From NCBI GenBank assembly GCA_963575745.1, contig CAUYUJ010017776.1, positions 160,966-224,965 of the forward strand: a stretch of 64,000 bases of DNA. Reading direction: 5' to 3'. A program made the translations under genes and the position numbers. The notes under the pieces are model-generated. The model searched no databases. It was not told the DNA's origin and was given only the letters and a program-made list of their open reading frames with translations. Shown piece after piece: positions 1-64,000 of the stretch (its first letter is position 1; the number at the start of each line of letters is the position of its first letter). The DNA is from Prorocentrum cordatum (taxonomy: Eukaryota > Sar > Dinophyceae > Prorocentrales > Prorocentraceae).

Positions 1-1
1 G

Positions 2-496
2 GCGGCTGCGGCGGCGGCGGGCGGAGGCGCTGGGGGCCCAGCTGCTCCTCCGGGGGCCGGTGCGCCGGTGGTTGCTGGTTCGGGGCCTGCGGGGCCCGCG
101 GTCGGCGACGTGGCGGACTCGGACATGGATGACAGCTGGGCGGACGGGCTGCGGCGGGGGGCGGAGCCGGCTCGTGAAGCCGGCGGAGCTCCTGCGGCGG
201 CCGCGGGCGCTGCGCGGCGCGTGGCCCCTCGCCTCGAGTCGGGCGGCTCGGCGGGGTCGCGCGCCTCTGCTGGGGAGGCTGCAGGGCTGGAGCTGGCGGC
301 GGCGACGCCGCAGGCCGAGGCCCCTTCCGACCCCTTCTCGGCCGAGGAGCTGGCCTTGATGGCGAAGGCCGTGGACTGCGGCATGGCGCCGCCCTCGGTG
401 GTGGCCGCGGTGGCGGCGGCACGCGGTGCTCCTCGGCACGCCCCTCAAGGACGCGGACTCGGTCGGGGAGGGCAGCGGCCTCCCCGTTGTACATAG
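2..496 (+). CDS. Partial Ala/Gly/Pro-rich frame, open at the window edge
   Basis: The frame is open from the first bases of the window and stops at a TAG (494-496), so any start lies outside or is ATG 125. The product is low-complexity (A, G, P, R) with one acidic patch (DSDMDDSWAD) and a more ordered segment near the end (PFSAEELALMAKAVDCGMAP). Third codon positions are almost all G or C, as expected of dinoflagellate coding exons, but such GC-rich DNA also opens frames by chance. I do not recognise the family. It could be the end of a host gene or an N-terminal (gag-like) relic of the copia element that follows about 130 bases later. Confidence 0.3.
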   Translation, partial: AAAAAAGGGAGGPAAPPGAGAPVVAGSGPAGPAVGDVADSDMDDSWADGLRRGAEPAREAGGAPAAAAGAARRVAPRLESGGSAGSRASAGEAAGLELAAATPQAEAPSDPFSAEELALMAKAVDCGMAPPSVVAAVAAARGAPRHAPQGRGLGRGGQRPPRCT

Positions 497-682
497 CCGC
501 TATAGGCCACTTCCGTCGCCTGCGTCGTGGTGCACTGTAGCGGTTCTGTACTGAGTTTGGGCCTTTCCCCCCGCTGTAGAGGTCCAGACGCATGAATGTA
601 GCGGAGCTGGGCGTGGAGCTCAAAAAAAACCCTTGACTTTCCCAAGGGGCCCGAGACATCAGGCCATGAACGAGAACGTCGC

Positions 683-1840
683 GTGAGGGAAGTTAGCCTA
701 GAAGCAATAACTCAAGCCGCGGCTGTGGCCAAGACAAATCGTGCTCTCAGGGCTAAAACGGCTCCAGATGGTGCTCGCCTTTACTCAGCAGGGGATCTGG
801 TCGACTACCATCGACCCACTGCCACTAAGGGCGATCATGGAGGCTGGAACGGCCCATTCCTTGTGATCCGTAACGCGTCTGAAAGAGGACATATCGTTGT
901 CAAGGCAGGATTTCGCGAGGTGATTGCGATGTATCCTGACGTTCGTCACACGCTATACTTTGAATGTCTCCTCACACGGGAACTTGGCATGGATAACATG
1001 GCCATGCAAACAGTCCTTACGTATGTGGCACACTTTGGCGCAGGGAAACCTGCCAAAGTCTTCGGCTACATCCCAGACTACAAGGGAAACCACAATCTTT
1101 CAGACGACAGCAAGTTTCACCCGCGCGTACATCTTGCACTACAGTATCTCGTGCGAAACTATTTCCGAGTAGAACGCGTAGTAGCGGTTAGATTGGCCAG
1201 AAGTGTGTCATGTCTACCTGCAGTAAAGTATGCCACCGGGTCTACGCTGATCCACTACGACAATGATGTCAGCCCAGCCTTCCACTATTATGAGTGTGTG
1301 GGCACTGGCTTGAACATTTCTCAAATCACTGGTAGCACTCATTCCAGACTTATCCAATGTTTGACCTCACATGTTCCTCCCTTAGGATTTCACGACGACC
1401 TGGCCAAGTATCAGCACTCGGGCATCACGTCTGGAGAACACGATACGCTTGGAAACAGGCCTCCACCAGACACCCCAGGTGCCTCATCGCCAAGTGAAGG
1501 CCGTCTGTCGACAATCTATGAAGATAACGAGGAACATAATATCGAAGCCATTATGCTGGAAGAGTGGTACGACGAGTTACGTATGGACCTTCATCCCACG
1601 ACGACAATCGACGATTATCCTTACTGCGTCCCAACAACCATGCTGCCCGACCAATGCGTTTTGGTTTCAGCATCTGTGGACGAAGAAGATATCGTATTGT
1701 CGGAAACGCTCGGAGACGAGCCCGAACCACAAGAGCCCTGTCTAGTCTCTCTCTGCTCAACCACACCTGACGAGAGCTACTCTCTTGACAGTGATGAATA
1801 TGGTCCCTATGTTGAGTTATGTTTTACAGCAGAAATGTAA
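683..1840 (+). pseudogene. copia pol, integrase C-terminal part and linker
   Basis: This is the C-terminal tail of a retroviral-type integrase, the protein that inserts retrotransposon cDNA into DNA. The visible start (GTG 683) is not a true start: the same frame stays open upstream to about 629. Residues 35-60 (GDLVDYHRP then GWNGPFLVIRN) match the SH3-like integrase C-terminal domain that follows the DDE core in copia elements; the core itself is absent. Residues 230-385 are an acidic Ser/Thr/Asp-rich linker, as found between integrase and reverse transcriptase in copia pol. It ends in a TAA only two codons before the next piece in the same frame, so the stop has probably been acquired within one polyprotein. 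Confidence 0.75.
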
Positions 1841-1849
1841 AGAGTAGTG

Positions 1850-2731
1850 ATGGATCAGACTCAACTTGCACAGCTCGACACTGATGTGGTCGCAACGATG
1901 AGAGTATATGTATCCTCTGCTGCTAAACGTGCTGCGGTAGTCAAGGAAGACGACCTACTCACCAAAGCCGACATAGCAGCACACCCGAAAGAGGTTAGTC
2001 AAGCTTTGCACACTGAACTCAAGATCTGTCTCGACAACCTGTGCTTTGAGATGTATGATTTATCCGAAGCTTCCAACATCATGACGTCCAGGTATGTATA
2101 TAAGTGGAAGTTTGCGAAGATAGGTACCGGGAGCGTTAAAACCATCCGTCTCAGACTTGTCCTTCGTGGATTTATGGGCACTGAGGCTTTCGATGTGGAA
2201 ACCTTCTCGGGGACCGCTCGAAGCCAGTCCCAGAGACTCCTAGCAAGTGAGGCGGCATGCCATCCAGAGTGGATCTTAGCATCCATGGATATCGACAAGG
2301 CGTTCCTCAAGGGTCTGACCTATGAGGAACTTGCCCATGCCACCGACGAGGAAACTCGCATGGTTTGCTTCACCCTTCCACCGGGAAGTGCACAGGTACT
2401 TCGTACACTGCCTGGCTTCTCATCCTATGACGAAAGCCGACACTGCCTCAGGTGCCTCAAGCCAGGAACGGGTACAAAGGACGCCCCAAGAGCGTTCTCT
2501 CTCAAACTTCGTACGACCACACGAGCTATAGGCCTTACACCGACAAGGTATGATCCCGAGTTTGAATTCAGCCAAGGCTTGCTAACGGCAAAACATTGCG
2601 ATGCTATTAATATGACAGGCCTAGAGAAAAATATAGACGACTATGTACAACGTGTCGAAAAAGGTGTTTGGCAAATGGAAGCTCAACAAACACTCATATA
2701 CGAACTGCGCCGTTCGCTACACCAAGAATGA
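1850..2731 (+). pseudogene. copia pol, reverse transcriptase palm
   Basis: Reverse transcriptase would copy the element RNA into DNA. The copia landmarks are present in order: YVYKWKFAK (conserved RT start), LRLVLRGF, the first catalytic block DIDKAFLKG (2288-2314), and TKDAPRAF (copia form of the primer-grip region). The second catalytic block, normally xVDD, reads C-D-A at 2597-2605, so one of the paired catalytic aspartates has become alanine. The frame then slips in an A-run at about 2658-2665, and the homologous sequence continues in the next frame. ATG 1850 is the first methionine after the upstream stop but is unlikely to be a natural start. Confidence 0.85.
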
Positions 2732-3671
2732 CCAAGGGGATGTGATCATGGATCAGGACGAATATATCAAGCAACTACGTCCTATCACACACCCAGAACT
2801 TACAGGAGCGGCGGCCGATGCCAAAGCCACCAAACTCATTACCGACATGTTCGTCAGCTTGCGAGGAGCCCTCGCCTATGCCCTTCTTATTCAAGTCTGG
2901 CTCATGGTATACGTGGTCTCTCTTCAGAGAATCCAAGAGCCCACCAACCTACAAGTCTGGCGACTGAATGCTGTGACGCGAAAGCTGACCAGCAGCCCGA
3001 AACGCATCACCTTCCCTCGAATGAAGCCGACGAGTGAAGTTGACATACACAGCGATTCAGGGTATCGGAAGCTCACCGGGGAGGAGGACGATGAGACCAA
3101 GGGCCATGGCATACGCGGGGCCAACGTACTACGGCGAGGAAACTCGCCTCAAGGCAAGTCCGTCGTTCATCTCTGTGACGGACTATGCAAATCACACCGA
3201 CTGCAGGTTAGTTCCAGCTATGCCGCGGAGGCACTCGCAGCTGCACATAACCTCGATGAGTGTTACCCTGCGCTCATCACTCTCCACGAGCTCAAGGCAG
3301 GGGCTCTGACTCCACGACAGCTACGAGATATGCGTGAAGTTGGGGGCCTAGCCATTAAAGTATCTCTTGCCATAGGCGCTGAGTCGGTTTATAAATCGCT
3401 ATCAAGCAAGGATCTTAAGATACCGACAGAACGGACCTTGCTTGGACATATCAGCTGGATACGTGAGCTCACGCATATAGGTATAGTGCATAATGTGCAG
3501 TGGTGTGATACTAGAGATATGACCGCAGATGGGCATACAAAGGGAAGCATCGATCGGGAGCTGCTTTTGGAAGTGATGTCAGGCACTCAGGCATTTAAGT
3601 ATGACGTGAAGCAGTTTGTTCCCTTTCGGGGTCCCGAGGACAGAAACAAACCTAAGTCTAATCAATTTTAG
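2643..3671 (+). pseudogene. copia pol, RT thumb and RNase H
   Basis: This piece continues the reverse transcriptase in a frame displaced by one base: KVFGKWKLNKH then QDEYIKQLRPI is the typical copia/dinoflagellate RT end. RNase H, which degrades the RNA strand of the hybrid, follows: DIHSDSGYRKL (first Asp block, near 3043), SSSYAAEALAA (Glu block, near 3215), and the closing DTRDMTADGHTKGSIDR, the equivalent of the copia D-x-LTK end near 3510-3560. The TAG at 3669-3671 is probably the genuine pol stop. The first codons are read-through of the frameshift, not a real N-terminus. Confidence 0.82.
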
Positions 3672-4320
3672 TCTGTCCTTGTTGCCCCCGCGGTCCAATT
3701 TGCCAGCATGGGCGCCTACTACAGAGGCGCCCTTCTAGGTGCTCGGAAACGAGCCTTACGTTTCACGCCTGGCAACGAGCCGGCTTTATATGATTCAGGC
3801 TCTTTGCCTTAATACCCGCTTGCTCGGTGAGGTACGGCCCGTTTGGCTTACCTCTAGCCGGGCCGATAGCCCTTTACTATTCAAGGGGCTGTCTTGCATT
3901 TGCGTGAAATGCCTTGCGAGGAAACTCGCCTTACAGTCTGGTGCTAGGCCAGTCTGTATGCACTGTTTTCTTGCAAACAGTTGCGCGCGCGGCCTTTGTA
4001 GAGCCTAACGGCTGCGCGGCTATACTCTCCGTCTCCTCCCCTCCCGACTTTAATGGTAGCTCTTTGGGAGATGTTACATAGAATCGGGAGTATAGCTCGC
4101 GCGCCGTTGCCTTTGGCTCAAGGCGCGCGCGCCCTATTTGCCCGGACACTTACCTTAGTGTTCGCTATGTGCTGGAAAGACCGATACATCGATCTTATCC
4201 TATCCTACCCATCCACTCCCCATATCGTATTCCTTCGACATGGAATTGGATGCAATGTGAGCACATCCGCCCCCCTTGGAGACGGATGCTATTTGACCTA
4301 CCAGGCTCACTTTCGACTGC
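3672..4320. repeat. Hairpin-dense non-coding block after copia pol
   Basis: No coding. At least eight inverted repeats are packed here: 3710-3716/3726-3732, 3741-3745/3750-3754 (GAAA loop), 3835-3841/3859-3865, 3896-3901/3907-3912, 3916-3920/3925-3929 (GAAA loop), 3962-3968/3975-3981, 4014-4027/4088-4102 and 4099-4105/4122-4128, plus the 12-bp palindrome GGCGCGCGCGCC at 4122-4133. It may be the element's 3' untranslated region or a separate structured insertion. Confidence 0.6.
4104..4122 (+). other. Spliced-leader-like 19-mer (possible DinoSL relic)
   Basis: CCGTTGCCTTTGGCTCAAG resembles the dinoflagellate trans-spliced leader (known ending TTTTGGCTCAAG), with one substitution and two missing bases. 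Relic leaders mark reinserted, once trans-spliced mRNAs in dinoflagellates. The rival explanation is that the word is just the inner part of a GC-rich hairpin (4099-4128). Confidence 0.3.
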
Positions 4321-4368
4321 TCTTTCCTCCCGAGTTTGCGGCGGGTCACGGTGGGCGAGCGTGGCGCG

Positions 4369-4518
4369 ATGAAGCTGGACGACCTGGAGCTCTCGCGGGC
4401 GGCGCTGCCGCCGGAGCTCTCCGGGCTCGACGCCCTGTGGCGCCAGCAGCGCCGGCCGCGCCCGCGGGCCGCATGTCGGCGAGGCGGACGCGCGAGGCTC
4501 GGCTGCGCTCAAGAAGCG
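4369..4518 (+). CDS. Possible orphan first exon
   Basis: ATG 4369 opens 50 codons with nearly all G/C third positions (starting MKLDDLELSRAALPPELSGL) and runs into GCG|GTAGGT at 4516-4524, an acceptable 5' splice site. The N-terminal 26 residues look like ordinary protein, not repeat translation; the rest is Arg/Ala-rich. No downstream exon is recognisable. It could equally be a chance frame in GC-rich DNA. Confidence 0.28.
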
Positions 4519-4683
4519 GTAGGTTGTTCGTGTCGCGTCGGCGCGGCGGCGGTCCCGCCGTGCGCGTTCAAGGTCGAGCGCCGCCAGTGGCCCAGAGCAG
4601 CCCAATAGTCTAATGAGAAAACTCGGCATAAACATAAACTTTCGGGACTTCACGCGGATTTCCTGGATCGGCGCATGAGCCCC

Positions 4684-4740
4684 CTGGCGCGCTCCGCGCG
4701 CCAGGCAGGGGGCTCCAGCGCGGATCCAAGAGATCCGCGC
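4684..4740. repeat. Two adjacent perfect hairpins
   Basis: Stem CTGGCGCGC (4684-4692) pairs with 4696-4704 across a 3-base loop. Stem GCGCGGATC (4718-4726) pairs with 4732-4740 across a 5-base loop. Purpose unknown. Confidence 0.6.
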
Positions 4741-5789
4741 GGACTTCCAAATTGATATGTTTTGTGCAGCTGAGTGTTTCGCGAAATTGCGATCGGAAAG
4801 CCGCCGATCGTTACAGGTGGAACGATCCACGTGGTGTCAGAAGCCAGCGCAGAAGTTCTTCACACACAGACGTGCCGTGCAGACACTTTCGTCGGTTCCC
4901 GTTGCCTTGGGATGCTTTCCAGAAGCTGCGCCTTGGCGAGAGCGCTCGGGGCTGCCCGTGTCGTCCAAGGGCGGCCTCAGGAGATCTGCCCCAGGCCTCA
5001 GGACGACCCTTCGTCAGAGTGACCCTAGGTGCGCGTCTTTCGGGGGCCCCGCGGGGGGGGTGGGGGGGGCAAACCCACGCACGCAGGCCGCCGATGTCGC
5101 ACCGCGTGCGACGATCGGTTAGCCGCGCACAAATGGTCACTCTTGCCCAGAGTCACACCCGCGCCTGACTGGGAGGATCGAGGATGGTGCTTGGACGTGC
5201 CAGGCCCCGCCCCTTGGGCTCCACGGGCGCTCGCCTGGCCACGACTGGGCGCAGTTCGACACACTAGCCAGGAGGGGCCCAGCTGAGAGGGCCAGCGGTG
5301 CGCAGGAAGCAAGCATGCTCGGGGCGGGCGAAGGCCAGGGGCCACTCCTGCGTGCAGTCGGGAGGCGACGGCGTGTCTGCGGTACCCGTGGCGGCAGCGC
5401 CGGCTGTCGGTGCCCTCTCCTCCGCTCTTGCTGGTCCTGCCTGCCACCGCTGGTGGCTCCTGCGCCCCCGCGAGCGCCGCGCCGCGCTCCCTGGCGGAGG
5501 CGGGGGGCGGCCGTCCGCCGGCGTGAGGCGCTCGGCGGCGGTGGCGGTGGCGCTGGGGCGGCCGGGCTGCCGGGTGGTCCCCCGAGGGCGTCCTGGGCGG
5601 CAGCCGGGCGCTCGTCACGGGGTGTCCGCGTGGGGCTCTCGGTGGCGACGGCGAGGGCGCGGGGGCGGGCAGCAGGAAGCGTGGGCGTGGGCATGGCAGC
5701 CTTCTGCCGCTGACCACGCCGCGGCGTTTCAAAGGGCTCCATGCGTGCAGGCGTTTGGGGCATTCATGCTTCAGGTGGCAGGGTCGCAA
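4741..5789. other. GC-rich stretch without a supported gene
   Basis: Long frames exist on both strands (minus 5025-5789, plus 5298-5888), but their products are shifting Pro/Arg/Ala/Gly low complexity with no motif, as expected from very GC-rich DNA. Bases 4897-4990 resemble 49250-49350 (shared core GGATGCTTTCCAG then AGCTGCGCCT), a dispersed repeat. AGAGTGACC at 5017 and GGTCACTCT at 5135 are an inverted pair related to the element at 25314. Confidence 0.5.
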
Positions 5790-6190
5790 AACAAGATCGG
5801 GGGAATCTCAGGTTGGACGGTCGGAGCTGTAAAGAAGTCGCCCTCCATCACCGTCGGGAATTTCGAGATCTTACGCCTTAAGCTGTAAGGACGTCTCTGG
5901 CGAGAGCACGACTCTGAAAACCACCCGTCCCAGGCGGGAGTCGGATTTTGAACACGATCCGCCCTCCAGTCCAGAGGCGAAATTGCACGGCGCAAGGCCA
6001 GAGCGTGATCTTGCAAAGTATCGCCCTCCATCCGCCTAACTGCTAGAAGTCTTTGATGCGAATGCGCCAGGTGTGACGGTGAGGGCCACATGTTGAAAAC
6101 GGCCCGATCTCCATCCGTTCAGATGTTGGAAGTTTTAAGATGAATGTGCGTGGCGCTTGCGATATCCATGCGTTGCGCAGCACACGCTTG
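5790..6190 (+). repeat. Degenerate GTGCGCGGCGC-type tandem repeat
   Basis: About four diverged units of 70-90 bp. Shared words are TCGCCCTCCATCCG, GGCGAGAGC or GTGAGGGCC, CACATGTTGAAAACGG and TTTTAAGATGAATGTGCG. The same unit is found inside the composite repeats at 40.8, 46.9, 48.2 and 54.4 kb. Confidence 0.6.
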
Positions 6191-7267
6191 AATCATGTAC
6201 ACTGCAGCTGCATGCAAACACACACACACACTGGCCTGTTAGCGCTATGGTATGCAAGCACATTCCCAACGCGTACCTCGAGCAACTCCCTGAGCCATGT
6301 ATCGTTGAGCCTTTGCTCCCAACTTTCTTGATATGGATCGGATGCTTTGTTCCCCTCTGCATCTACGCAACATTCGTCCGTGCCAAGGGCGGTCTCCCGT
6401 CAGCACGGCAGACGCCGAGAGAGAGAGAGAGACAGAGAAGACAGAGAGAGAGAGAGAGAAAGAGAGAGAAAGCCAGCACTCGCCCTCCGCATCCACGGTG
6501 AGAAGCGGGGTCTGCACCCCTCACCTGGTATCGAAGCCGAGGTGTCCACGCACTGGCCCACCGTCACAAGAGAGAACACAGCACGTGCCTGCCGCACTAT
6601 CGCAACCGCTGGAGCTTCATGCTGAGGAGCGCGCGCGGGAGTCCAACCCGCACTCACATTCCCCACGACAAGCCGTGCAGCCGTCCAGAGAGGGAGGCCA
6701 GGGGTGCCATGGCACGTTTAATTCTTCCTGAGGTAGCAGGCCAGCACCTTGACCACCTCGCGTGCACAACTGCCGCATTCTCGGGAGCTAGCACTGTGGA
6801 CGCTGCAATGTGCGCAGCCACGGCCTTCCAGAACGGCGTCCAGAGTCTCACTACCTGCGTGGCGAGCCCCTCGTCCTCGATCCCCAGGACGACCCTGAGG
6901 GCAATGTATGGACAACGACCCGCTCGCCGTCCGTGTAATTGCTTGACGCGTTTCGAACGAATGTGCGCGGCGCTATCGGCTGAGATCCGTCCGAGTGACT
7001 GCTGGATAGTTCAAGCTTTTGTCTGAAATGGTCGGCCCTACCGGCACGACTGGTGGTGCTACGAGGGGAAGTTATTGATCGAAGACGCCTACTGCGAGTC
7101 ACCGCCGCCCCCTGCCTTTGGAAAGCGCCCGCACTGAGAAATGTGAAACTAGTATATCGCGTGTTCCACTGTTTATTCAATGATGATTGCCACGTGGGCC
7201 GACCCCGAGGACACCCCAAGACGGCCCAAGGGACTGCCCAACGTGCTTCTTGGACCCTCTTGGGGCT
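6191..7267. other. Mixed non-coding, GA microsatellite and a repeat unit
   Basis: Contains a short CA run (6222-6232), a GA/AG microsatellite (about 6416-6472) and one more GTGCGCGGCGC-type unit (about 6930-7010). Frames on either strand give no recognisable protein. Confidence 0.5.
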
Positions 7268-8000
7268 ATCCATCCGTCCTCTCCTCCCCTGCCCAGGGGC
7301 TGCACGAAACACACGTTGCAGGTAAGAGAGATAGAACCTTAACTGGTCACGATCGAAGACGAAGAGGGCGTGTGTCGAAGGTTTGGAATATACGTGTTGC
7401 ATGGCACGCGAGCAGATAAGAGCGACCAGTCTTACAATGATTGTTGTTGTTGTTGCTGTTGTTGTTGCTGTTGTTGTTGTTGAGGTTGCCATTGTTTTTG
7501 CGGTTGTTGATTGTTTGTTAATAGTTGCTGTGGTTGTTTTGGTTGATGTTGTTGTTGTGTTGGTAGATGTTGTTATTACTGATGTTGTTGGTTGTGTTAT
7601 TGTTGTTATTGGTGGTGTGGTTGTTGTTGGTTGTTGTTGCTGTTGTTTTGTTGTTTGTTGTTTTTGTTGTTGTTATTGCTGTCGTCGTTGGTAGTGTTGT
7701 TGTCGAGCTTTCATTGCTGCGGAATAACTATTGTTGGTTACCCCATCCGGTAACCATTGCTTGTCAGTTGAAGCGTTTCTCCCGGGGCATGTGTCCACAA
7801 ACTGTACCCCTGGCCCCCGGTTTACAACAGCAGCGGTTCCCGCCCGATATTTCCTCACAGTTTATTTCCACATCGCGCTCTCGCGCGGGACTTCCCCGCA
7901 ATCTGTTCCGACGCCGCGCCCTCGACTCTTTTAAGGAATCACGCTCTCGCTGTGGATTTCTCACGATTTATTTGGGAAATGCGTTGTTGCTCGAAATTTC
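7268..8000 (+). repeat. Composite interspersed repeat C, copy 1
   Basis: Order: CCATCCGTCCTCTCC, GGGGCTGCACGAAACAC (7296), a conserved block of about 150 bp (GATCGAAGACGAAGAGG, GGCACGCGAGCAGAT), a GTT/TTG tract (about 7440-7700), then a block containing CCTGGCCCC and repeated GCGCTCTCGC words. Copies 2 and 3 are at about 11730 and 13785. Confidence 0.7.
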
Positions 8001-8023
8001 CTCGCGATTCATGCATGCTGAAG

Positions 8024-8405
8024 TTATCTGATTATGCTGTTACTGCTACAATTCTGTATGGAAGCGGCTGCTGGACTATGACCGCTTCAAGGGACAACCG
8101 CCTACTGAGTGAGAGACGGCGAATGGTGCGAAAGATCGTGCAAACCCCAAGGCGCCGCTTGCCGAACGCGATGGATTTGGAGTCTTGGGTGGACTGGATA
8201 AAGACTGCCACTGACAAGGCAGAAGACCCTTATAATCATGTTGGCTTGCGATGTTGGAATGTATTGCAACGAGAACGCAAGGACGCGCCCAAGTGTAGAA
8301 TCCAGAACGCAGTGGATGGACGTTGGGCGAAACTGCTTTTGGAGTGGGAGCCCGCGGGATCCAGAGCCCGGGGGAGACCGTGCACAAGGTGGACGACTTC
8401 ATATC
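8024..8405 (+). pseudogene. LINE reverse transcriptase C-terminal remnant
   Basis: The plus-strand frame encodes the region just after the polymerase domain of a LINE-type RT protein: ATILYGSGCWTMT, an Arg-rich helix (RRRMVRKIVQTPRRR), WVDWIKTAT, then DGRWAKLLLEW and the closing ARGRPCTRW. This order (LYG..W, W..WI, W.., GRP.TRW) is typical of dinoflagellate and animal LINE proteins of the RTE/I type. No polymerase motifs lie upstream, where composite repeat C abuts it, so this is a 5'-truncated relic of roughly 125 residues. The frame itself is still open, and it continues into unrelated sequence to 8467. Confidence 0.7.
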
Positions 8406-8536
8406 TTTTCACGTCATCATGTACAACTCAGCACTATGGGTGCCAATCCGCCGATCGGCGCGTGTGAGAAGCAGGCTGGAGGCCGTGTGCCGGCAGCCCT
8501 CCATGGGCGCGGGAGTGTACTCTCGCACGCCGCTCT

Positions 8537-8576
8537 CTCTCTCTCTCTATCTCTCTCCCTCTCTCTTTCTCATACA
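8537..8576. repeat. CT microsatellite
   Basis: CTCTCTCTCTC with a few substitutions. Confidence 0.85.
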
Positions 8577-8770
8577 GGACGTGCGCTTCAGCAGCCCGCC
8601 TGCTCGACCTGGCCGCCTGGGCCCGCCTTCCCGACCCGCCTGTTAGGGTCTACCGGCCCGATCTGCCCGTATGGTTCTGCCACGTGCGTTCTGCTCCTAG
8701 CCCCCCTCGTGCTACTATCTTTCTCCCTCGTTGTCCTCGAAGCCGGTGCGGAAACAAAAAAAAACATACT

Positions 8771-9062
8771 CAATCGCACCACAATGCAAGACGCAATGAA
8801 CATGTCACGAATTTCGTTGCCGTTGCTGCGGTAGTGCGGTGGTTGGCGCGGGGGTCGGGCATCTGGTCGGCGCGGGAATCGGTAACCTGGCCATTGATCG
8901 CACCACTATGCAAGGCGCAACGAACATGTCACGAATTTCGTTGCCGTTGCCACGGTAGTGCGGTGGTCGGCGCGGGGGTCGGGCAGTTGATCGGCGCGGG
9001 ACTCGGTGACCTGGCCGTTGATCGCACCACGATGCAAGACGCAACGACAACGTCACGAATTT
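8771..9062 (+). repeat. 124-bp tandem repeat, about 2.3 units
   Basis: ATCGCACCAC occurs at 8773, 8897 and 9021, exactly 124 bases apart; each unit also has CACGAATTTCG and GGCGCGGGGGTCGGGCA. Non-coding. Confidence 0.8.
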
Positions 9063-9154
9063 CGAATTTCCGCACCAGCTTCGAGGACGCCGTGCCCGCC
9101 CAGGGCGGATCACGCACAGAATTCTGCCCCACTTATCGTGTGACGCTACGCCTG

Positions 9155-10670
9155 AGTCAGCACCGACGCCAGTATCAACGCTAGCGCCTTTACCAGCACC
9201 GCCGCCAGCACTGACGATGGCGCCTGCGCAGCCGCCGACGCCAGCACCAAAGCCAGCACTGGGACCTGCGCACACGCGGGCACCAACGCCAACGCCTACG
9301 CCACAGTTCGCGCCAGCACCGTCGCCAGCAGCTAGGGTGCACCAGGGAGCTGCCCAGCTCACCGGCGTCCCCTTCAGCCTGGGCGCCAGCACCAGTCTGA
9401 ACGCCAACCCCGACACCCCCTTTCCGACGTCCAACGCCGACGCAAGTACCAGAACCAGCGGGGACACTTGTGCGGGCGCCAGCACCGAGGCAAGCACCGA
9501 CGCCGGCGACTACGCCAGCACCAACGCCTGCGCCTACACTTGCACTGGCGCCAGTACCGACGCCAGCGCCAACGCTACTTCAGTACCACCAATGCTGGCG
9601 CCTGTGCCAGCATCGACACCAGCACCTAATTACGCCAGCATGTAGACTTGCGTCTTTGCTGTCACCAGCGCCAGCGTCTACACCAACGCCGACACCAGCA
9701 CCGACGCCACTGTCAGTGAGCTGCCCAGCTCACCCGTGCCCTCTCCAACCCTGACGCCAGCACCAGTCAGCCCCAACATCAACATCAACTCCGACTCCCC
9801 GCTCCGTCTTCTGGCGCCAACGCCAACGCCTCCAGCTCCAGCGCCAGCGCCGCCGCCAGCAGCGACGCCCGCACCGACGACAGCGACTATGCCGTGACCA
9901 ACGCCAACACATACACAATCAGCGACGCCAGCACCGTCGCCAGTGCCGACGCCAGCGCCGATGCCAGCACTGCCAACATTGACGCCAGCATCAATGCTTA
10001 CGCTTGACTGGCACCAGCGCCAGCGCCTGCCCCAGCGACGACGCCAGCACCGACGCCAACAGCAAGACTGAACCGGCGTGCTGCACCAGTCCTGACACCA
10101 GCTCCGACTCCCAAGCTCAGACTTCAGCACCGACACCAGCACCAAAGCGAGCGTTCACACCATCGCTGAATCTGGCACCGACGCCAGCACCAAGACTGGC
10201 GGCTACACCGTCACCAACGCCAGTGCCCACACCAGCACCATCGCCAGCACCGACGCCTGCACCTCCGCTTGCGCCGGCGCCAGCGGCGACCTCAGCATCG
10301 ATGCCAGCAGCAACTCCTGAGCCTATACGGGGCCACCAGCGCCAGCACCCGCAGAAGCGCTGACGCCAGCACCGACGCCAGCACCAACGCCGGCACTTAC
10401 GCCAGTACGATTGCCAGCGCTTACGCCAGCACCGACGCCAACTTCGACGCCAGCCCAAACACTGGCGCCTACGCCAGCGCCGACGTCAGCACTAACGCCA
10501 CCCTCAACGCCTGCGATCGCGCAGGCAACAGCGCTAGCGCCTGCACCAACGACGTCGCCAGCACCTACCCCAGCACCAATGCCAACGTATGCCACCATCT
10601 GCGCCAGCGTCTAGACCGACGCCGACGCCAGCACCGACTTCAGCACCAACGTCAACCAGCACAGCCAGTC
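9155..10670 (+). repeat. 12-bp minisatellite (CCGACGCCAGCA), about 1.5 kb
   Basis: A diverged tandem array of the dodecamer CCGACGCCAGCA and its variants (CCAACGCCAGTA and similar). Because the period is a multiple of three, several frames are open on both strands with Ala/Pro/Thr or Gly/Val/Ala translations; I regard them as repeat translations, not genes. Confidence 0.85.
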
Positions 10671-10802
10671 AGCCACGCCACGGCCGCCTCAGCAGCGCGA
10701 GGACGGCCGGGACACTCAATCGTGCCCAGCTCTGAGGCTCTGGAGTGCTCTGGATGGGGTGGGGTGGGGATTGGTGACGTGTCGTCTTTCTGTTTCCTGC
10801 AG

Positions 10803-10954
10803 GCTTCCTTGCCCTCAGGACCATACGTCGCCTCGGTATCCAGCATTATGGAGTCGGGCACTGCCACTACGTCCACCACATCGGCCTCGAGACCCACGTC
10901 TCTGAAGACAAGGTGCAGAACTTCATAGCTAAGGAGATGCCGTGTGCTGGTTGA
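10803..10954 (+). CDS. Probable terminal exon of an unidentified gene
   Basis: A pyrimidine-rich stretch and acceptor (TTTCTGTTTCCTGCAG, ending 10802) precede a short open segment ending in TGA (10952-10954). Its about 49 residues look like real protein, mixed and His-rich (RLGIQHYGVGHCHYVHHIGL, then HVSEDKVQNFIAKEM), unlike the Ala/Pro repeat translation just upstream. The frame has a stop at 10775-10777, so it needs a spliced upstream exon, but the 1.5 kb upstream is minisatellite. I do not recognise the family. It may be an exon stranded by repeat expansion, or a retroelement fragment. Confidence 0.42.
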
Positions 10955-11729
10955 GTGAGTGATTGAGTGAGTAGGTTAGCTCCCTTCGTCTTCCTTTTGC
11001 TTCTCCCCCTGCTCCTTCTTCTGTCTTTCACGCTGTCCTCCGCCCCCGCTTGTTTGCTGCTTTGTATTGCATGCCCGTCCTAGTTTTAGTTAGTTGTTTT
11101 TCTTCACCCGCACCGCCCCCTCATCTTGGCGGGGAGGCCGCGTCCTCCGCCCTGGGGGCGTCAGGGGCGGTTTGCTCTCAGAGCTTCCCGTCCCCCTGCA
11201 CCTCCCATGTGCGGATCCACAGTCCCTTCAGTCTTACCCTGCGCGCTCTCGTTTCCCTTCTCTCTCATCCTCCCCTTTCTTTCTCCGCTCGTGTGGGTCC
11301 TATGTGCGCGCACCCTGGGCGAAGCCCCAGTTGGTCTTCGCATTCGCGAGCTTGGCTCCCTCGCTCCTCCTATCCCTCCTTGCGCGCCCGCGGGCTTTCC
11401 ATTTTCGGTCTCACGGCCCAGCTCCAGCCGAGCTTCGTCCAACGTGCTGCAACCATCTTGCTGCGGTCACGTCGCCCCGTTTGTTCCCCCTCCTTTCCGT
11501 CCTCCTTCCCCCTCTCCCCGCGCGGCCTCCCTCACAGAATTTCGGCCACGTTCGCAGGGCAAACCTGCGCGTCCTGTGCCGTTGCCGGTTTTTGCCCGCT
11601 GCTTATTTATGTGAGCCGTGCGTGGGGGTCAGAAAAGCCTCCTCGAGGGGCAGCGGATTCTTGAGAGATGGAGTCGTTTGCAGGGGAAAAATTCTCTTTC
11701 TCCCTCGTGCTCCATCCTCCTCTCTCCCC
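10955..11729. other. Pyrimidine-rich non-coding stretch
   Basis: CT-rich on the plus strand, with three overlapping plus frames whose products are Ser/Pro/Leu-rich without motifs. Starts with a small GAGTGAGT run after the exon stop. Confidence 0.5.
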
Positions 11730-12475
11730 CTTGTCCCTGCCTTCCTTCCTCCCTTACTTTCCTGACTTAGGGGCTGCACGAAACACGCGTTGCAGGTAAG
11801 AGAGGTAGACCCCTAAGGGGGCACGATCGAAGACGAAAAGGGCCGGTGTCAAGGCGTTGGGGTCTACGTCTTGAATGGCACGCGATCAGGTTAAGAACGA
11901 ACTGTCTTAATATGATTATTGTTATTGTCGTTGTCGCTGTTGTTGTTGTCGTCATCGTTGTTGTCGCCGTCGTCCTTGTTGTTGTAGTTGTTGTTGTTGT
12001 CGTTGTTGCTGTTGCTGTTGTTGTTGTTGTTGCTTTCGTTTTGTTGTTGCTGATGTGGTTGTGTTTGTGTTTGTTGTTGAAGTCTTATTACGTCTGAAGA
12101 ACAAGTATTGTTGATCCCCCCTCGGCGCACAGTGCAGTCTTTCCAATCGAAGTGCCGCTCCCAGGGCGCTAATCTTGCTTTTTGACAGGGCAAGTCTTGA
12201 GGGTCAAACAGGGTCCCTGGCCCCGGATTAAAGCAACAACGGATCCCTCCTGATACTTCCTCACAATGTCTTGAAAGATCAGGTTTTCGCTGGAGACTTC
12301 TTTGACATCTACTCAGGAATTGCGCTCTCTCTTAAGATTGCCCCACAATGTATTCAGACGCCACTCTTCAATCATCAGGAATCGCGCTCTCGATTTGGAC
12401 CTCCTCACGGTTTGCTTGAGAGTCGCGCTCTCGCTTGAGAAATCCTTGCGGTTCAAGCCGGATTCACGTTTCAGC
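11730..12475 (+). repeat. Composite interspersed repeat C, copy 2
   Basis: Same order as copy 1: GGGGCTGCACGAAACACG (11770), the GATCGAAGACGAAAAGG block, a GTT/GTC tract (11910-12080), a block with GGTCCCTGGCCCCGG, then repeated GCGCTCTC words (12320-12450). Confidence 0.7.
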
Positions 12476-12559
12476 GACCCGCCGCTCGACCCGCCCGTCG
12501 GGGCCCGCCTGCCTGACCCGTCCATCATGGACTGCAGTCGCCGTTTGCTGCCATTCGCC

Positions 12560-13725
12560 CGCCTTCGATGCCCCTCGCTGCACGTAGTGGTTCCGCTGTC
12601 GCCTTCGCTCGCGCCCTGCGTGGCCCCGTCGCTGCCGTTTGTGGCCCCGCATTGTTCACTCTTCGTGGCCCCCGCTCGCTCGCGCCCGTCGTGGCCCCAT
12701 ATGTATGCCCTTCTTGGCCCATTGTCGCCATTCGCGGCCTCCTCGCTGCCCTCAGTGGTCCGTTTACTGCCCTTCGTGGCCCCGCTGTCGCCCTCTGTGG
12801 CCCCATATGCGTATGCCCTTCGTGGCCCCCGCTCGCTCGCGCCCGTCGCGGACCCATCTGAGGCGTTCTAGAAAAACCGTGCCTTCGAGGATCGAAGGAG
12901 TTGTCATCTCTTCCTCGGCGAAGGGCGGCGGAAGGGCGGCGGAAGGTCGGCGGACGTAAAACGAGGCCGCCCCCGCTGGCGGAAGCCGGCGGCTGGCTGG
13001 CGGAAGGCGGCGGAATTTAAAAGTTGACCTCCAAGAGGTGACAACATTTTTGGGTTCAGGGCTGCCGAAATCGCCCATGTGCATGCCTTTCGTGGCCACG
13101 CTGTCGCCCTTTGTGGCCCCATATGCGTATGCCCTTCGTGGCTCCCGCTCGCTCGCGCCCGTCATGGCCCCATATGCATGCCCTTCGTGGCTCCGCTTTT
13201 CGCCCTCCGCGGCCCCCTCGCTGCTCTCAGTGGTCCCTTCGCTGCCCTCTGTGGCCCTGCTGTCGCCCTCTGTGGCCCCATATGCGTATGCCCTTCGTGG
13301 CCCCCGCTCGCTCGCGCCCGTCGCGGCCGCGTATGCGTGCCCTTCGTGGCCCTGCTGTCGCCCTCTGTGGCCCCTTCGCTGCCCTTCGTGGCCACGTTGC
13401 TGCTCTCAGTGGTCCCTTCGCTGCCCTCTGTGGCCCCGCATGTACATTCCCTTCGTGGCCCCCGCTCGCTCGCGCCCGTCGCGGCCCCAGTGCTACCCTT
13501 CGTGGCCCCATATGCATGCCCTTCGTGGCCCCGCTGTCGCCCTTTGTGGCCCCCCCGCTGCCCTTCGTAGCCCCTTGCTGCCCTCAGTGGCCCCGTCATT
13601 ACCCTTTGTGGCCCCATCTGCGTATGCCTTTCGCGGCCCCCGCTTGCTCGCGCCCTTCATGGCCCCCTCGCTGCCCTTCGTGGCCCCGCTGTCGCCCTCC
13701 TATCCCCCTGGCCCGGTTGTTCTGT
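12560..13725 (+). repeat. GTGGCCCC-centred minisatellite, interrupted
   Basis: Repeated words TGCCCTTCGTGGCCCC, CCGCTGTCGCCCTC and CATATGCGTATGCCCTTCG in units of about 18-24 bp, grouped into longer blocks that recur (for example GCTCGCTCGCGCCCGTC at 12689, 12830, 13149, 13308 and 13469). A separate insertion at about 12865-13075 carries a GGCGGAAGG repeat. Overlapping open frames on both strands are repeat translations. Confidence 0.8.
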
Positions 13726-13784
13726 CACGTGTTTTCTGTTCCTAGCCCCTCTCCTGCTAATCGCGTGCTCCATCCTTTTCCCTG

Positions 13785-13975
13785 CCCCTTCCATCCGTCC
13801 TCTCTTCTCCTGCCTTAGGGGCTGCAGCAATCACACGCGGCAGATACCGAAGACATACCCCCAGGGGAATACGACGGAAGACGAAGAGCTTGGGTACCAA
13901 GGGTTTGGGATTGGGATAGATGTGTTGAATTGCACGCGAGCAGATCCGAGCGAACAGACTTACCATGATTGTTGT
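13785..13975 (+). repeat. Composite interspersed repeat C, copy 3 (5' part)
   Basis: CCATCCGTCCTCTC, GGGGCTGCAGCAATCACACG (13818) and the GACGGAAGACGAAGAGC block match copies 1 and 2. It leads into a GTT/GCT tract (13965-14095) and then the large GAT array; the 3' block of the other copies is missing. Confidence 0.65.
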
Positions 13976-15019
13976 TGCTGTCGTTGTCGTCCTTGCTGCT
14001 GTTGTTGTTGCTGTTGCTGTTGTTGTTGCTGGTGTTGTTATTCGTGTTGTTGTTGTGGTTGTTGTTGTTGATCTTGTCGTTGCTGTTGGTGGTGGTGAGG
14101 ATGATGCTGATTGTTGTGATGATGGTGGTGATGATTATGATTATGCTGTCGTAGATGATGTTGTCAGTTTGATGATGGCGGTAATAATGGCGATCCTGGC
14201 GCTGATTTGGAGACGATTGCGATGGTGATTATGACAATGATGGGGATGGTGGTGGTGGTGATGAGGACGAAGCTGATTATGCTGATGATGGTGATGATGC
14301 CGTTGATGATGATGCTGGTTGTGATGGTGATGATACTGCTGATTATGATGACGATGATGATGACGAGGATTCGGATGCTGATGATGCTGCTGATGATGAT
14401 GCTGATCATGCTGCTGCCAATGATGATGACGACGACGATGATGATGATGATGATAAGCATGATGCTGATGCTGATGCTGATGATGTGGCTGATGATGATG
14501 CTGATGATGAGGAGGAGGAGGATGTTCATGAGGGTGATGATGATGCTGCTGATGATGATTATGATGATGATGGTGCTGATGGTGATGATGACGACGATGA
14601 CGATGATGACGATGGTGATGGTGGTGATGATGATGCTGCTGATGATGATGCTGATGCTGATTACGATGATGACGGTGGTGATGATGATGGCTGGTGATGC
14701 TGATAATGTTGATGGCTGCTTCTGCTGCTGGTGATGATGCTGATGCTGGTGATGGTCATGATGATGATGGATGTTGATGATGATGTTGTTGTTGATGATG
14801 ATGCTGATGACGATGATGGTGGTGATGGTGGTGCTGATGCTGATGCTGATGCTGATGCTGATGATTATGCTGATGCTGATGATTATGCTGATGATGATGA
14901 GGATGATGATGATGATGCGGATGATGATGATGATGATGATGCTGATGATGTTCATGATGATGATGATGATGATGAAGAGGATGACGATGATGATGATGAT
15001 GCTGATGGTGATGATGATT

Positions 15020-15092
<73 letters not shown>

Positions 15093-15115
15093 GTATGGTG
15101 GTGCAGGTGCGGAGG
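13965..15115 (+). repeat. GTT/GCT then GAT/GCT trinucleotide array, 1.15 kb
   Basis: Starts as TTG/GCT, then becomes GAT with regular GCT, GGT and GAC interruptions, ending in a pure GAT run (about 15028-15090). Open frames (poly-Asp, poly-Met, poly-Ile, poly-His) are artefacts of the triplet period. Confidence 0.95.
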
Positions 15116-15440
15116 AGGGGGAAAAGGAGGAGGAGGAGGAGGAGCAGGAGGAGCATGAGGAGGAGGAGGACTGAGGAGGAGGCTCTCCCTCCCTGTCTCC
15201 TCGCTCCCCCCCCTTGAGCAGAGAAGAGGTCGCGCGCGCGCGTGCCCGCTCAGCCGAGCTCTCGAGCCGCCCGACTTGCCCCCCCGCCTGGCGCGCGCCA
15301 GTGCCGCCGCGAGCGCAGATCTGGCCCCGGCGGCGGAGGGCAGTCGGGCTGGCCCACGCCTCCTGGACCATTTTACACGGTGCAGGTGCTCTGTCGTTTG
15401 GCACGGCGAGCGAGCGAGGTATGGGGGAGGGAGGAGGCGG
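15116..15440. other. GGA tract and GC-rich spacer
   Basis: A GGA/GAG tract (15116-15180), then GC-rich unique sequence with a GCGCGCGCGCG run (15232-15242) and no supported gene. Confidence 0.5.
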
Positions 15441-15566
15441 GGATGACGAGGAGGAGGAGGAGGATGATGTTGATGATGATGCTGATGATGATGATAATGT
15501 TGATGCTGATGCTGCTGATGATGATGATTATGATGGTGGTGGTGATGATGATGATGACGATGATGG

Positions 15567-15602
<36 letters not shown>

Positions 15603-15660
15603 CGATGATGATGCTGATGATGAGAAGGAGGAGGAGGAGGAGAAGGAGAAGGAGTGAGTG
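15440..15660 (+). repeat. Second GAT/GCT array
   Basis: GAT with GCT, GGT and GAC interruptions, flanked on both sides by GGA-rich sequence. Confidence 0.92.
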
Positions 15661-16500
15661 GAGGAGAAGATGGAGGGGGTGGAGGACAAGGAAACATCAC
15701 GACACAGGAGGAATATGATCAGCAGCATCAGGAGTAATATGATAGGAGAGGTCGAGGGGGAGGAGGCCGAGGGGACGGGCTACCGAGAGGGGGAAGAAGA
15801 GCCAGGATAAGCAGAAGCAGAATGAGCAGGATGAAGAGGCGGAGAAGGCGGAGGAGGAGAAGGAGGAAGAGGAGGAGCAGAAGCAAGAGACGAGGAGAGT
15901 CAACACAGGGTTTGTCAACGTTGCTGCAATGGTTCCTCCCCCCCGCCCACTACGGCGAGCGTCCGCTCGAAAGACGACCGCCCCATGGGGCTACCATTCG
16001 GGCCAGGGCCCCGTTTTGAAAAAGAGCAACCCCACCCTGGAGAGTAGCAGAAGTGTCGAGATGTGTGACCACAAGGATTTGTCTTTGCCTCGTCCTTCTC
16101 CGCGGTTGGCCAGTGGCGCCCACGCGCGCCATATGAACGACGCAGAAAACGGATTCGACTGTGTCGACATTCGCGCGTTAGTTGCCCGCATAAGGTTGCG
16201 CGTGAGCGCCCCCCCTCGTGTCCAACGCAGCGTGCCGCGTTGGCGGCCCGCGTAAGCCACCGCGTGAGGTCGCTATGCCATCTCGCGTAGGACTCGTTTT
16301 TTGCTCGTCGTTCATACTGCCCTGCCACATCCAGTCCATAGGCGAATGGGAAAGTGTTGCGGCGTGGGGGTAGAGGGGGGGGATACAACCCACCGCGAAG
16401 GGGAAAAAGGGGGTTCGAAAGATTTGGAGCGCTGGTCACACACACTCCCAGAGGGCTGGTGGGAACTTTGTGTCTTGGGTGGGCCGCCCTTGAGCTATTC
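15661..16500. other. GA-rich then mixed non-coding
   Basis: Purine-rich to about 15900; then GC-rich sequence with a few AGAGTAGCAG and GCGCGCC words. No protein motif on either strand. Confidence 0.45.
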
Positions 16501-16518
16501 CCAGGACAACCTCCTCTG

Positions 16519-16575
16519 CCCCCTCCTCCTCCTCCTCCTCCTCCTCCTCCTCCTCCTCCTCCTCCTCCTCCTCCT
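16519..16575 (+). repeat. CTC microsatellite
   Basis: Nearly pure CTC repeat; 16620-16690 nearby is its GGA-rich opposite. Confidence 0.95.
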
Positions 16576-16839
16576 ACGTCATCCTTCTACATCCCTCATC
16601 TGGACGGAAGTCGGGATGGATGAGGAGGAGGAGGAGAAGGAGGAGGCCGGAGGGCTGGAGGAAGGAGAGGAGGAGGGAGGGTGGGAGGGTGGGAAGCACG
16701 GGGCGGCACCCCGCCGCAGAAAGAGAGAGGCGGCCGCGGCGGCGGTCTTGCTTGGAGTTGCACATCAGGAGGGGGTGCTGCGGGGCGCGCGCGCAGGACG
16801 GTGCGCCTTCTTCGCTCGACCCGACCTGCCGCCACTACC

Positions 16840-18640
16840 CCCCCAATGAAGCAGAGACGCAAACGAGCTTGCAGCGGACTCAGGGCCCAAGGGCTCAGAG
16901 GCGTGAAAGGAGCATGAACAGGGGCTACCTGTCCTCTACAGAGCGAAGCGTGCAGCAGTCGCGGCCTAAGATGGGCTCGCGCACGGAACGAGAAGCCGAA
17001 GATGTAAGAGAGGACGCCCTTCAGAAGTGCGCTTTGCCTCAGGAGTTTGGAGTAGAATGTGCAGAACTGCCCGAAGTATGTAGCCACTCATTTGGAATTC
17101 CGGAGAACATGTGAACGCGGAATGAGACCACCGCGCAATCAGATGAGGAAGCAGCCTATTTCTTCTGTCTGTCTTCTGTAAGGCTGAGGCTGGCTGGCTT
17201 GTGATCCGCCATCACCTTTACCACGGCCGAAGGACGCCCTTCGGACCCGCCCGAGACTGTGAAGTATCTGGGGCTGGAAGAGATGACGCTATAAGAGATC
17301 TCCCCATGCCTGAGCGTGAGCACTCGCATCATCTGCTGTGTCGGCTCTCAGCGTGCTTGAAGACAGAGCTGCACCGCTGGTGCTGCGATCAGACATTGTA
17401 CGTCCAGACGGCGAGGGTGAATCAGCGACCGGGCGTAGAGCAGGTGCCAGAGCGAACTCTGCAACGGGACTTCCCCGAGTTCTGCACGTAGGCTGGTTGC
17501 ACCTGCTGGATGTGGTATGGCCCTACTGCGATGCTGAGGGCCATCAAGAAGATAGGAGGAACCAGAGCTTCATGTGCCGCCTGCTTGGCAGCCCAGCGCT
17601 TCTCCTGCTTACGGAAACGTTGGGTTTCGTCGCACAGTTCGAAGATGCTCCAACAATTGAACAGGATCATCGTGCACTTCAGCTTTGCCCTGTCCGCTCG
17701 GGGTCCAAATCAACGTCGGACGATATGCTGAGATCAAGCGGGTGCCATCCTTCAGCAGCTGGGTGCTTCCCAGCTATTGCAAGCTGACGGTTGCGTGCGG
17801 CTCTGCTGGCAACTTACGAGGTTCATCACAATCCAGCAGCAACAGTTTGGCACACCTGTCGAAATTGCCCGCGCATGGAACCGAACACCATGTGACCTGG
17901 TGCCACCAGCAAATGATGGCCCCTCGCATGCACAGGTTCAATCGGTTCGTGCGCTGAGAGTGATGCTGCTGGAACGGTTGCCTGTGTAGGAGTCGGTCGT
18001 CTTCTGATGCCGACGCGCCATTTTTTTAGCGGGGGGCCCATCCAAGGGAGGAGCTGATGCATCGGCAACCGTCGACTGCGAAGTACTGCCGTCGGAAGTC
18101 CGCCCCTCGACGCGCGAGGTAAACGAAATGCATGGGCAAACGACGCGGGAAAAAGGACCCAATAGGGATCGCATGGTCGGGGCCGCCCCCCTGGTCGTGC
18201 TTCAGGCTAGCACCAACCTCCCAGGAGAGCCGACCCTTGTCGCCGCCGATGCCAGTCATAGCACCCTCACCTTCCACCCTGCTCATGGGGAGGGTGGAAG
18301 GCGCCAGCGTCGGATCACTGGTATAATTGGTCCCAGGTGGGCCAGCTCCCCCACCAGGAGGGAGCAATTCAGAAGCAGGTCGCTTCTCGCCTGAAGCGTT
18401 TGCTTTAGCAGCCCTCAACTCATCAGGTCTAGCGAATCACGTCTGAGACCCCAGGGGATGTCTAGCACTAGCAGCTCTGGCACCGCGCTTTCACAACGTG
18501 CGTCGCCACGTCAACTTGCCAGGCTCTTGGCAGAATCTATGGCGCAAATTCACTTTGACCGTCTTGAAGCTGTCCTCTCCACTGCTCGTGCAAACATCCC
18601 ACCCTCCCACCCGCAACTTGGTCGCAAGACCTCTTAAGAC
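16840..18640. other. Complex sequence, no gene recognised
   Basis: Not repetitive, so it may hold decayed coding DNA. Minus-strand frames around 17422-17670, 17826-18068 and 18026-18418 and plus-strand frames around 17201-17787 look protein-like in places (for example LVAPGHMVFGSM on the minus strand), but they shift frame repeatedly and match no family I know. Confidence 0.35.
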
Positions 18641-18663
18641 AAGACCGTGACGGTAGGTACAAG

Positions 18664-19095
18664 ATGGCACTTGGCCACGACACCGACGCCGACGACAACG
18701 ACGACGACGACGACGACGGCGCCGCCGCCGACACCGACGACGACGACACCGACGACGTCTCCAACGACTTCGACGACGACAGCGACCACGACGACGACGC
18801 CGACGACACCGACGACGACGACGCCGACGACGACGATGACAACGACGACGACGCCGACGACGATGCCGACGACGACGACGACGAAGACGACGACGACGAC
18901 GACGACAACGACGTCGCCAACAAAGACGACGACGAGGGAGGAGGGAGGACGACGACGGCGACAACGACGACTACGACGACAACGACGAGGGAGGAGGGAG
19001 GACGGCGTCGACGCGAACGACGAAGAAGGAGGAAGGACGGCGACGCCGACGACGACAACGACGAGGGAGGAAGGAAGACGCCGACGACGCAATAG
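18664..19095 (+). repeat. GAC/ACG trinucleotide array
   Basis: GAC repeat with GCC, ACC and GAGGGAGGA interruptions; open frames are repeat translations. Confidence 0.93.
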
Positions 19096-19104
19096 CGCGC
19101 ACGC

Positions 19105-19575
19105 TTTTGTTGAAAATCCATGTTGCGAAACCTTTGGTTTTTGTAGGTTTTTTGGACACGCGATTTTGACATCCTTCCGAAACCGCTTGGTTTTCAAGGA
19201 TTTCGGCATACGCGCGCGACGACGCGCGCGTCTGTACTTCGTCCCTTTTTTTGCAGAGGAGTGTCGCGACGGCACACGCGCAAGGGCGTTCGACAGATTT
19301 CGACATGCGCGCGCGCGACGCCCGTTTGGTAGCATGTTGTGACAGTCTTGAAAACCAATGGTTTTCTTAAGATTTCGCCAGGGCTCGCGCGTAAGGTTTT
19401 TTTTTAGCAAATCAGTGTTACGAAACCGTGTGTTTTTGTATGTGTTTTTGTTGGGAAACTCGATTGCGACATCCTTCCGGCACCGAAGGCTCTTTTGAAG
19501 GATTTCGGCATGCGCGCGCGACGACGCGCGCGTATGCACGTCGTCCCATTTTTGCAAGGGATTCGTGACAACGTG
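19105..19575 (+). repeat. About 291-bp tandem duplication with CG-palindromes
   Basis: Two diverged units (about 19105-19270 and 19397-19572) share GCGAAACC or ACGAAACC, GACATCCTTCCG, AAGGATTTCGGCAT and CTTCGTCCC-type words. Each contains CGCGCGCG-ACGA-CGCGCGCG (19211-19230 and 19513-19532), a perfect 8-bp hairpin. Confidence 0.7.
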
Positions 19576-20005
19576 TTATGTTTTTGCTATAAAAAACAAG
19601 GGAACCTCAGGGGGGGAACCCGGCTCCCTTAGGATAGTGTAGATTCATAGTTAGGATGGACATGTGGTCAGAAGCGCATTTGATTTACATACCCGAAAGG
19701 GGGACCAATAACGCCGGGGGGGGTAGAGTCCATTTTCTTCTTAAGAAGGAGAATCAATCGGGTCAGCCTTCCAGCCAGGCCTTCTCGGACGCTGCACGCG
19801 TTTGGCATATTGCTTGGTAAGGATCCAGTACTACCGTGAACCCCTAGGCGCCTACCATGCACTCGAGAAGATTTGTGGGCAATCTGCATGACTTTGATTT
19901 TGATCGCCGGCTTTGAGGCGCCGCGGCGATCCCTGCCCCGCGTCGCACCCAGGTCTGCACAACGTTTGCTTCGCGCCTTGAGGGAGGAGCCAGACTGGTG
20001 AGCCC

Positions 20006-20518
20006 TCACATCGACATGGTGCGCTTGAAAGCTGAGTTGCGGGCCCTCATCATCCTCGCAAGGAGGTCCAGAGATATCCCTCTATCTCCGCAATTCTCAT
20101 CGCAGCCATTGTTGGAGCCACATGCGTTATAGTAGGCGTCGTATAGCTTCGATTCAGTTTCTGATGGGTTCTCGCCGGCAACCCCCGCTCTGCCGAAGCT
20201 TCCCGAAGACGCTGAACCGAGGGGGCCTGGGCGAGATCGCGACCCGTCGAGGCTGCGCGCGCCCGCGAGGCAAGCGCATCCCCGGAAACAGTTTTCTATC
20301 GGCATGCCGAATGTCATCTCAGCGCCTTGGGCGACAGAGCATCGCCGCGTGGCGCCCGAGATATTACTCCAAGGCTGATTGCTTGTATTTACATATACGT
20401 ATCCGATGGATCCGTTTCTGCAGCGCCCTCTGCAAGGTGCTGGGGGAGAGCGCCGAATCTTTGCAAAGAAATGCGCGCGGCGCAGGTGGCCCCGCCCAAG
20501 CTTCCGCACGCGGGTCAT
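20006..20518 (-). CDS. Hypothetical Cys/Arg-rich frame
   Basis: A minus-strand frame of 170 residues. The last third (KLYDAYYNACGSNNGCDENCGDR, shortened here as a Cys-x6-Cys-x3-Cys cluster, then ISLDLLARMMRARN) is protein-like; the first two thirds are Arg/Ser-rich. It lies downstream of the decayed minus-strand LINE and could be its 3' remnant or chance. Family not recognised. Confidence 0.2.
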   Translation of the reverse strand: MTRVRKLGRGHLRRAHFFAKIRRSPPAPCRGRCRNGSIGYVYVNTSNQPWSNISGATRRCSVAQGAEMTFGMPIENCFRGCACLAGARSLDGSRSRPGPLGSASSGSFGRAGVAGENPSETESKLYDAYYNACGSNNGCDENCGDRGISLDLLARMMRARNSAFKRTMSM

Positions 20519-22988
20519 TGAACAGGTTGGCCTGCGTGCAGCTTGTCAGCCACGCTGGTGTCACAGCGCCTGGGGCGTGCCACCGCATGACTCGTCGCAT
20601 TGTGGCCGCGAGCTGAGGAGGCGCGCCGTGCCCGACTGCCGAAGGCAAAGCCTGCCGAGCGAAACGCGCCGTCAAAGATCAAGCTCGCCTCGTCCGCAGA
20701 AGCCTTGGAGCCCTCTTTGCTCACGTGGTGACCTGTGTTCGGAGCCTCTGGGATCTGATCGGGCGCCCAGACGCCACCTCGATCTCCGGGACTTCCAACG
20801 CCGTCTGATGTTGGAATCCAAGAGCCTCAAGTTCATAGCGCGCCTGCTTGACCGATGGGGGCCCAGCCAGAGGCGGCCGTCATCTCGTGCCTCGCCCGGG
20901 CCGACTGGAGGTGCTTCAGCGCAGGTGCCACCAGGCGCGCTCAATTACGGGTATGAGCCGCGTCAACAACGCACGCCGCCAGAAACGACCACCGCGATGG
21001 CATCCGCACGCAAGTCGATAGTCCTGGGAATGGCCAGCGCGCGGGCCAGGCTGGGGCCGAAGGGGTCAGCATTGCGCGCAATGGCAAGAACGCGGCAAAA
21101 GTGCAGCCATGCAGAACTCAGCGCGTGGCTCACACTGGGGCCAAGTAGCAGGCGCCCCACGAGATGCGCCGTGCACGCGCGCGCGTGCGGAGTGGCAGGA
21201 CAGCTGTCTGCGCAGGAAACATATGCAAAGCCCCGATGCGAGTCCTCCACGCCGCTCTGTCGAAACATTTCCCGATGGCGATAATGCCAGGAATGGTAGC
21301 GGCATCGCTGGGGCTGCCTCGGGGTGCGGCTTCTGATTGCACTAGAACGCGAGCGGCAGCGTCCGTCGTCTAACGTGGGGCCCCAAGCGCCAAGAACGAT
21401 CTCTGCAATCTTCCCGCCATGCACTGACGCATCGCGCCCGCGCCTTTCCCCCGCGCCCGATACATTGACGGCGTCGAGGCAGTCGGCGCGCAGATTCCAG
21501 TCGGCTTGGCGAGGCGCACTCGCGCGTGCATCTGCCGTCGCGTGCCCCAGGCTTCGCGCATAGAGGCACGATCTCCAAACGCTGACGACGCTGAAACCTC
21601 GGCCCGCTCACGAGGACAAAACGCACGATCACCAACGGCCGTGTTAAACGGGATAGTCTTCGTCGTGGCTCGAAGCTCCCGGCGCTTCCGACCAACGGGC
21701 CCCTGGGCCCGGCGCGAAGCTGAGACCCCGCCGCTCCCGCGCAAGCTAGCCCCGCTGTCCTGGATGACCCATGTCAGCCCAGATGCGGGCACTATTGGCC
21801 CCCTGCGCGCCCCCGACATCCCATGGGGGCATCGAGGGGCGCAGCGTTGAATTTGTCAGCTCGAGAATCCGCCCCTGCGGTTCAGACCATCGGCGAACGG
21901 GCTTCGGCTGCGACGAGATATTCGCGCGCGGCAATGTCTTGGAAGAGCGGGATCTACCCCTGGGTCGCGACTCCCCGCGCTCAGCCATTCGACCCAAGAA
22001 GTCGCCGACTAACCTCAGCATGGGAGCGCGGCAATCCCATGGTTGACTGCGCGCGCGTCCGGCGACGCACGCAACGCGAAATAATGCGTCGGCGGGGAGG
22101 GGGTGCGTCCGCAATCGTCCATCGCGCCCAACTCCCGGTAATAATCCATTAATGCGTTTCCAAGCATGCTGCGCCCGCGTGCGCCCCTGCTTGCGCGCGT
22201 TCGCTGCGCCCAGAATTCCCCGCTGCAGCGCGCGCGAAATCCTGGGGGGGCCGATGCCCGATGGGTGCTGGAAGGATGTGGGGCCCCGCGCGCAGTCGAA
22301 TAAACGATGCTCTGAGCCGCGTGGGCGCCCCGCATATTTGCGGCGATCGTCATCGCCGATCTCGAAACGTAGCAGCAGCTCAGTCTTGGTGCCGCCATGC
22401 GCTTCCCGACGCACGTCCTGATGTCGTTCTGGGTGCCGCTCTGCATCCCCTGAGCCATTCGACGAATCAGTTCTCAGAAGCTCCGTTCACGAGAAGCCTG
22501 GCCCATTCGGGAAATGCCCCAAACTGGCGTGCCATCGTCGTCAGGCTCATCGCCAGCTTCTTGTGGCACCATCTTCGCAGGGAGAGGTTGGGCCCCAATC
22601 TATCGACGCACCTGCCGAGCTCGAGATCGGGGGCCACGATTAGCACCCGCGGGGGCGTGTTTGCGTGCAGGATGCCCTCCGACGACGCATGTGGCCTCCA
22701 TGACACCAGCCAGATAATCATATACCAGCCAGTGCCGAAGGGCGGCTGAAATCTGGAACGCCGGAGAAGGAATGACGCTGTTTTGGTGCCAGGAAGGGCC
22801 CGGGTGCCTGGGTGCACGAGGGGCATTACACGAAAACCGCGGAATGACCTACGGAATAGCGAGCGCTTTCCGAACCCAAAGCGGTCCTGATGTCAGCGCC
22901 ATGGCATTCGTCAAGAACGTTCATGTCGTTGGTCGTCGGGTTCCTTTACGTGCCATCGGGTGGCGCAGCAAGGCGGCCACGCAGCCAG
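20519..22988. other. GC-rich complex DNA, probably decayed LINE body
   Basis: Lies downstream, on the minus strand, of the endonuclease at 22989-23411, where LINE reverse transcriptase should follow. Overlapping frames on both strands show no polymerase motifs that I can recognise (no [YFC]xDD in context), so the body is either too decayed or unrelated. Confidence 0.3.
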
Positions 22989-23480
22989 TCAGGAGGTCAA
23001 GACGAGGTTCGCAATTCTGGAGAACTGTTTCTGTCCGCCTCGCCAGCGTAGGGCACTGTGTAGCATGCAATTGCCAAGCATACGCAGTTTGACGGCATTT
23101 CGTCCTGATGGGCCATCGCCTTGATCGGGGTACAAACAGCATACCATGGAACCATGTCTTGGACCGGCATGCACAAACAATAAGACTGACACAGCATGTC
23201 CTTCCATGCCGCCCCTGTGCCACCATGGAATGTCACCAAGGAGTGCCACTCCTATGTCTGATCGTGCGACGATGCTTACACCCGCCTCGTCCTCGCTGTC
23301 CTCGAATGGCAGCGCATTGCACAAGAGAGGTTTCCAACCATGTCGCGCTGCCCACTCTCCTGCCTGCCTGAGCGCGTTGCCGCGCAAGTCATGTTCCTGG
23401 ACAGCGACCAATCCAAAATGACGGTCGTCGCTCAGACAGTTTTTGATCCGAGGTCAATTTGAACCATTGAGAGAAGCAAG
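22989..23480 (-). pseudogene. LINE AP-endonuclease fragment
   Basis: The minus strand encodes the start of a LINE endonuclease, the enzyme that nicks target DNA for reverse transcription. The key block VAVQEHDLRG (catalytic Glu) is followed by a long helix (ALRQAGEWAARHGWKPLL) and AGVSIVARSDIGV, which matches the G[VI]xI[VF]AR strand seen in dinoflagellate LINE endonucleases. The preceding strand (LRLASLNGSN) sits in another frame just upstream (23454-23480), so at least one frameshift separates them. The GDFN and SDH blocks further on are not found. Decayed copy. Confidence 0.6.
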
Positions 23481-23861
23481 CCGGAGAGCCCTGCGTTTCC
23501 CATGAAGCGGTGCTCTGCGCACCCTGGAAGAGTATTTTTCCTGATGTGTCGCAACCTCCCCCTTGCCAAAATTGGGAACACTGGCCTGATACAACTGACT
23601 TACCACCGCTGTAGCACGCGCCAGCCGCCCCTTGCCGCCGGAGTGCCTGCCCCTGTCGGGTAATCTGAGTGAAACTATATTGTGTCGAACGTCCTTCTCC
23701 TGCGGCTGCCCCTCGCGCCCGCAAGACAACTCATCGGCGAGCTTGTTAACCTCGTAGGTGCGATGGCTGCGGGTCCCATGGGTGACCTGCTGCCCCGCTC
23801 CCTGGATATGCCATTCTAACTGCCGCTGGGTACCCATAGCTGTTTGGAGCTCCGTGGGATG

Positions 23862-24222
23862 TTACGTTAGGGGATCGATGAGGGCGGTGCCGCCGCCCGC
23901 CTGCATGGCGTTTGGGGCCGCCGCCAGCACCTGCTGTAATCTACCATGGGCCTCGTCGATCCCCTCCTCCTGCGGCTCGGCAGGCTGTGCTCCCGTTGCC
24001 ACGCCGACCATCTCAACGCGCAGCCTCGAGCTTAGCTTTCGCCGTGTCGAGCTCGGTAATCCGGGCATCCGATTCAGGCTGGAGTCTGACAACCACTTGT
24101 TGCCAGCTTCTGACCTCCTCCTTTTTGCTGACTCTGTCGAGGGCTCTGCGAAGGAGGTCGTCAGGCTTGCGCTGCTTGCGCTCTGGCGAACCAGCGTCCG
24201 CGAGCTGCTCTTTCGCTGCCAA
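23862..24222 (-). pseudogene. Coiled-coil ORF1-like fragment upstream of the LINE
   Basis: Two overlapping minus-strand frames (24013-24222, then 23862-24092) give a charged helix-forming segment (RITELDTAKAKLEAAR) and then DEAHGRLQQVLAAAPNAM. Heptad-like K/E/L/A segments of this sort precede the endonuclease in dinoflagellate LINEs, and the position here, about 0.4-0.6 kb upstream on the same strand, fits. The frame changes between the two pieces. Confidence 0.42.
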
Positions 24223-24579
24223 GGAACGTAACCGTCCTCATCAAGCTCGAGTCGTCATAATGCGCCCAAGGCATGTCGAGTCTTGGCCACCTCGTCACTT
24301 CCACCTTCCTCTCCCTGGGCGTCGTCACGTCTTTCACGGGGTGGGTAAAAAGCTGAGCGTGGGCGTGGGTGCTGCCGCTGCTCTCTACACGGGGGGCCTT
24401 GCTGATCGGGCGGTCCGTTCCTGCCTCTGCCGCACATGTAGCATCGTAGATGTCCAGCAACATTGCAGTTGCTTCCACACTGACGAGTAGCGTTGCATGA
24501 TCACCTCGGTTATTTTGCTTCCCTACTGCCATCTTGCTGCTTGCCACGTCCCCTTGCACGCATTGGCATTCTCGAGCCG

Positions 24580-24581
<2 letters not shown>

Positions 24582-24641
<60 letters not shown>

Positions 24642-24793
24642 GTGATGATGATGCTGATGCTGATGCTGATGCTGATGCTGATGCTGATGCTGCTGCTGCT
24701 GCTGCTGATGCTGCTGATGATGCTGCTGATGATGATGACGACGATGATCATGATCATGATCATGATGGTGGTGATGATGATGATGATGAATGG

Positions 24794-24834
<41 letters not shown>

Positions 24835-24890
24835 GTGATGATGACGATGATGGTGACGATGATGGTTATGATGATGAAGAAGAAGAAGAA
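24582..24890 (+). repeat. GAT/GCT trinucleotide array
   Basis: A pure GAT run (24582-24640), a GCT/GAT alternation, TCATGA palindromic variants, then GAT again, ending AAGAAGAAGAAG. Confidence 0.95.
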
Positions 24891-25313
24891 GTGACGGGTC
24901 CACTGCCGATTGTACTTTGCGAAACCTCGTAGCCCAGCTGTGCTGTCGGCGCAAACGCTGGTACCAGGCTGGCGATCCTGAAAGAAATAATGCCGCGTCT
25001 CGCTGCCACAACGTCCGAGAGGAAGTGAGGCCAACTTCCGTGCCACGCAAGTCCACAGGCTGCTCTGCGTTGGAGCCTGCTTAGGCACGGAGGCTGTCGC
25101 GCAAGTGAGGGCACTGCCGCGGGCCGGGGGCTGCAACGAGCGGCCACATTGAAATGGCAGCGAAGCTGGAGCCACATATGAGGAGGAGGAGGAGGAGGCG
25201 GAGGAGGAGAAGGCGGAGGAGGAGGAGAGGGAGGAAGAGGCGAGGGAGGAGGAGGAGCAGGAGGAGGAGGCGGCGGAGGAGAAGACCGGAAGGATGGAGG
25301 AGTGCACACGTAA
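24891..25313. other. Spacer with GGA tract
   Basis: Unique GC-rich DNA, then a GGA/GGC tract (25180-25300). No gene. Confidence 0.5.
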
Positions 25314-25949
25314 GAGTGACCCTTTATTAGAGTGACCTTTGGTGCTGGCCCCAAGTGGGTCGGGTGATATTTCTTTTGGAGTTAGCTTGGCCTCGCGTCG
25401 GCAGTCGCATCGCGTGATTGCGCTCGCATTTGAGCGCGCCAGGTTTGGGCCTCCCCCCCTGGCAATCGGCAGCAACGCAAACGCGGCGCACCCTACAGTG
25501 TGCATTTGTTTTCCGCGGGGGGGCCAGTCGACCAGACGGCGCGTTGTCCGCCCCAGGACCAGTTCCGAATCCCAGCCCAAATGCCCAATCGTCCAGTCCT
25601 ACACTTTTTGGATACTTTTGTATATCTTCGAAAATAACATATTCCAGGCCCGCGGATGGAGCCCGTTGTGGCCATGACGCCAGACCTGGTCAGATGTCAT
25701 CGCGATGCGGCCCGGCAGTGCCAGACCTCATCTTGGTGGCCCCCGGCAGTGTCTGCTTTTGCAGCGCCTTCGAAGAGCCATTCGGGGCGTTCGAGGAGTT
25801 CCGCGGCTGCCCGCTGGCGCAAAAATCTTTCGAGTGGCGTCCCGCCGATCGTTGATGCGGCGCCGCAGTGCTGGCTTGCGCGGTTGCGTTGGGCCCTACG
25901 GGCACCCCTGAAGCCGCGCACCGAAGGTCACTCTAGCCTAGGGTCACTC
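25314..25949. mobile_element. Terminal-inverted-repeat element, about 0.64 kb
   Basis: The left end (25314-25345, GAGTGACCCT...TAGAGTGACCTTTGGTGC) and the right end (25918-25949) are inverted copies over about 32 bases with four differences; the inner 18 bases differ at one position. No transposase is visible inside, so it would be non-autonomous. No convincing target-site duplication. The doubled GAGTGACC word within each end could be a transposase-binding motif (inference). Confidence 0.55.
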
Positions 25950-25954
25950 CTATC

Positions 25955-26130
25955 GAAGACCGATTTCTGACCACACCCACCTTTGGATCCTCGATTCTAT
26001 GATAGGCCCTCGGGGGTGGAAGTGGGTAGTTTTTCCTTCCCCTGGGGCGGGGAAACTGCCCACCTCCACCTCTGGAAACCGCTTTTCGCAAGGCACCTCG
26101 GGAAGTGGGTGTAGTCAGAAATCGGTCTCC
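25955..26130. mobile_element. MITE with 26-bp inverted ends and TATC flanks
   Basis: The left end 25955-25980 and the right end 26105-26130 match as inverted repeats at 24 of 26 positions (core GACCGATTTCTGAC). A second inverted pair lies inside (26015-26036 and 26049-26070), so the whole 176 bp can fold back. TATC sits directly on both sides (25951-25954 and 26131-26134), consistent with a 4-bp target duplication. No coding capacity. Confidence 0.7.
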
Positions 26131-26275
26131 TATCCTATGTGTCGCTGAAGGAAGAGCTGTTGGAGGAGGAGGGCGAGGAGGAGGAGGAGGCCGTGCGTGG
26201 CCAGCATCTCTCCCTCTTCGTTGGGCAGGGCCGCTCCGGCGGCGCTCCCCGCCGGGGCCCCTCCCGGGCAGTGCG

Positions 26276-26398
26276 ATGGCCCCCGCGTCGGCGGCTGCCG
26301 CCCTGGCCGCGGCCGCGGCGTGTGCCCGTGCGGCCGCCGCGGCGCCCCAGGCCTTCTACTTCGAGAAGGCGCGACGCTCGGGCGCCCTCGTCGTCCTC
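26276..26398 (+). CDS. Possible N-terminal exon before a CTC tract
   Basis: ATG 26276 begins MAPASAAAALAAAAACARAA, then QAFYFEKARRSGALVVLR, with G or C at nearly every third position, before the frame enters CTC repeats. An Ala-rich N-terminus followed by a mixed segment could be a targeting peptide or chance. No donor or downstream exon is clear. Confidence 0.22.
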
Positions 26399-26575
26399 CG
26401 CCTGTCTGTCCTCCTCCTCCTCCTCCTCTTCCTCCTCCTTCTCCTCTTCCTCCTTCATTACTATTCTTGCTCCGGTTTCGACCGCCCTTCTTGTCCTTCT
26501 TCCTCCTCCTCCTCCTCGTCCTCCTCCTCCCCCTCCTCCTCCTCCTCCTCCTCCTCCTCCTCCTCCTCCTCCCGC
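26399..26575 (+). repeat. CTC/CTT microsatellite
   Basis: CTC-rich tract with a short AT-richer interruption (26452-26500). Confidence 0.92.
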
Positions 26576-27535
26576 CCCCGAGGCTCGAGGGTTTCATGGC
26601 GCCTTCGTTGGCTCCCGGTGGCCTCTCGGCCCTCTGGTGCGCGTTCCAGCGGCCGCGCCTCGACGAGGGCTTTTGCTGGGAGCGCTTCGGGGCGTCCCGA
26701 GCGGCTGCCGGAGACCCGATTTTATGACCCAAAGACCATTCAGGAGTGGAAAAAACACGCAGACACAATTCATCGTCGACTCCCAGGAGAATCTGGGAAA
26801 CTATGGGAAGTGGGGGGGAAGCAAAACCCCAGAAGATATAGGAAAAGATAGGGGAATCCTGTTATTTGTGTGCATTTATTTGTGTGTCCCAGGGCCCCTT
26901 CAACCATACCCGTACCGCTGCCCTCCCAGAGCTCCCACGTATTGAGCAAATCAGGACCGAGTTTTGTTCGCCGTTTTCATTCTCTGGGGGCCTTTGGCGG
27001 GCCCCAGGGCCGTCAGCAAAAAGACTCGGGATGCAAACCCGTTCCTTGGGAAGGGGTCCAGCTCTCCGGGGGTCCACGACATGAAAGCATCACGACGTCG
27101 GAGTCATTGGTCCTCCTCCACCTCTCCTCTTCCCTCCCTCCCTCCCTCCCTCTGTGGAATGGCGCCCTCCACAGGTCTGCAAGAAGGTCTTTTCCTCTCG
27201 GGGCCCCTTTCCCCTCTGTGGGCCAACCTCGCTTTTCCTCCCTCCCTCCCCCCCTGCGCCTTGCCGTGCCCGTCCTACCGCCCCCTTCCTCCCTCGCAGG
27301 GACCTCTCCCTTCCCCTCCCTTCTTCTCCTCCTCGCTCCTTCTCTCCTTCTGTCTCGTTCTCTTGCTCATTGTCAGTGGTCTTCTCGTTCTGGTGTCCTT
27401 TCTGTTTGTCCTTGTCATGCTCCATCTCTATATGTTTTATTTCCCCTATCATTGTCCGTCTTCCTCACTTTCTCCGCTTCCTTCTCACTTTTCCTGATCG
27501 TTCTGAATATCCTTCTTGTTATTCTTAGTTTGATA
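26576..27535. other. Mixed non-coding, CT-rich second half
   Basis: No supported gene. From 27110 it is CT-rich with CCTCCCTCCCTCCC runs; overlapping frames give Ser/Leu/Pro-rich products only. Confidence 0.5.
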
Positions 27536-27539
27536 ATGT

Positions 27540-27612
27540 TGATAATGCTGGCGATGATGATGCTGCTGATAATGCTGATGCTGGTCATGATGATGATGAC
27601 GATGATGAAGAT
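27540..27612 (+). repeat. Short GAT/GCT array
   Basis: GATAATGCTGATGATGATGC-type repeat just upstream of unit 1. Confidence 0.85.
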
Positions 27613-27808
27613 TGTGTTTATTAGTAGTAGTATTAATCGTATTATCCATGCTTCTATGGATTTAGTTACCTAACAGCGTAGACTGATAGGTTTCTAGTAG
27701 GATCAAAAGAGGGCAGCAGCTTACTCAGGGGGGTCTGGGCGGATGTCGGCGAGCTGCCAGGCGGACGCCGGGCGGACGAACCGGGCTCGTTTTTCGCCAA
27801 CAGTCACA

Positions 27809-28250
27809 CACTTCGTGCTCTTCGACCTCCCAGAACTCCATTCCCGGGCCACATTTTGAATAACCGGACGCAACAATCACACTTTTCGTGCTCTTCGACT
27901 TCCCAGAACACCATTCCCGGGCCACATTCTGAATGCCCGGAGCCAACTGTAGGCCACTTCGTGCTCTTCGACTTCCGAGAACGCCATTCCCGGGCCACAT
28001 TCTGAATGCCCAGAGCCAACTGTAGGCCACTTCGTGCTCTTCGATTTCCCAGAACACAATTCCCGGGCCACATTCTGAATGCCCGGAGCCAACTGTAGGC
28101 CACTTCGTGTTCTTCGACTGCCCCGAACGCCATCGCCGAATGCCACTCCTGCCACTCCTGGCGCACATTTTGGATGCCCGGAGCCAACTGCACGCCACTT
28201 TCTGCTCTTCCACCGTGCTCCCAGAATTCCCGGGACGCATTGTGGAGAAC
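27809..28250 (+). repeat. 73-bp tandem array upstream of gene copy 1
   Basis: CTTCGTGCTCTTCGA-type anchors fall at 27811, 27883, 27957, 28030, 28103 and 28198. Units contain CCATTCCCGGGCCACATTCT and GCCCGGAGCCAACTGTAGGC. The last unit has an extra 22 bases. The array ends about 200 bases before the gene's ATG. All three minus-strand frames are stop-free from 27877 to 28252. Confidence 0.9.
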
Positions 28251-28454
28251 ACGCCATTGTAGTCGTAGTAGTACTCGTACGCCTCTCCTCCTCCTTCTAC
28301 TCGCTCCTCCTTTTTCTTCTCTCATCGACGTCAGAACCCTTGCCTCCTATGACGTCCTCTGCTGGCCTGGGTGGTCTACTCAGGTCGCGGAGGGGGATAG
28401 GAGGGGGGTCGTTGCCACGGTACTCTTCTGTGGTGAAAAGGCACCAGTCTCGCG

Positions 28455-30499
28455 ATGGCATCTTCAGCGTCAGCTTCTCGTGGTGCTTCTCAGCCTGCGA
28501 ACGACAGCCGACAGGAGGCCGCGGTCGCCACTGGTCGCTGTGCTTCTCAGCCTGCGTCTTTCACGATCGCCTCCTTCAACTTCGGATTCGATCAGAATAT
28601 GATGACTGGGAAAAAGGGCTGGCACTCACTTCTCCAACTTTGCCCGCGTGTGCGCCACAATCGTCCAGGACGGTGATGCTGATCTGTTGTTTGCTTGCGA
28701 AGTCGGTGCGTCTCGGCAAGGCCTCAGCAAAGCGATTGCTGACGCGGCAGACATCCTGACGAAACCGTTTGGCGACAATGTCTGTTTCTCCGAGGTTGAC
28801 AATTACCTATGCCAGTGGGGATTCGGCGGTGCTTCTCAGCCTGTCGATGTTTCCCTGCACGGAGACAAGCATATCCATCACATCCCAATCGGGAGACATG
28901 TGGACGCGGCGATCACACGGTTCGATGTGCAAATAGAAGGCCATGGTAGAATTCATTCGGTTACTGCCAACTTGCACATCGTTTGCGGAGCGAAGCCGCC
29001 GTCGGTGCTGACCAAACAACGTGCGGTCAGGCTCCTCCGACTCTACCTGGACAGCCTTCCAGGTCCGCATGTGGACGCACCAGTTGTCCGCGTCATTGTC
29101 GGCGACAACAACCTGACGTCCACGCAGACCCGCGTTGCTCTGCAGCGCCACACCGATGACGAGCAGTTGCGGGATGTGTTTGCGCATCCAAGTGATCGCC
29201 AAGGTGACAACGTGGCGGTCTCTGGGGCCACTGCGCAGTTCAAGCCCATCGCTGTTGGCACATCGTACCAGGGCCGTGGCATGCGCAACGATTCCCACGA
29301 TGCTGTTGCAATCACCATTGCTCTCCCTGGTGCTTCTCAGCCTAAGGAGACAAAGAAGCGGAAGTTTGCCTTAGGAGATTTCGTTGTCTCCGATACTGCT
29401 TCAGACAAAGCCGAAACTGAAGTCGGCTGGGAACCCTTGCCAAGCCGTTCTCCTTCGCCAGAATGGCAACCCATGCCAAGCCGCTCGCCTTCGCCGCAGC
29501 GCAACGAGCTTGACGATGAAGTTCGTCGGCGCGCGCAGGAAGTGCATCGTGAGATGAGGGAGTACTGGGGGCAGATCTACGAGGAGAGCTACGATCCCAA
29601 ACTTCTCCATCAGCTCAGCCTTCTGCTTTTCATGAAGAGGGCAGACGCTGGTGCTCCTCAGCCTGGCGATGACTGCGACGCAGCCTATGCGTCGCAGGAA
29701 GAGACTGCTCGGGCCATTCAGGCTGTTCTGCGGATCCGCCACGACTTCCTCCGAAGCAAGAACATTGCGAACATGCGCCATGTCCTTACTGAGGAGGAGC
29801 GCGGGGAACTTGTCTAACGTGCTCGAGAAGAGTACGAAAGTTCTGCCTTCCAGGTTCAGCTGCAGAACCGAGATGCCGAGAAAGGGAAAGCGAAGGGAAA
29901 AAACGTCAGCACAGCAGGAACGCGGCGCTGATCAGCCTGCGAGCAAAGGCAAGGGAAAAGGCAAGGGCAAGGAACAAGGCATTGGCAGCCTCCGTAAGTT
30001 CATCAGAGAGCAAAAGCGCAAGCGATGGTGTCGGCATCTGCAACGCGTCTCCGGGGCGAAGCAGATCTGGGAGGTCCTCGCCTTTTCTGGCCGCTTCGAC
30101 GTTGACATGCTCAAGCGAGCTTTGCACGTCGAGCCCAGTGATGCACCCGCAGAGCTCGCCGATCGCAACCAGGTCTCTCAGGAAGAGCGCCGCCGCCTCC
30201 ACCGTGACAAGGCGGGGGCCATTGCGCGCTACAACGAAGGTGAGCGGCTCTATCGCCATCGGCAAGAGGTGCAGCGTCGCGGTGCTAGTCGGCCTGCAGA
30301 CGATGCCACTTTCACTCGCAGGCAATGGGATGTACTGCGGAAGTGGGAGAGCGGCGAGTTGCTCAAGAACCGCAATGCGGCGATTGTGGCGCTGGGACAT
30401 GGTCGTCTGCGCACGAAAGAGGGCGATTCCGTTGACATCGGCGGCAGCACCGGAGGTGGATCCCGGCGCATCATCGATTCTTGGCAGCCTGCAGATTAG
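28455..30499 (+). pseudogene. GASQPA/EEP-like protein gene, copy 1 (broken)
   Basis: Homologous end to end to copy 2 at 33920. ATG 28455 starts MASSASASRGASQPA. The EEP-like motifs are present: ASFNFGF, then the Glu in FACEVGA, NLHIVCG, IVGDNNLT and RNDSHDAV. C-terminal blocks follow (SYDPKLLHQLSLLLF, LRIRHDFLRSKNI, QIWEVLAFSGRFDV, DIGGSTGGGSRRIIDSWQP). Lesions against copy 2: one extra base in the A/G run near 28611-28618; an in-frame TAA at 29815-29817; a frame change in the A6 run 29898-29903; and a TAG at 30497-30499 where copy 2 has Trp, ten codons before its end. GASQPA or variants occur at 28482, 28537, 28828, 29329, 29650, 29924 and 30281. Function unknown; an endonuclease or phosphatase fold is inferred. 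Confidence 0.7.
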
Positions 30500-30539
30500 C
30501 GCGATTTCCTGGAAGACGAGCGCGAGAGGTGATGGATCC

Positions 30540-31500
30540 AGGCCTGCTTGCCCGCGGTGCTTCTGAGCTTGCGGCGTTGGAATGCTACTTGCAAAAGTGA
30601 TTCCCTGCGCGGCCGCGCACAGCTTCTCTGCTGAGGAAGACGAGGAAGAGGAGGAAGCGAGGGCAGAGGGCGCGCAGGAGGAAGAGGAGGAGGACGGACA
30701 AGAGGAATGCGGAGGCCGACGAGGATGAGGTGGAAGAGGAGGGGGGACTCTGTCTGCCAGTCTTTGTGGTGCTTCTAAGCCTGCAGGCTTGCCTCGCTTT
30801 CTTTTTTTGTTCGTCGCCAGACTGGCGCGATCTAGTTCCAAAAGTGCTGCGCTGCACGGCCGCCTTCAGCCTCTGTGCTGACAGGACGAGGAGGAGGAGG
30901 AAGACAAGGGAGATGACGAGCAGGAGGAGGAGGAGGAGGGGCAAGAGGAGGGCGGAGGCGAAGGAGGATGAGGTGGAAGAGGAGGGGGGACTCTGTCTGC
31001 CAGTCTGTGCGGTGCTTCTAAGCCTGCAGGTTTGCTTCGTTTTCCGCTTCTGTTCGCCGCCGGACCGGCGTGATCTAGTTCCAAAAGTGATGCGCTGCAC
31101 GACCGCGCTCAGCTTCTCTACTGAAGAGGACGAGGAAGCGGAGGAAGAGAAGGGAGAGGACGAGCAGGCGGAGAAGGAGGAAAAGGAAGAGGAGGGCGGA
31201 GGTGGAGGAAGATGAGGTGGAGGAGGAGGGGGGGCTCTGTCTCTGAGTCTCTGTGGTGCTTTTAAGCCGGCAGGGTTGCCACGCTTGTTCGCTTGTGATC
31301 GCCGCCAGACTGGCGCGATCTTCGAGAAGACGAACAGGAGAGGTGATGGATCCAACTCTCCATGCCCGCTGTGCTTGTCAGCCTGTATTATTGGAAGACT
31401 ACTTCCAAAGGTCATGATCTGCTCGGCCGCGTTGGCACGGTGCCTGCGAGTGTCTGCGATGCTTGTTAGCTTGCAGCTTTTGCCCGTTTTCTCGCTCCGT
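30540..31500 (+). repeat. Tandem repeat of the gene's 3' end, about five units
   Basis: Units of about 214-243 bp begin at 30554, 30768, 31011 and 31254 with GGTGCTTCTAAGCCTGCAGG or variants. Each contains CCAGACTGGCGCGATC, which resembles the final codons of copy 2 (DWRDF), CCAAAAGTG, CTGCACGGCCGC, and a GGA-rich stretch. The last unit (about 31262-31500) retains GGTGATGGATCC, which also follows the stop of copy 1. No gene. Confidence 0.75.
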
Positions 31501-31969
31501 ACGCTGCACTCATTTGTGCTCATCGTGCGTGTCCGAAAAAAGCGCGCCGAAAGAACGCAGCCATCAAACGCAGCATTCATTGATACATAAGCTCTACTTT
31601 AAACTATCATGGTCATCATCGCATCATCCACTTCAAACGCTTCCGTGAGCACGCAGTGAACGTAGATACCAGAGTCTCATTTGAAACTGCATTCGTTGAT
31701 ACCGAGTGCTTGTTTAAACTCACATCCGTCGATTGCAGACTTTGATGCAAAAGTCTACACTGAGAGTCCGGGTTGACTATTACTGAAATCGCCGTCTGAA
31801 TCTAAATGATGGTGTACACATATACGTTTTTACACATCGCTGTTAGGTTGCTTTGCTGTGATTATATTATTACTTGTACGATGCGCATTGCTAGTACTAT
31901 TATTTAATCGCTTCGCTCATTCCGCCGGCCCATGCAGTCTCATGTCTGCCGTTTGCCCGAGGGCCTGGT
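31501..31969. other. AT-richer tail of unit 1 and spacer
   Basis: Contains TTGATACCGAGTG-type words that recur at 36.7-37.5 kb and the unit's terminal GCTGTTAGGTTGCTTTGC. No gene. Confidence 0.5.
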
Positions 31970-32640
31970 GTCAATGCGGCGCTTTGGGGGTTCCTGGGGC
32001 CGCTTGGGGGCCTCCTGGGGCGCTCGGGGGGGCATTTGGGGGGCCTCCTGGGGCCGCTTGGGGGACTCTTGGGGGCCTCCTGAGGGCCTCGTGGGGGCCT
32101 CTTAGGGGCCTCGTGGGGCCTCGTGGGGGCTTCTTAGGGCCGAGGGCTCGAAATGTTGTTTCGTGTTCCCTCTCTGGGGCCCCCCTGGGGGCGTTCTTGG
32201 GGCCCTCTTGGACCGTCTTGGAGGCTTACTGGGCCGTCTTCGAGCCCTCTTGGGCCATCTTGGGGCCCTCTTGGGGGCCTCTTGGGCCCTCTTGGGGCGA
32301 TCTTGGGGGCCTCTTGGGCCGTCTTGGGGCGTCGGGAAGCCGGAAAGGTGGAAGCTCCAAAATCTTTCAGAAACCGAATGAAAAGCTATGAATTTTGCTT
32401 CTTGGGGCCCTTTTGGGAGTGCTCTTGGAGGCCTCTTGGGGCGTCTGGGGGCCATCTTGGGCGTCTTGGAGCGATCATGTGGCATCTCGGAACCCTTGTG
32501 TACCATCTTGGGAGCCTCTTGTGGGCATCTGGACCCGTCTTGAGGGTTTCGGGGGCGCGTCGGAGCCCTGTTGGTGCGCTCCTGGAGCGCTCTGGGGGAG
32601 TCTCCCGGGGGTCGGTCGGGGATCGCCCGGGGTACTTTTC
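31970..32640 (+). repeat. CTTGGGG-type minisatellite
   Basis: Diverged repeats of TCTTGGGGGCC / CCTCTTGGGCCG (about 12-16 bp) with one unique stretch of about 60 bp (32345-32400). The plus frames rich in Gly/Leu/Trp/Pro are repeat translations. A reverse-complement relative (CCAAGAGG type) lies at 56980-57420. Confidence 0.8.
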
Positions 32641-32769
32641 GTCCGGGGACCCCCAGGGGCCGCCCCGCGCGCGCGAACTAGAGATATTGTTAACCAGTTA
32701 CCGGAGACCTTAGCACGCCTCTGGCCCGTTGGGCCGGCGAATTCGTATTCGTAGTAGTCTTGTCAGCAA

Positions 32770-32930
32770 TTATCGTCACTACGAATGGTGGTACTTTCAT
32801 TACCATCGTCATCATTACCATCATCATTATCATCACCATCGCGATCAGTAACTTCATCATCACAATCACCGTCATCATCGTCATCCTCATCACCATCAGC
32901 TTCGTCATCATCATTCCTATTCCATTCTTA
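32770..32930 (-). repeat. ATC/ACC-rich tract
   Basis: CATCATCATTACC-type triplets: the GAT repeat on the opposite strand to most others in the window. Confidence 0.8.
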
Positions 32931-32959
32931 TTCGTTTTATTTGAAATATTATGTTTACT

Positions 32960-33232
<273 letters not shown>

Positions 33233-33374
33233 GTATTATTACCTAACAGCGAAGACTGATAGGTTTCTAGTGGGATCAAAAGAGAGCAGCAGATCACTCC
33301 ACAGGGGGGTCCGGGCAGGTGTTGGGGCGTTTCCGGGCGGCATGAGCCGGGCTCGTTTTTCACCAACAGTCACA

Positions 33375-33800
33375 CACTTCGTGCTCTTCGCCTTCCCAGA
33401 ACTCCATTCCCAGGCCACATTCTGGGGGGCCGGATGCAACTGTAGGCCACTTCGTGCTCTTCGACATCCCAGAACGCCATTCCCGGGCCACATTCTGGGG
33501 GGCCGGATGCAACTGTAGGCCACTTCGTGCTCTTCGACATCCCAGAACGCCATTCCCGGGCCACATTCTGGATGCCCGGAGCCAACTGTAGGCCACTTCG
33601 TGTTCTTCCATTTCCCAGAACTCCATTCCCGGGCCACATTTTGGATGCCCGGAGCCAACTGTAAGCCACTTCGTGCTCTTCGAGTTCCCAGAACTCCATT
33701 CCTGGGCTACATTTTGGATGCCCAGAGCCAACTCTAGTCCACTTCCTGGTCTTCGAGTTCCCAGAACTCCATTGCCGGGCAACATTTTGAATAGCCAGAC
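33375..33800 (+). repeat. 73-bp tandem array upstream of gene copy 2
   Basis: Six units with CTTCGTGCTCTTCG-type anchors at 33377, 33450, 33523, 33596, 33669 and 33742: exactly 73 bases each time. It ends about 120 bases before ATG 33920. All three minus-strand frames are open from 33370 to 33658. Confidence 0.95.
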
Positions 33801-33919
33801 GCTTCATATTCCTTCCGCCACAGCTGTGTTTGGTTCAGGACTTGCTAGTGACACTGCAGTCCTCTGCATTCAATTGGCCACTACATTCATTCACTGCAGT
33901 CCACTGAGTTTTGATTGCA

Positions 33920-35707
33920 ATGGCGTTCCCCTGGCCGTACCCCCATGTCCAACGTTCATCCGCAGCCTCTGCTCCGCGAGGCTCGTCCGAAGTGTCGCCG
34001 CCTCGCGGTGCTTCTCAGCCTGCGCCGCCTCGCGGTGCTTCTCAGCCTGCGGAGGAAGGTGGACAGACGCCTGGTTCTGGCGCTGTGCAGCCTGCGTCTT
34101 TCACGGTCGCCTCGTTCAATTTCGGGTTCGAGCAGGGCATGATGACTGGTAAGCAGGCGGCCACTCACTGCGCTAACTTCGGAAGGTTGTGCGCCAAGAT
34201 AGTGGAGACCGCTGATGCTGATATGGTCTGTGGCTGCGAGGTCGGTGCGTTCCGTGAAGGCTTTCGCCGAGCAGGGATCAACGTGACAGAGATCCTCAGT
34301 AAGCCTTTCGGTGATGGCATTCGCTTCTTGGAGGTCGACAACTACTTGACTCTCTGGGGGTTCCGCGGTGCTTCTCAGCCTGCGGAACTGACTCTGTGCG
34401 AAGACAGCAAAGTTTACAGGCCTCCTAGCGGCCGAGATATTGATGCTGTTATTTCACATTTTGAGGTGAACAAACCAGGCCATGACAAGTTCCACGTGGT
34501 GATCGCCAACATGCACATCGTGTGCGGCAAGAAACCGCCGAGCATCCAGACTCGAAAGCGGACAGTTCGCCATCTCCGCTTGCACCTGGACGGCCTGGCC
34601 AAGATTCTTGAGAATCTAAACGAGGCAGTCGTTGTGCTTGTAGTCGGCGACGACAACCTCACTTTCCAGGAGGCGCGGGAGGCTTACCAGCGCGAGCAGA
34701 ACGACGAGAAGGTATGGGAGGTCCATGCCACTCCGGCCGACCTCAAAGGCGACCACGTCGCGGTCTGCGGAGCAGTCGCCCGTTTCTGCTCCATTGCCGT
34801 TGGCGCGTCTTTTACGGATCGTGGCATGCGCAACGACGCACACGATGCGGTGGCGGTTGTGCTCACTCTCCCTGGTGCTATTCAGCCTGGGGAGAGCAAG
34901 AGGCGGAAAATTGTCGTCGAAAACGTCTCCGACGCCGACGTCAGCGTACAGGCGGACCGCGAGTCTTCTGTGCATTGGGATCGGTCGCCGAGTTCTGCTC
35001 CTCCGCTTTCACCGACTTCACCGGGTGATCCCGACTACGTCGAGGATGTCGTTCAGAATCGCGCGGACGACTTGCACAGGGAGCTGAGGCAGCTTTGGGA
35101 CGACAGGTACGACGAGGAGTACGATCCGAAAGTCCTCCATCATCTCAGTCTCTTGCTTTTCAAAAAGAGGAAGTCCACGGAGCCAGCGGACACTGATCCA
35201 GCTGGCGCTCCTCAGCCTGGCTCGGAATATGACACGGCCTTTGCGTCTCAGGAGGAGACTGGCCGAGCCATTCTCTCTGTCCTTAAGCTTCGACATGACT
35301 TTCTGCGGAGCAAGAACATCGACGACATGCGCTACGTTCTCACGGAGCCTGAGCGCCAGGAATTGGTCAGAGTAGCTCGCGACCAGTACGAGCAGTCGCG
35401 GCAGCAGCGTGCGCTTCAGGAACGGGATATCGAAAAGGGAAAAGCGAAAGGCAAGTCTGCGCCACAAGGGGGCCATGCGGTTCCGCAGGGTCCGAACAAA
35501 GGGCCAGGCGGTAAGAAAGGTTCTCACGGTGCTTCTCAGCCTGCGGGAAAAGGTGGCCAGGCCAAGGGTGCAGGTCTGGGTAGCGTCGCCAAGTTTGTGA
35601 AAGACCAGAAGCGTAAGCGGTGGCATCGCCATTTGCAACGTGTGGCCGGTACCAAACAGATCTGGGAGGTGCTGGCCTTCTCAGGGCGCTTCGACGTTGA
35701 TTGGTAA
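33920..35707 (+). CDS. GASQPA/EEP-like protein, copy 2, main frame
   Basis: ATG 33920 (MAFPWPYPHVQRSS) gives 595 residues to TAA 35705-35707. Numbered from three codons earlier (33911), an EEP-like fold (Mg-dependent endonuclease/exonuclease/phosphatase) is suggested by five spaced motifs: F-N70-F in ASFNFGF, E110 in CGCEVG, N200-M-H202 in IANMHIVCG, G246-D-D-N249 in VVGDDNLT and D309-A-H311-D in RNDAHDAV. Known EEP enzymes use the matching Asn, Glu, His, GDxN and DH residues. The C-terminal half is of unknown type: charged helices (LHRELRQLWDDRYDEEY, LKLRHDFLRSKNIDDM), a Lys/Gly-rich linker, then a basic block (KDQKRKRWHRHLQRV). GASQPA peptides are at 33-38, 42-47 and 153-158 and near 541. 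The frame breaks at 35700, so the natural protein was longer (next entry). Confidence 0.68.
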   Translation: MAFPWPYPHVQRSSAASAPRGSSEVSPPRGASQPAPPRGASQPAEEGGQTPGSGAVQPASFTVASFNFGFEQGMMTGKQAATHCANFGRLCAKIVETADADMVCGCEVGAFREGFRRAGINVTEILSKPFGDGIRFLEVDNYLTLWGFRGASQPAELTLCEDSKVYRPPSGRDIDAVISHFEVNKPGHDKFHVVIANMHIVCGKKPPSIQTRKRTVRHLRLHLDGLAKILENLNEAVVVLVVGDDNLTFQEAREAYQREQNDEKVWEVHATPADLKGDHVAVCGAVARFCSIAVGASFTDRGMRNDAHDAVAVVLTLPGAIQPGESKRRKIVVENVSDADVSVQADRESSVHWDRSPSSAPPLSPTSPGDPDYVEDVVQNRADDLHRELRQLWDDRYDEEYDPKVLHHLSLLLFKKRKSTEPADTDPAGAPQPGSEYDTAFASQEETGRAILSVLKLRHDFLRSKNIDDMRYVLTEPERQELVRVARDQYEQSRQQRALQERDIEKGKAKGKSAPQGGHAVPQGPNKGPGGKKGSHGASQPAGKGGQAKGAGLGSVAKFVKDQKRKRWHRHLQRVAGTKQIWEVLAFSGRFDVDW

Positions 35708-36105
35708 CGCAAGCGTTGCAAGCTGATCACAGTGAGGGCCGTGATGCAGCAGTTCCCGAGGAAGCTCTGCGGCAACAGCGGCGCCGGCTGCACCACCAGA
35801 AGGCCGAGGCCATCGCGCGCTACAACGAGGGGGAGCGGCTTTCCCTCCATCTGTCTGCCCAGGCTGGCCAGGCAAAGCCGAACTTCACGCGCAGGCAGCT
35901 GGACGTGTTGCAGATGTTTGAGAGCGGAGCGCTGCTTCAAATCCGCAACCAAGCGATTCTGGCGTGCGGGCACGGCCGTCTGTTCAGGGGCGATGGCGAC
36001 TACCTGGACATCGGCGGCAGCACGGGCGGTGGCTCCAGGCGCATCATCGATTCTTGGCAGCCGCCGGACTGGCGTGACTTCCTCCAAGACGATCAGGACA
36101 TCTGA
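35701..36105 (+). pseudogene. C-terminal part of the copy 2 protein, frameshifted
   Basis: Continues the copy 2 homology in a different frame: TQALQADHS, an Arg/Gln/His helix (EEALRQQRRRLHHQKAEAI), ARYNEGERLSLHL, FTRRQLDVLQMFESGALL and the Gly-rich DIGGSTGGGSRRIIDSWQPP, ending WRDFLQDDQDI and TGA. Copy 1 keeps the equivalent join in a single frame, so a one-base deletion near 35698-35701 is the likely cause. A very short intron or an assembly error cannot be excluded. Confidence 0.65.
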
Positions 36106-36126
36106 GTTTTGCAAGTCTCTCTGCCC

Positions 36127-36420
36127 GCGGTGCTTCTCAGCCTGCGGTCTGCCGCTCTCCAGCTGCGGTCTCGAGCAGTAGTGTTCGAAAGCATGCGAGT
36201 TCCTGCGGTGCTTCTCAGCCTGCAGGTTTCGCAGCCTGCGCTCTGCAGTACAAGTGCTTTTCAGCATGCGACATCCTGCGGTGCTTCTCAGCCTGCAGGG
36301 TTCGCAACGTGCGGTTTGCAATGCATTCCTTTTCAGTATGCGAGTTCCTGCGGTGTTTCTCAGGCTGCAGGGCTCCGAGGCTTTTCGCTTCGATGCCAAT
36401 GTTTTCAGACACCGTAGCTC
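36127..36420 (+). repeat. Non-coding GGTGCTTCTCAGCCTGC array
   Basis: Copies of the motif at 36127, 36205, 36278 and 36350 (spacing 78, 73 and 72), with weaker forms between (GTGCTTTTCAGCATGCG at 36254, CCTTTTCAGTATGCG near 36328). They follow the stop of gene copy 2, so here the word is not translated. Confidence 0.85.
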
Positions 36421-36647
36421 CGTTCCGTAAACGTCTTCCAAGAGCCGCTCGCAACCTTTTGCAGCTGGCTGTCTGCACGCTTCGCCGGCTTTTGCTGCGC
36501 GGACAATTTTCTCACACACGTCAGCGCCGTTTGTAGGCGCCAGAAAAACATGTAGACATTCACGAAGGGCTCAGTCTGTATATCGTCACATCATTACATG
36601 CGCAGTCGTCGAACACATCGGTGTACATTCAGCGCTTTGTCCTTCTA
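36238..36647 (+). repeat. Direct repeat, left copy (0.41 kb)
   Basis: Nearly identical to 38967-39409, from GCGCTCTGCAGTACAAGTGC to CAGCGCTTTGTCCTTCTA. It lacks about 33 bases present in the right copy (CTGTCTCAGCATGCG part). Confidence 0.92.
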
Positions 36648-36699
36648 CAGCATTCTTTCCGTTGATAACAGTGTTCTGATGGGTTCGCTTCGTTCTAAA

Positions 36700-37490
36700 A
36701 GCGTTGATAGCAGTGTCTCGTTTGCGGACAACTCATTCTATATCAACTCACTGATACCGAGTTTCCTTTCACCATAAGTGAATGCATACCAGTGTATGTT
36801 GGTTACTACAAAAGTGGGTTCCTACAACCGACTTCATGATCGCTATCATCATCGCAGATTTCACTCATCCTCATCACCACGACTGGTTCACGTTGGCCTG
36901 CGGTGCTTCTCAGCCTGCAGTTCCTTTCGTTACACTGTAGTTGAAGCCGTTCATGGCAGTGACTCGTTTAAAGACAACTTTAGTATTGGGGGAAGTGTCG
37001 ATAGCAGCGTTTCTTTTTACTTATACAAGCGTTGATAGCAGTGTCTCGTTTGTGGACAACTCATTATATATCAACTCATTCATACAGAGTTTCTTTTCGC
37101 AGCAAGTGAATGCACAGCAGTGTATCTGCATTACTGGCCCCCACTCCATTATCACTATCATCATCAACGATTTCCTACACGCGTGTGCGCGGCGGTCGCC
37201 ATGAGTGAATAGTTTGCAGAGACTTCTCGCATTGATACCCATGGGTCACTTCAGAGTGAACTCATTTGTGATCTTCTTTCATTGGAAGTTGAATCGGTTG
37301 ATGGCAGTGCCTCGTTTAAACTCCACTTTGGTATTGCTAGTAGTGTCAATGCCAGCGTTTCTTTTTAATTGTGCAAGCGTTGATAGCAGTGTCTCGTTTG
37401 TGGTTAGTTATAACAGCGTTGACAGCAGTGTCTCGTTTGCGGACACCTCATTGTACATCAACTCGCTGATACCGGGTTTCCTATCAACAC
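36700..37490 (+). repeat. Dispersed GTTGATAGCAGTGTCTCG repeats
   Basis: Units of about 70-110 bp at 36704, 37030 and 37376 share GCGTTGATAGCAGTGTCTCG, GACAACTCATT..TATCAACTCA and GAGTTTC. Between them are ATCATCATC runs and one isolated GCGGTGCTTCTCAGCCTGCAG (36900-36920). Confidence 0.75.
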
Positions 37491-37574
37491 CATCATCATC
37501 ATCCTTAACCATGTTTGCTCGAATTTCACCTGGCCGTCCAGCCGCGGCGGTGCTCCTCAGCCTGCCTTGTCACA

Positions 37575-38645
37575 ATGCCAGCACGCGGCAAGGCATCGCC
37601 CCCGCCACCCCCGGCCCCGTGCGATGGCCCGTGGGAGATTCTGCCGGATCCGCCCGCACCGACTCCTCAGCCAGGTGTCGACGTGGTCTTTGAGCAGGCT
37701 CACCTCGAAGACATCCGCCGTACACCAGGGATGGGCGGCAAGACCGCCTGCCAGTGGCAGCGCGCGCTGCGCGCCGAGTGCATTGTCAACAACTTGTCGT
37801 TCAAAGACGTAACAAACGACCCGTCCTACGACTGGAAGCAACTGCTTCGGTCTGCCGCTCCGGGTTTCGCTGAGCGCATAATCGGGCAGGGCATCGCCCA
37901 GGTTCTCTTTCGCATCATCGAGACAGAGCGCGACCCTAACTACTCCAACACGGATGGCCACGGCAGGCACTTCTTCGAGTTCCGTCGTGCAGACGGTTCA
38001 GCCATGCGCCTGCATTACCATAAGAACGGCCGACCCGATGAGCCCACCTATGTCGGTCCACCACGCGCCGTTGCTCAGCCTGCCGTGCCTGAGCCTGGCG
38101 CTGCTCAGCCTCATGTTCCTCGTGGCGGCGCTGCTCAGACTGCCGTGCCTGACGGTGGCGCTGCTCAGCCTGCCGAGACTGGCGGTGATGCCCCACTGCT
38201 CTTCACACAGGAGCACCTGCAAGAGGCAGCCTGCTCGCGCCAGATTGTGGGCCGCGACGAAGCCAGCGCCGCTCTCCAATCGCTGTTGCACTACCACCAT
38301 GGCGAGACTGCCCCAGGTGCTGTTGACATCACCGATGGCTCAGCATTTGACTGGCTTCGATGGGTGGCACATATCGAAGGTGCGCGCGACGTCATCCGCA
38401 ATGGCGTCCACAGGGTCTACGCTGTCCGCTGGAATCCGCACTGGGCTCCAGAGGCCGTCTTCTGCTACGGCAACAACACCTACAGCACACTGGTGCCCCG
38501 CAAATCGCGCTACACAGGCTCGTGGAGCCACGCGCGAATTGTGACTCACCGGAACGCCAATTGGGTGACCGAACCGTTGCTATCTGCGGCCCCTGTGGCA
38601 GCTACGCCGTGGCTGGTGTTGCGGGATCAAATAACCTGGGAGTGA
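37575..38645 (+). CDS. 356-residue protein with duplicated domain and AAQPA repeats
   Basis: The frame is open from 37515, but ATG 37575 (MPARGKASPPPPP) is the best start: upstream codons translate the GGTGCTCCTCAGCCTGC word in the wrong frame. The layout is a Pro-rich N-terminus; domain A (about residues 40-165); a linker with five repeats of the AQPAVP / GAAQP type; then domain B (about 210-340). A and B look like diverged copies: DVTNDPSYDWKQLL...GQGIAQVLFRI against DITDGSAFDWLRWV...RNGVHRVYAVRW (shared D-[VI]-T, [YF]-D-W, G-[IV]-x-x-V). The linker peptide is a relative of GASQPA in the neighbouring gene. No catalytic motif or membrane segment is seen, and the family is unknown to me. The intact frame, mixed composition and duplicated domain argue that it is a real gene. 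Confidence 0.62.
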   Translation: MPARGKASPPPPPAPCDGPWEILPDPPAPTPQPGVDVVFEQAHLEDIRRTPGMGGKTACQWQRALRAECIVNNLSFKDVTNDPSYDWKQLLRSAAPGFAERIIGQGIAQVLFRIIETERDPNYSNTDGHGRHFFEFRRADGSAMRLHYHKNGRPDEPTYVGPPRAVAQPAVPEPGAAQPHVPRGGAAQTAVPDGGAAQPAETGGDAPLLFTQEHLQEAACSRQIVGRDEASAALQSLLHYHHGETAPGAVDITDGSAFDWLRWVAHIEGARDVIRNGVHRVYAVRWNPHWAPEAVFCYGNNTYSTLVPRKSRYTGSWSHARIVTHRNANWVTEPLLSAAPVAATPWLVLRDQITWE

Positions 38646-38716
38646 TCTCTGGCAAACGAGATGTGGTGCTTCTCAGCCTGCACTCATGTGACACGCAATG
38701 CCGTGCCCTGCAATCG

Positions 38717-38965
38717 CGTGGTGTTTCTCAGCCTGCACTCGCAGGTCCTTCGGAGGTCAATTGTTATGAGTTCGGCACGGTCTCGGTCAAGTACAGCGTG
38801 CTGTGGGGATCCCGAGATGGGGCCTGGCTCAAGGTGCTCAAGACGTACTGGAGTGTCCCAGAGCCGGAGTGCCAGCTGATCCTCGGGAGTTGGAACGGCA
38901 TTTTCAGGCCGTGGCCGGACACGTTCTGGATCAGGACGGGGGGGTCCGAGCCCGAGATAGATGCT
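38717..38965 (+). pseudogene. Coding fragment after the duplicated-domain gene
   Basis: After two more motif copies (38661, 38718), the plus frame reads RGVSQPALAG and then about 70 protein-like residues (NCYEFGTVSVKYSVLWGSRD, then SVPEPECQLILGSWNGIF, PWPDTFWIRTGG) before entering the direct repeat. It is in a different frame from 37575-38645 and has no start of its own; a lost exon or a frameshifted extension is possible. Confidence 0.35.
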
Positions 38966-38966
38966 A

Positions 38967-39409
38967 GCGCTCTGCAGTACAAGTGCTTTTCAGCATGCGA
39001 CATCCTGCGGTGCTTCTCAGCCTGCAGGGTTCGCAGCGTGCGGTTTGCAATGCATTCCTTTTCAGTATGCGAGTTCCTGCGGTGTTTCTCAGGTTGCAGG
39101 GCTCCGAGGCTCTTCCCTTCGATGCCAATGTTTTCAGACACCGTAGCTCCGTTCCGTAAACATCTTCCAAGAGCCGCTCGCAACTTTTTGCAGCTGGCGG
39201 TCTGCAGACGTAGTCTGTCTCAGCATGCGAGCTCCCGCACGCTTCGCCGGCTTTTGCTGCGCGGACAATTTTCTCACACACGTCAGCGCCGTTTGTAGGC
39301 GTCAGAAAAACATGTAGACATTCACGAAGGGCTCAGTCTGTATATCGTCACATCATTACATACGCAGTCGTCGAACACATCGGTGTACATTCAGCGCTTT
39401 GTCCTTCTA
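38967..39409 (+). repeat. Direct repeat, right copy (0.44 kb)
   Basis: Partner of 36238-36647. Together they bracket the 37575-38645 gene. Motif copies lie at 39007 and 39079. Confidence 0.92.
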
Positions 39410-39419
39410 GCTGGGTCGC

Positions 39420-39775
39420 TTCGTGCTGAGGCTGAGGCTGATGCAGGCTGAGGCTGAGGCAGGCTGAGGCTGAGGCCGAGGCCGACGGCAGACTGAGGCT
39501 GAGGCTGAAGCAGGCTGAGGCTGAGGCAGGCAGGCTGAGGCTGAGGCTGAGGCAGGCTGATGCTGAGGCAGGCTGAGGCTGAGGCTGAGGCTGATGCAGG
39601 CTGAGGCTGAGGCAGGCTGAGGCTGAGGCCGAGGCCGAAGGCAGACTGATGCTGAGGCTAAAGCAGGCTGAGGCTGAGGCTGAGGCAGGCTGAGGCTGAG
39701 GCAGGCGGAGGCTGAGGCTGAGGCAGGCTGAGGCTGAGGCTGTGACTGCGACTGCCGTTGCCACTGCGACTGTCC
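39420..39775 (+). repeat. GCTGAG hexamer array
   Basis: Tandem GCTGAG with AGGC insertions, grouped into longer blocks (GAGGCCGAGGCCGA at 39471 and 39625). The open minus-strand Ser/Ala/Leu/Gln frames are repeat translations. Confidence 0.93.
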
Positions 39776-40425
39776 TCGCGAATGCGACAACGACTGCGAG
39801 AACAGCAGAATTCTACAACTGGATTCTCATCCGAATCTTAAGGGGAATGCTTCCAGATATGCTCCTACACATGGCTGTTAGGTTGCTTTGCCGGGATAAT
39901 TAGTTTTCTAGTTTTATTTTTCAGTAATAAAGAGATCCAAGTTGCCATTTGCAGTCGCGATTTATTTCTCCTCACCTATCGTCCTTGGTCGTGACGGCTT
40001 CCAGCAGTTACCCCGGTGCATGACGGTTTCTGTTCAAAGCGTGGGTCTCGTTTGAAGCTTTCTCGGGGGCTCCGACGATACTATCTATGGCGTAGCCGTT
40101 TCGAATGCTTGCTGGGACCTGCGAGTTTGGGGGCTTGGGATGGGAGGATGAAGTGCATCATCGGTGATGCAGCCTGAGTTTGCTGTGGTCCTGCTTCGCC
40201 TCCTCCTCCACCCTCCCTCTCTTCGCCCTCTCTCCGTTTCCCCCCCCGTTTCCTTCTATCACCTCTGCCCTCCTTCCCTCCCTCCCTCGTTCCCTTTTTC
40301 CCTCGTTTCCTCGTTCCCTGTTTCCCTCATTTCCTCGTTTCCTCGTTCCTTCCCTGTTCCCTCATTCCCTCCTTGTTCCTTTCCCTCTCCTCCCCCCCAC
40401 CCACCCTGCGCGCGCGGGGCAGGAT
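39776..40425. other. Unit 2 end and CT-rich spacer
   Basis: Includes GCTGTTAGGT (39874), AT-rich sequence with AATAAAG (39927), then a pyrimidine tract (40195-40400) of CTCCCTCC and TTTCCCTCG repeats. No gene. Confidence 0.5.
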
Positions 40426-40459
40426 GCGGATGATGAGGGGGAGGGCGTTGTGCGAGCGC

Positions 40460-40763
40460 GCGCGACGGAGGAGGAGGAAGAAGAGAAGGAGGAGGAGGAG
40501 GAGGAGGAGGAGGACGAGAAGGAGGAGGACGAGAAGGACGCGGAGGACGAGGAAGACGAGGAAGATGGGGAGGAGGGCGAGGAGGAGGAGGAGGACGATG
40601 AGGAGGGCGAGGACGAGGACGAGAACGAGGACGAAGACGAGGACGAGGGGAAGGGAGCGGGGGGGGGGGGATCATCATAGTGAGTACGGGGAGGGGGAGG
40701 AGGAGGAGGAGGAGGAGGAGGAGGAGGAGGAGGAGGAGGAGGAGGAGGAGGAGGAGGAGGAGC
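40460..40763 (+). repeat. GAG/GGA purine tract
   Basis: GGAGGAGGAC-type repeat, interrupted at 40648-40690 by GGGGGGGGGG and ATCATCATAG, ending in pure GGA (40695-40760). It leads directly into composite repeat R copy 1. Confidence 0.95.
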
Positions 40764-41560
40764 GTAAACTCAAGGCTCATCAACGTCAGACGTCATTGCA
40801 ATAATCCCTTCCTCAAAGCTCACACTTCGTAGGCTCATACACGGATTCATTTTCACTGAGGGAAATGCCCCGTTGGAAGGCAACGGATTTAAGATTTGCA
40901 GTTGTGCCAGACCGCCATTCCTGGATTGCAACGCCGCTGCTGCTGCATCTTGGCGGTCCTGAATCGTGCCAGAGCACCAATCCTGAGATTCAGCACCGCG
41001 AATCAATGTGACTGTTGCGCCTTGGCATCCCGACATCCTGCTAAAACACCGTTCCAGGGACGTTAACCATGATAATTCTTGAAGCCGCTGCAAACTCTTA
41101 AAACGAAGGTGCGCGGCGCTATGACGAGCCACATTTTGATCACGCCCCCCCCTCCATCCGTGAAAACCTTACAATGTTTAAGACCAATGCGCGTGGCGCT
41201 AAGGCGAGAGCAGCATTTTCGAAAGCGAGCAGCATTGTAGAAAGCGAGCCGCCCTCAATCCGTGAACTCTTGTAAACTTTCAGAACGAATTTGCGCGCCG
41301 CTCAGGCGAGAGCAGCATTGTGAAAAGGAGCCGCCCCTCCATCCGTGAAATTCGTGTAAATGTTTAACACGAATGTGCGCGGCGCTAAGGCGAGAGCTAC
41401 ATTTTGAAAGCGGGCCGCCCTCCATCCGTGAAGCTCTTGCAGGTTTCAAGCTTCAGGACCATAACTTGTGAGGAAGTCTCAGGCCAAACGCCGGGTCCGC
41501 CCTTTCGACCGGCCCCGGGGTGCGACAGCGAGGAGTTCTCTAAAAGGAAAAGGAATGGAG
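40764..41560 (+). repeat. Composite repeat R, copy 1
   Basis: Modules in order: GTAAAC..CTCATCAACG..TTGCAAT leader; a CATTCCTGG / GTGCCAGA module (three units); the GTGCGCGGCGCT / GGCGAGAGC / CCGCCCTCCATCCGTGAA module (four units, about 80-100 bp); and the end block GCTTCAGGACC..AAACGCCGGG..CCGGCCCCGGGGTGCGAC. No coding. Confidence 0.8.
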
Positions 41561-42369
41561 GAGGAGAAAGAGGAGGATTATAACATTTTCAGGGGGAAGG
41601 CAAAGGGTTTTGTCGACCCGCCCCAACCCGAAACCTCAGGCTCCGATGGCCACAGGGACCTCGACACTCTCTGGCCCCTGATCGCTCTCCTTCGCGCTCG
41701 CTCCTCCATCGACGAGCTTGGCGGCGGGAATCGGGCGGCTGAGACGAGGCGCCGGTTTCTTCGAGTCTTTGGGGTGTCGCCCAGAATGTAGGAGCGACCA
41801 CGCTACCTTGGAGGAGTTGCTTCTGAACTCCCTTCTGCAATCCCTCCTGAGACCTTCAAGGTTGCTCCCCGTGTAGTGTTCACAGGAGCGGCACACTACA
41901 AGAAAGGACAGCACTGCAGTGTAAACAGACACGAAAGATAGTGAGTGCTTCTTCGGGGCTCTGTTGTGGGCAGAGAGAGAGAGAGAAATACAACAAACAA
42001 AAGCACCGTTGCCGGGACAGTTATCCTGGGATCTCGACTTGCGCGTGCTATCTGTACAGGCACGCATGTGACAAACCAGGCAGAGCCAGTGATTGTTAGC
42101 CTGCTCCAAACGTGCAGCTTATTCGACTTGGGGTCCCTGAGGGCCCTCTGGCGTCTCGGGGCTCCCACGGGCAGCGAAGGTGGCGCAGGCTGAGGAGGAG
42201 GAGGAGGAGGAGGAGGGGTGGAACGATTCCTCAGATCGCGCAGCAGCTCGCGCATTATGTGACATCCTGCCCCTCACAGTCCCTTGTCCGCTGTGCTGAA
42301 TGCTTTTCTTCCCGCTGGCCGGGGTGTCACGGGTGATCTTGATCCTTACAGTGTCCCATCGTGTGATGC
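41561..42369. other. Spacer, no gene
   Basis: GC-rich at first, then AT-richer with a GAGAGAGAGAGA run (41977-41988) and a GGA run (42194-42215). Bases 42240-42370 share words with 46200-46320 (GTGTGATGCGCAA). Confidence 0.5.
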
Positions 42370-42755
42370 GCAAAACGGAGGGGCTTTGTATTTTGGACCA
42401 GGAGGAGGTGGCGGATAAGCAGGAGGACGAAGAGGAAGCATGGGGATATTCATGAGGAGTGAAGAGAAGCAGCAGCAGCCGCGACAAATCGGAGGCGGAA
42501 ACCGAAAGGTTACGGCAAGAACGGGAAGCGAACCAGATCAAGAAGTGTGTCACGCGCTGCGGCGAGAGCGCAAGTCTGAGTGCCGGGCGATACACGGCGA
42601 CCCTGAAATGCGGTCAACGTCGCAGCGGTTTGAAGAATTGAACGCATTCCGATTGAAAAGCACATCGGACACATGCATGTTTGATTTCTCGTGTGCGCAA
42701 AACAATATGCTGGTGCGGGGGGCGCACTGCAGAAGACAGTATCAGTGGATAGAGT
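42370..42755 (-). repeat. Repeat D, copy 4
   Basis: On the minus strand it reads a head (CTCTATCCACTGATACTGTC..CATATTGTTTTGCGCACAC) and then units with CGCTCTCGCCGCAGCGCG, matching the repeats at 51190, 51960 and 55640. On the plus strand it is one chance frame. Confidence 0.6.
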
Positions 42756-42784
42756 AGTACGTAGTATGCGAATTGGGTCGCAGT

Positions 42785-42925
42785 AGAGGAGGAGGAGAAG
42801 GCGGAGGACTTGGAGGAGGAGGAGGGGGAGGAGGAGGAGGAGGAAAAAAAAAAGGAGAGGAGGAGAAAGAGGATGATGATGAGGAGGCGGTGGAGGAGGA
42901 GGAGGAGGAGGAGGAGGAGGGGTAA
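42785..42925 (+). repeat. GGA purine tract
   Basis: GGAGGAGGAG with AAAAAAAAAGG and GATGATGATGAGG interruptions. Confidence 0.92.
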
Positions 42926-43092
42926 AACCATTTCCCGTCGCTGCTGCACTCGCAGCCGCATCGAATGATGTCTGGAGCTTGCTGCGTGGCGCCAGCTGCT
43001 TTGACAGCGTAGCCGAAAGCCCTGTGCGAGGAACGAAGAAGCAAAGGCGAAGGAGCTCTGCCCAAGGATGATGATTAGGCGGAGCAAGAAGA

Positions 43093-43482
43093 GTGGAAGG
43101 AACACTCCAACCCGCAGGCTCATCGTACCGCTCTTCTCTGCATCGGTTTTTTGTTCGCAGAAGTCCTGAGGCTCTTCTTTGTTGCGTCGCTCGATGTGTT
43201 AAGACGCTGCGGCCGTCTCCGCCTGAGTTGGCGCAGCTCAAGAATGGCATGCGCAGGGGTAGGACTATTGGTCAAGCTGGCCAGCTCGAACGCGTCTGCG
43301 GGCGCCGCCCGCTCCCACCCGCCTCCCCACCCACCTCCCCAAGTTACGTCCTAGAGTGGTGGATCACTCTCTCGCAGGCAGTTTCACTTCAAGAACGGGC
43401 TACTATGATGAGGGCACTTTGCGAGTTGGCCATGAATATCATGCAGCTCAATCCCCACCAAGGTCTACACCCACTGGATTAA
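43093..43482 (+). CDS. Hypothetical frame, weakly supported
   Basis: A 129-residue plus frame. Its last 45 residues look like ordinary helical protein (SYVLEWWITLSQAVSL, then ATMMRALCELAMNIMQL) and follow a C-rich CCTCCCCAAG that could be an acceptor (43335-43343). The earlier part is basic and Ser/Pro-rich. No known family. It may be one terminal exon from about 43344 to the TAA at 43480-43482. Confidence 0.25.
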   Translation: MEGTLQPAGSSYRSSLHRFFVRRSPEALLCCVARCVKTLRPSPPELAQLKNGMRRGRTIGQAGQLERVCGRRPLPPASPPTSPSYVLEWWITLSQAVSLQERATMMRALCELAMNIMQLNPHQGLHPLD

Positions 43483-44510
43483 CCCCCTGTACTGGGTTTA
43501 CCTCTCTGTTACAGTGATCTCAGGCACCAGCTTCTTCCTCTTCACAGGTGGACACCGTGACTAGTGCGCGCTCCTGCTTCGCGAAGCGCAGGCGCTGGCG
43601 CGCACGGGGCACCGCTTCCGACGACATGGCGAAGGAGAACCATGGGCTCCGCACGTGCTGTCAGGAAGTCTTTGCGCTTCTGCAGCTCACGCTTAGGCAA
43701 GATTCTAGTGTTCTGATCAGCACTCTACGAAGGTCGCGACGGCAGAGGGAGAAAACAGGGACGGAGGGAAAAAGGGAGGGGGAGAAAGCAGGGAGAAGAG
43801 CAGAGAGGAAGCAGGGAGCAGGGAGGCTGAGGCAACGATCGGAGGCTGCCACAAGGGTTCGTTGCACAAGGTTGCTTTCGCTGGACCTGAGGTCCCCGCA
43901 GCCCGACCTGCGGCCCCCCGGCTCGACTTGAGGCGCCACAACGGCCGTCGAAGTCATCCTTTCTTGAACCCTCCTCCTCCTCCTCCTCCTCCTCCTCCTC
44001 GATACCTTCTCGCCGTTCCCGAGAGAACACCACCGAGCTCCCTCGCGCGCCGAGAAGTTCCCGACAGGCCAGGCGAGGCCGAAGCATGCGCCGCGCCCAC
44101 GCTGACTTGTGGGCGAACCCTGTGAGAGCGAGGGCGTCATTTTGTTCGCTCTCTCTCTCTCTCTCTTTCTCTCTTTCTCTCTCCTGCGGCTCCGCGTCCG
44201 ACGACCGGGCGATCGAACAACTGTGCGCCGCGCCCGCGCGGAAACGCCATTTCCGGGCGAAATCTGCGTGGCGCTCAGGCGAGATCCACATTTCGCCTGC
44301 TCGCGCGCGGTCCATCGTCCGACGAATTCGTGAGCGAACTGCTTGGGGCCCCTATCGGGCGGCCAGGCGGCAGAGTGGGATCACATGAATAACGACATGC
44401 TCAGGAGTGGGATTAGAAAGGAGAGATCAAGTTGGTCAGGCCAAGCGGCCAAGCGAGTCAAAGGACCCCGCCTGTTTCCTCCCTCCCTCCCACAATACAA
44501 TAAGCACGAG
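43483..44510. other. Mixed non-coding with a CTC run, a CT run and a repeat unit
   Basis: CTC microsatellite 43973-44000; CT microsatellite 44149-44180; a GTGCGCGGCGC-type unit at about 44225-44330 (GCGTGGCGCTCAGGCGAGATC). No gene supported. Confidence 0.5.
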
Positions 44511-44514
44511 GTGG

Positions 44515-44588
44515 CACACCTCGATATTGGGATTTGAACGCGTTCCTGTTGTAAACGGAAGGCGCTCGCTCAGTGCTTACAGCAGGTA
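44515..44588 (-). other. tRNA-like sequence (Val UAC-like), degenerate
   Basis: On the minus strand, AGCACTGAGCGAGCGCC resembles a shortened D-arm (A box), TTCCGTTTACAACAGGAA an anticodon arm with UAC, and GTTCAAATCCC is an exact B-box core. The T-stem and acceptor stem do not pair well, so it would be a tRNA pseudogene or a SINE head rather than a working tRNA. Confidence 0.25.
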
Positions 44589-44734
44589 GGGTGGGAGGTT
44601 CCGGATCGGGTGGCTATCGGCCGGCTTCGTGGCAGAGACGGAGCGGATAAGAAGGAGGAATAAGGATGGGGAGGGGTGCAGGCGAGCATGGAACAGGAGG
44701 AGGAGGAGGAGGTGGAGGAGGAGCAGGAGTGATG

Positions 44735-45226
44735 GAGATGCTCACGATGATGAAGATGCTGGTGCGGCTGCTGGTGCTGCTAAAACTGATTATGATGCTG
44801 ATGCTGTTGCTGCTGATGATGAGGATAAGGATGAGCATGAGGATCAGGATGAGTCCCAGGATGAGGCTGATGCTGATGATGCTGATGATGATGCTGATGC
44901 TGATGCTGATGCTGATGCTGATGCTGATGCTGCTGACGATAATGGTGGTGATGATGATGTTGATGATGGTGATGATGGTCATGACGATGATGATAATTAC
45001 TGTTTACGACGGCGACGACGGCAACGATGATGGCGTTATTGATGATGGTGGTGATGGTAATGACGGTGGTGACGATGATGACGATGGTGACGATGTTGAT
45101 GACTACGCTGATGATGATGCTGATGATGATGCTTATTATGAAAGTAAGGGTGTTGATGATGAGGAGGATGATTCGGATGATGATGATGAAGCTGATGATG
45201 ATGCCGATGACGATGGCGATGTTGAC

Positions 45227-45293
<67 letters not shown>

Positions 45294-46015
45294 CTGATGA
45301 TTATGGTGATGATGATGGTGATACTGATTACGATTATGATGATGCTGATAGTGATTGCGACGATTGGTGATGGTGGTGGTGGTGATGATGCTGATGACGG
45401 TGATTGTGGTGATTGTGGCGGCGACGATGATGACGATGATGATGGTGATATTGGCGAAGATGGGGTTGTTTGTGCTGCTGCTGGTGAGGATGATGAGGCT
45501 GAGGGTGAGGATGCGGATGAGGATGATGATTCCGATGCTGATGCTGACAATGATGATTATGATGCTGCTGATGCTGATGACAATGATGTTGAGGTTGATG
45601 GTGATGACTATGCTGATGATTACTGATGATGCTGGTGCTGATGATTGTGAGGATGATCTGGATGATGATTATGAGGATGCTGCTGCTGCTGATGATGATG
45701 CTAATGATGTTGGAGCTGGTGTCGCTACTGCTGCTGCTGATGATGCTGGTGGTGGTGAGTATGAGCATGATGATGCTGATGATGATGATGATGGTGGCGG
45801 TGATGATGATGTTGATGTGGATGCGGATGATGATGATGCTGCTGATGATGATGATGCTGATGATGATGATGCTGCAGCTGATGATGATGATGATGATGAT
45901 AATGCGGGTGATACAGATGATGCTGCTGATGATGATGATGATGCCCTCCTTGATGATGCTGATGCTGGCGGTGGTGGTGGTGGTGGTGGTGGTGGTGGTG
46001 GCTGTGGTGAGGCTG
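44735..46015 (+). repeat. GAT/GCT trinucleotide array, 1.3 kb
   Basis: GAT with GCT, GGT, GAC and GAG interruptions, ending in a GGT run (45967-46000). Several overlapping long Asp, Met, Ile and His frames are repeat translations. Confidence 0.95.
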
Positions 46016-46320
46016 AGGACGGGGAGGAGGATGAGGAGGAGATGGAGGAGAAGGAGGAGACGAAGGAGGAGGAGGGAGTGGGGATGGCAGGGGGAGAAGA
46101 GGGGAGGAGGGCAAGCTAGGTGCGCTTGCGCCTCATCTGACATCCTATCCCTCCCTCCCGTCCCTCCCAATGGCACTGATTGTTCTATGTCCGCAGGCGC
46201 GTGTCATAGCCGACGTGCGGCTCCGACAGACAGACCGCTTCGTGTGATGCGCAATCGGAAGACAAGGGTAGCTGCGTGCACAGGAATCACAGGAGGAGGT
46301 GGCGGGTGAGCAGGAGGATG
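46016..46320. repeat. GGA tract with shared boundary module
   Basis: GGA repeat, then GGCAAGCTAGGTGCGCTTGCG..CTGACATCC, a module also seen at 55270 (same strand) and at 51925 and 52905 (opposite strand), then GTGTGATGCGCAATCGG as at 42360. Confidence 0.6.
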
Positions 46321-46449
46321 CGCGGGAGGAGAAGGATGCGATCGAACAACAGCTTCAGGCGGAAAGGTCGGAAGGCAAGGGAGGGCCAGGGAAAAGCGGA
46401 GGAGAGGAAATGACGGGAGCGACAACGATGAAAAACGATTTGGATTCAT

Positions 46450-46832
46450 AACAGTTGCCCGCGTTGCGACGAGACAAAGCGACGCAGCAGCAGCAGGGAC
46501 TGGAGTGGAAGGAGCGGGGGGAGCAGGAGGACCAGGGAAAAGCGGAGAAGGGAAACGAGGAGGGAAATGAGGGAGGGGAGGAGGGAGAGGGAGGAGCGGG
46601 AGGAGTGAGGAGGGAGGGAGGGAGGGACGGAGGGAGGGAGGGACCGGCGGGGGAGGGAGGGAGGGAGGGAGGGAGGAGGAGGAGGAGGAGGAGGAGGAGG
46701 AGCAGGAGGAGCAGGAGGACGAGGAGGAGGAGGAGGAGGAGGAGGAGCAGCAGGGGGCGAGCGAGACGAGATGAAGAAGGAGGAGGACGAGGAGGAAGAA
46801 GAGGAGGAGGATCAGGGAGAGGAGAAGAAGTA
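46450..46832 (+). repeat. GGA/GGGA purine tract
   Basis: GGAGGGAGGGA and GGAGGAGGAG repeats, including one run of GGGAGGGAGGGAGGGAGG that could form G-quadruplex or triplex DNA. Confidence 0.93.
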
Positions 46833-46859
46833 GGGAGGGAGGGATGAGGAGGAAAATGC

Positions 46860-47570
46860 GATGATGCAATGAACTCTCCCTCTAAGTTCCCTCTTCATAC
46901 GTCCCTCCAAGACTTTACTTTCATTGCGGGAGGTGTTTCAGTGCGAGTCAACCGCCACCAAGCTTCCAATCGTGCCAGATCACAGTTCCTGGAACTTCAA
47001 CGGCCTCAGTCAAAGCGACTGTTGCGTTCTGGCAATCCTAAGTCGTGCCAGAACGCCATTCCAGGGACGTCAACTCCGCGAATCAACTTGACTTTTGCGT
47101 CATGACAATTGTTAATCATGCCAGAGCACCATTCTGGGGATTTCAGCCGTACGAACCCTCAAACTTGTTGCGAATTGTTAGGCGAGTGGTTGCGGCGCTT
47201 AGGCGAGAACCACACCTTGAAGACCACCAACCCTCCACCCTTGAAGCTGTTGCAACATTTCAAGACGATTGCGCTTGCCGGTAAAGCGAGAGGACGAATG
47301 TGCGAGGCGTCAAGGCGAGAATGTACGGTTTTCAAAGAACTGCCCTCCACCTTTGAAGCTGTTGCAACGTTTAGAGACACATTCGATGGCTGTAAGGTAA
47401 GAGCCACATGTTGAAAACGGCTCGCCCTCAATCCTTGAAGCCGCTGCAAGTTCCAAGCTTCAGAAAGTTGGGGAGGAAATTTCAGCCGAAACTCACGGCT
47501 CACCCTGCCGACGACGCGTCTTGGGGTGGGACTGTGAGGAGCGATCCATTCTATACAGAGAGAAGCCTTG
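46860..47570 (+). repeat. Composite repeat R, copy 2
   Basis: Leader GATGCAATGAACTCTCCCTC, the CATTCC / GTGCCAGA module (46975-47145), the GCGGCGCTTAGGCGAGA module (47190-47440), and end block AAGCTTCAGAAAG..GGTGGGACTG. Confidence 0.78.
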
Positions 47571-47589
47571 ACCAAAGACAAAGAAAAAT

Positions 47590-47835
47590 AATATATATGG
47601 ATATTGAGATCGATCGTGAAATCGATAACGGGGTCGATAATGAAGACGATGGTAAGGTCGATCGTGAGACCGATCGTGAAGTCGGACCAGTGAGATTGCT
47701 CGTGCGATCTATAGTGAGATCGATTGTGAGACCGATCGTGAGATCGATTGTGAGATCGATCATGAGATCGATAGAGAGGTAACTATTGAGATCGACGGTT
47801 CGACCGGTCGATAAGGAGATCGACCAGGAACCTGG
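47590..47835 (+). repeat. GATC-rich 12-bp repeat
   Basis: GAGATCGATCGT-type dodecamers (variants GAGACCGATCGT, GAAATCGATAAC) over about 240 bases, with many GATC and CGATCG sites. Followed at 47835-47945 by CCGGGAACC repeats. Confidence 0.88.
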
Positions 47836-48034
47836 GAACCCAGAGACCCGGGAACCCCGCCGCCCACCGAAATCAGCCCAGAACCAGCAACAGTGAACCG
47901 GGAAACCCGGAACTGGGAACCCGGGAACCGGGCCGCCCATCAAAATCGGCCGGGCTCTTTCGCCAAGTCTTTCAACATCCGCTAGGACCCCTTCAGTGCA
48001 AGCACTGATTGGGGAATCGGAAAAAAGGATGGGG

Positions 48035-48165
48035 GGGGATAGCGAGGAGGAGGAGGCGGAGGAGGAGGAGGAGAAGGAGGAGGATAACGAGGAGGAGGAG
48101 GATGCAGATGAGGAGGTGGAGGAGGCGGAGGAGGAGGAGGCGAAGGCGAGGAGCAGGAGGAGAAC
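48035..48165 (+). repeat. GGA purine tract
   Basis: GAGGAGGAGG with GCG interruptions, leading into composite repeat R copy 3. Confidence 0.93.
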
Positions 48166-48171
48166 CAGTGT

Positions 48172-48910
48172 AAACCCAACACGCATCAACGATGTTGCAA
48201 TACACCCTCCCTCTGGGTTCCCTTGCCACGGGTCCAGGCAATAAGTTGTTTTCCTTGCAGGAAGTTCTTCATTGTAAGATAACCATCTGAACATCTCTCA
48301 TCGTGCCAACGCATTTTCCTGCGACCTCACTGCCGCGAACCAACGCGACTGTCGCGTCCCGACAACCTTGAACCATGCCAGAACATATTTCCTGGAACTT
48401 CACGCAAGCGAATCTATGAAACGGCTGCTAACTTTTACGGCGAATGTGCGCGGCGCCTTGGCGATAGCCACATTCTCAGAGAGGCCCGCCCTCTATCTTT
48501 GGCATTGCTTTTCTAAGGAATGCGCGCGGCGGTAATGCGATCGGCAGGTTTCGAAACAGACTGGCCCGCAAGGTCTGAAGCTGCGGCGAGCGTGTAGAAT
48601 TCATAAGAACATCTGCGGCGCCCTGGCGAGGCCCACGTTTTTGGAAGCAGCCGCCCTCCATCTTTGACGTACCTTTTGAAAAGGAGCCGCCCTCCATCCA
48701 TTGAAGCGGTTGCAAGCTTTTACCACGACTGTGCGCGGCGCCCCGGCGAGAGCGCCATTTTGAGAACGGCCCGCCCTTCATCCTTGGAGCTGTGGCAGGT
48801 CTCGAGCGCCAGGACCTTAGATGGTGCAGCGTTTTTCGGGCGGAGCGCCGGGCCCGCCCTACCAACACGTCTGTGGGTACAAGAAGGAGGATTTTTTCCA
48901 CACGTAAAAG
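48172..48910 (+). repeat. Composite repeat R, copy 3
   Basis: Leader AAACCCAACACGCATCAACG, CATTTTCCTG / ATGCCAGAAC module, GTGCGCGGCGC / GCGATAGCCACATT module (four units), and end block CGCCAGGACCTTAGATGG..GCGCCGGGCCCGCC, then another GGA tract (48915-49045). Confidence 0.78.
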
Positions 48911-48914
48911 GGAT

Positions 48915-49045
48915 GGAAGAGGAGGAGGAGGAGGACAGCGAGGAAGGGGAGGAGGAGGAGGACAGCGAGGAAGGGGAGAAGCAGGAGGAGGAGGAAGAGG
49001 AGGAGGTGCAGGAGGAGGAGGAAGAGAAGGAGGAGGGGGATGGGG
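48915..49045 (+). repeat. GGA purine tract
   Basis: GAGGAGGAGG with two copies of GACAGCGAGGAAGGGGAG. Confidence 0.93.
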
Positions 49046-49081
49046 AGGGGAATGATGATCACGATGAGCAGCATGAGGGAG

Positions 49082-51185
49082 GGTAGAGGGGCGGCGCCTC
49101 AGGCCACGCAGCAGCTCGAGGACTCCCGGCGGGGACGCGGGTCTTGTGCTCGAGCGCGCCTCGACTCGACTCGACTCGGCCCAGCGGCAGGAGCCCTCCC
49201 CCTCCTCCCAGGAACCCTGACACGACGAATTCCGAAGTTGTCACGACAAGGTTTTCGGATGTTCTGGCTGTTCCTTGCGCGGGATGCTTTCCAGCAGCTG
49301 CGCCTCGCCGAGAGCGTTCCGCGGGTGCTAGAACCGTCTCAAACGGCCGCCCGAGGCCGGAGCCATGGCCCGAAAGCCAACCTCCTCACGTCGTGAACAA
49401 GTCATGACGCAATGCTTGTATCTGTTCTCGACTGTGGGCTGCCCTTGCAGGGTCCCGGGAGCGTGAAACAACGACTGAGGATGAGAAATTGGACCCTGGG
49501 AGTCCAGATCTCTGGGGAGCCACTTTGTGACACAATCGTGGCGTCTGGTGTCTGGGAAGTCGGGTGCAGTGTAGATGTGGCCAGCCTGGGCGGAAGCTGG
49601 ACACAACCAGGGCGCTTCTAGAAAGCCCTCCTCTTCCCAGCGTCGAGAGGCTGGTCTCTCGCCATCGGCGGAGGCCAGCGCATCCTCCCCCTTACAATCT
49701 CCGTCCTCCGCCCCCCTACATTCGGGGGTGGCCAGAAGTGCCCCTGGCCCAAGGTGCCCCCAGGATGTCCAAGGAGTCCCCCCCGGCCTTCCGAGAACCC
49801 CTCACGAGGCCCGGAGGGCCCCAGGGGAGGCCAAATAGAGCCCAAAGCTGGGGGCACCCTGGGCCAGGGCGCCCTTTCCTCGAGGAGTCGGGAGGGGCGG
49901 GGGTGTCACGGGAGTCCTCTTCGGCAGGCAGCCCCCAGGCAGCGTCGTGGGCAGCTCCGCCCCGGCTGTACGAGGGTGGTGCTTTCGGTCGAGGCCCTGG
50001 GGCAGGGCCGATGGGGTCCCGTGCTGCAGTTCCGACGCTGAAGTATCGGGGAAACGAAAGACTCCAGTTCGCCAGTACTCGGGTTTGTCGACGGTTTTTG
50101 ACGAGCCCGTCCTGGGTCTGGATGTTCCACTTGGCGCGGGATGTTTGCAACGGGGGCTTGCGTCACAGGTCAGACGGGGTCTCGTCATTTCCCTTACGGC
50201 CCCGTCAGGCCAACCCGAGTTCGCCGAACCCCAGTCTTACGTCTCCCTGAGAGCAGAGACTATCCTGTGCTCAGGAGGGCCCTGGTTTTCGGGCCGTTCC
50301 TTAGGTCCTGGTCACGGAGCCTGTCCGTGGCCCGGGTCCGTCGTGGCCTGAAGAGCCCCTTTGGTTCATCATGCAGCGCCCCTTCTGGTAGCACGGTGGT
50401 TGTATGCCATAGTGCGCCCGGGCGTCATAAGGTGCTATCAAGACGGACGGGCAGGACACGGGTGCCGACTGCAGCAGTCAAGAACGCATACGCATCGACA
50501 CATCACCCGCTATTGCATCTTGGCGGTGGCATGTATGTGCGTGATTCGCCAGGACACGTATTGGCCCCTCTTCGCGAAGCTCTTCCTCACAGAGGGTAAG
50601 GACGCGACTTACCCGATGCCTCCTTCTGAGAAGGCGGCAGTCCAGATTCAGTTTCTGTCATCATTTGAACTTGTTCTCTCGGTTCCAGCTTCTTCCGCTT
50701 GGATCTCTTTCTCACCCCTTTCCCCCTACCTCTTTCTCTTCCTCATGTTTGTTGTTTGTGCTTCCAGTAATACTATTCATGAAGCCTTTCCCTCGTCCTC
50801 CTCTTGTGCCGTCTTATCTTAGATGAGAGGGTGATGATGAGGAGGCGGAGCAGTAGGAGAAATACGAGGAGGACAAGGAGGGAAGACACGAGGAGAAAGA
50901 TGCATTCCACAATCCCAACACGCACTCCGCTCGGCGGCCGGTCGCATGGCGATTTGGCGAGGTCCGGCGCTCTAAGAATAGTTGGCGCTTCGCGTGCCCT
51001 CACGATCCCATCCATAGCCGATGCACAGGCGAGTTGCCTTGCTCAGGGAGGCGTAGGGGCCTCCTCTCTCCTCCCCCTCCTCCCTCCGATCTTCCCTTCG
51101 TCCCCTACCCTCCTTCCCCCCCTCTTCGCCCTCCCCCCTCCCACTCCCTCCCTCCCTGCTCTTCCATAATTGATCACCGGTTACA
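49082..51185. other. GC-rich complex DNA, no gene recognised
   Basis: Bases 49250-49350 match 4897-4990 (GGATGCTTTCCAG..AGCTGCGCCT). Frames on both strands between 49560 and 50600 are long but give Pro/Arg/Ser-rich products without motifs. 50820-50900 is GGA-rich and 51060-51160 is CT-rich. Confidence 0.45.
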
Positions 51186-51189
51186 CAAG

Positions 51190-51960
51190 ATGAATACTGC
51201 TCTCTCCTCTATCCCTTGACTCTGTCTAGAAGATGTTCCGCCCTCTCCGCGTATTGTTTTCAAGCACAGGAGTTCAAGCATTGTTTTTCCGCCGTGTGTT
51301 CATATCTGGTTTCTTCTCGGTCCTCCACAATGGTGCTCCCTCTGCAGCGCTGGCTGCATTTTTGCGCTTCTGGTCCTTCATTGTGCTCCCGCTGCAGCGC
51401 TGGTCTCATTTCCGCGCGCTGGGTCCTTCCGAATGGTGCGCCCGCGGCAGCGCTGGTCGTATTTCCTTGTTCTCGGTCCTTCTGGATGGTGTTCCCCTGC
51501 AGCGTTGGCCTCGTTTCCGCGATTTTGGTCTTTCCGAGTAATGCTCCAGCTGCAGCGTCGGCCTCATCTCCGAATTGCTGGTCCGCCAGCCTGATTTTCT
51601 AGTTGCACCGTTCATGCAGCCATGGTATGCACTTCAACGAAATGTATGTGAGATTCCATACATTGGTCTGCACTATTGTGATTCAAATCGATCGGCTCTG
51701 CAGTGCCATGCCATGCAAAGACATGCGATGGCATACTATGTAATGTACAGGTCTGCGATGCCATGCCTTGCGCTGCAATGCTTCTGTATGCAGTGCTATG
51801 CCATGCTATGCATCGCGTACCCGTTGGGGATCGTTGTCTTCTTCGACGTCCGACTGTGCGAATAGAGCGGGGCTCTACACAATGGTAAGGGATGGGATGG
51901 AGGGGCAGGGCGAAGGGCGTCAGATGTGACGCGAGCACACCTAGCTTGATATGAAGATTG
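51190..51960 (+). repeat. Composite repeat D, copy 1
   Basis: Head CTCTCCTCTATCCC..TCTCCGCGTATTGTTTTC; tandem units of about 65-70 bp with CTGCAGCGCTGG, TCATTTCCGCG and GGTCCTTCCGAATGGTG (51330-51600); an ATGCC-rich stretch (51690-51825); then TTGGGGATCGTTGTC and TCAGATGTGACGCGAGCAC. An inverted copy of the whole lies at 55260-55915. Confidence 0.8.
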
Positions 51961-52205
51961 CTCTCCCTTCTCTCTTGGTTTTGTCCAGAAGGTGTCCCTC
52001 TTCTCCGCGTATGGTTTTGTCACACGCCGAAGTTTGAAAGTTGGCGTTAGCCTTGCATGCGTTTGTTTTTGAATCACAACGTTCTCGGTTATTCAAAATG
52101 GTGCTCTCGCTGGTGACGTTGGCGTCTTTCCAGGGGCGGCGCTTTGCTCCCGTCGTTCAGACTGGTGCTCTCGCCCCAGCGCGGGCAACGATCCGAATAC
52201 TTCCT
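51961..52205 (+). repeat. Composite repeat D, copy 2 (head and units)
   Basis: Head CTCTCTTGGTTTTGTCCAG..TCTCCGCGTATGGTTTTG, then units with AATGGTGCTCTCGC and GCGGCGCTTTGC. Confidence 0.65.
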
Positions 52206-52980
52206 CGTTGTCGTCCCCTTTCTTTCTCCTCCCCCGCCTCCCCTGGTCCTCCTGCTCTTCCCGCTCCTTCTGCTCCTGCTGCTGCAGGTCTTCCTCGTCC
52301 TCCTCATCCCTCCCTCCTGCTCATCCCCCTGCTCATCCATCCGCCACTTTCTTCAATGTATACAGCTTCATATCTCGCATAAGGCAAGGCGATCGGGACC
52401 TGTGGGGGTCCCATGTCCGCCATGACACCCGGCGGGTAGAGCACAACTCAGCGCAATCGGAAGGGATGGATGGGAGGGGCTGGATGTCAGATAAGTAGAT
52501 GGAACTTGATATCGAATTCGTGCACAAGGTGGGTTAGTTTACGTGCAACGGCCTACAATCCAAGTCTTGAAAGCCTGAGACCCCAATCCCCCTCCCTAGT
52601 AGATATTGGCATGACCAATGGACACAGTGACCTGGTCTTGCCCCGCCGCCATACTGGGCATTGCAAGGATTGGACGCCGTGGAGCCCGCTGGCAGGCCTA
52701 TTCAACCCCACCCCATTATTCAATGTTGCTGCGACGCACCGTCCTCCGCGGGTTTGCTCAAACACAATATCAAAGATGGGGGAGCCCGGGGGCGGGAGGG
52801 CCTGTCGCGCGGGCAATCATGCCGCGCGTGCGATGTGTAGTGGTGGTGATGATGACATTTGATGTGTGAACATGTATTTCGATGTAATATTCCATGCACA
52901 ATGGCGCGAGCGCGCCTAGCTTGTCCTCCCCCTTCTGTGTTCCCCCCATTCCTCCTTCCCCCCATTCCCCTCCTTCACCT
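52206..52980. other. Spacer, no gene
   Basis: CTC-rich at 52235-52330; then unique sequence; GCGCGAGCGCGCCTAGCTTG at 52902 is the repeat D boundary on the opposite strand. Confidence 0.5.
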
Positions 52981-52994
52981 TCTCCCCGTCCCCC

Positions 52995-53148
52995 TCCACC
53001 ATCAGCGGCGACGACGCTTGCGACGAAGACGGCGACCTTTTCGACGACGTTTTTCTCGACGATGACCTCTACAGTGACGATGACGACGACGACGACGACG
53101 ACGGACGACGACGACGACGACGACGACGACGGACGACGGACGACGACG

Positions 53149-53184
<36 letters not shown>

Positions 53185-53185
53185 C

Positions 53186-53216
<31 letters not shown>

Positions 53217-53360
53217 ACGACGGACGACATACGACGGACGACGGCGACGGCCTCGCCGACGGCGTCGGCGACGGCGACGACGGCGACGGCGACGACGACC
53301 AGGACGTCGACGACGACGGACGACGACGGCGACGACGACGGCGGCCACGACGACGAAGTT
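52995..53360 (+). repeat. GAC trinucleotide array
   Basis: GAC with GGA and GAT interruptions (GACGACGGACGACG). Overlapping Asp, Thr, Arg, Ser and Val frames are repeat translations. Confidence 0.95.
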
Positions 53361-53563
53361 TGCGATGTTCGATTTGCGCCGGCGACGGCTTTGGTGCTCC
53401 GAAGGTGGTCGATCTGCTCGAGGGGCTGCAAGGCGTCCCCGGCCTCGCTGTGTTCACGGACCCAGGCCAGCTGCCCAGGGGCGCCGCCGGGGGTCGGTGC
53501 CGTGGCCGCGAGGGGGAGGAGGGTGAAGAGGAGGTGAGGAGGGCGACATCCTCGTCGTCCTCT

Positions 53564-53595
<32 letters not shown>

Positions 53596-54130
53596 CTTGT
53601 CGTCGTCGTTGTCGTTGTGCGTCCGCAGCCTCCGCAGCCTCCGCAGCTTCCCGCAGGTGGCACACCAGCCAGGCCGCTGCAGCAGCCAGGCCGCTCCAGC
53701 AGGCCTCGTGCAAGCGGCACCACCAGCCAGGCAGCCCAGGTGCTAAGCTTGAGCGGACGGGCGCATCCACCACCCTCTCGGGCCCCCGTGGCCCACTCTT
53801 GCCCGCCCCGCGCCCCCCGCCCTGGCCTCCCGCCCTGGCCTCCTCCCTTCCCTCCCGGTCCCCCCGCCCCGTTTTCTCCCCCCTTTGGCCTCCCGCCCCT
53901 GCCTTTCATTCCTCCTGGCCTCATCCCCGCTTCGCCTCGCCGCGCCCCTCTCCCCCGTTCCCCCCCTGTCTCCTCGGCCCGGCCCTCTGGCCTTGGCTCC
54001 TGGTCCCTGGCGCGCTCCCTGCCCGGCCCCGCCCCGCGACGCCCCGCCGGCCGCTGCCCCTCCGCTCCGGGCCGGGTGCCTATACCGCGCAGCCACCCGC
54101 CCCAACCGGGGGCTGACGGGCCGGAGGCGA
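53361..54130. other. GC-rich region with a GTC run, no firm gene
   Basis: A plus frame at 53360-53526 starts plausibly (GAPKVVDLLEGLQGVPGLAV, then FTDPGQLP) with G/C third positions and may be an exon, but it runs into a GTC microsatellite (53550-53620). The rest is Pro/Arg-rich low complexity. Confidence 0.35.
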
Positions 54131-54400
54131 CTTTCCGAGCGGCACGCGCCCGTCCTCAGGACGGGCGTCGGGGCGCCCCCCCGACGCCAGGCTGGCGTCG
54201 GGGGGGCCGCCGAGGGACCCCCTACCCAGGGGGCGGGTGCGCAGGGGCTCCCCGCGCCAGCGACGGGCGCCACCCGCCGCGTCCCCGTGGTCGCGGGGAG
54301 CGGCCGTTGCGTGCTGGGCGCTAGGTGGCCCGCCCGCGGCGAGTGCGGGCGCCCGCGGCGGGCGGCCTGGCCGGGCGGGCGCCCCGACAGCGGGCCAAGG
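54131..54400. repeat. Cluster of very GC-rich palindromes
   Basis: CGCCCGTCCT (54147-54156) and AGGACGGGCG (54158-54167) are perfect inverted arms with one spacer base. CCCCCCGACGCCAG (54177-54190) and CTGGCGTCGGGGGG (54192-54205) likewise. More GGGCGCCCGC-type inverted words follow (54330-54390). Confidence 0.75.
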
Positions 54401-54432
54401 AAGGGAGAAGGAGATAGAAGAGGAGGACCAGT

Positions 54433-55240
54433 GTAAACCTAAGACTCATCAGCGATGTTGCAGTTTTCGTTCCCTCCATTCACGTTCTCCTTAGGCCCCA
54501 TACATGGGTTCATGCTTGCAGAGGGAAGCGCCCCGTTGTAACTGTTTGAAAAGACGGAATTGTGGCAAAATGCCATTCTTGGGGCTCCCACGTTGCGAGT
54601 CAGTGTGAGTGCAGCGCGCAGACATTCCGACACCGTGCATCAACGCCATCTATTGGAAGTGACAATGAGAATCCTTGAATCAAGCAGTGGCGAAGCGTCC
54701 TGGCGTGCCTATAGGCCTACCAAGCAATGTTCTAATAACCTTTTTGTGGCTTTCACACAATTATCTTATAACATTTCTGGCTGGGGCTGTCTTGTCTCAG
54801 TGTATCGGGCTTATGCTATAAGAACATTTTTTGCTCTTAGAACATGTCTGGGCTCTGAGAACATATCGTGGTAAACCTATAGGAATGCCGGGACGGTCGG
54901 TCCCAGTTCAAGTGAAACTGTTGCAAACTCTTATGGCGAATGTGCGCGGCGCTGGGGCGAGGATCACATCTTGAAAAGAAACTGCCCTCCATCTGCGAAT
55001 CTCTGGCAAGCTTTTAAGACGATCGCGGGCGGCGCGAAGGCGAGAGCTACATTTTGCAAACGGGCTGTCCTCCGACCATGAAGGTCTGGCAATGTTTCAG
55101 TCGAGGGTGCGCGGCACTAAAGAGAAAACTACATGTTTGTTCAGTTTTATGATCGTAAGTGGTGACGAAGTGTCAGGTGAAACGCCCAGCCCGACCGGCT
55201 TCGGGGTGCGACAGGGAGGGATTACCTGCACGGAGACAGG
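54433..55240 (+). repeat. Composite repeat R, copy 4
   Basis: Leader AAACCTAAGACTCATCAGCG, CATTCTTGGGG module, an AT-richer insert (54650-54890), the GTGCGCGGCGCTGGGGCGA module (54935-55130), and end block GTCAGGTGAAACGCCC..GGCTTCGGGGTGCGAC. Confidence 0.78.
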
Positions 55241-55259
55241 ATGGAGGTGAAGGAAGAGG

Positions 55260-55915
55260 AGGGGGGAAGGAGGAGGACAAGCTAAGTGCGTTAGCGTCAC
55301 ATCTGGTGTCCTGCCCCCCCTCCCATCCTTTACCATGGTGAAAATTTCCAATTTATCCGCGCAGTTGGATGTCGAGCAAGGCAATGATCCCAAGAGGGTA
55401 ATCGATGGATGAAGAAGCGCGGCGTAGAAAAACACAGCAAAACGTAGCATGCCATAGCATGGCGTGGCATTGTGCACTGAAGCATTGCATCACAAGCATA
55501 ACAACGCCAAACATGGCATCACAAAGCGGTGCACAATACAACATCGCATTGCATGCCGTGGCATGGCCCTGGATAGCTTGGAGGGTAAGTGGCCCGTCTA
55601 CGACGGGACAGGGCCTATCCGGAATGCCGGCCCCATGTCCTCCGTTACCGTGCCTGCACGATGTGGGCGCTTTCGAATACCAGGTGCCGTCCGGAGGCGC
55701 GGGGACGAGGCCAGCGCCGTGACGGGTACACGATTCTGAACGACCAAAGCGCGGGAACGGGGGCGGCGCTGCAGCGGGAACACGATTTCGGAAGAACCGG
55801 AAACGACCGGATTGAAAAACACATCGGAAAATCCAAATCAGGAATTTCTGTGTGTAAAAAACAATACGCGGACAGGACGGGACACTCTCCAGACATACTC
55901 AGCGGAGAGTAGAGA
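55260..55915 (-). repeat. Composite repeat D, copy 3 (inverted)
   Basis: Minus-strand counterpart of 51190-51960, with modules in mirrored order: CAAGCTAAGTGCG..TCACATCTGG (55271), GTCGAGCAAGGCAATGATCCC (55372), ATGCC-rich stretch (55440-55570), CTGCAGCG-type units (55650-55800), head ending at 55915. Confidence 0.78.
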
Positions 55916-56054
55916 GTAGCTTTCAGATTGTGTACTCTTTGAGGAGGAGAGGGGATGAGAGGAAGGGGAGAGGGTGGGGTGTGGTGGGTGGGTGGGTGGG
56001 TTGGTGGGAAGCCGGATGGGGTGGATGGGGAAATTGGGGGGACGGGAGGATGAT

Positions 56055-56130
56055 GATGAGGAGGAGGAGGAGGAGGAGGACGAGGAGGAGGAGGAAGAGG
56101 AGGAGGAGGAGGAGCAGGAGGAAACGGATG
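56055..56130 (+). repeat. GGA purine tract
   Basis: GGAGGAGGAGG with GACG and GAAG interruptions. Confidence 0.93.
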
Positions 56131-56439
56131 CTTTTACTTTTTTTTTTTACTTACACGTAAAGATACAAGCGCCGTTGGTGACCCCTGAAGCGGTGCCCCA
56201 AGGGTCACCAGGCTTTACTTCGATGAACCCCCCCAGGGCCCATTGGCCATGGGGATGAGAGGCTACGAGGGACGCGTTTTTCTTTTCAGCCGTCAGGAAT
56301 CAGGAATCAGCAGGAGGAGGAGGAGGAAGATGATGATCATGATGATGATCATGATGATGAGGAGGAGGGTTCAGGAGGAGGGGGAAGAGGAGGGGAGGCA
56401 TAGGAAGGGAGGGCAGCGGGAGGCGGGGGATACGGGTAT

Positions 56440-56865
56440 TTATATGTATCGGAAGATGTGTGTATGTATGTGTGTCTGTATGTTTGTTTGTTTGTATGCA
56501 TATGCGGACATAGTTTCATGTCTATCTATGCTTACGTACGGTATATGTGCGTGTGGACGTACGTATGTATGTATGTATGTATGCATGCATGTATGTATGT
56601 ATGTATGTATGTATGTATGTATGCATGTATGTATGTATGTATGTATGTATGTATGCATGTATGTATGCATGCATGCATGTATGTATGTATGTATATGTGT
56701 GTGTATGTATGTATCTAGCTATCTATATATGTATGCATGTGTGTATGTACGTATGTATGTATGTATGTATGCATGCATGTTTGTATGCATGCATGCATGC
56801 ATGCATGTATGTATGTATGTATGTATGTATGTATGTATGTATGTATGTATGCTTACATGTTTAAT
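56440..56865 (+). repeat. ATGT tetranucleotide array
   Basis: GTAT/ATGT repeat with GCATGC interruptions over about 400 bases. Cys/Met/Tyr/Val frames (plus) and His/Thr/Tyr/Ile frames (minus) are repeat translations. Ends in TATATATATATA (56866-56880). Confidence 0.97.
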
Positions 56866-56884
56866 ATATATATATATATATCCA

Positions 56885-57430
56885 GGGGAACCGAGGCTCC
56901 CTGGCCGGGCCCAAGGACCCCCGCACCGCATGGGAGGACAGGGGCCCCGAGACCGCACTCAGACTCTGTCCAAGCACGCTGCAGCTCGAGAAAATAGCCC
57001 AAGAGGGGTGCAATACGCCCAAGATGGCGCAAAGACAGCCCCAGAGGCTCCCAAAGCGCACCCAGAGAGGCCCAAGAGACTTCCCAAGAGAGCCCCCGAA
57101 GGCGAAAATCGCCAAAATCCCATGGACAACTTACAATTTTACAATACACTGGTAGACGGCTTGGGCGCGCTGCACGGCAGCCCAAGAGGCGCCCCAAACC
57201 GCCCCAGACGCTTCAAGACGCTCCCGATTGTCCCCAGGAGGCCGCCAAGACAGCCCAAGAGGGCACCATAACAGCCCAAGACGCGCCTAAGACGGCCCAG
57301 GAGAGACCCAAGACGGCCCCCCTGGCCGCCAGCAGGTCCCCAACACGCCCCAAGACGCCCCCAAGAGCTCCAGAAGAGGCCCCGAGAGGCTCCCGAACGG
57401 CTACCAACACGCCCCAAGAGGCTTCCTTTC
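56885..57430 (+). repeat. CCAAGAGG-type minisatellite
   Basis: Diverged repeats of GCCCAAGAGGC / CCCAAGACGGC (about 12-16 bp) with one unique stretch (57095-57165). Reverse-complement relative of 31970-32640. Confidence 0.8.
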
Positions 57431-57454
57431 TCGTGAGACCGGCGCTTCGTGCCC

Positions 57455-57570
57455 TCTTCCGCCTCCTCCTCCTCCTCCTTCATCCTCCTCCTCTCCCTCC
57501 CCCTCCTCCCTCCTCCTCCTCCTCCTCCCTCTCCTCCTCCTCCTCCTCCTCCTCCTCCCCCTCCTCGCGG
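57455..57570 (+). repeat. CTC microsatellite
   Basis: CTCCTCCTCC with CCC and TT interruptions. Confidence 0.93.
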
Positions 57571-57583
57571 ATAATCCCGCGCT

Positions 57584-59255
57584 GGCTCGTAGTATATGTT
57601 TTCGTGGCAATCCTCGTCGTCGTAATCGCCGCAGTCGTCGATGGAGTCGTTCGTTTCTTCGTCTTCGGTTTCTCGTCGCTGTATTGCTCGACGATCGAGG
57701 CACGAGGTGGTTTTCTCGGTCAGTTTGGTCCAATTGTGGACGCGAGTTATCCAGGGGGGTCACGGCTACCCTGGCGCTGGCTCCTCAGAAGATGCGCTCA
57801 CTACTCCCATTGTGGGCGCTCGAGCTCATCTGGGGGGCAGAGGCTACCCCGGCGCTGGCTCGTAGTATACGTTTTCGTTGCAACCTTCGTCGACGTAATC
57901 GCCGCAGTGGTCGATGTAGTCGTTCGTGTCGTCGTCTACGCTGTCGTCGTCGTCGTCGTCGTCGTCGCAGCCGTCGTCTATCGTGGATCGACGATCGATG
58001 CTTGAGTTGGTTTTGTTTGTCTGTCTTTCTGAGCCACTTCTGGACGCGAGCTATCCTGGGGGGTCACGGCTACCTCGGCGCTGGTTCCTGGGAGGTATTT
58101 TTTCGCACTTCCCATCCTGGACGCTTGAGCTGACCTGGGGGGCCACGGCTGCCCTGGCGCTGGCTCGTAGGATACGTTTCTGTCGCACTCGTCGTCGGCG
58201 TCAACGCCGTAACCGTCGCAGTCCTCGCTGTAGTCGTTGTCGTCTGCGTCATCGCCGTCGTCGTTGTCGTCTGCGCCCACGCTGTCGTCGTTGTCGTACT
58301 CGCAGCCGTCGCCTATCGTGGCTCGACGGTCGAGGCTCGAGTGGTTCTCTCTGTCTTCCCACACCCATTCTGGGCGCCAGCTACCGTGTGGGGGTCACGG
58401 CTACCCCGGCGCTGGCTCTTAAGAAAATGCTTTCTCACTTCCCATCCTGGGCGTTTCAGCGAATCTGGCGGGCCACGGCTACCCCAGCACTGGCTCGTAG
58501 GGTACGTTTTCGAGGCAATCCTCCTCGTCGTAATCGCCGCAGCCGTCGATGTAGTCGTTCGTTTCTTCGTTTTCGCTGTCGTCTTCGCTGTGTTTCCTCG
58601 ACGTTTGAGGCACGAGGTGGTTTTCCCGGTCTGTTTGGTCCAATTGTGGACGCGAGTTATCCAGGGGTGTCACGGCTACCCTGGCGCTGGCTCCTGAGAA
58701 GATGTGTTCACAACACCCATGTTGGGCGTTCGAGCTCATCTGGGGGGCCGCGGCTACCCCAGCACTGGCTCGTAGTATACGTTTTCAAAGCAATCCTCGT
58801 CGTCGTAGTCGCCGCAGTCGTCGATGTAGTCGTTCGTGTCGTCGTCTACGCTGTCGTCGTCGTCGTCGCAGCCGTCGTCTATCGTGGATCGACGATCGAT
58901 GCTTGAGTTGGTTTTGTTTGTCTGTCTTTCTGAGCCACTTCTGGACGCGAGCTACCCTGGGGGGTCACGGCTACCCTGGCGCTGGCTCCTGGGAGGTATT
59001 TTTTCGCACTTCCCATCCTGGACGCTTGAGCTGACCTGGGGGGGCCAGGGCTACCCTGGCGCTGGCTCGTAGGATACGTTTCTGTCGCACTCGTCGGCGT
59101 CAACGTCGTAACCGCCGCAGTCGTCGCTACAGTCGTTGTCGCCTGCGTCCCTCGCTGTCGTCTTCCTCGTCGTCGCCGTCGTCGAAGTCGTCTGCGCCCA
59201 CGCTGCCGTCGTCGTCGTAGTCGCAGCCGTCGTCTTTCGTGGCTTGACGGTCGAG
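57584..59255 (+). repeat. Higher-order tandem repeat, two rounds of three monomers
   Basis: GGCTCGTAG anchors at 57584, 57857, 58162, 58492, 58767 and 59064. Monomer 2 of each round (57857 and 58767) has ATCGTGGATCGACGATCGAT and TTGTTTGTCTGTC; monomer 3 (58162 and 59064) starts GGATACGTTTCTGTCGCACTCG; monomer 1 (57584 and 58492) has GTCGTAATCGCCGCAG and TTCGTTTCTTCG. The rounds repeat at about 902-910 bp. All monomers share GGGGGTCACGGCTACC and a GTC-rich core. Probably non-coding. Confidence 0.85.
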
Positions 59256-59470
59256 GCTTTCTGATGATGATGATGCTGATGATGCTGATGCTCGTGCTGA
59301 TCCTGATGATTCTGATTATGATTATGATGATGATGCTGATGATGCTGATGATGGTGATGATGATGCTGATGATGATGGTAATGGTGATGGTGATGGTGAT
59401 GGTGAGGAGGATGATGCTGATGATGATGATGATGCTGCTGGTGATGATGATGATGGTGGTGATGATCGGT
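59256..59470 (+). repeat. GAT/GCT array
   Basis: GATGATGATGCTGATGATGC-type repeat between the higher-order repeat and the LINE. Confidence 0.95.
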
Positions 59471-59693
59471 GGGTATGGGGCTTGGATATCGTCAACGGGC
59501 GCTGCCACGCCCGGATTTCAGAGCCCCAATACGTCCTCCCAATCCGCAGCCCCGGAGGCCCCAACCCCTTCCCCGCTGCTGCTGCTGCTGCACCCCGGAT
59601 CCACTGCCCTGATGGCCCTGCGGATCCACCCTCCTTCCTTCCCCCTCCTCCTCCTCCTCCTCCTCCTCCTCCTCCTCCTCCTGGCTCACACCA

Positions 59694-62504
59694 ATGCAGC
59701 TCGAGCAGCTTGCTCCGCACCAACTGCCTACCTTCGTCCACGAGGAGGTCGTCAAGGGCCGCATCCAGACTGTCTCCATCACCAATGCCGTCACGAACAA
59801 CTCCATCGTCATCATGAATGTCCATAACCATGAGATCGATGCTCGCGGCCGCGCCCGAGTGCAACGTGCTTGGCATCAGCATCGCTCCTGGGCCGAGGTC
59901 GACTACCAGCACCGCACCTTCATCGCCATGGGTGACTTCAACACTGCCAGCCGCCCACCGAACAGCTTCCTGCAGCCCCAGCCTCAGCACGCGCGCCTTG
60001 CGCTGGACAACAGGGCCCGTCAGCAGCAGCCTTTCTGGAAAGCACTCTTCGATTCCATGCTCGAAATTGAATCCGGCTTACCGACCCGCTTCAACAAGTC
60101 CGACTTCTCCGCCTCAGCGATCGACCGCGTTTTCATCAGCTTGCCGTCCCATGCCATGCTCGAGCTCACATCGCATATCAACATTGTACACGACCCTGCC
60201 ATCCTGTCCGACTCCTTCCGCAGCGACCATGCGATCATCTCCTACACCATTGGCATCAAGCCGCGCACGCCGACGAACGATCAGGCTATCCCCCCCGCGA
60301 TCTTCCGCGACCCGAGCTACGCCAAGTACCTGGACCAACTGATCACCCACACCAAGACCCAGCACGTTCCCATCCAGAACCGCTGGCGCACGCACAAGCG
60401 ACTCATGGTCGAAGCCGCGAGGCTCGTCCGCGACGACTGGGTCAGCTCCATCGGGGACGGCAACAAATCCAACCATGCCGACGGACGGGTCCTCACGGCG
60501 CGCTCGATCTCGCGCTCGGTCTGGCGCCAGGATGTTGCTCTCGCTCGCCGCCTACAGTCCACCACCGAGCTTGGCGCCAAGTACCTCTCGATCACCGACG
60601 GCCTCATCACGATCATCAACCAGCCCGGGTTCGCTGACATGTCAGCCTCGCTCCACCGCGACTTCGAGGCTCGGCAACGCTCTCTGGCGCAAAGAGCGGC
60701 CCAGCGCCCCCCTGGTGCGGCAGGGGCCCTCGAGCCCGAGAAACTCCGCCGAATCTTGCGCGCCTCGCAGAGGCGGGCTCTCCTGTGGGCCCCCTGGAAG
60801 CGTCGTCTGGTCCTCCAGGGCATCAAAATCTCGGGCCCTGATGGCCCCCCTGGGGTCGCCAGAGAGAGCTGCGATATGGCTGACGCCCTTCGCACCTACT
60901 GGAAGCCCGTCTTCGCACACAAGCTCGTCGACTCCGTCAAGGTCAAGCAGTACATCGCCGAGCACATGCCGCTGGGGGCCACCATCGACGTGGGCGCGCC
61001 GACCAAGATGCAGATCCGCGCCTTCCTGACTCGCACCTCTCCGTCGGCCCCTGGGCCTGATTGCCTTCCCTATCGCGCCTGGCTCGCACGCGACTCGTCG
61101 CTGGACCTGCTCGAGGACCTCTCGTTCCACCTCTGCTCGAACGCCAATTTCATCCACGACCTGAACGACTCTGACTTCGCCTTCCTGCCGAAAGGGGACA
61201 ACCTCGTCGGCGAATTGCAAACCGACAGGGCGCCCGAGGACACGCGCCCGCTCTCGCTCAAGAACATTGATATCAAGGCCATCGCTGGCGCCGCCAACTT
61301 TCTCCTCAAACCCGCTGTGGCAGAGCGGACTCGCAAGGCACAACAGGGTTTCGTAGTCGGCCGCAACTTCATCAAGCACATTGTCATTCTTGACGCCGAG
61401 ATGCGTCGCGCTGGGATACGTCCAGATGCTGCTGATCGCCATCCTGTCTTCGCCAGCTTCGACTTCGCGGCGGCGTTCCCGTCTTTGGGTCGGGTCTGGC
61501 TCTTCGCGGCTCTCGAGCGCTTCGGGGTTCCCATCGGCCTCGTGAGCCTCTTCCGCAACATGTACCACGCTCCGAACAGCTTCCTCAAGGTCGACGGGAT
61601 CCGCCACTTCATGTTCGCCATCGAGTCGGGCGTCGCTCAGGGCTGCCCCGCCAGTGGCTCTGCTTGGGCCATCGCGATGGACCCGCTCGTCCGCCACCTC
61701 GCCTCCTTCATCGAGTACCCCGACGGCGCGCCCGACTTCGACAAAGGCTACCTCGGGGTCTGTGCGGACGACACCGGCCTGCTCACATACTCGTTCGACA
61801 CGCTGCGCAAGGCATCTGAGCCTTTTTCTGCCGCCGAGGAGCTCGCCCTTCTCGCCCTCAAACCACGCAAGTGTGTAATAGTGCCCCTGTGGGCGCCTGT
61901 CTCTCCTGCCACCGCAGCCCAAACGAAAGCGCTCCTGGCCGACCTTTGCCCTTCCTGGGGTGGCTTCACGATTTCGGGGCGAGCCAAGTACCTCGGGGCC
62001 TTCCTTGGACCGTTCTCCCCCCTTGCCCTTCAATGGCTCGCCCCAGGGCAAAAGTGGTGGCAGCGCAGTAATTTGCTAAATCTTGTCCAGTCAGGCAGCG
62101 ACGCCACTGTCCGCCTATATAACACTTCTGTCCTGTCCACGCTCAGCTACGTTGCTCAGTTCTTCCCGCTCGACTCCAAGATTGCTCGCCGCGAACTGTA
62201 TGTCTTCCACAAAATGCTCAGCATGCCGCCCAACTCTTTTCGTAAGGTAGATCTCATTTCGATAGCGGAATGGAGCCCGCCACCTGTCCTTCGTTCAGCC
62301 CAAGTCACATGTGCTGCGGCGGCCATGCGTACAGCCACTTTCACACTCAGTGGAGAATGGCAACCGTTCCTCCACCGCCTGCGAGACGCCGCCTGGGAGG
62401 AGAGCACGATCCAATCCTTCCCTCGGTGGGAAGCTGGGCGCTGGCCCCCCCCCCTTCTGGGAAGAGGCTTCGTCCATCGTGCAATTCTTCCATGCCCTGT
62501 CTAG
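59694..62504 (+). CDS. LINE endonuclease / reverse transcriptase
   Basis: Nicks target DNA and copies element RNA at the nick. Starting at ATG 59694 (936 residues), the AP-endonuclease part shows NVHNHEI (42-48), GDFN (80-83), SAIDRVFIS (141-149) and SDHAII (177-182); the start of the domain with the catalytic Asn and Glu is lost. The RT follows: FLPKGDN and RPLSLKNIDIKAIAGA (fingers), ASFDFAAAFPSL with Asp 590, ESGVAQGCPASG, and CADDT with Asp 692-693, so the catalytic triad is intact; Cys replaces the usual Tyr of YADD. KYLGAFLGP follows in the thumb region. From about 62445 the frame is out of register and the last 16 residues are spurious. Codons favour G/C third positions, suggesting recent activity. 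Confidence 0.88.
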   Translation: MQLEQLAPHQLPTFVHEEVVKGRIQTVSITNAVTNNSIVIMNVHNHEIDARGRARVQRAWHQHRSWAEVDYQHRTFIAMGDFNTASRPPNSFLQPQPQHARLALDNRARQQQPFWKALFDSMLEIESGLPTRFNKSDFSASAIDRVFISLPSHAMLELTSHINIVHDPAILSDSFRSDHAIISYTIGIKPRTPTNDQAIPPAIFRDPSYAKYLDQLITHTKTQHVPIQNRWRTHKRLMVEAARLVRDDWVSSIGDGNKSNHADGRVLTARSISRSVWRQDVALARRLQSTTELGAKYLSITDGLITIINQPGFADMSASLHRDFEARQRSLAQRAAQRPPGAAGALEPEKLRRILRASQRRALLWAPWKRRLVLQGIKISGPDGPPGVARESCDMADALRTYWKPVFAHKLVDSVKVKQYIAEHMPLGATIDVGAPTKMQIRAFLTRTSPSAPGPDCLPYRAWLARDSSLDLLEDLSFHLCSNANFIHDLNDSDFAFLPKGDNLVGELQTDRAPEDTRPLSLKNIDIKAIAGAANFLLKPAVAERTRKAQQGFVVGRNFIKHIVILDAEMRRAGIRPDAADRHPVFASFDFAAAFPSLGRVWLFAALERFGVPIGLVSLFRNMYHAPNSFLKVDGIRHFMFAIESGVAQGCPASGSAWAIAMDPLVRHLASFIEYPDGAPDFDKGYLGVCADDTGLLTYSFDTLRKASEPFSAAEELALLALKPRKCVIVPLWAPVSPATAAQTKALLADLCPSWGGFTISGRAKYLGAFLGPFSPLALQWLAPGQKWWQRSNLLNLVQSGSDATVRLYNTSVLSTLSYVAQFFPLDSKIARRELYVFHKMLSMPPNSFRKVDLISIAEWSPPPVLRSAQVTCAAAAMRTATFTLSGEWQPFLHRLRDAAWEESTIQSFPRWEAGRWPPPLLGRGFVHRAILPCPV

Positions 62505-63162
62505 CGGGCAGCGCGTCTCGCCATTTACCGCAGCAGCCGTTGCCCTGGCGAACCGCGCCGCACGAGCTGAAATTCGAGAGGCGCCCGGCGCCGACCCGCC
62601 GCGTCGCCCGAAGGTGCAGAGGGCGGTCGCACTCGCGCTGCAGCGTGCCTTTTTCTCTTCGCCGTTCACAGTCACCCTCGCGAAGCGCCTTGCAGCGCGG
62701 GGCCTTCAGAATCCGCCGCCGCCCCCTGAGCTCGCCACCCGCTGGACTACTCTCGCGAAAGCGCTTGGAGAGGTCCGCCCCAGCTGGCGCTGGGCGGTTT
62801 TCAAAGCGCTCAGTGGCGGGTGGACGACCACACACCGCATGCATGTAATAGCTCAGCGCTCGTGTGTATTCGGTTGCCCGAACGCACCCGATTCTTTTCC
62901 CCACTACCTCTCCTGCTCCGTCCTCCTGAGCCCCCTCTGGCCCCCCGACCCCGCTCCGCTCCTTAGCACATATACATCGTGGGGCTTAGGCCCTGCAGCA
63001 GCGCACCCTTCCGAACCTGCCAGCGACCTCTCGTTGCGGCAGACGATTCGCAGGGTTGCGCTTGCTTTCCACACGCGCAACAAAATGAAGCAACGCGCAG
63101 CGCCGTCGCCAGCAAATATTGCTGCAGCGATGGCCGCAGCGAAATCACTCCTGTGGCGTTGA
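62446..63162 (+). pseudogene. LINE C-terminal region with CCHC knuckle, shifted frame
   Basis: Continues the LINE protein in the next frame after the C10 run (62445-62454): PPFWEEASSIVQFFHAL, then helical Ala-rich segments, and C-x3-C-x8-H-x3-C at 62863-62916 (CVFGCPNAPDSFPHYLSC), the zinc knuckle typical of LINE C-termini. Ends TGA 63160-63162 after AAAKSLLWR. The frame is open upstream to 62311, but that part overlaps the real frame. A one-base homopolymer error in assembly would explain the split. Confidence 0.8.
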
Positions 63163-63630
63163 GCCGCTGTCTGCCGTCTCACGCCTTGCCTCACTATCTA
63201 GGCAGGCTTGCGCGTGGGCTGGGCTGACAGACGCGGCCGCCTCAAGGTGCGTTCACTCCTCCTCCTCCTCCTCTTCGCGGAGGCCAAGGCCGAGGAGGGT
63301 CCGCCCGGGACCAGAGACGGCGAGTCCTCGGAGGTTTTAAGGTCCTTGCGCGTGGCCAGCGGCTCGGAGGTTGACAGACCTCCCACTCTGACGCGTCAGA
63401 CCTCCCACTCTGACGCGTCGATGAAGGAATTGGCCGTTCTCGGTTCGCGAGGGGGCGTCGCGGCCGACATTTTTGCGGGTCCGGGTCCGTCGGTTTCGGT
63501 ATTGGGCCGTTTTCACTAAGGGGAAGCTTACGAAAGGGAGGTTTGTCCACCGCCGATCCTCGGGGGTCTGGGTCCTTGCGCATGGCCAGAGGCTATCGTT
63601 TTCTCATTCCTTGTTTTGCCGATGACGTCG
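63163..63630. other. Spacer after the LINE
   Basis: Short CTC run (63258-63276); a 22-bp direct repeat (CAGACCTCCCACTCTGACGC, 63375-63418); GGTCCTTGCGCGTGGCCAG recurs as GGTCCTTGCGCATGGCCAG (63341, 63571). No gene. Confidence 0.5.
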
Positions 63631-63634
63631 ACTG

Positions 63635-63805
63635 AGACTGCGGCGACGACGACGACGACTGAGTCGCGGCGGCGACGACGACGACGACTGAGATTGCGAC
63701 GGCGACTGCGACGCGACGACGACTGCGACGACGACGACGACGACTACGACGACCGACGACGACGATGACGACGACTGCGACGACAACGACAACGACGACT
63801 GCGAA
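63635..63805 (+). repeat. GAC/ACT trinucleotide array
   Basis: GACGACGACTGCGACG-type repeat. Beyond it, the last 200 bases hold a TACGCGCGCGCGTA palindrome (63951-63964) and no gene. Confidence 0.93.
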
Positions 63806-64000
63806 AGACTTCCAGCGCGATCTCCTTCGGGGAAGGAACGCAGAGCAGCACGGAGAAGGAGTCGCGCCGGGGCTCTTCGGACTTGCAGCCGTAGAGATTG
63901 GCTGTGGTTGCGGAGAGCCCTGGGGGAGCTATGACTAACCTACGCGCGCGCGTAGCGCGCGCGCGGGTTCAACTGACGACTATTTTTTTGAACAGGGGCC

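Follow-up and report, generated by a model that had tools for sequence, protein, structure and literature searches.

Two units in a Prorocentrum cordatum contig are probably copies of an abundant Helentron-like family with its own predicted EEP-fold nuclease

Little has been described of the mobile DNA in the very large genomes of dinoflagellates. Among the papers listed for dinoflagellates together with Helitrons, none was, judged by title, about elements of the kind reported here, and the word Helitron was absent from the main text of the P. cordatum genome paper. According to the portions of PMC4067079 used here, Helentrons carry an endonuclease fused to Rep/helicase, and Helitron2 has asymmetric terminal inverted repeats and palindromic ends. 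The present elements resemble Helitron2 in their ends and are its reverse in content (Helitron2 has Rep/helicase without endonuclease); unlike in Helentrons, their EEP protein stands alone, and their host is a dinoflagellate, unlike the hosts of the Helentron/HINE elements in those portions. The window, 64,000 nucleotides of contig CAUYUJ010017776.1, holds two such units (Table 1), which are probably two copies of a very abundant Helentron-like transposable element family using Rep in trans and its own predicted EEP nuclease. Unit 1 represents an old coding copy that is now broken. Unit 2, also a coding copy but younger, carries a cassette with a second gene that is enclosed by long direct repeats.

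The ends were located in the window by mismatch-tolerant search. With at most one mismatch, plus-strand copies of ACCTAACAGCG were found at the two left ends only and its reverse complement at the two right ends, exact in unit 1 and with one mismatch in unit 2; GCTGTTAGGTTGCTTTGC (3 mismatches allowed) was found at 31839 and 39874 only. The left ends were alignable over the first ~50 bases and on into the 73-bp array, the right ends over TACACAT-GCTGTTAGGTTGCTTTGC and the large genes over ~2.1 kb at 64% DNA identity; tails and flanks were unlike between the units, and both were flanked by Ts. The search bore out the shared, mutually inverted ends given in a first-pass annotation of the letters, including their length of 10 bp in unit 2, and the alignment agreed with its account of homologous first 50 bases, 73-bp array, large gene and terminal block next to dissimilar tails. 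Its caution about the exact ends was justified: the element extends 18 bp beyond the right 11-mer (in unit 2 to ...TGCTTTGCCGGGATAATT at 39901), and the unit limits in Table 1 were set for that reason. The 11-mers it had placed at the unit ends are inverted but not both terminal, since the right one is subterminal.

Table 1. Features of the two units, in positions of the window.
Feature	Position	Strand	Remarks
Unit 1	27668..31866	+	old, broken coding copy; right end degenerate past TGCTTTGC
Unit 1 left inverted 11-mer	27668..27678	+	5' end, preceded by Ts
Unit 1 73-bp array (core copies)	27778..28150	+	
Unit 1 EEP-like gene, broken	28648..30499	+	open pieces 28648-29817, 29651-30499
Unit 1 right inverted 11-mer	31838..31848	-	exact match, subterminal
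Unit 2	33241..39901	+	younger coding copy with extra second-gene cassette
Unit 2 left inverted 11-mer	33241..33251	+	
Unit 2 73-bp array (core copies)	33344..33789	+	
Unit 2 EEP-like gene	33920..36105	+	two frames, 33920-35707 and 35701-36105
Unit 2 direct repeat flanking second-gene cassette, copy 1	36238..36647	+	families D11 (97%), D17 (99%)
Unit 2 second ORF	37515..38645	+	31-member database family, no recognised fold
Unit 2 direct repeat flanking second-gene cassette, copy 2	38967..39409	+	families D11, D17
Unit 2 16/22-bp array near right end	39425..39769	+	
Unit 2 right inverted repeat	39873..39883	-	10/11, subterminal
GTGCTTCTCAGCCTG, 27 dispersed copies	28483..39024	+	in-frame GASQPA in genes, also outside genes

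Matches to GTGCTTCTCAGCCTG, the DNA behind GASQPA (at most two mismatches, whole window), numbered 27 against 0.19 expected by shuffling; none lay outside the two units or on the minus strand. The 16/22-bp array of unit 2 was found in many short copies of the family too, and one genomic copy (L040) carried a middle cargo unlike the cassette of unit 2.

Across the 4.13-Gb assembly we counted 20,763 occurrences of ACCTAACAGCG and 1,025 of its reversed control, an excess of about 20-fold. Among the first 100 listed places, neighbouring 11-mers within 8 kb were in +- order in 28 of 34 cases, 0.8-2.6 kb apart. From these 28 pairs, 20 regions with 21 units were picked; both ends and the 73-bp array were common to all 21 units, a result that for the ends is partly selection because the regions were picked as pairs. 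By chosen thresholds, 20 further regions with a lone hit showed both ends in 12 cases, one end plus array in six and neither in two (L033, L045); one of them, L040, carried the EEP gene. The family ends read (T)nACCTAACAGCG... on the left and ...CGCTGTTAGGTTGCTTTGCCGGGATAATT(T)n on the right, with inverted 11-mers that were subterminal and asymmetric in the aligned units (the left one after the T-run, the right one 18 bp inside the end). Left ends were preceded by at least two Ts in 38/39 cases, and right ends were followed by T in 36/40. A 5' hairpin, ACCTA-A-CAG..CTG-A-TAGGT, which takes in the first bases of the left 11-mer, was predicted in 22 of 23 units (absent in L012); its energy was unexceptional (reached by 33 of 500 shuffles), and the last 45 nt gave weak folds (-0.1 to -3.4 kcal/mol) with no convincing 3' stem-loop in the folded unit ends, and both results may count against a Helentron-like reading. 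Short copies (0.8-2.6 kb) held arrays only, and the young coding form was 4.04 kb long with a single intact 728-aa ORF. The family numbers roughly ten thousand copies and includes intact coding members that are nearly identical. Some copies were joined head to tail with a few Ts between, and such junctions numbered 482 against 0 in the control.

Local tandem gene duplication without any mobile element would account for two adjoining units in the same orientation, and dinoflagellates do have tandem gene families; it is refuted by the empty sites described below and by the presence, on very many contigs, of copies that agree in their ends and have unrelated flanks, and we give it practically no weight. 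Of the two proposals in the first-pass annotation, the mobile element was supported and the tandemly duplicated locus was rejected as an explanation, head-to-tail tandems notwithstanding; the copies have common ends and are spread beyond any one local cluster.

Insertion sites were sought with 36 flank pairs, 13 of which gave a match across the junction. Four were clear empty sites (L007, L008, L016, L017), as the earlier reader had suggested looking for, with insertion into T-runs; neither fixed-length target-site duplication nor direct repeats at the borders were found at these four. In L007 and L017 the empty copy was an inverted duplicate within the same locus. L025 and L030 gave older empty-site matches whose exact junction was not readable, two matches in L026 and two in L028 were discarded as tandem neighbours matching themselves, and those of L013, L023 and L035 fell outside the base-by-base reading and were left out of the clear sites. 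A conventional cut-and-paste DNA transposon whose termini are 11-bp inverted repeats would explain the mutual inversion of the 11-mers, but is very improbable: the right repeat is 18 bp internal, the four sites lack target duplication, head-to-tail junctions are many and no transposase was found among five ORFs scanned with Pfam.

The large gene is disrupted by stops and frame changes in unit 1 and has one frame break in unit 2 relative to intact copies. The 728-aa ORF is predicted to combine a domain of EEP fold (TDP2/DNase I/APE-like) with a conserved C-terminal part that is mostly helical. An alignment-based model reached a mean pLDDT of 71 (core mostly 80-95) and gave 52 PDB matches at E <=0.001 (best 1.5e-8, 3mpr), the top ones including TDP2 and DNase I; a Pfam scan of the window ORFs found no EEP family. 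Six columns, which we take to be the EEP metal/active-site motif residues, were mostly kept among 30 relatives (E 17/20, H 21/24, D 26/26, N 23/26, H 27/29, D 27/29; denominators are relatives with a letter in that column), and relatives at 40-60% identity kept most of the putative active-site residues. All 64 genomic matches scored, on 62 contigs, were full length and stop-free, which says nothing on older copies because the best 64 of 14,936 first-look candidates were scored. Eight young coding elements were 98.7-99.9% identical; these are eight of ten EEP loci, L049 (without left end and start string) and L052 (without right end, by chosen thresholds within 5,082 bases in both cases) being left out. 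Predicted fold and full-length matches together uphold the element-borne EEP-like gene of the first reading, and the ORF recurs as a common protein in coding copies genome-wide.

Between the EEP genes of unit 1 and L040, dN was 0.34 and dS 1.2 over 381 codons (dN/dS about 0.28); a 36-codon comparison of the second frame of unit 2 was not meaningful and was set aside. Among recent copies dN was close to dS (0.018/0.018; 0.0006/0.0009), which gives no evidence for selection and counts against our explanation. Helitrons capture genes, and the EEP gene could be such a passenger, taken from the host and without a role in movement, in non-autonomous elements of an unrelated Rep-bearing Helitron. The further cassette of unit 2, the different cargo of L040 and the recent dN values fit this reading, which we nevertheless consider improbable given the dN/dS of the old copies and the occurrence of the gene in subfamilies both old and young that have ends and arrays in common; nor did a single-copy host relative turn up incidentally.

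A Rep/helicase could be recognised in none of the elements that were read. The EEP frame was the only open frame of at least 250 aa in the ten young coding loci, and a HUH motif scan found none in a frame above 80 aa in the window and L007-L046 and one HUH-like match in L047-L056 (L053, minus strand, outside any 250-aa frame). The genome gave at least 151 matches to Helitron Rep (Helitron_like_N), many in long open frames, such as groups with frames of 1797 aa and 1099 aa. On contigs C1-C92 the sole Rep match among those listed was on C60, with no exact 11-mer listed there; a Rep-bearing partner that shares the family ends is a putative one, which, like the single EEP frame of the young coding loci, counts against Rep in trans.

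The element is moved either by its EEP protein or by machinery lent by rolling-circle elements that reside in this genome. Under the first option the 4.04-kb element would be complete and autonomous, with the 728-aa protein as key transposition enzyme and, in place of Rep, helicase, reverse transcriptase and DDE transposase, host replication for the rest. We think this unlikely. The youngest coding copies do have one long ORF (intact in all 64 best matches scored), old divergence points to past constraint, and distant relatives keep most putative active-site residues; against it, Helitron Rep proteins of the genome could act in trans, the end anatomy resembles that of Helentrons, users of Rep/helicase, and no transposon is known to be moved by an EEP protein alone. 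It is equally doubtful that the elements form a class of their own with an EEP-fold protein as sole enzyme, moving on a rolling-circle-like route that combines this nuclease with host replication and needs neither HUH Rep nor helicase, in which the same-strand GTGCTTCTCAGCCTG 17-mers (GASQPA codons) would be the recognition sites of the protein.

Rep in trans with an element-encoded EEP nuclease is favoured by the ends that copies share, by the excess of 11-mers across the genome and their pairing in convergent order, by the subterminal asymmetric repeats, 5' hairpin and T-runs at left ends, by empty sites without target duplication, head-to-tail junctions and satellite-like central arrays, and by the EEP fold with kept residues, intact best matches, unit 1-L040 dN/dS and presence of Helitron_like_N. 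Copies would spread via single-stranded or circular intermediates of rolling-circle type, made by Rep/helicase that Helitron-class elements of the same genome may supply; the EEP protein might nick the T-rich target or process Rep-linked or flap ends, and the ORF may have been retained for that role. If so, the endonuclease function fused to Rep in Helentrons has been split off here, and its role in rolling-circle transposition would become directly testable; should the EEP protein work by itself, it would represent a novel type of transposition enzyme. Status as a new class through this protein hinges on the Rep partner.

New here is the 4.04-kb coding form with a single 728-aa predicted EEP-fold ORF. 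The protein has a predicted EEP core in common with proteins of that fold such as TDP2 and DNase I; its sequence identity to them is 10-16%, and it is set apart by an extra C-terminal part and its mobile-element setting. P. cordatum introners, which were searched for in introns as inverted repeats of 8-20 nt plus direct repeats of 3-5 nt close to the intron ends, are likewise abundant with inverted repeats at both ends, as far as the portions of PMC10666404 used here go; unlike them, the present elements have no bordering direct repeats at the clear empty sites. Within the same limits for PMC4067079, Helentron/HINE subterminal repeats measure 12-15 bp (here 11 bp), a short palindrome or stem-loop lies near the 3' end (here weak folds, none convincing), and the right repeat of mite HINEs lies 38-60 bp from the end (here 18 bp), which counts against our explanation. 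The proposal of a new class stands only in part, since in end anatomy, insertion into T-runs without target duplication and satellite-like arrays the present elements are similar to Helentron/HINE elements in the portions of PMC4067079 and PMC7492417 used. Pacific oyster Cg_HINE (PMC7492417) is likewise high-copy with satellite-like central arrays; it is described as non-autonomous, whereas the present family includes a coding form, with intact EEP ORF, that bears the same ends and arrays. Shared with the elements of PMC4067079 are asymmetric subterminal inverted repeats, of which the left follows Ts close to the 5' end (Helentron/HINE/DINE-1), a short inverted repeat nested with the 5' subterminal repeat (DINE-1), internal tandem repeats (Helentron/HINE) and, as in Helentrons, a T-rich or TT target with variable flanking Ts and no target modification, and an association with AP-endonuclease-type (EEP) activity, here as a predicted fold.

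The 11-mer ACCTAACAGCG was found, mutually inverted, at the left and right of both units where the first-pass annotation had placed it and nowhere else in the window at up to one mismatch, and the homology between the units that had been described there, covering the left ends, the 73-bp array, the gene and the right terminal block, was likewise recovered. Genome-wide searches were performed on the P. cordatum assembly (4.13 Gb, 21,875 contigs), in which ACCTAACAGCG gave 10,423 + 10,340 matches versus 514 + 511 for the reversed pattern; after subtraction of this control and halving, the family would amount to ~9,900 copy-equivalents, counting exact matches only. Among the first 100 places listed, neighbouring 11-mers at most 8 kb apart were in +- order 28 times, -+ 3 times, -- twice and ++ once, and the +- pairs were spaced by 816–2,641 bp. 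Both ends and the 73-bp array were present in 21/21 units picked from such +- pairs, most with a low-complexity array (period 3, 6, 16 or 22 bp) 3′ of the 73-bp array. Regions around lone 11-mers (n = 20) contained both ends (12), one end and the array (6) or neither (2). One region, L031, carried one left end followed by two right ends downstream, suggestive of a 3′ end that can be bypassed.

Positions of the element units and their internal features (window coordinates)
Feature	Position	Strand or remark
Unit 1	27668..31866	+
Unit 2	33241..39901	+
Copies of the 17-mer GGTGCTTCTCAGCCTGC	28483-39024	same strand as EEP gene
Second ORF of unit 2	37515-38645	GAAQPA-like linkers
Direct repeats either side of the second-gene cassette of unit 2	36238-36647 and 38967-39409	97-99% identity

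Alignment of 23 units showed that the element extends 18 bp beyond the right 11-mer and terminates in ...CGCTGTTAGGTTGCTTTGCCGGGATAATT, with Ts immediately preceding the left 11-mer; at least two Ts preceded the left end in 38/39 cases and at least one T followed GGGATAA at 36/40 right ends. Uninterrupted paralogues, demonstrating precise insertion at a T-run, were obtained for 4 of 36 flank pairs (L007, L008, L016 and L017); no target duplication was found at these four empty sites, and some had a few extra Ts at the insertion. Two other pairs (L025 and L030) were older cases with an ill-defined junction. L007 and L017 each contained an inverted duplication with the element inserted in one arm, the other arm nearby being the empty site. 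A repeat at window 26775-26902 was uninterrupted; the L025 and L030 elements, and copies in L028 and L044, showed this repeat elsewhere. Genome-wide, 482 head-to-tail junctions were counted (control 0), the number of Ts at the junction varying; such junctions lay beside 3 of 8 young coding copies. On contig C98 (24536-39468), groups of the 17-mer recurred with a period of ~4 kb and a head-to-tail junction lay at 36290; several coding elements are therefore probably arrayed in tandem here. Between the two units, window 31975-32660 was occupied by a degenerate 10-11-bp GGGGCCTCTTG-type repeat, and a similar stretch was noticed by eye in the middle of L040, a lone-11-mer region carrying the EEP gene.

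At a threshold of E ≤ 0.001, the EEP-like protein had 30 database relatives, and its alignment-based model predicted an EEP core (mean pLDDT 71), with a Bacteroides EEP protein (1.5e-8), TDP2 and DNase I among the top PDB matches. The best 64 of 14,936 first-look genomic candidates were scored, and all 64 covered residues 2-695 stop-free at 98-99% identity, on 62 contigs. Ten such loci were read; the EEP frame was the only open frame of at least 250 aa in every one, and both ends were present in eight, giving elements of 4,037-4,054 bp with a 728-aa ORF and 98.7-99.9% mutual identity (median 99.7%). These near-identical intact elements show recent amplification of a coding form. L040, on a different contig, matched unit 2 over 2,587 bp at 97.5% identity, with 98.9% in the final 1,170 bp, and differed from it in the middle cargo. 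Unit 1 is old and its EEP-like gene is broken; comparison with the L040 gene (381 codons) gave dN 0.34 versus dS 1.2, which implies past selection on the EEP protein. Recent copies had dN ~ dS, a ratio uninformative on selection.

The 17-mer GGTGCTTCTCAGCCTGC, which reads GASQPA in frame, occurred 8,020 times genome-wide (control 0). In every coding copy read it had the same orientation as the gene, and it lay both inside and outside coding sequence. The four exact GASQPA sites in the L040 ORF shared one set of five codons, a choice with a probability of ~0.003 per site given codon usage in the rest of the ORF; copying or constraint therefore operates at the DNA level. At ~7 17-mers per young element, EEP-bearing copies may number, very roughly, near a thousand. 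The second ORF of unit 2 had 31 database relatives, one being the window's own protein, and no recognised fold. The near-identical direct repeats flanking its cassette suggest that it was acquired when elements sharing a 3′ part recombined. By inspection, an N-terminal stretch was common to the database relatives P0021 (EEP family) and P0058, P0060 and P0061 (second-ORF family).

A motif scan of the window and L007-L046 found no HUH motif in a frame longer than 80 aa; the ten EEP loci (L047-L056) yielded a single HUH-like match (L053, minus strand), in no frame of at least 250 aa. Helitron_like_N gave at least 151 matches in the assembly, many in long open frames and falling into several near-identical groups, and 0 in 14 control genomes. 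On contigs C1-C92, one Rep match was among those listed, on C60, for which no exact 11-mers were listed, weak evidence that this Rep group is not the partner of these ends. The analysis establishes the boundaries, the target, the copy types, the tandems, the intact EEP gene and its predicted fold; from these it is inferred that the element moves in a rolling-circle-like manner, with Rep provided in trans and the EEP protein serving as a target-nicking or end-processing enzyme. TDP2 strips 5′-tyrosyl adducts, and the likeness to it would, speculatively, fit an EEP protein that frees Rep-linked ends.

Compared with Helentrons and HINEs, as described in PMC4067079, no convincing 3′ stem-loop was found in the P. 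cordatum element, and its right repeat lies closer to the element end. In its ends, T-run target and tandems, the element resembles Helentrons and HINEs as portrayed in PMC4067079 and PMC7492417.
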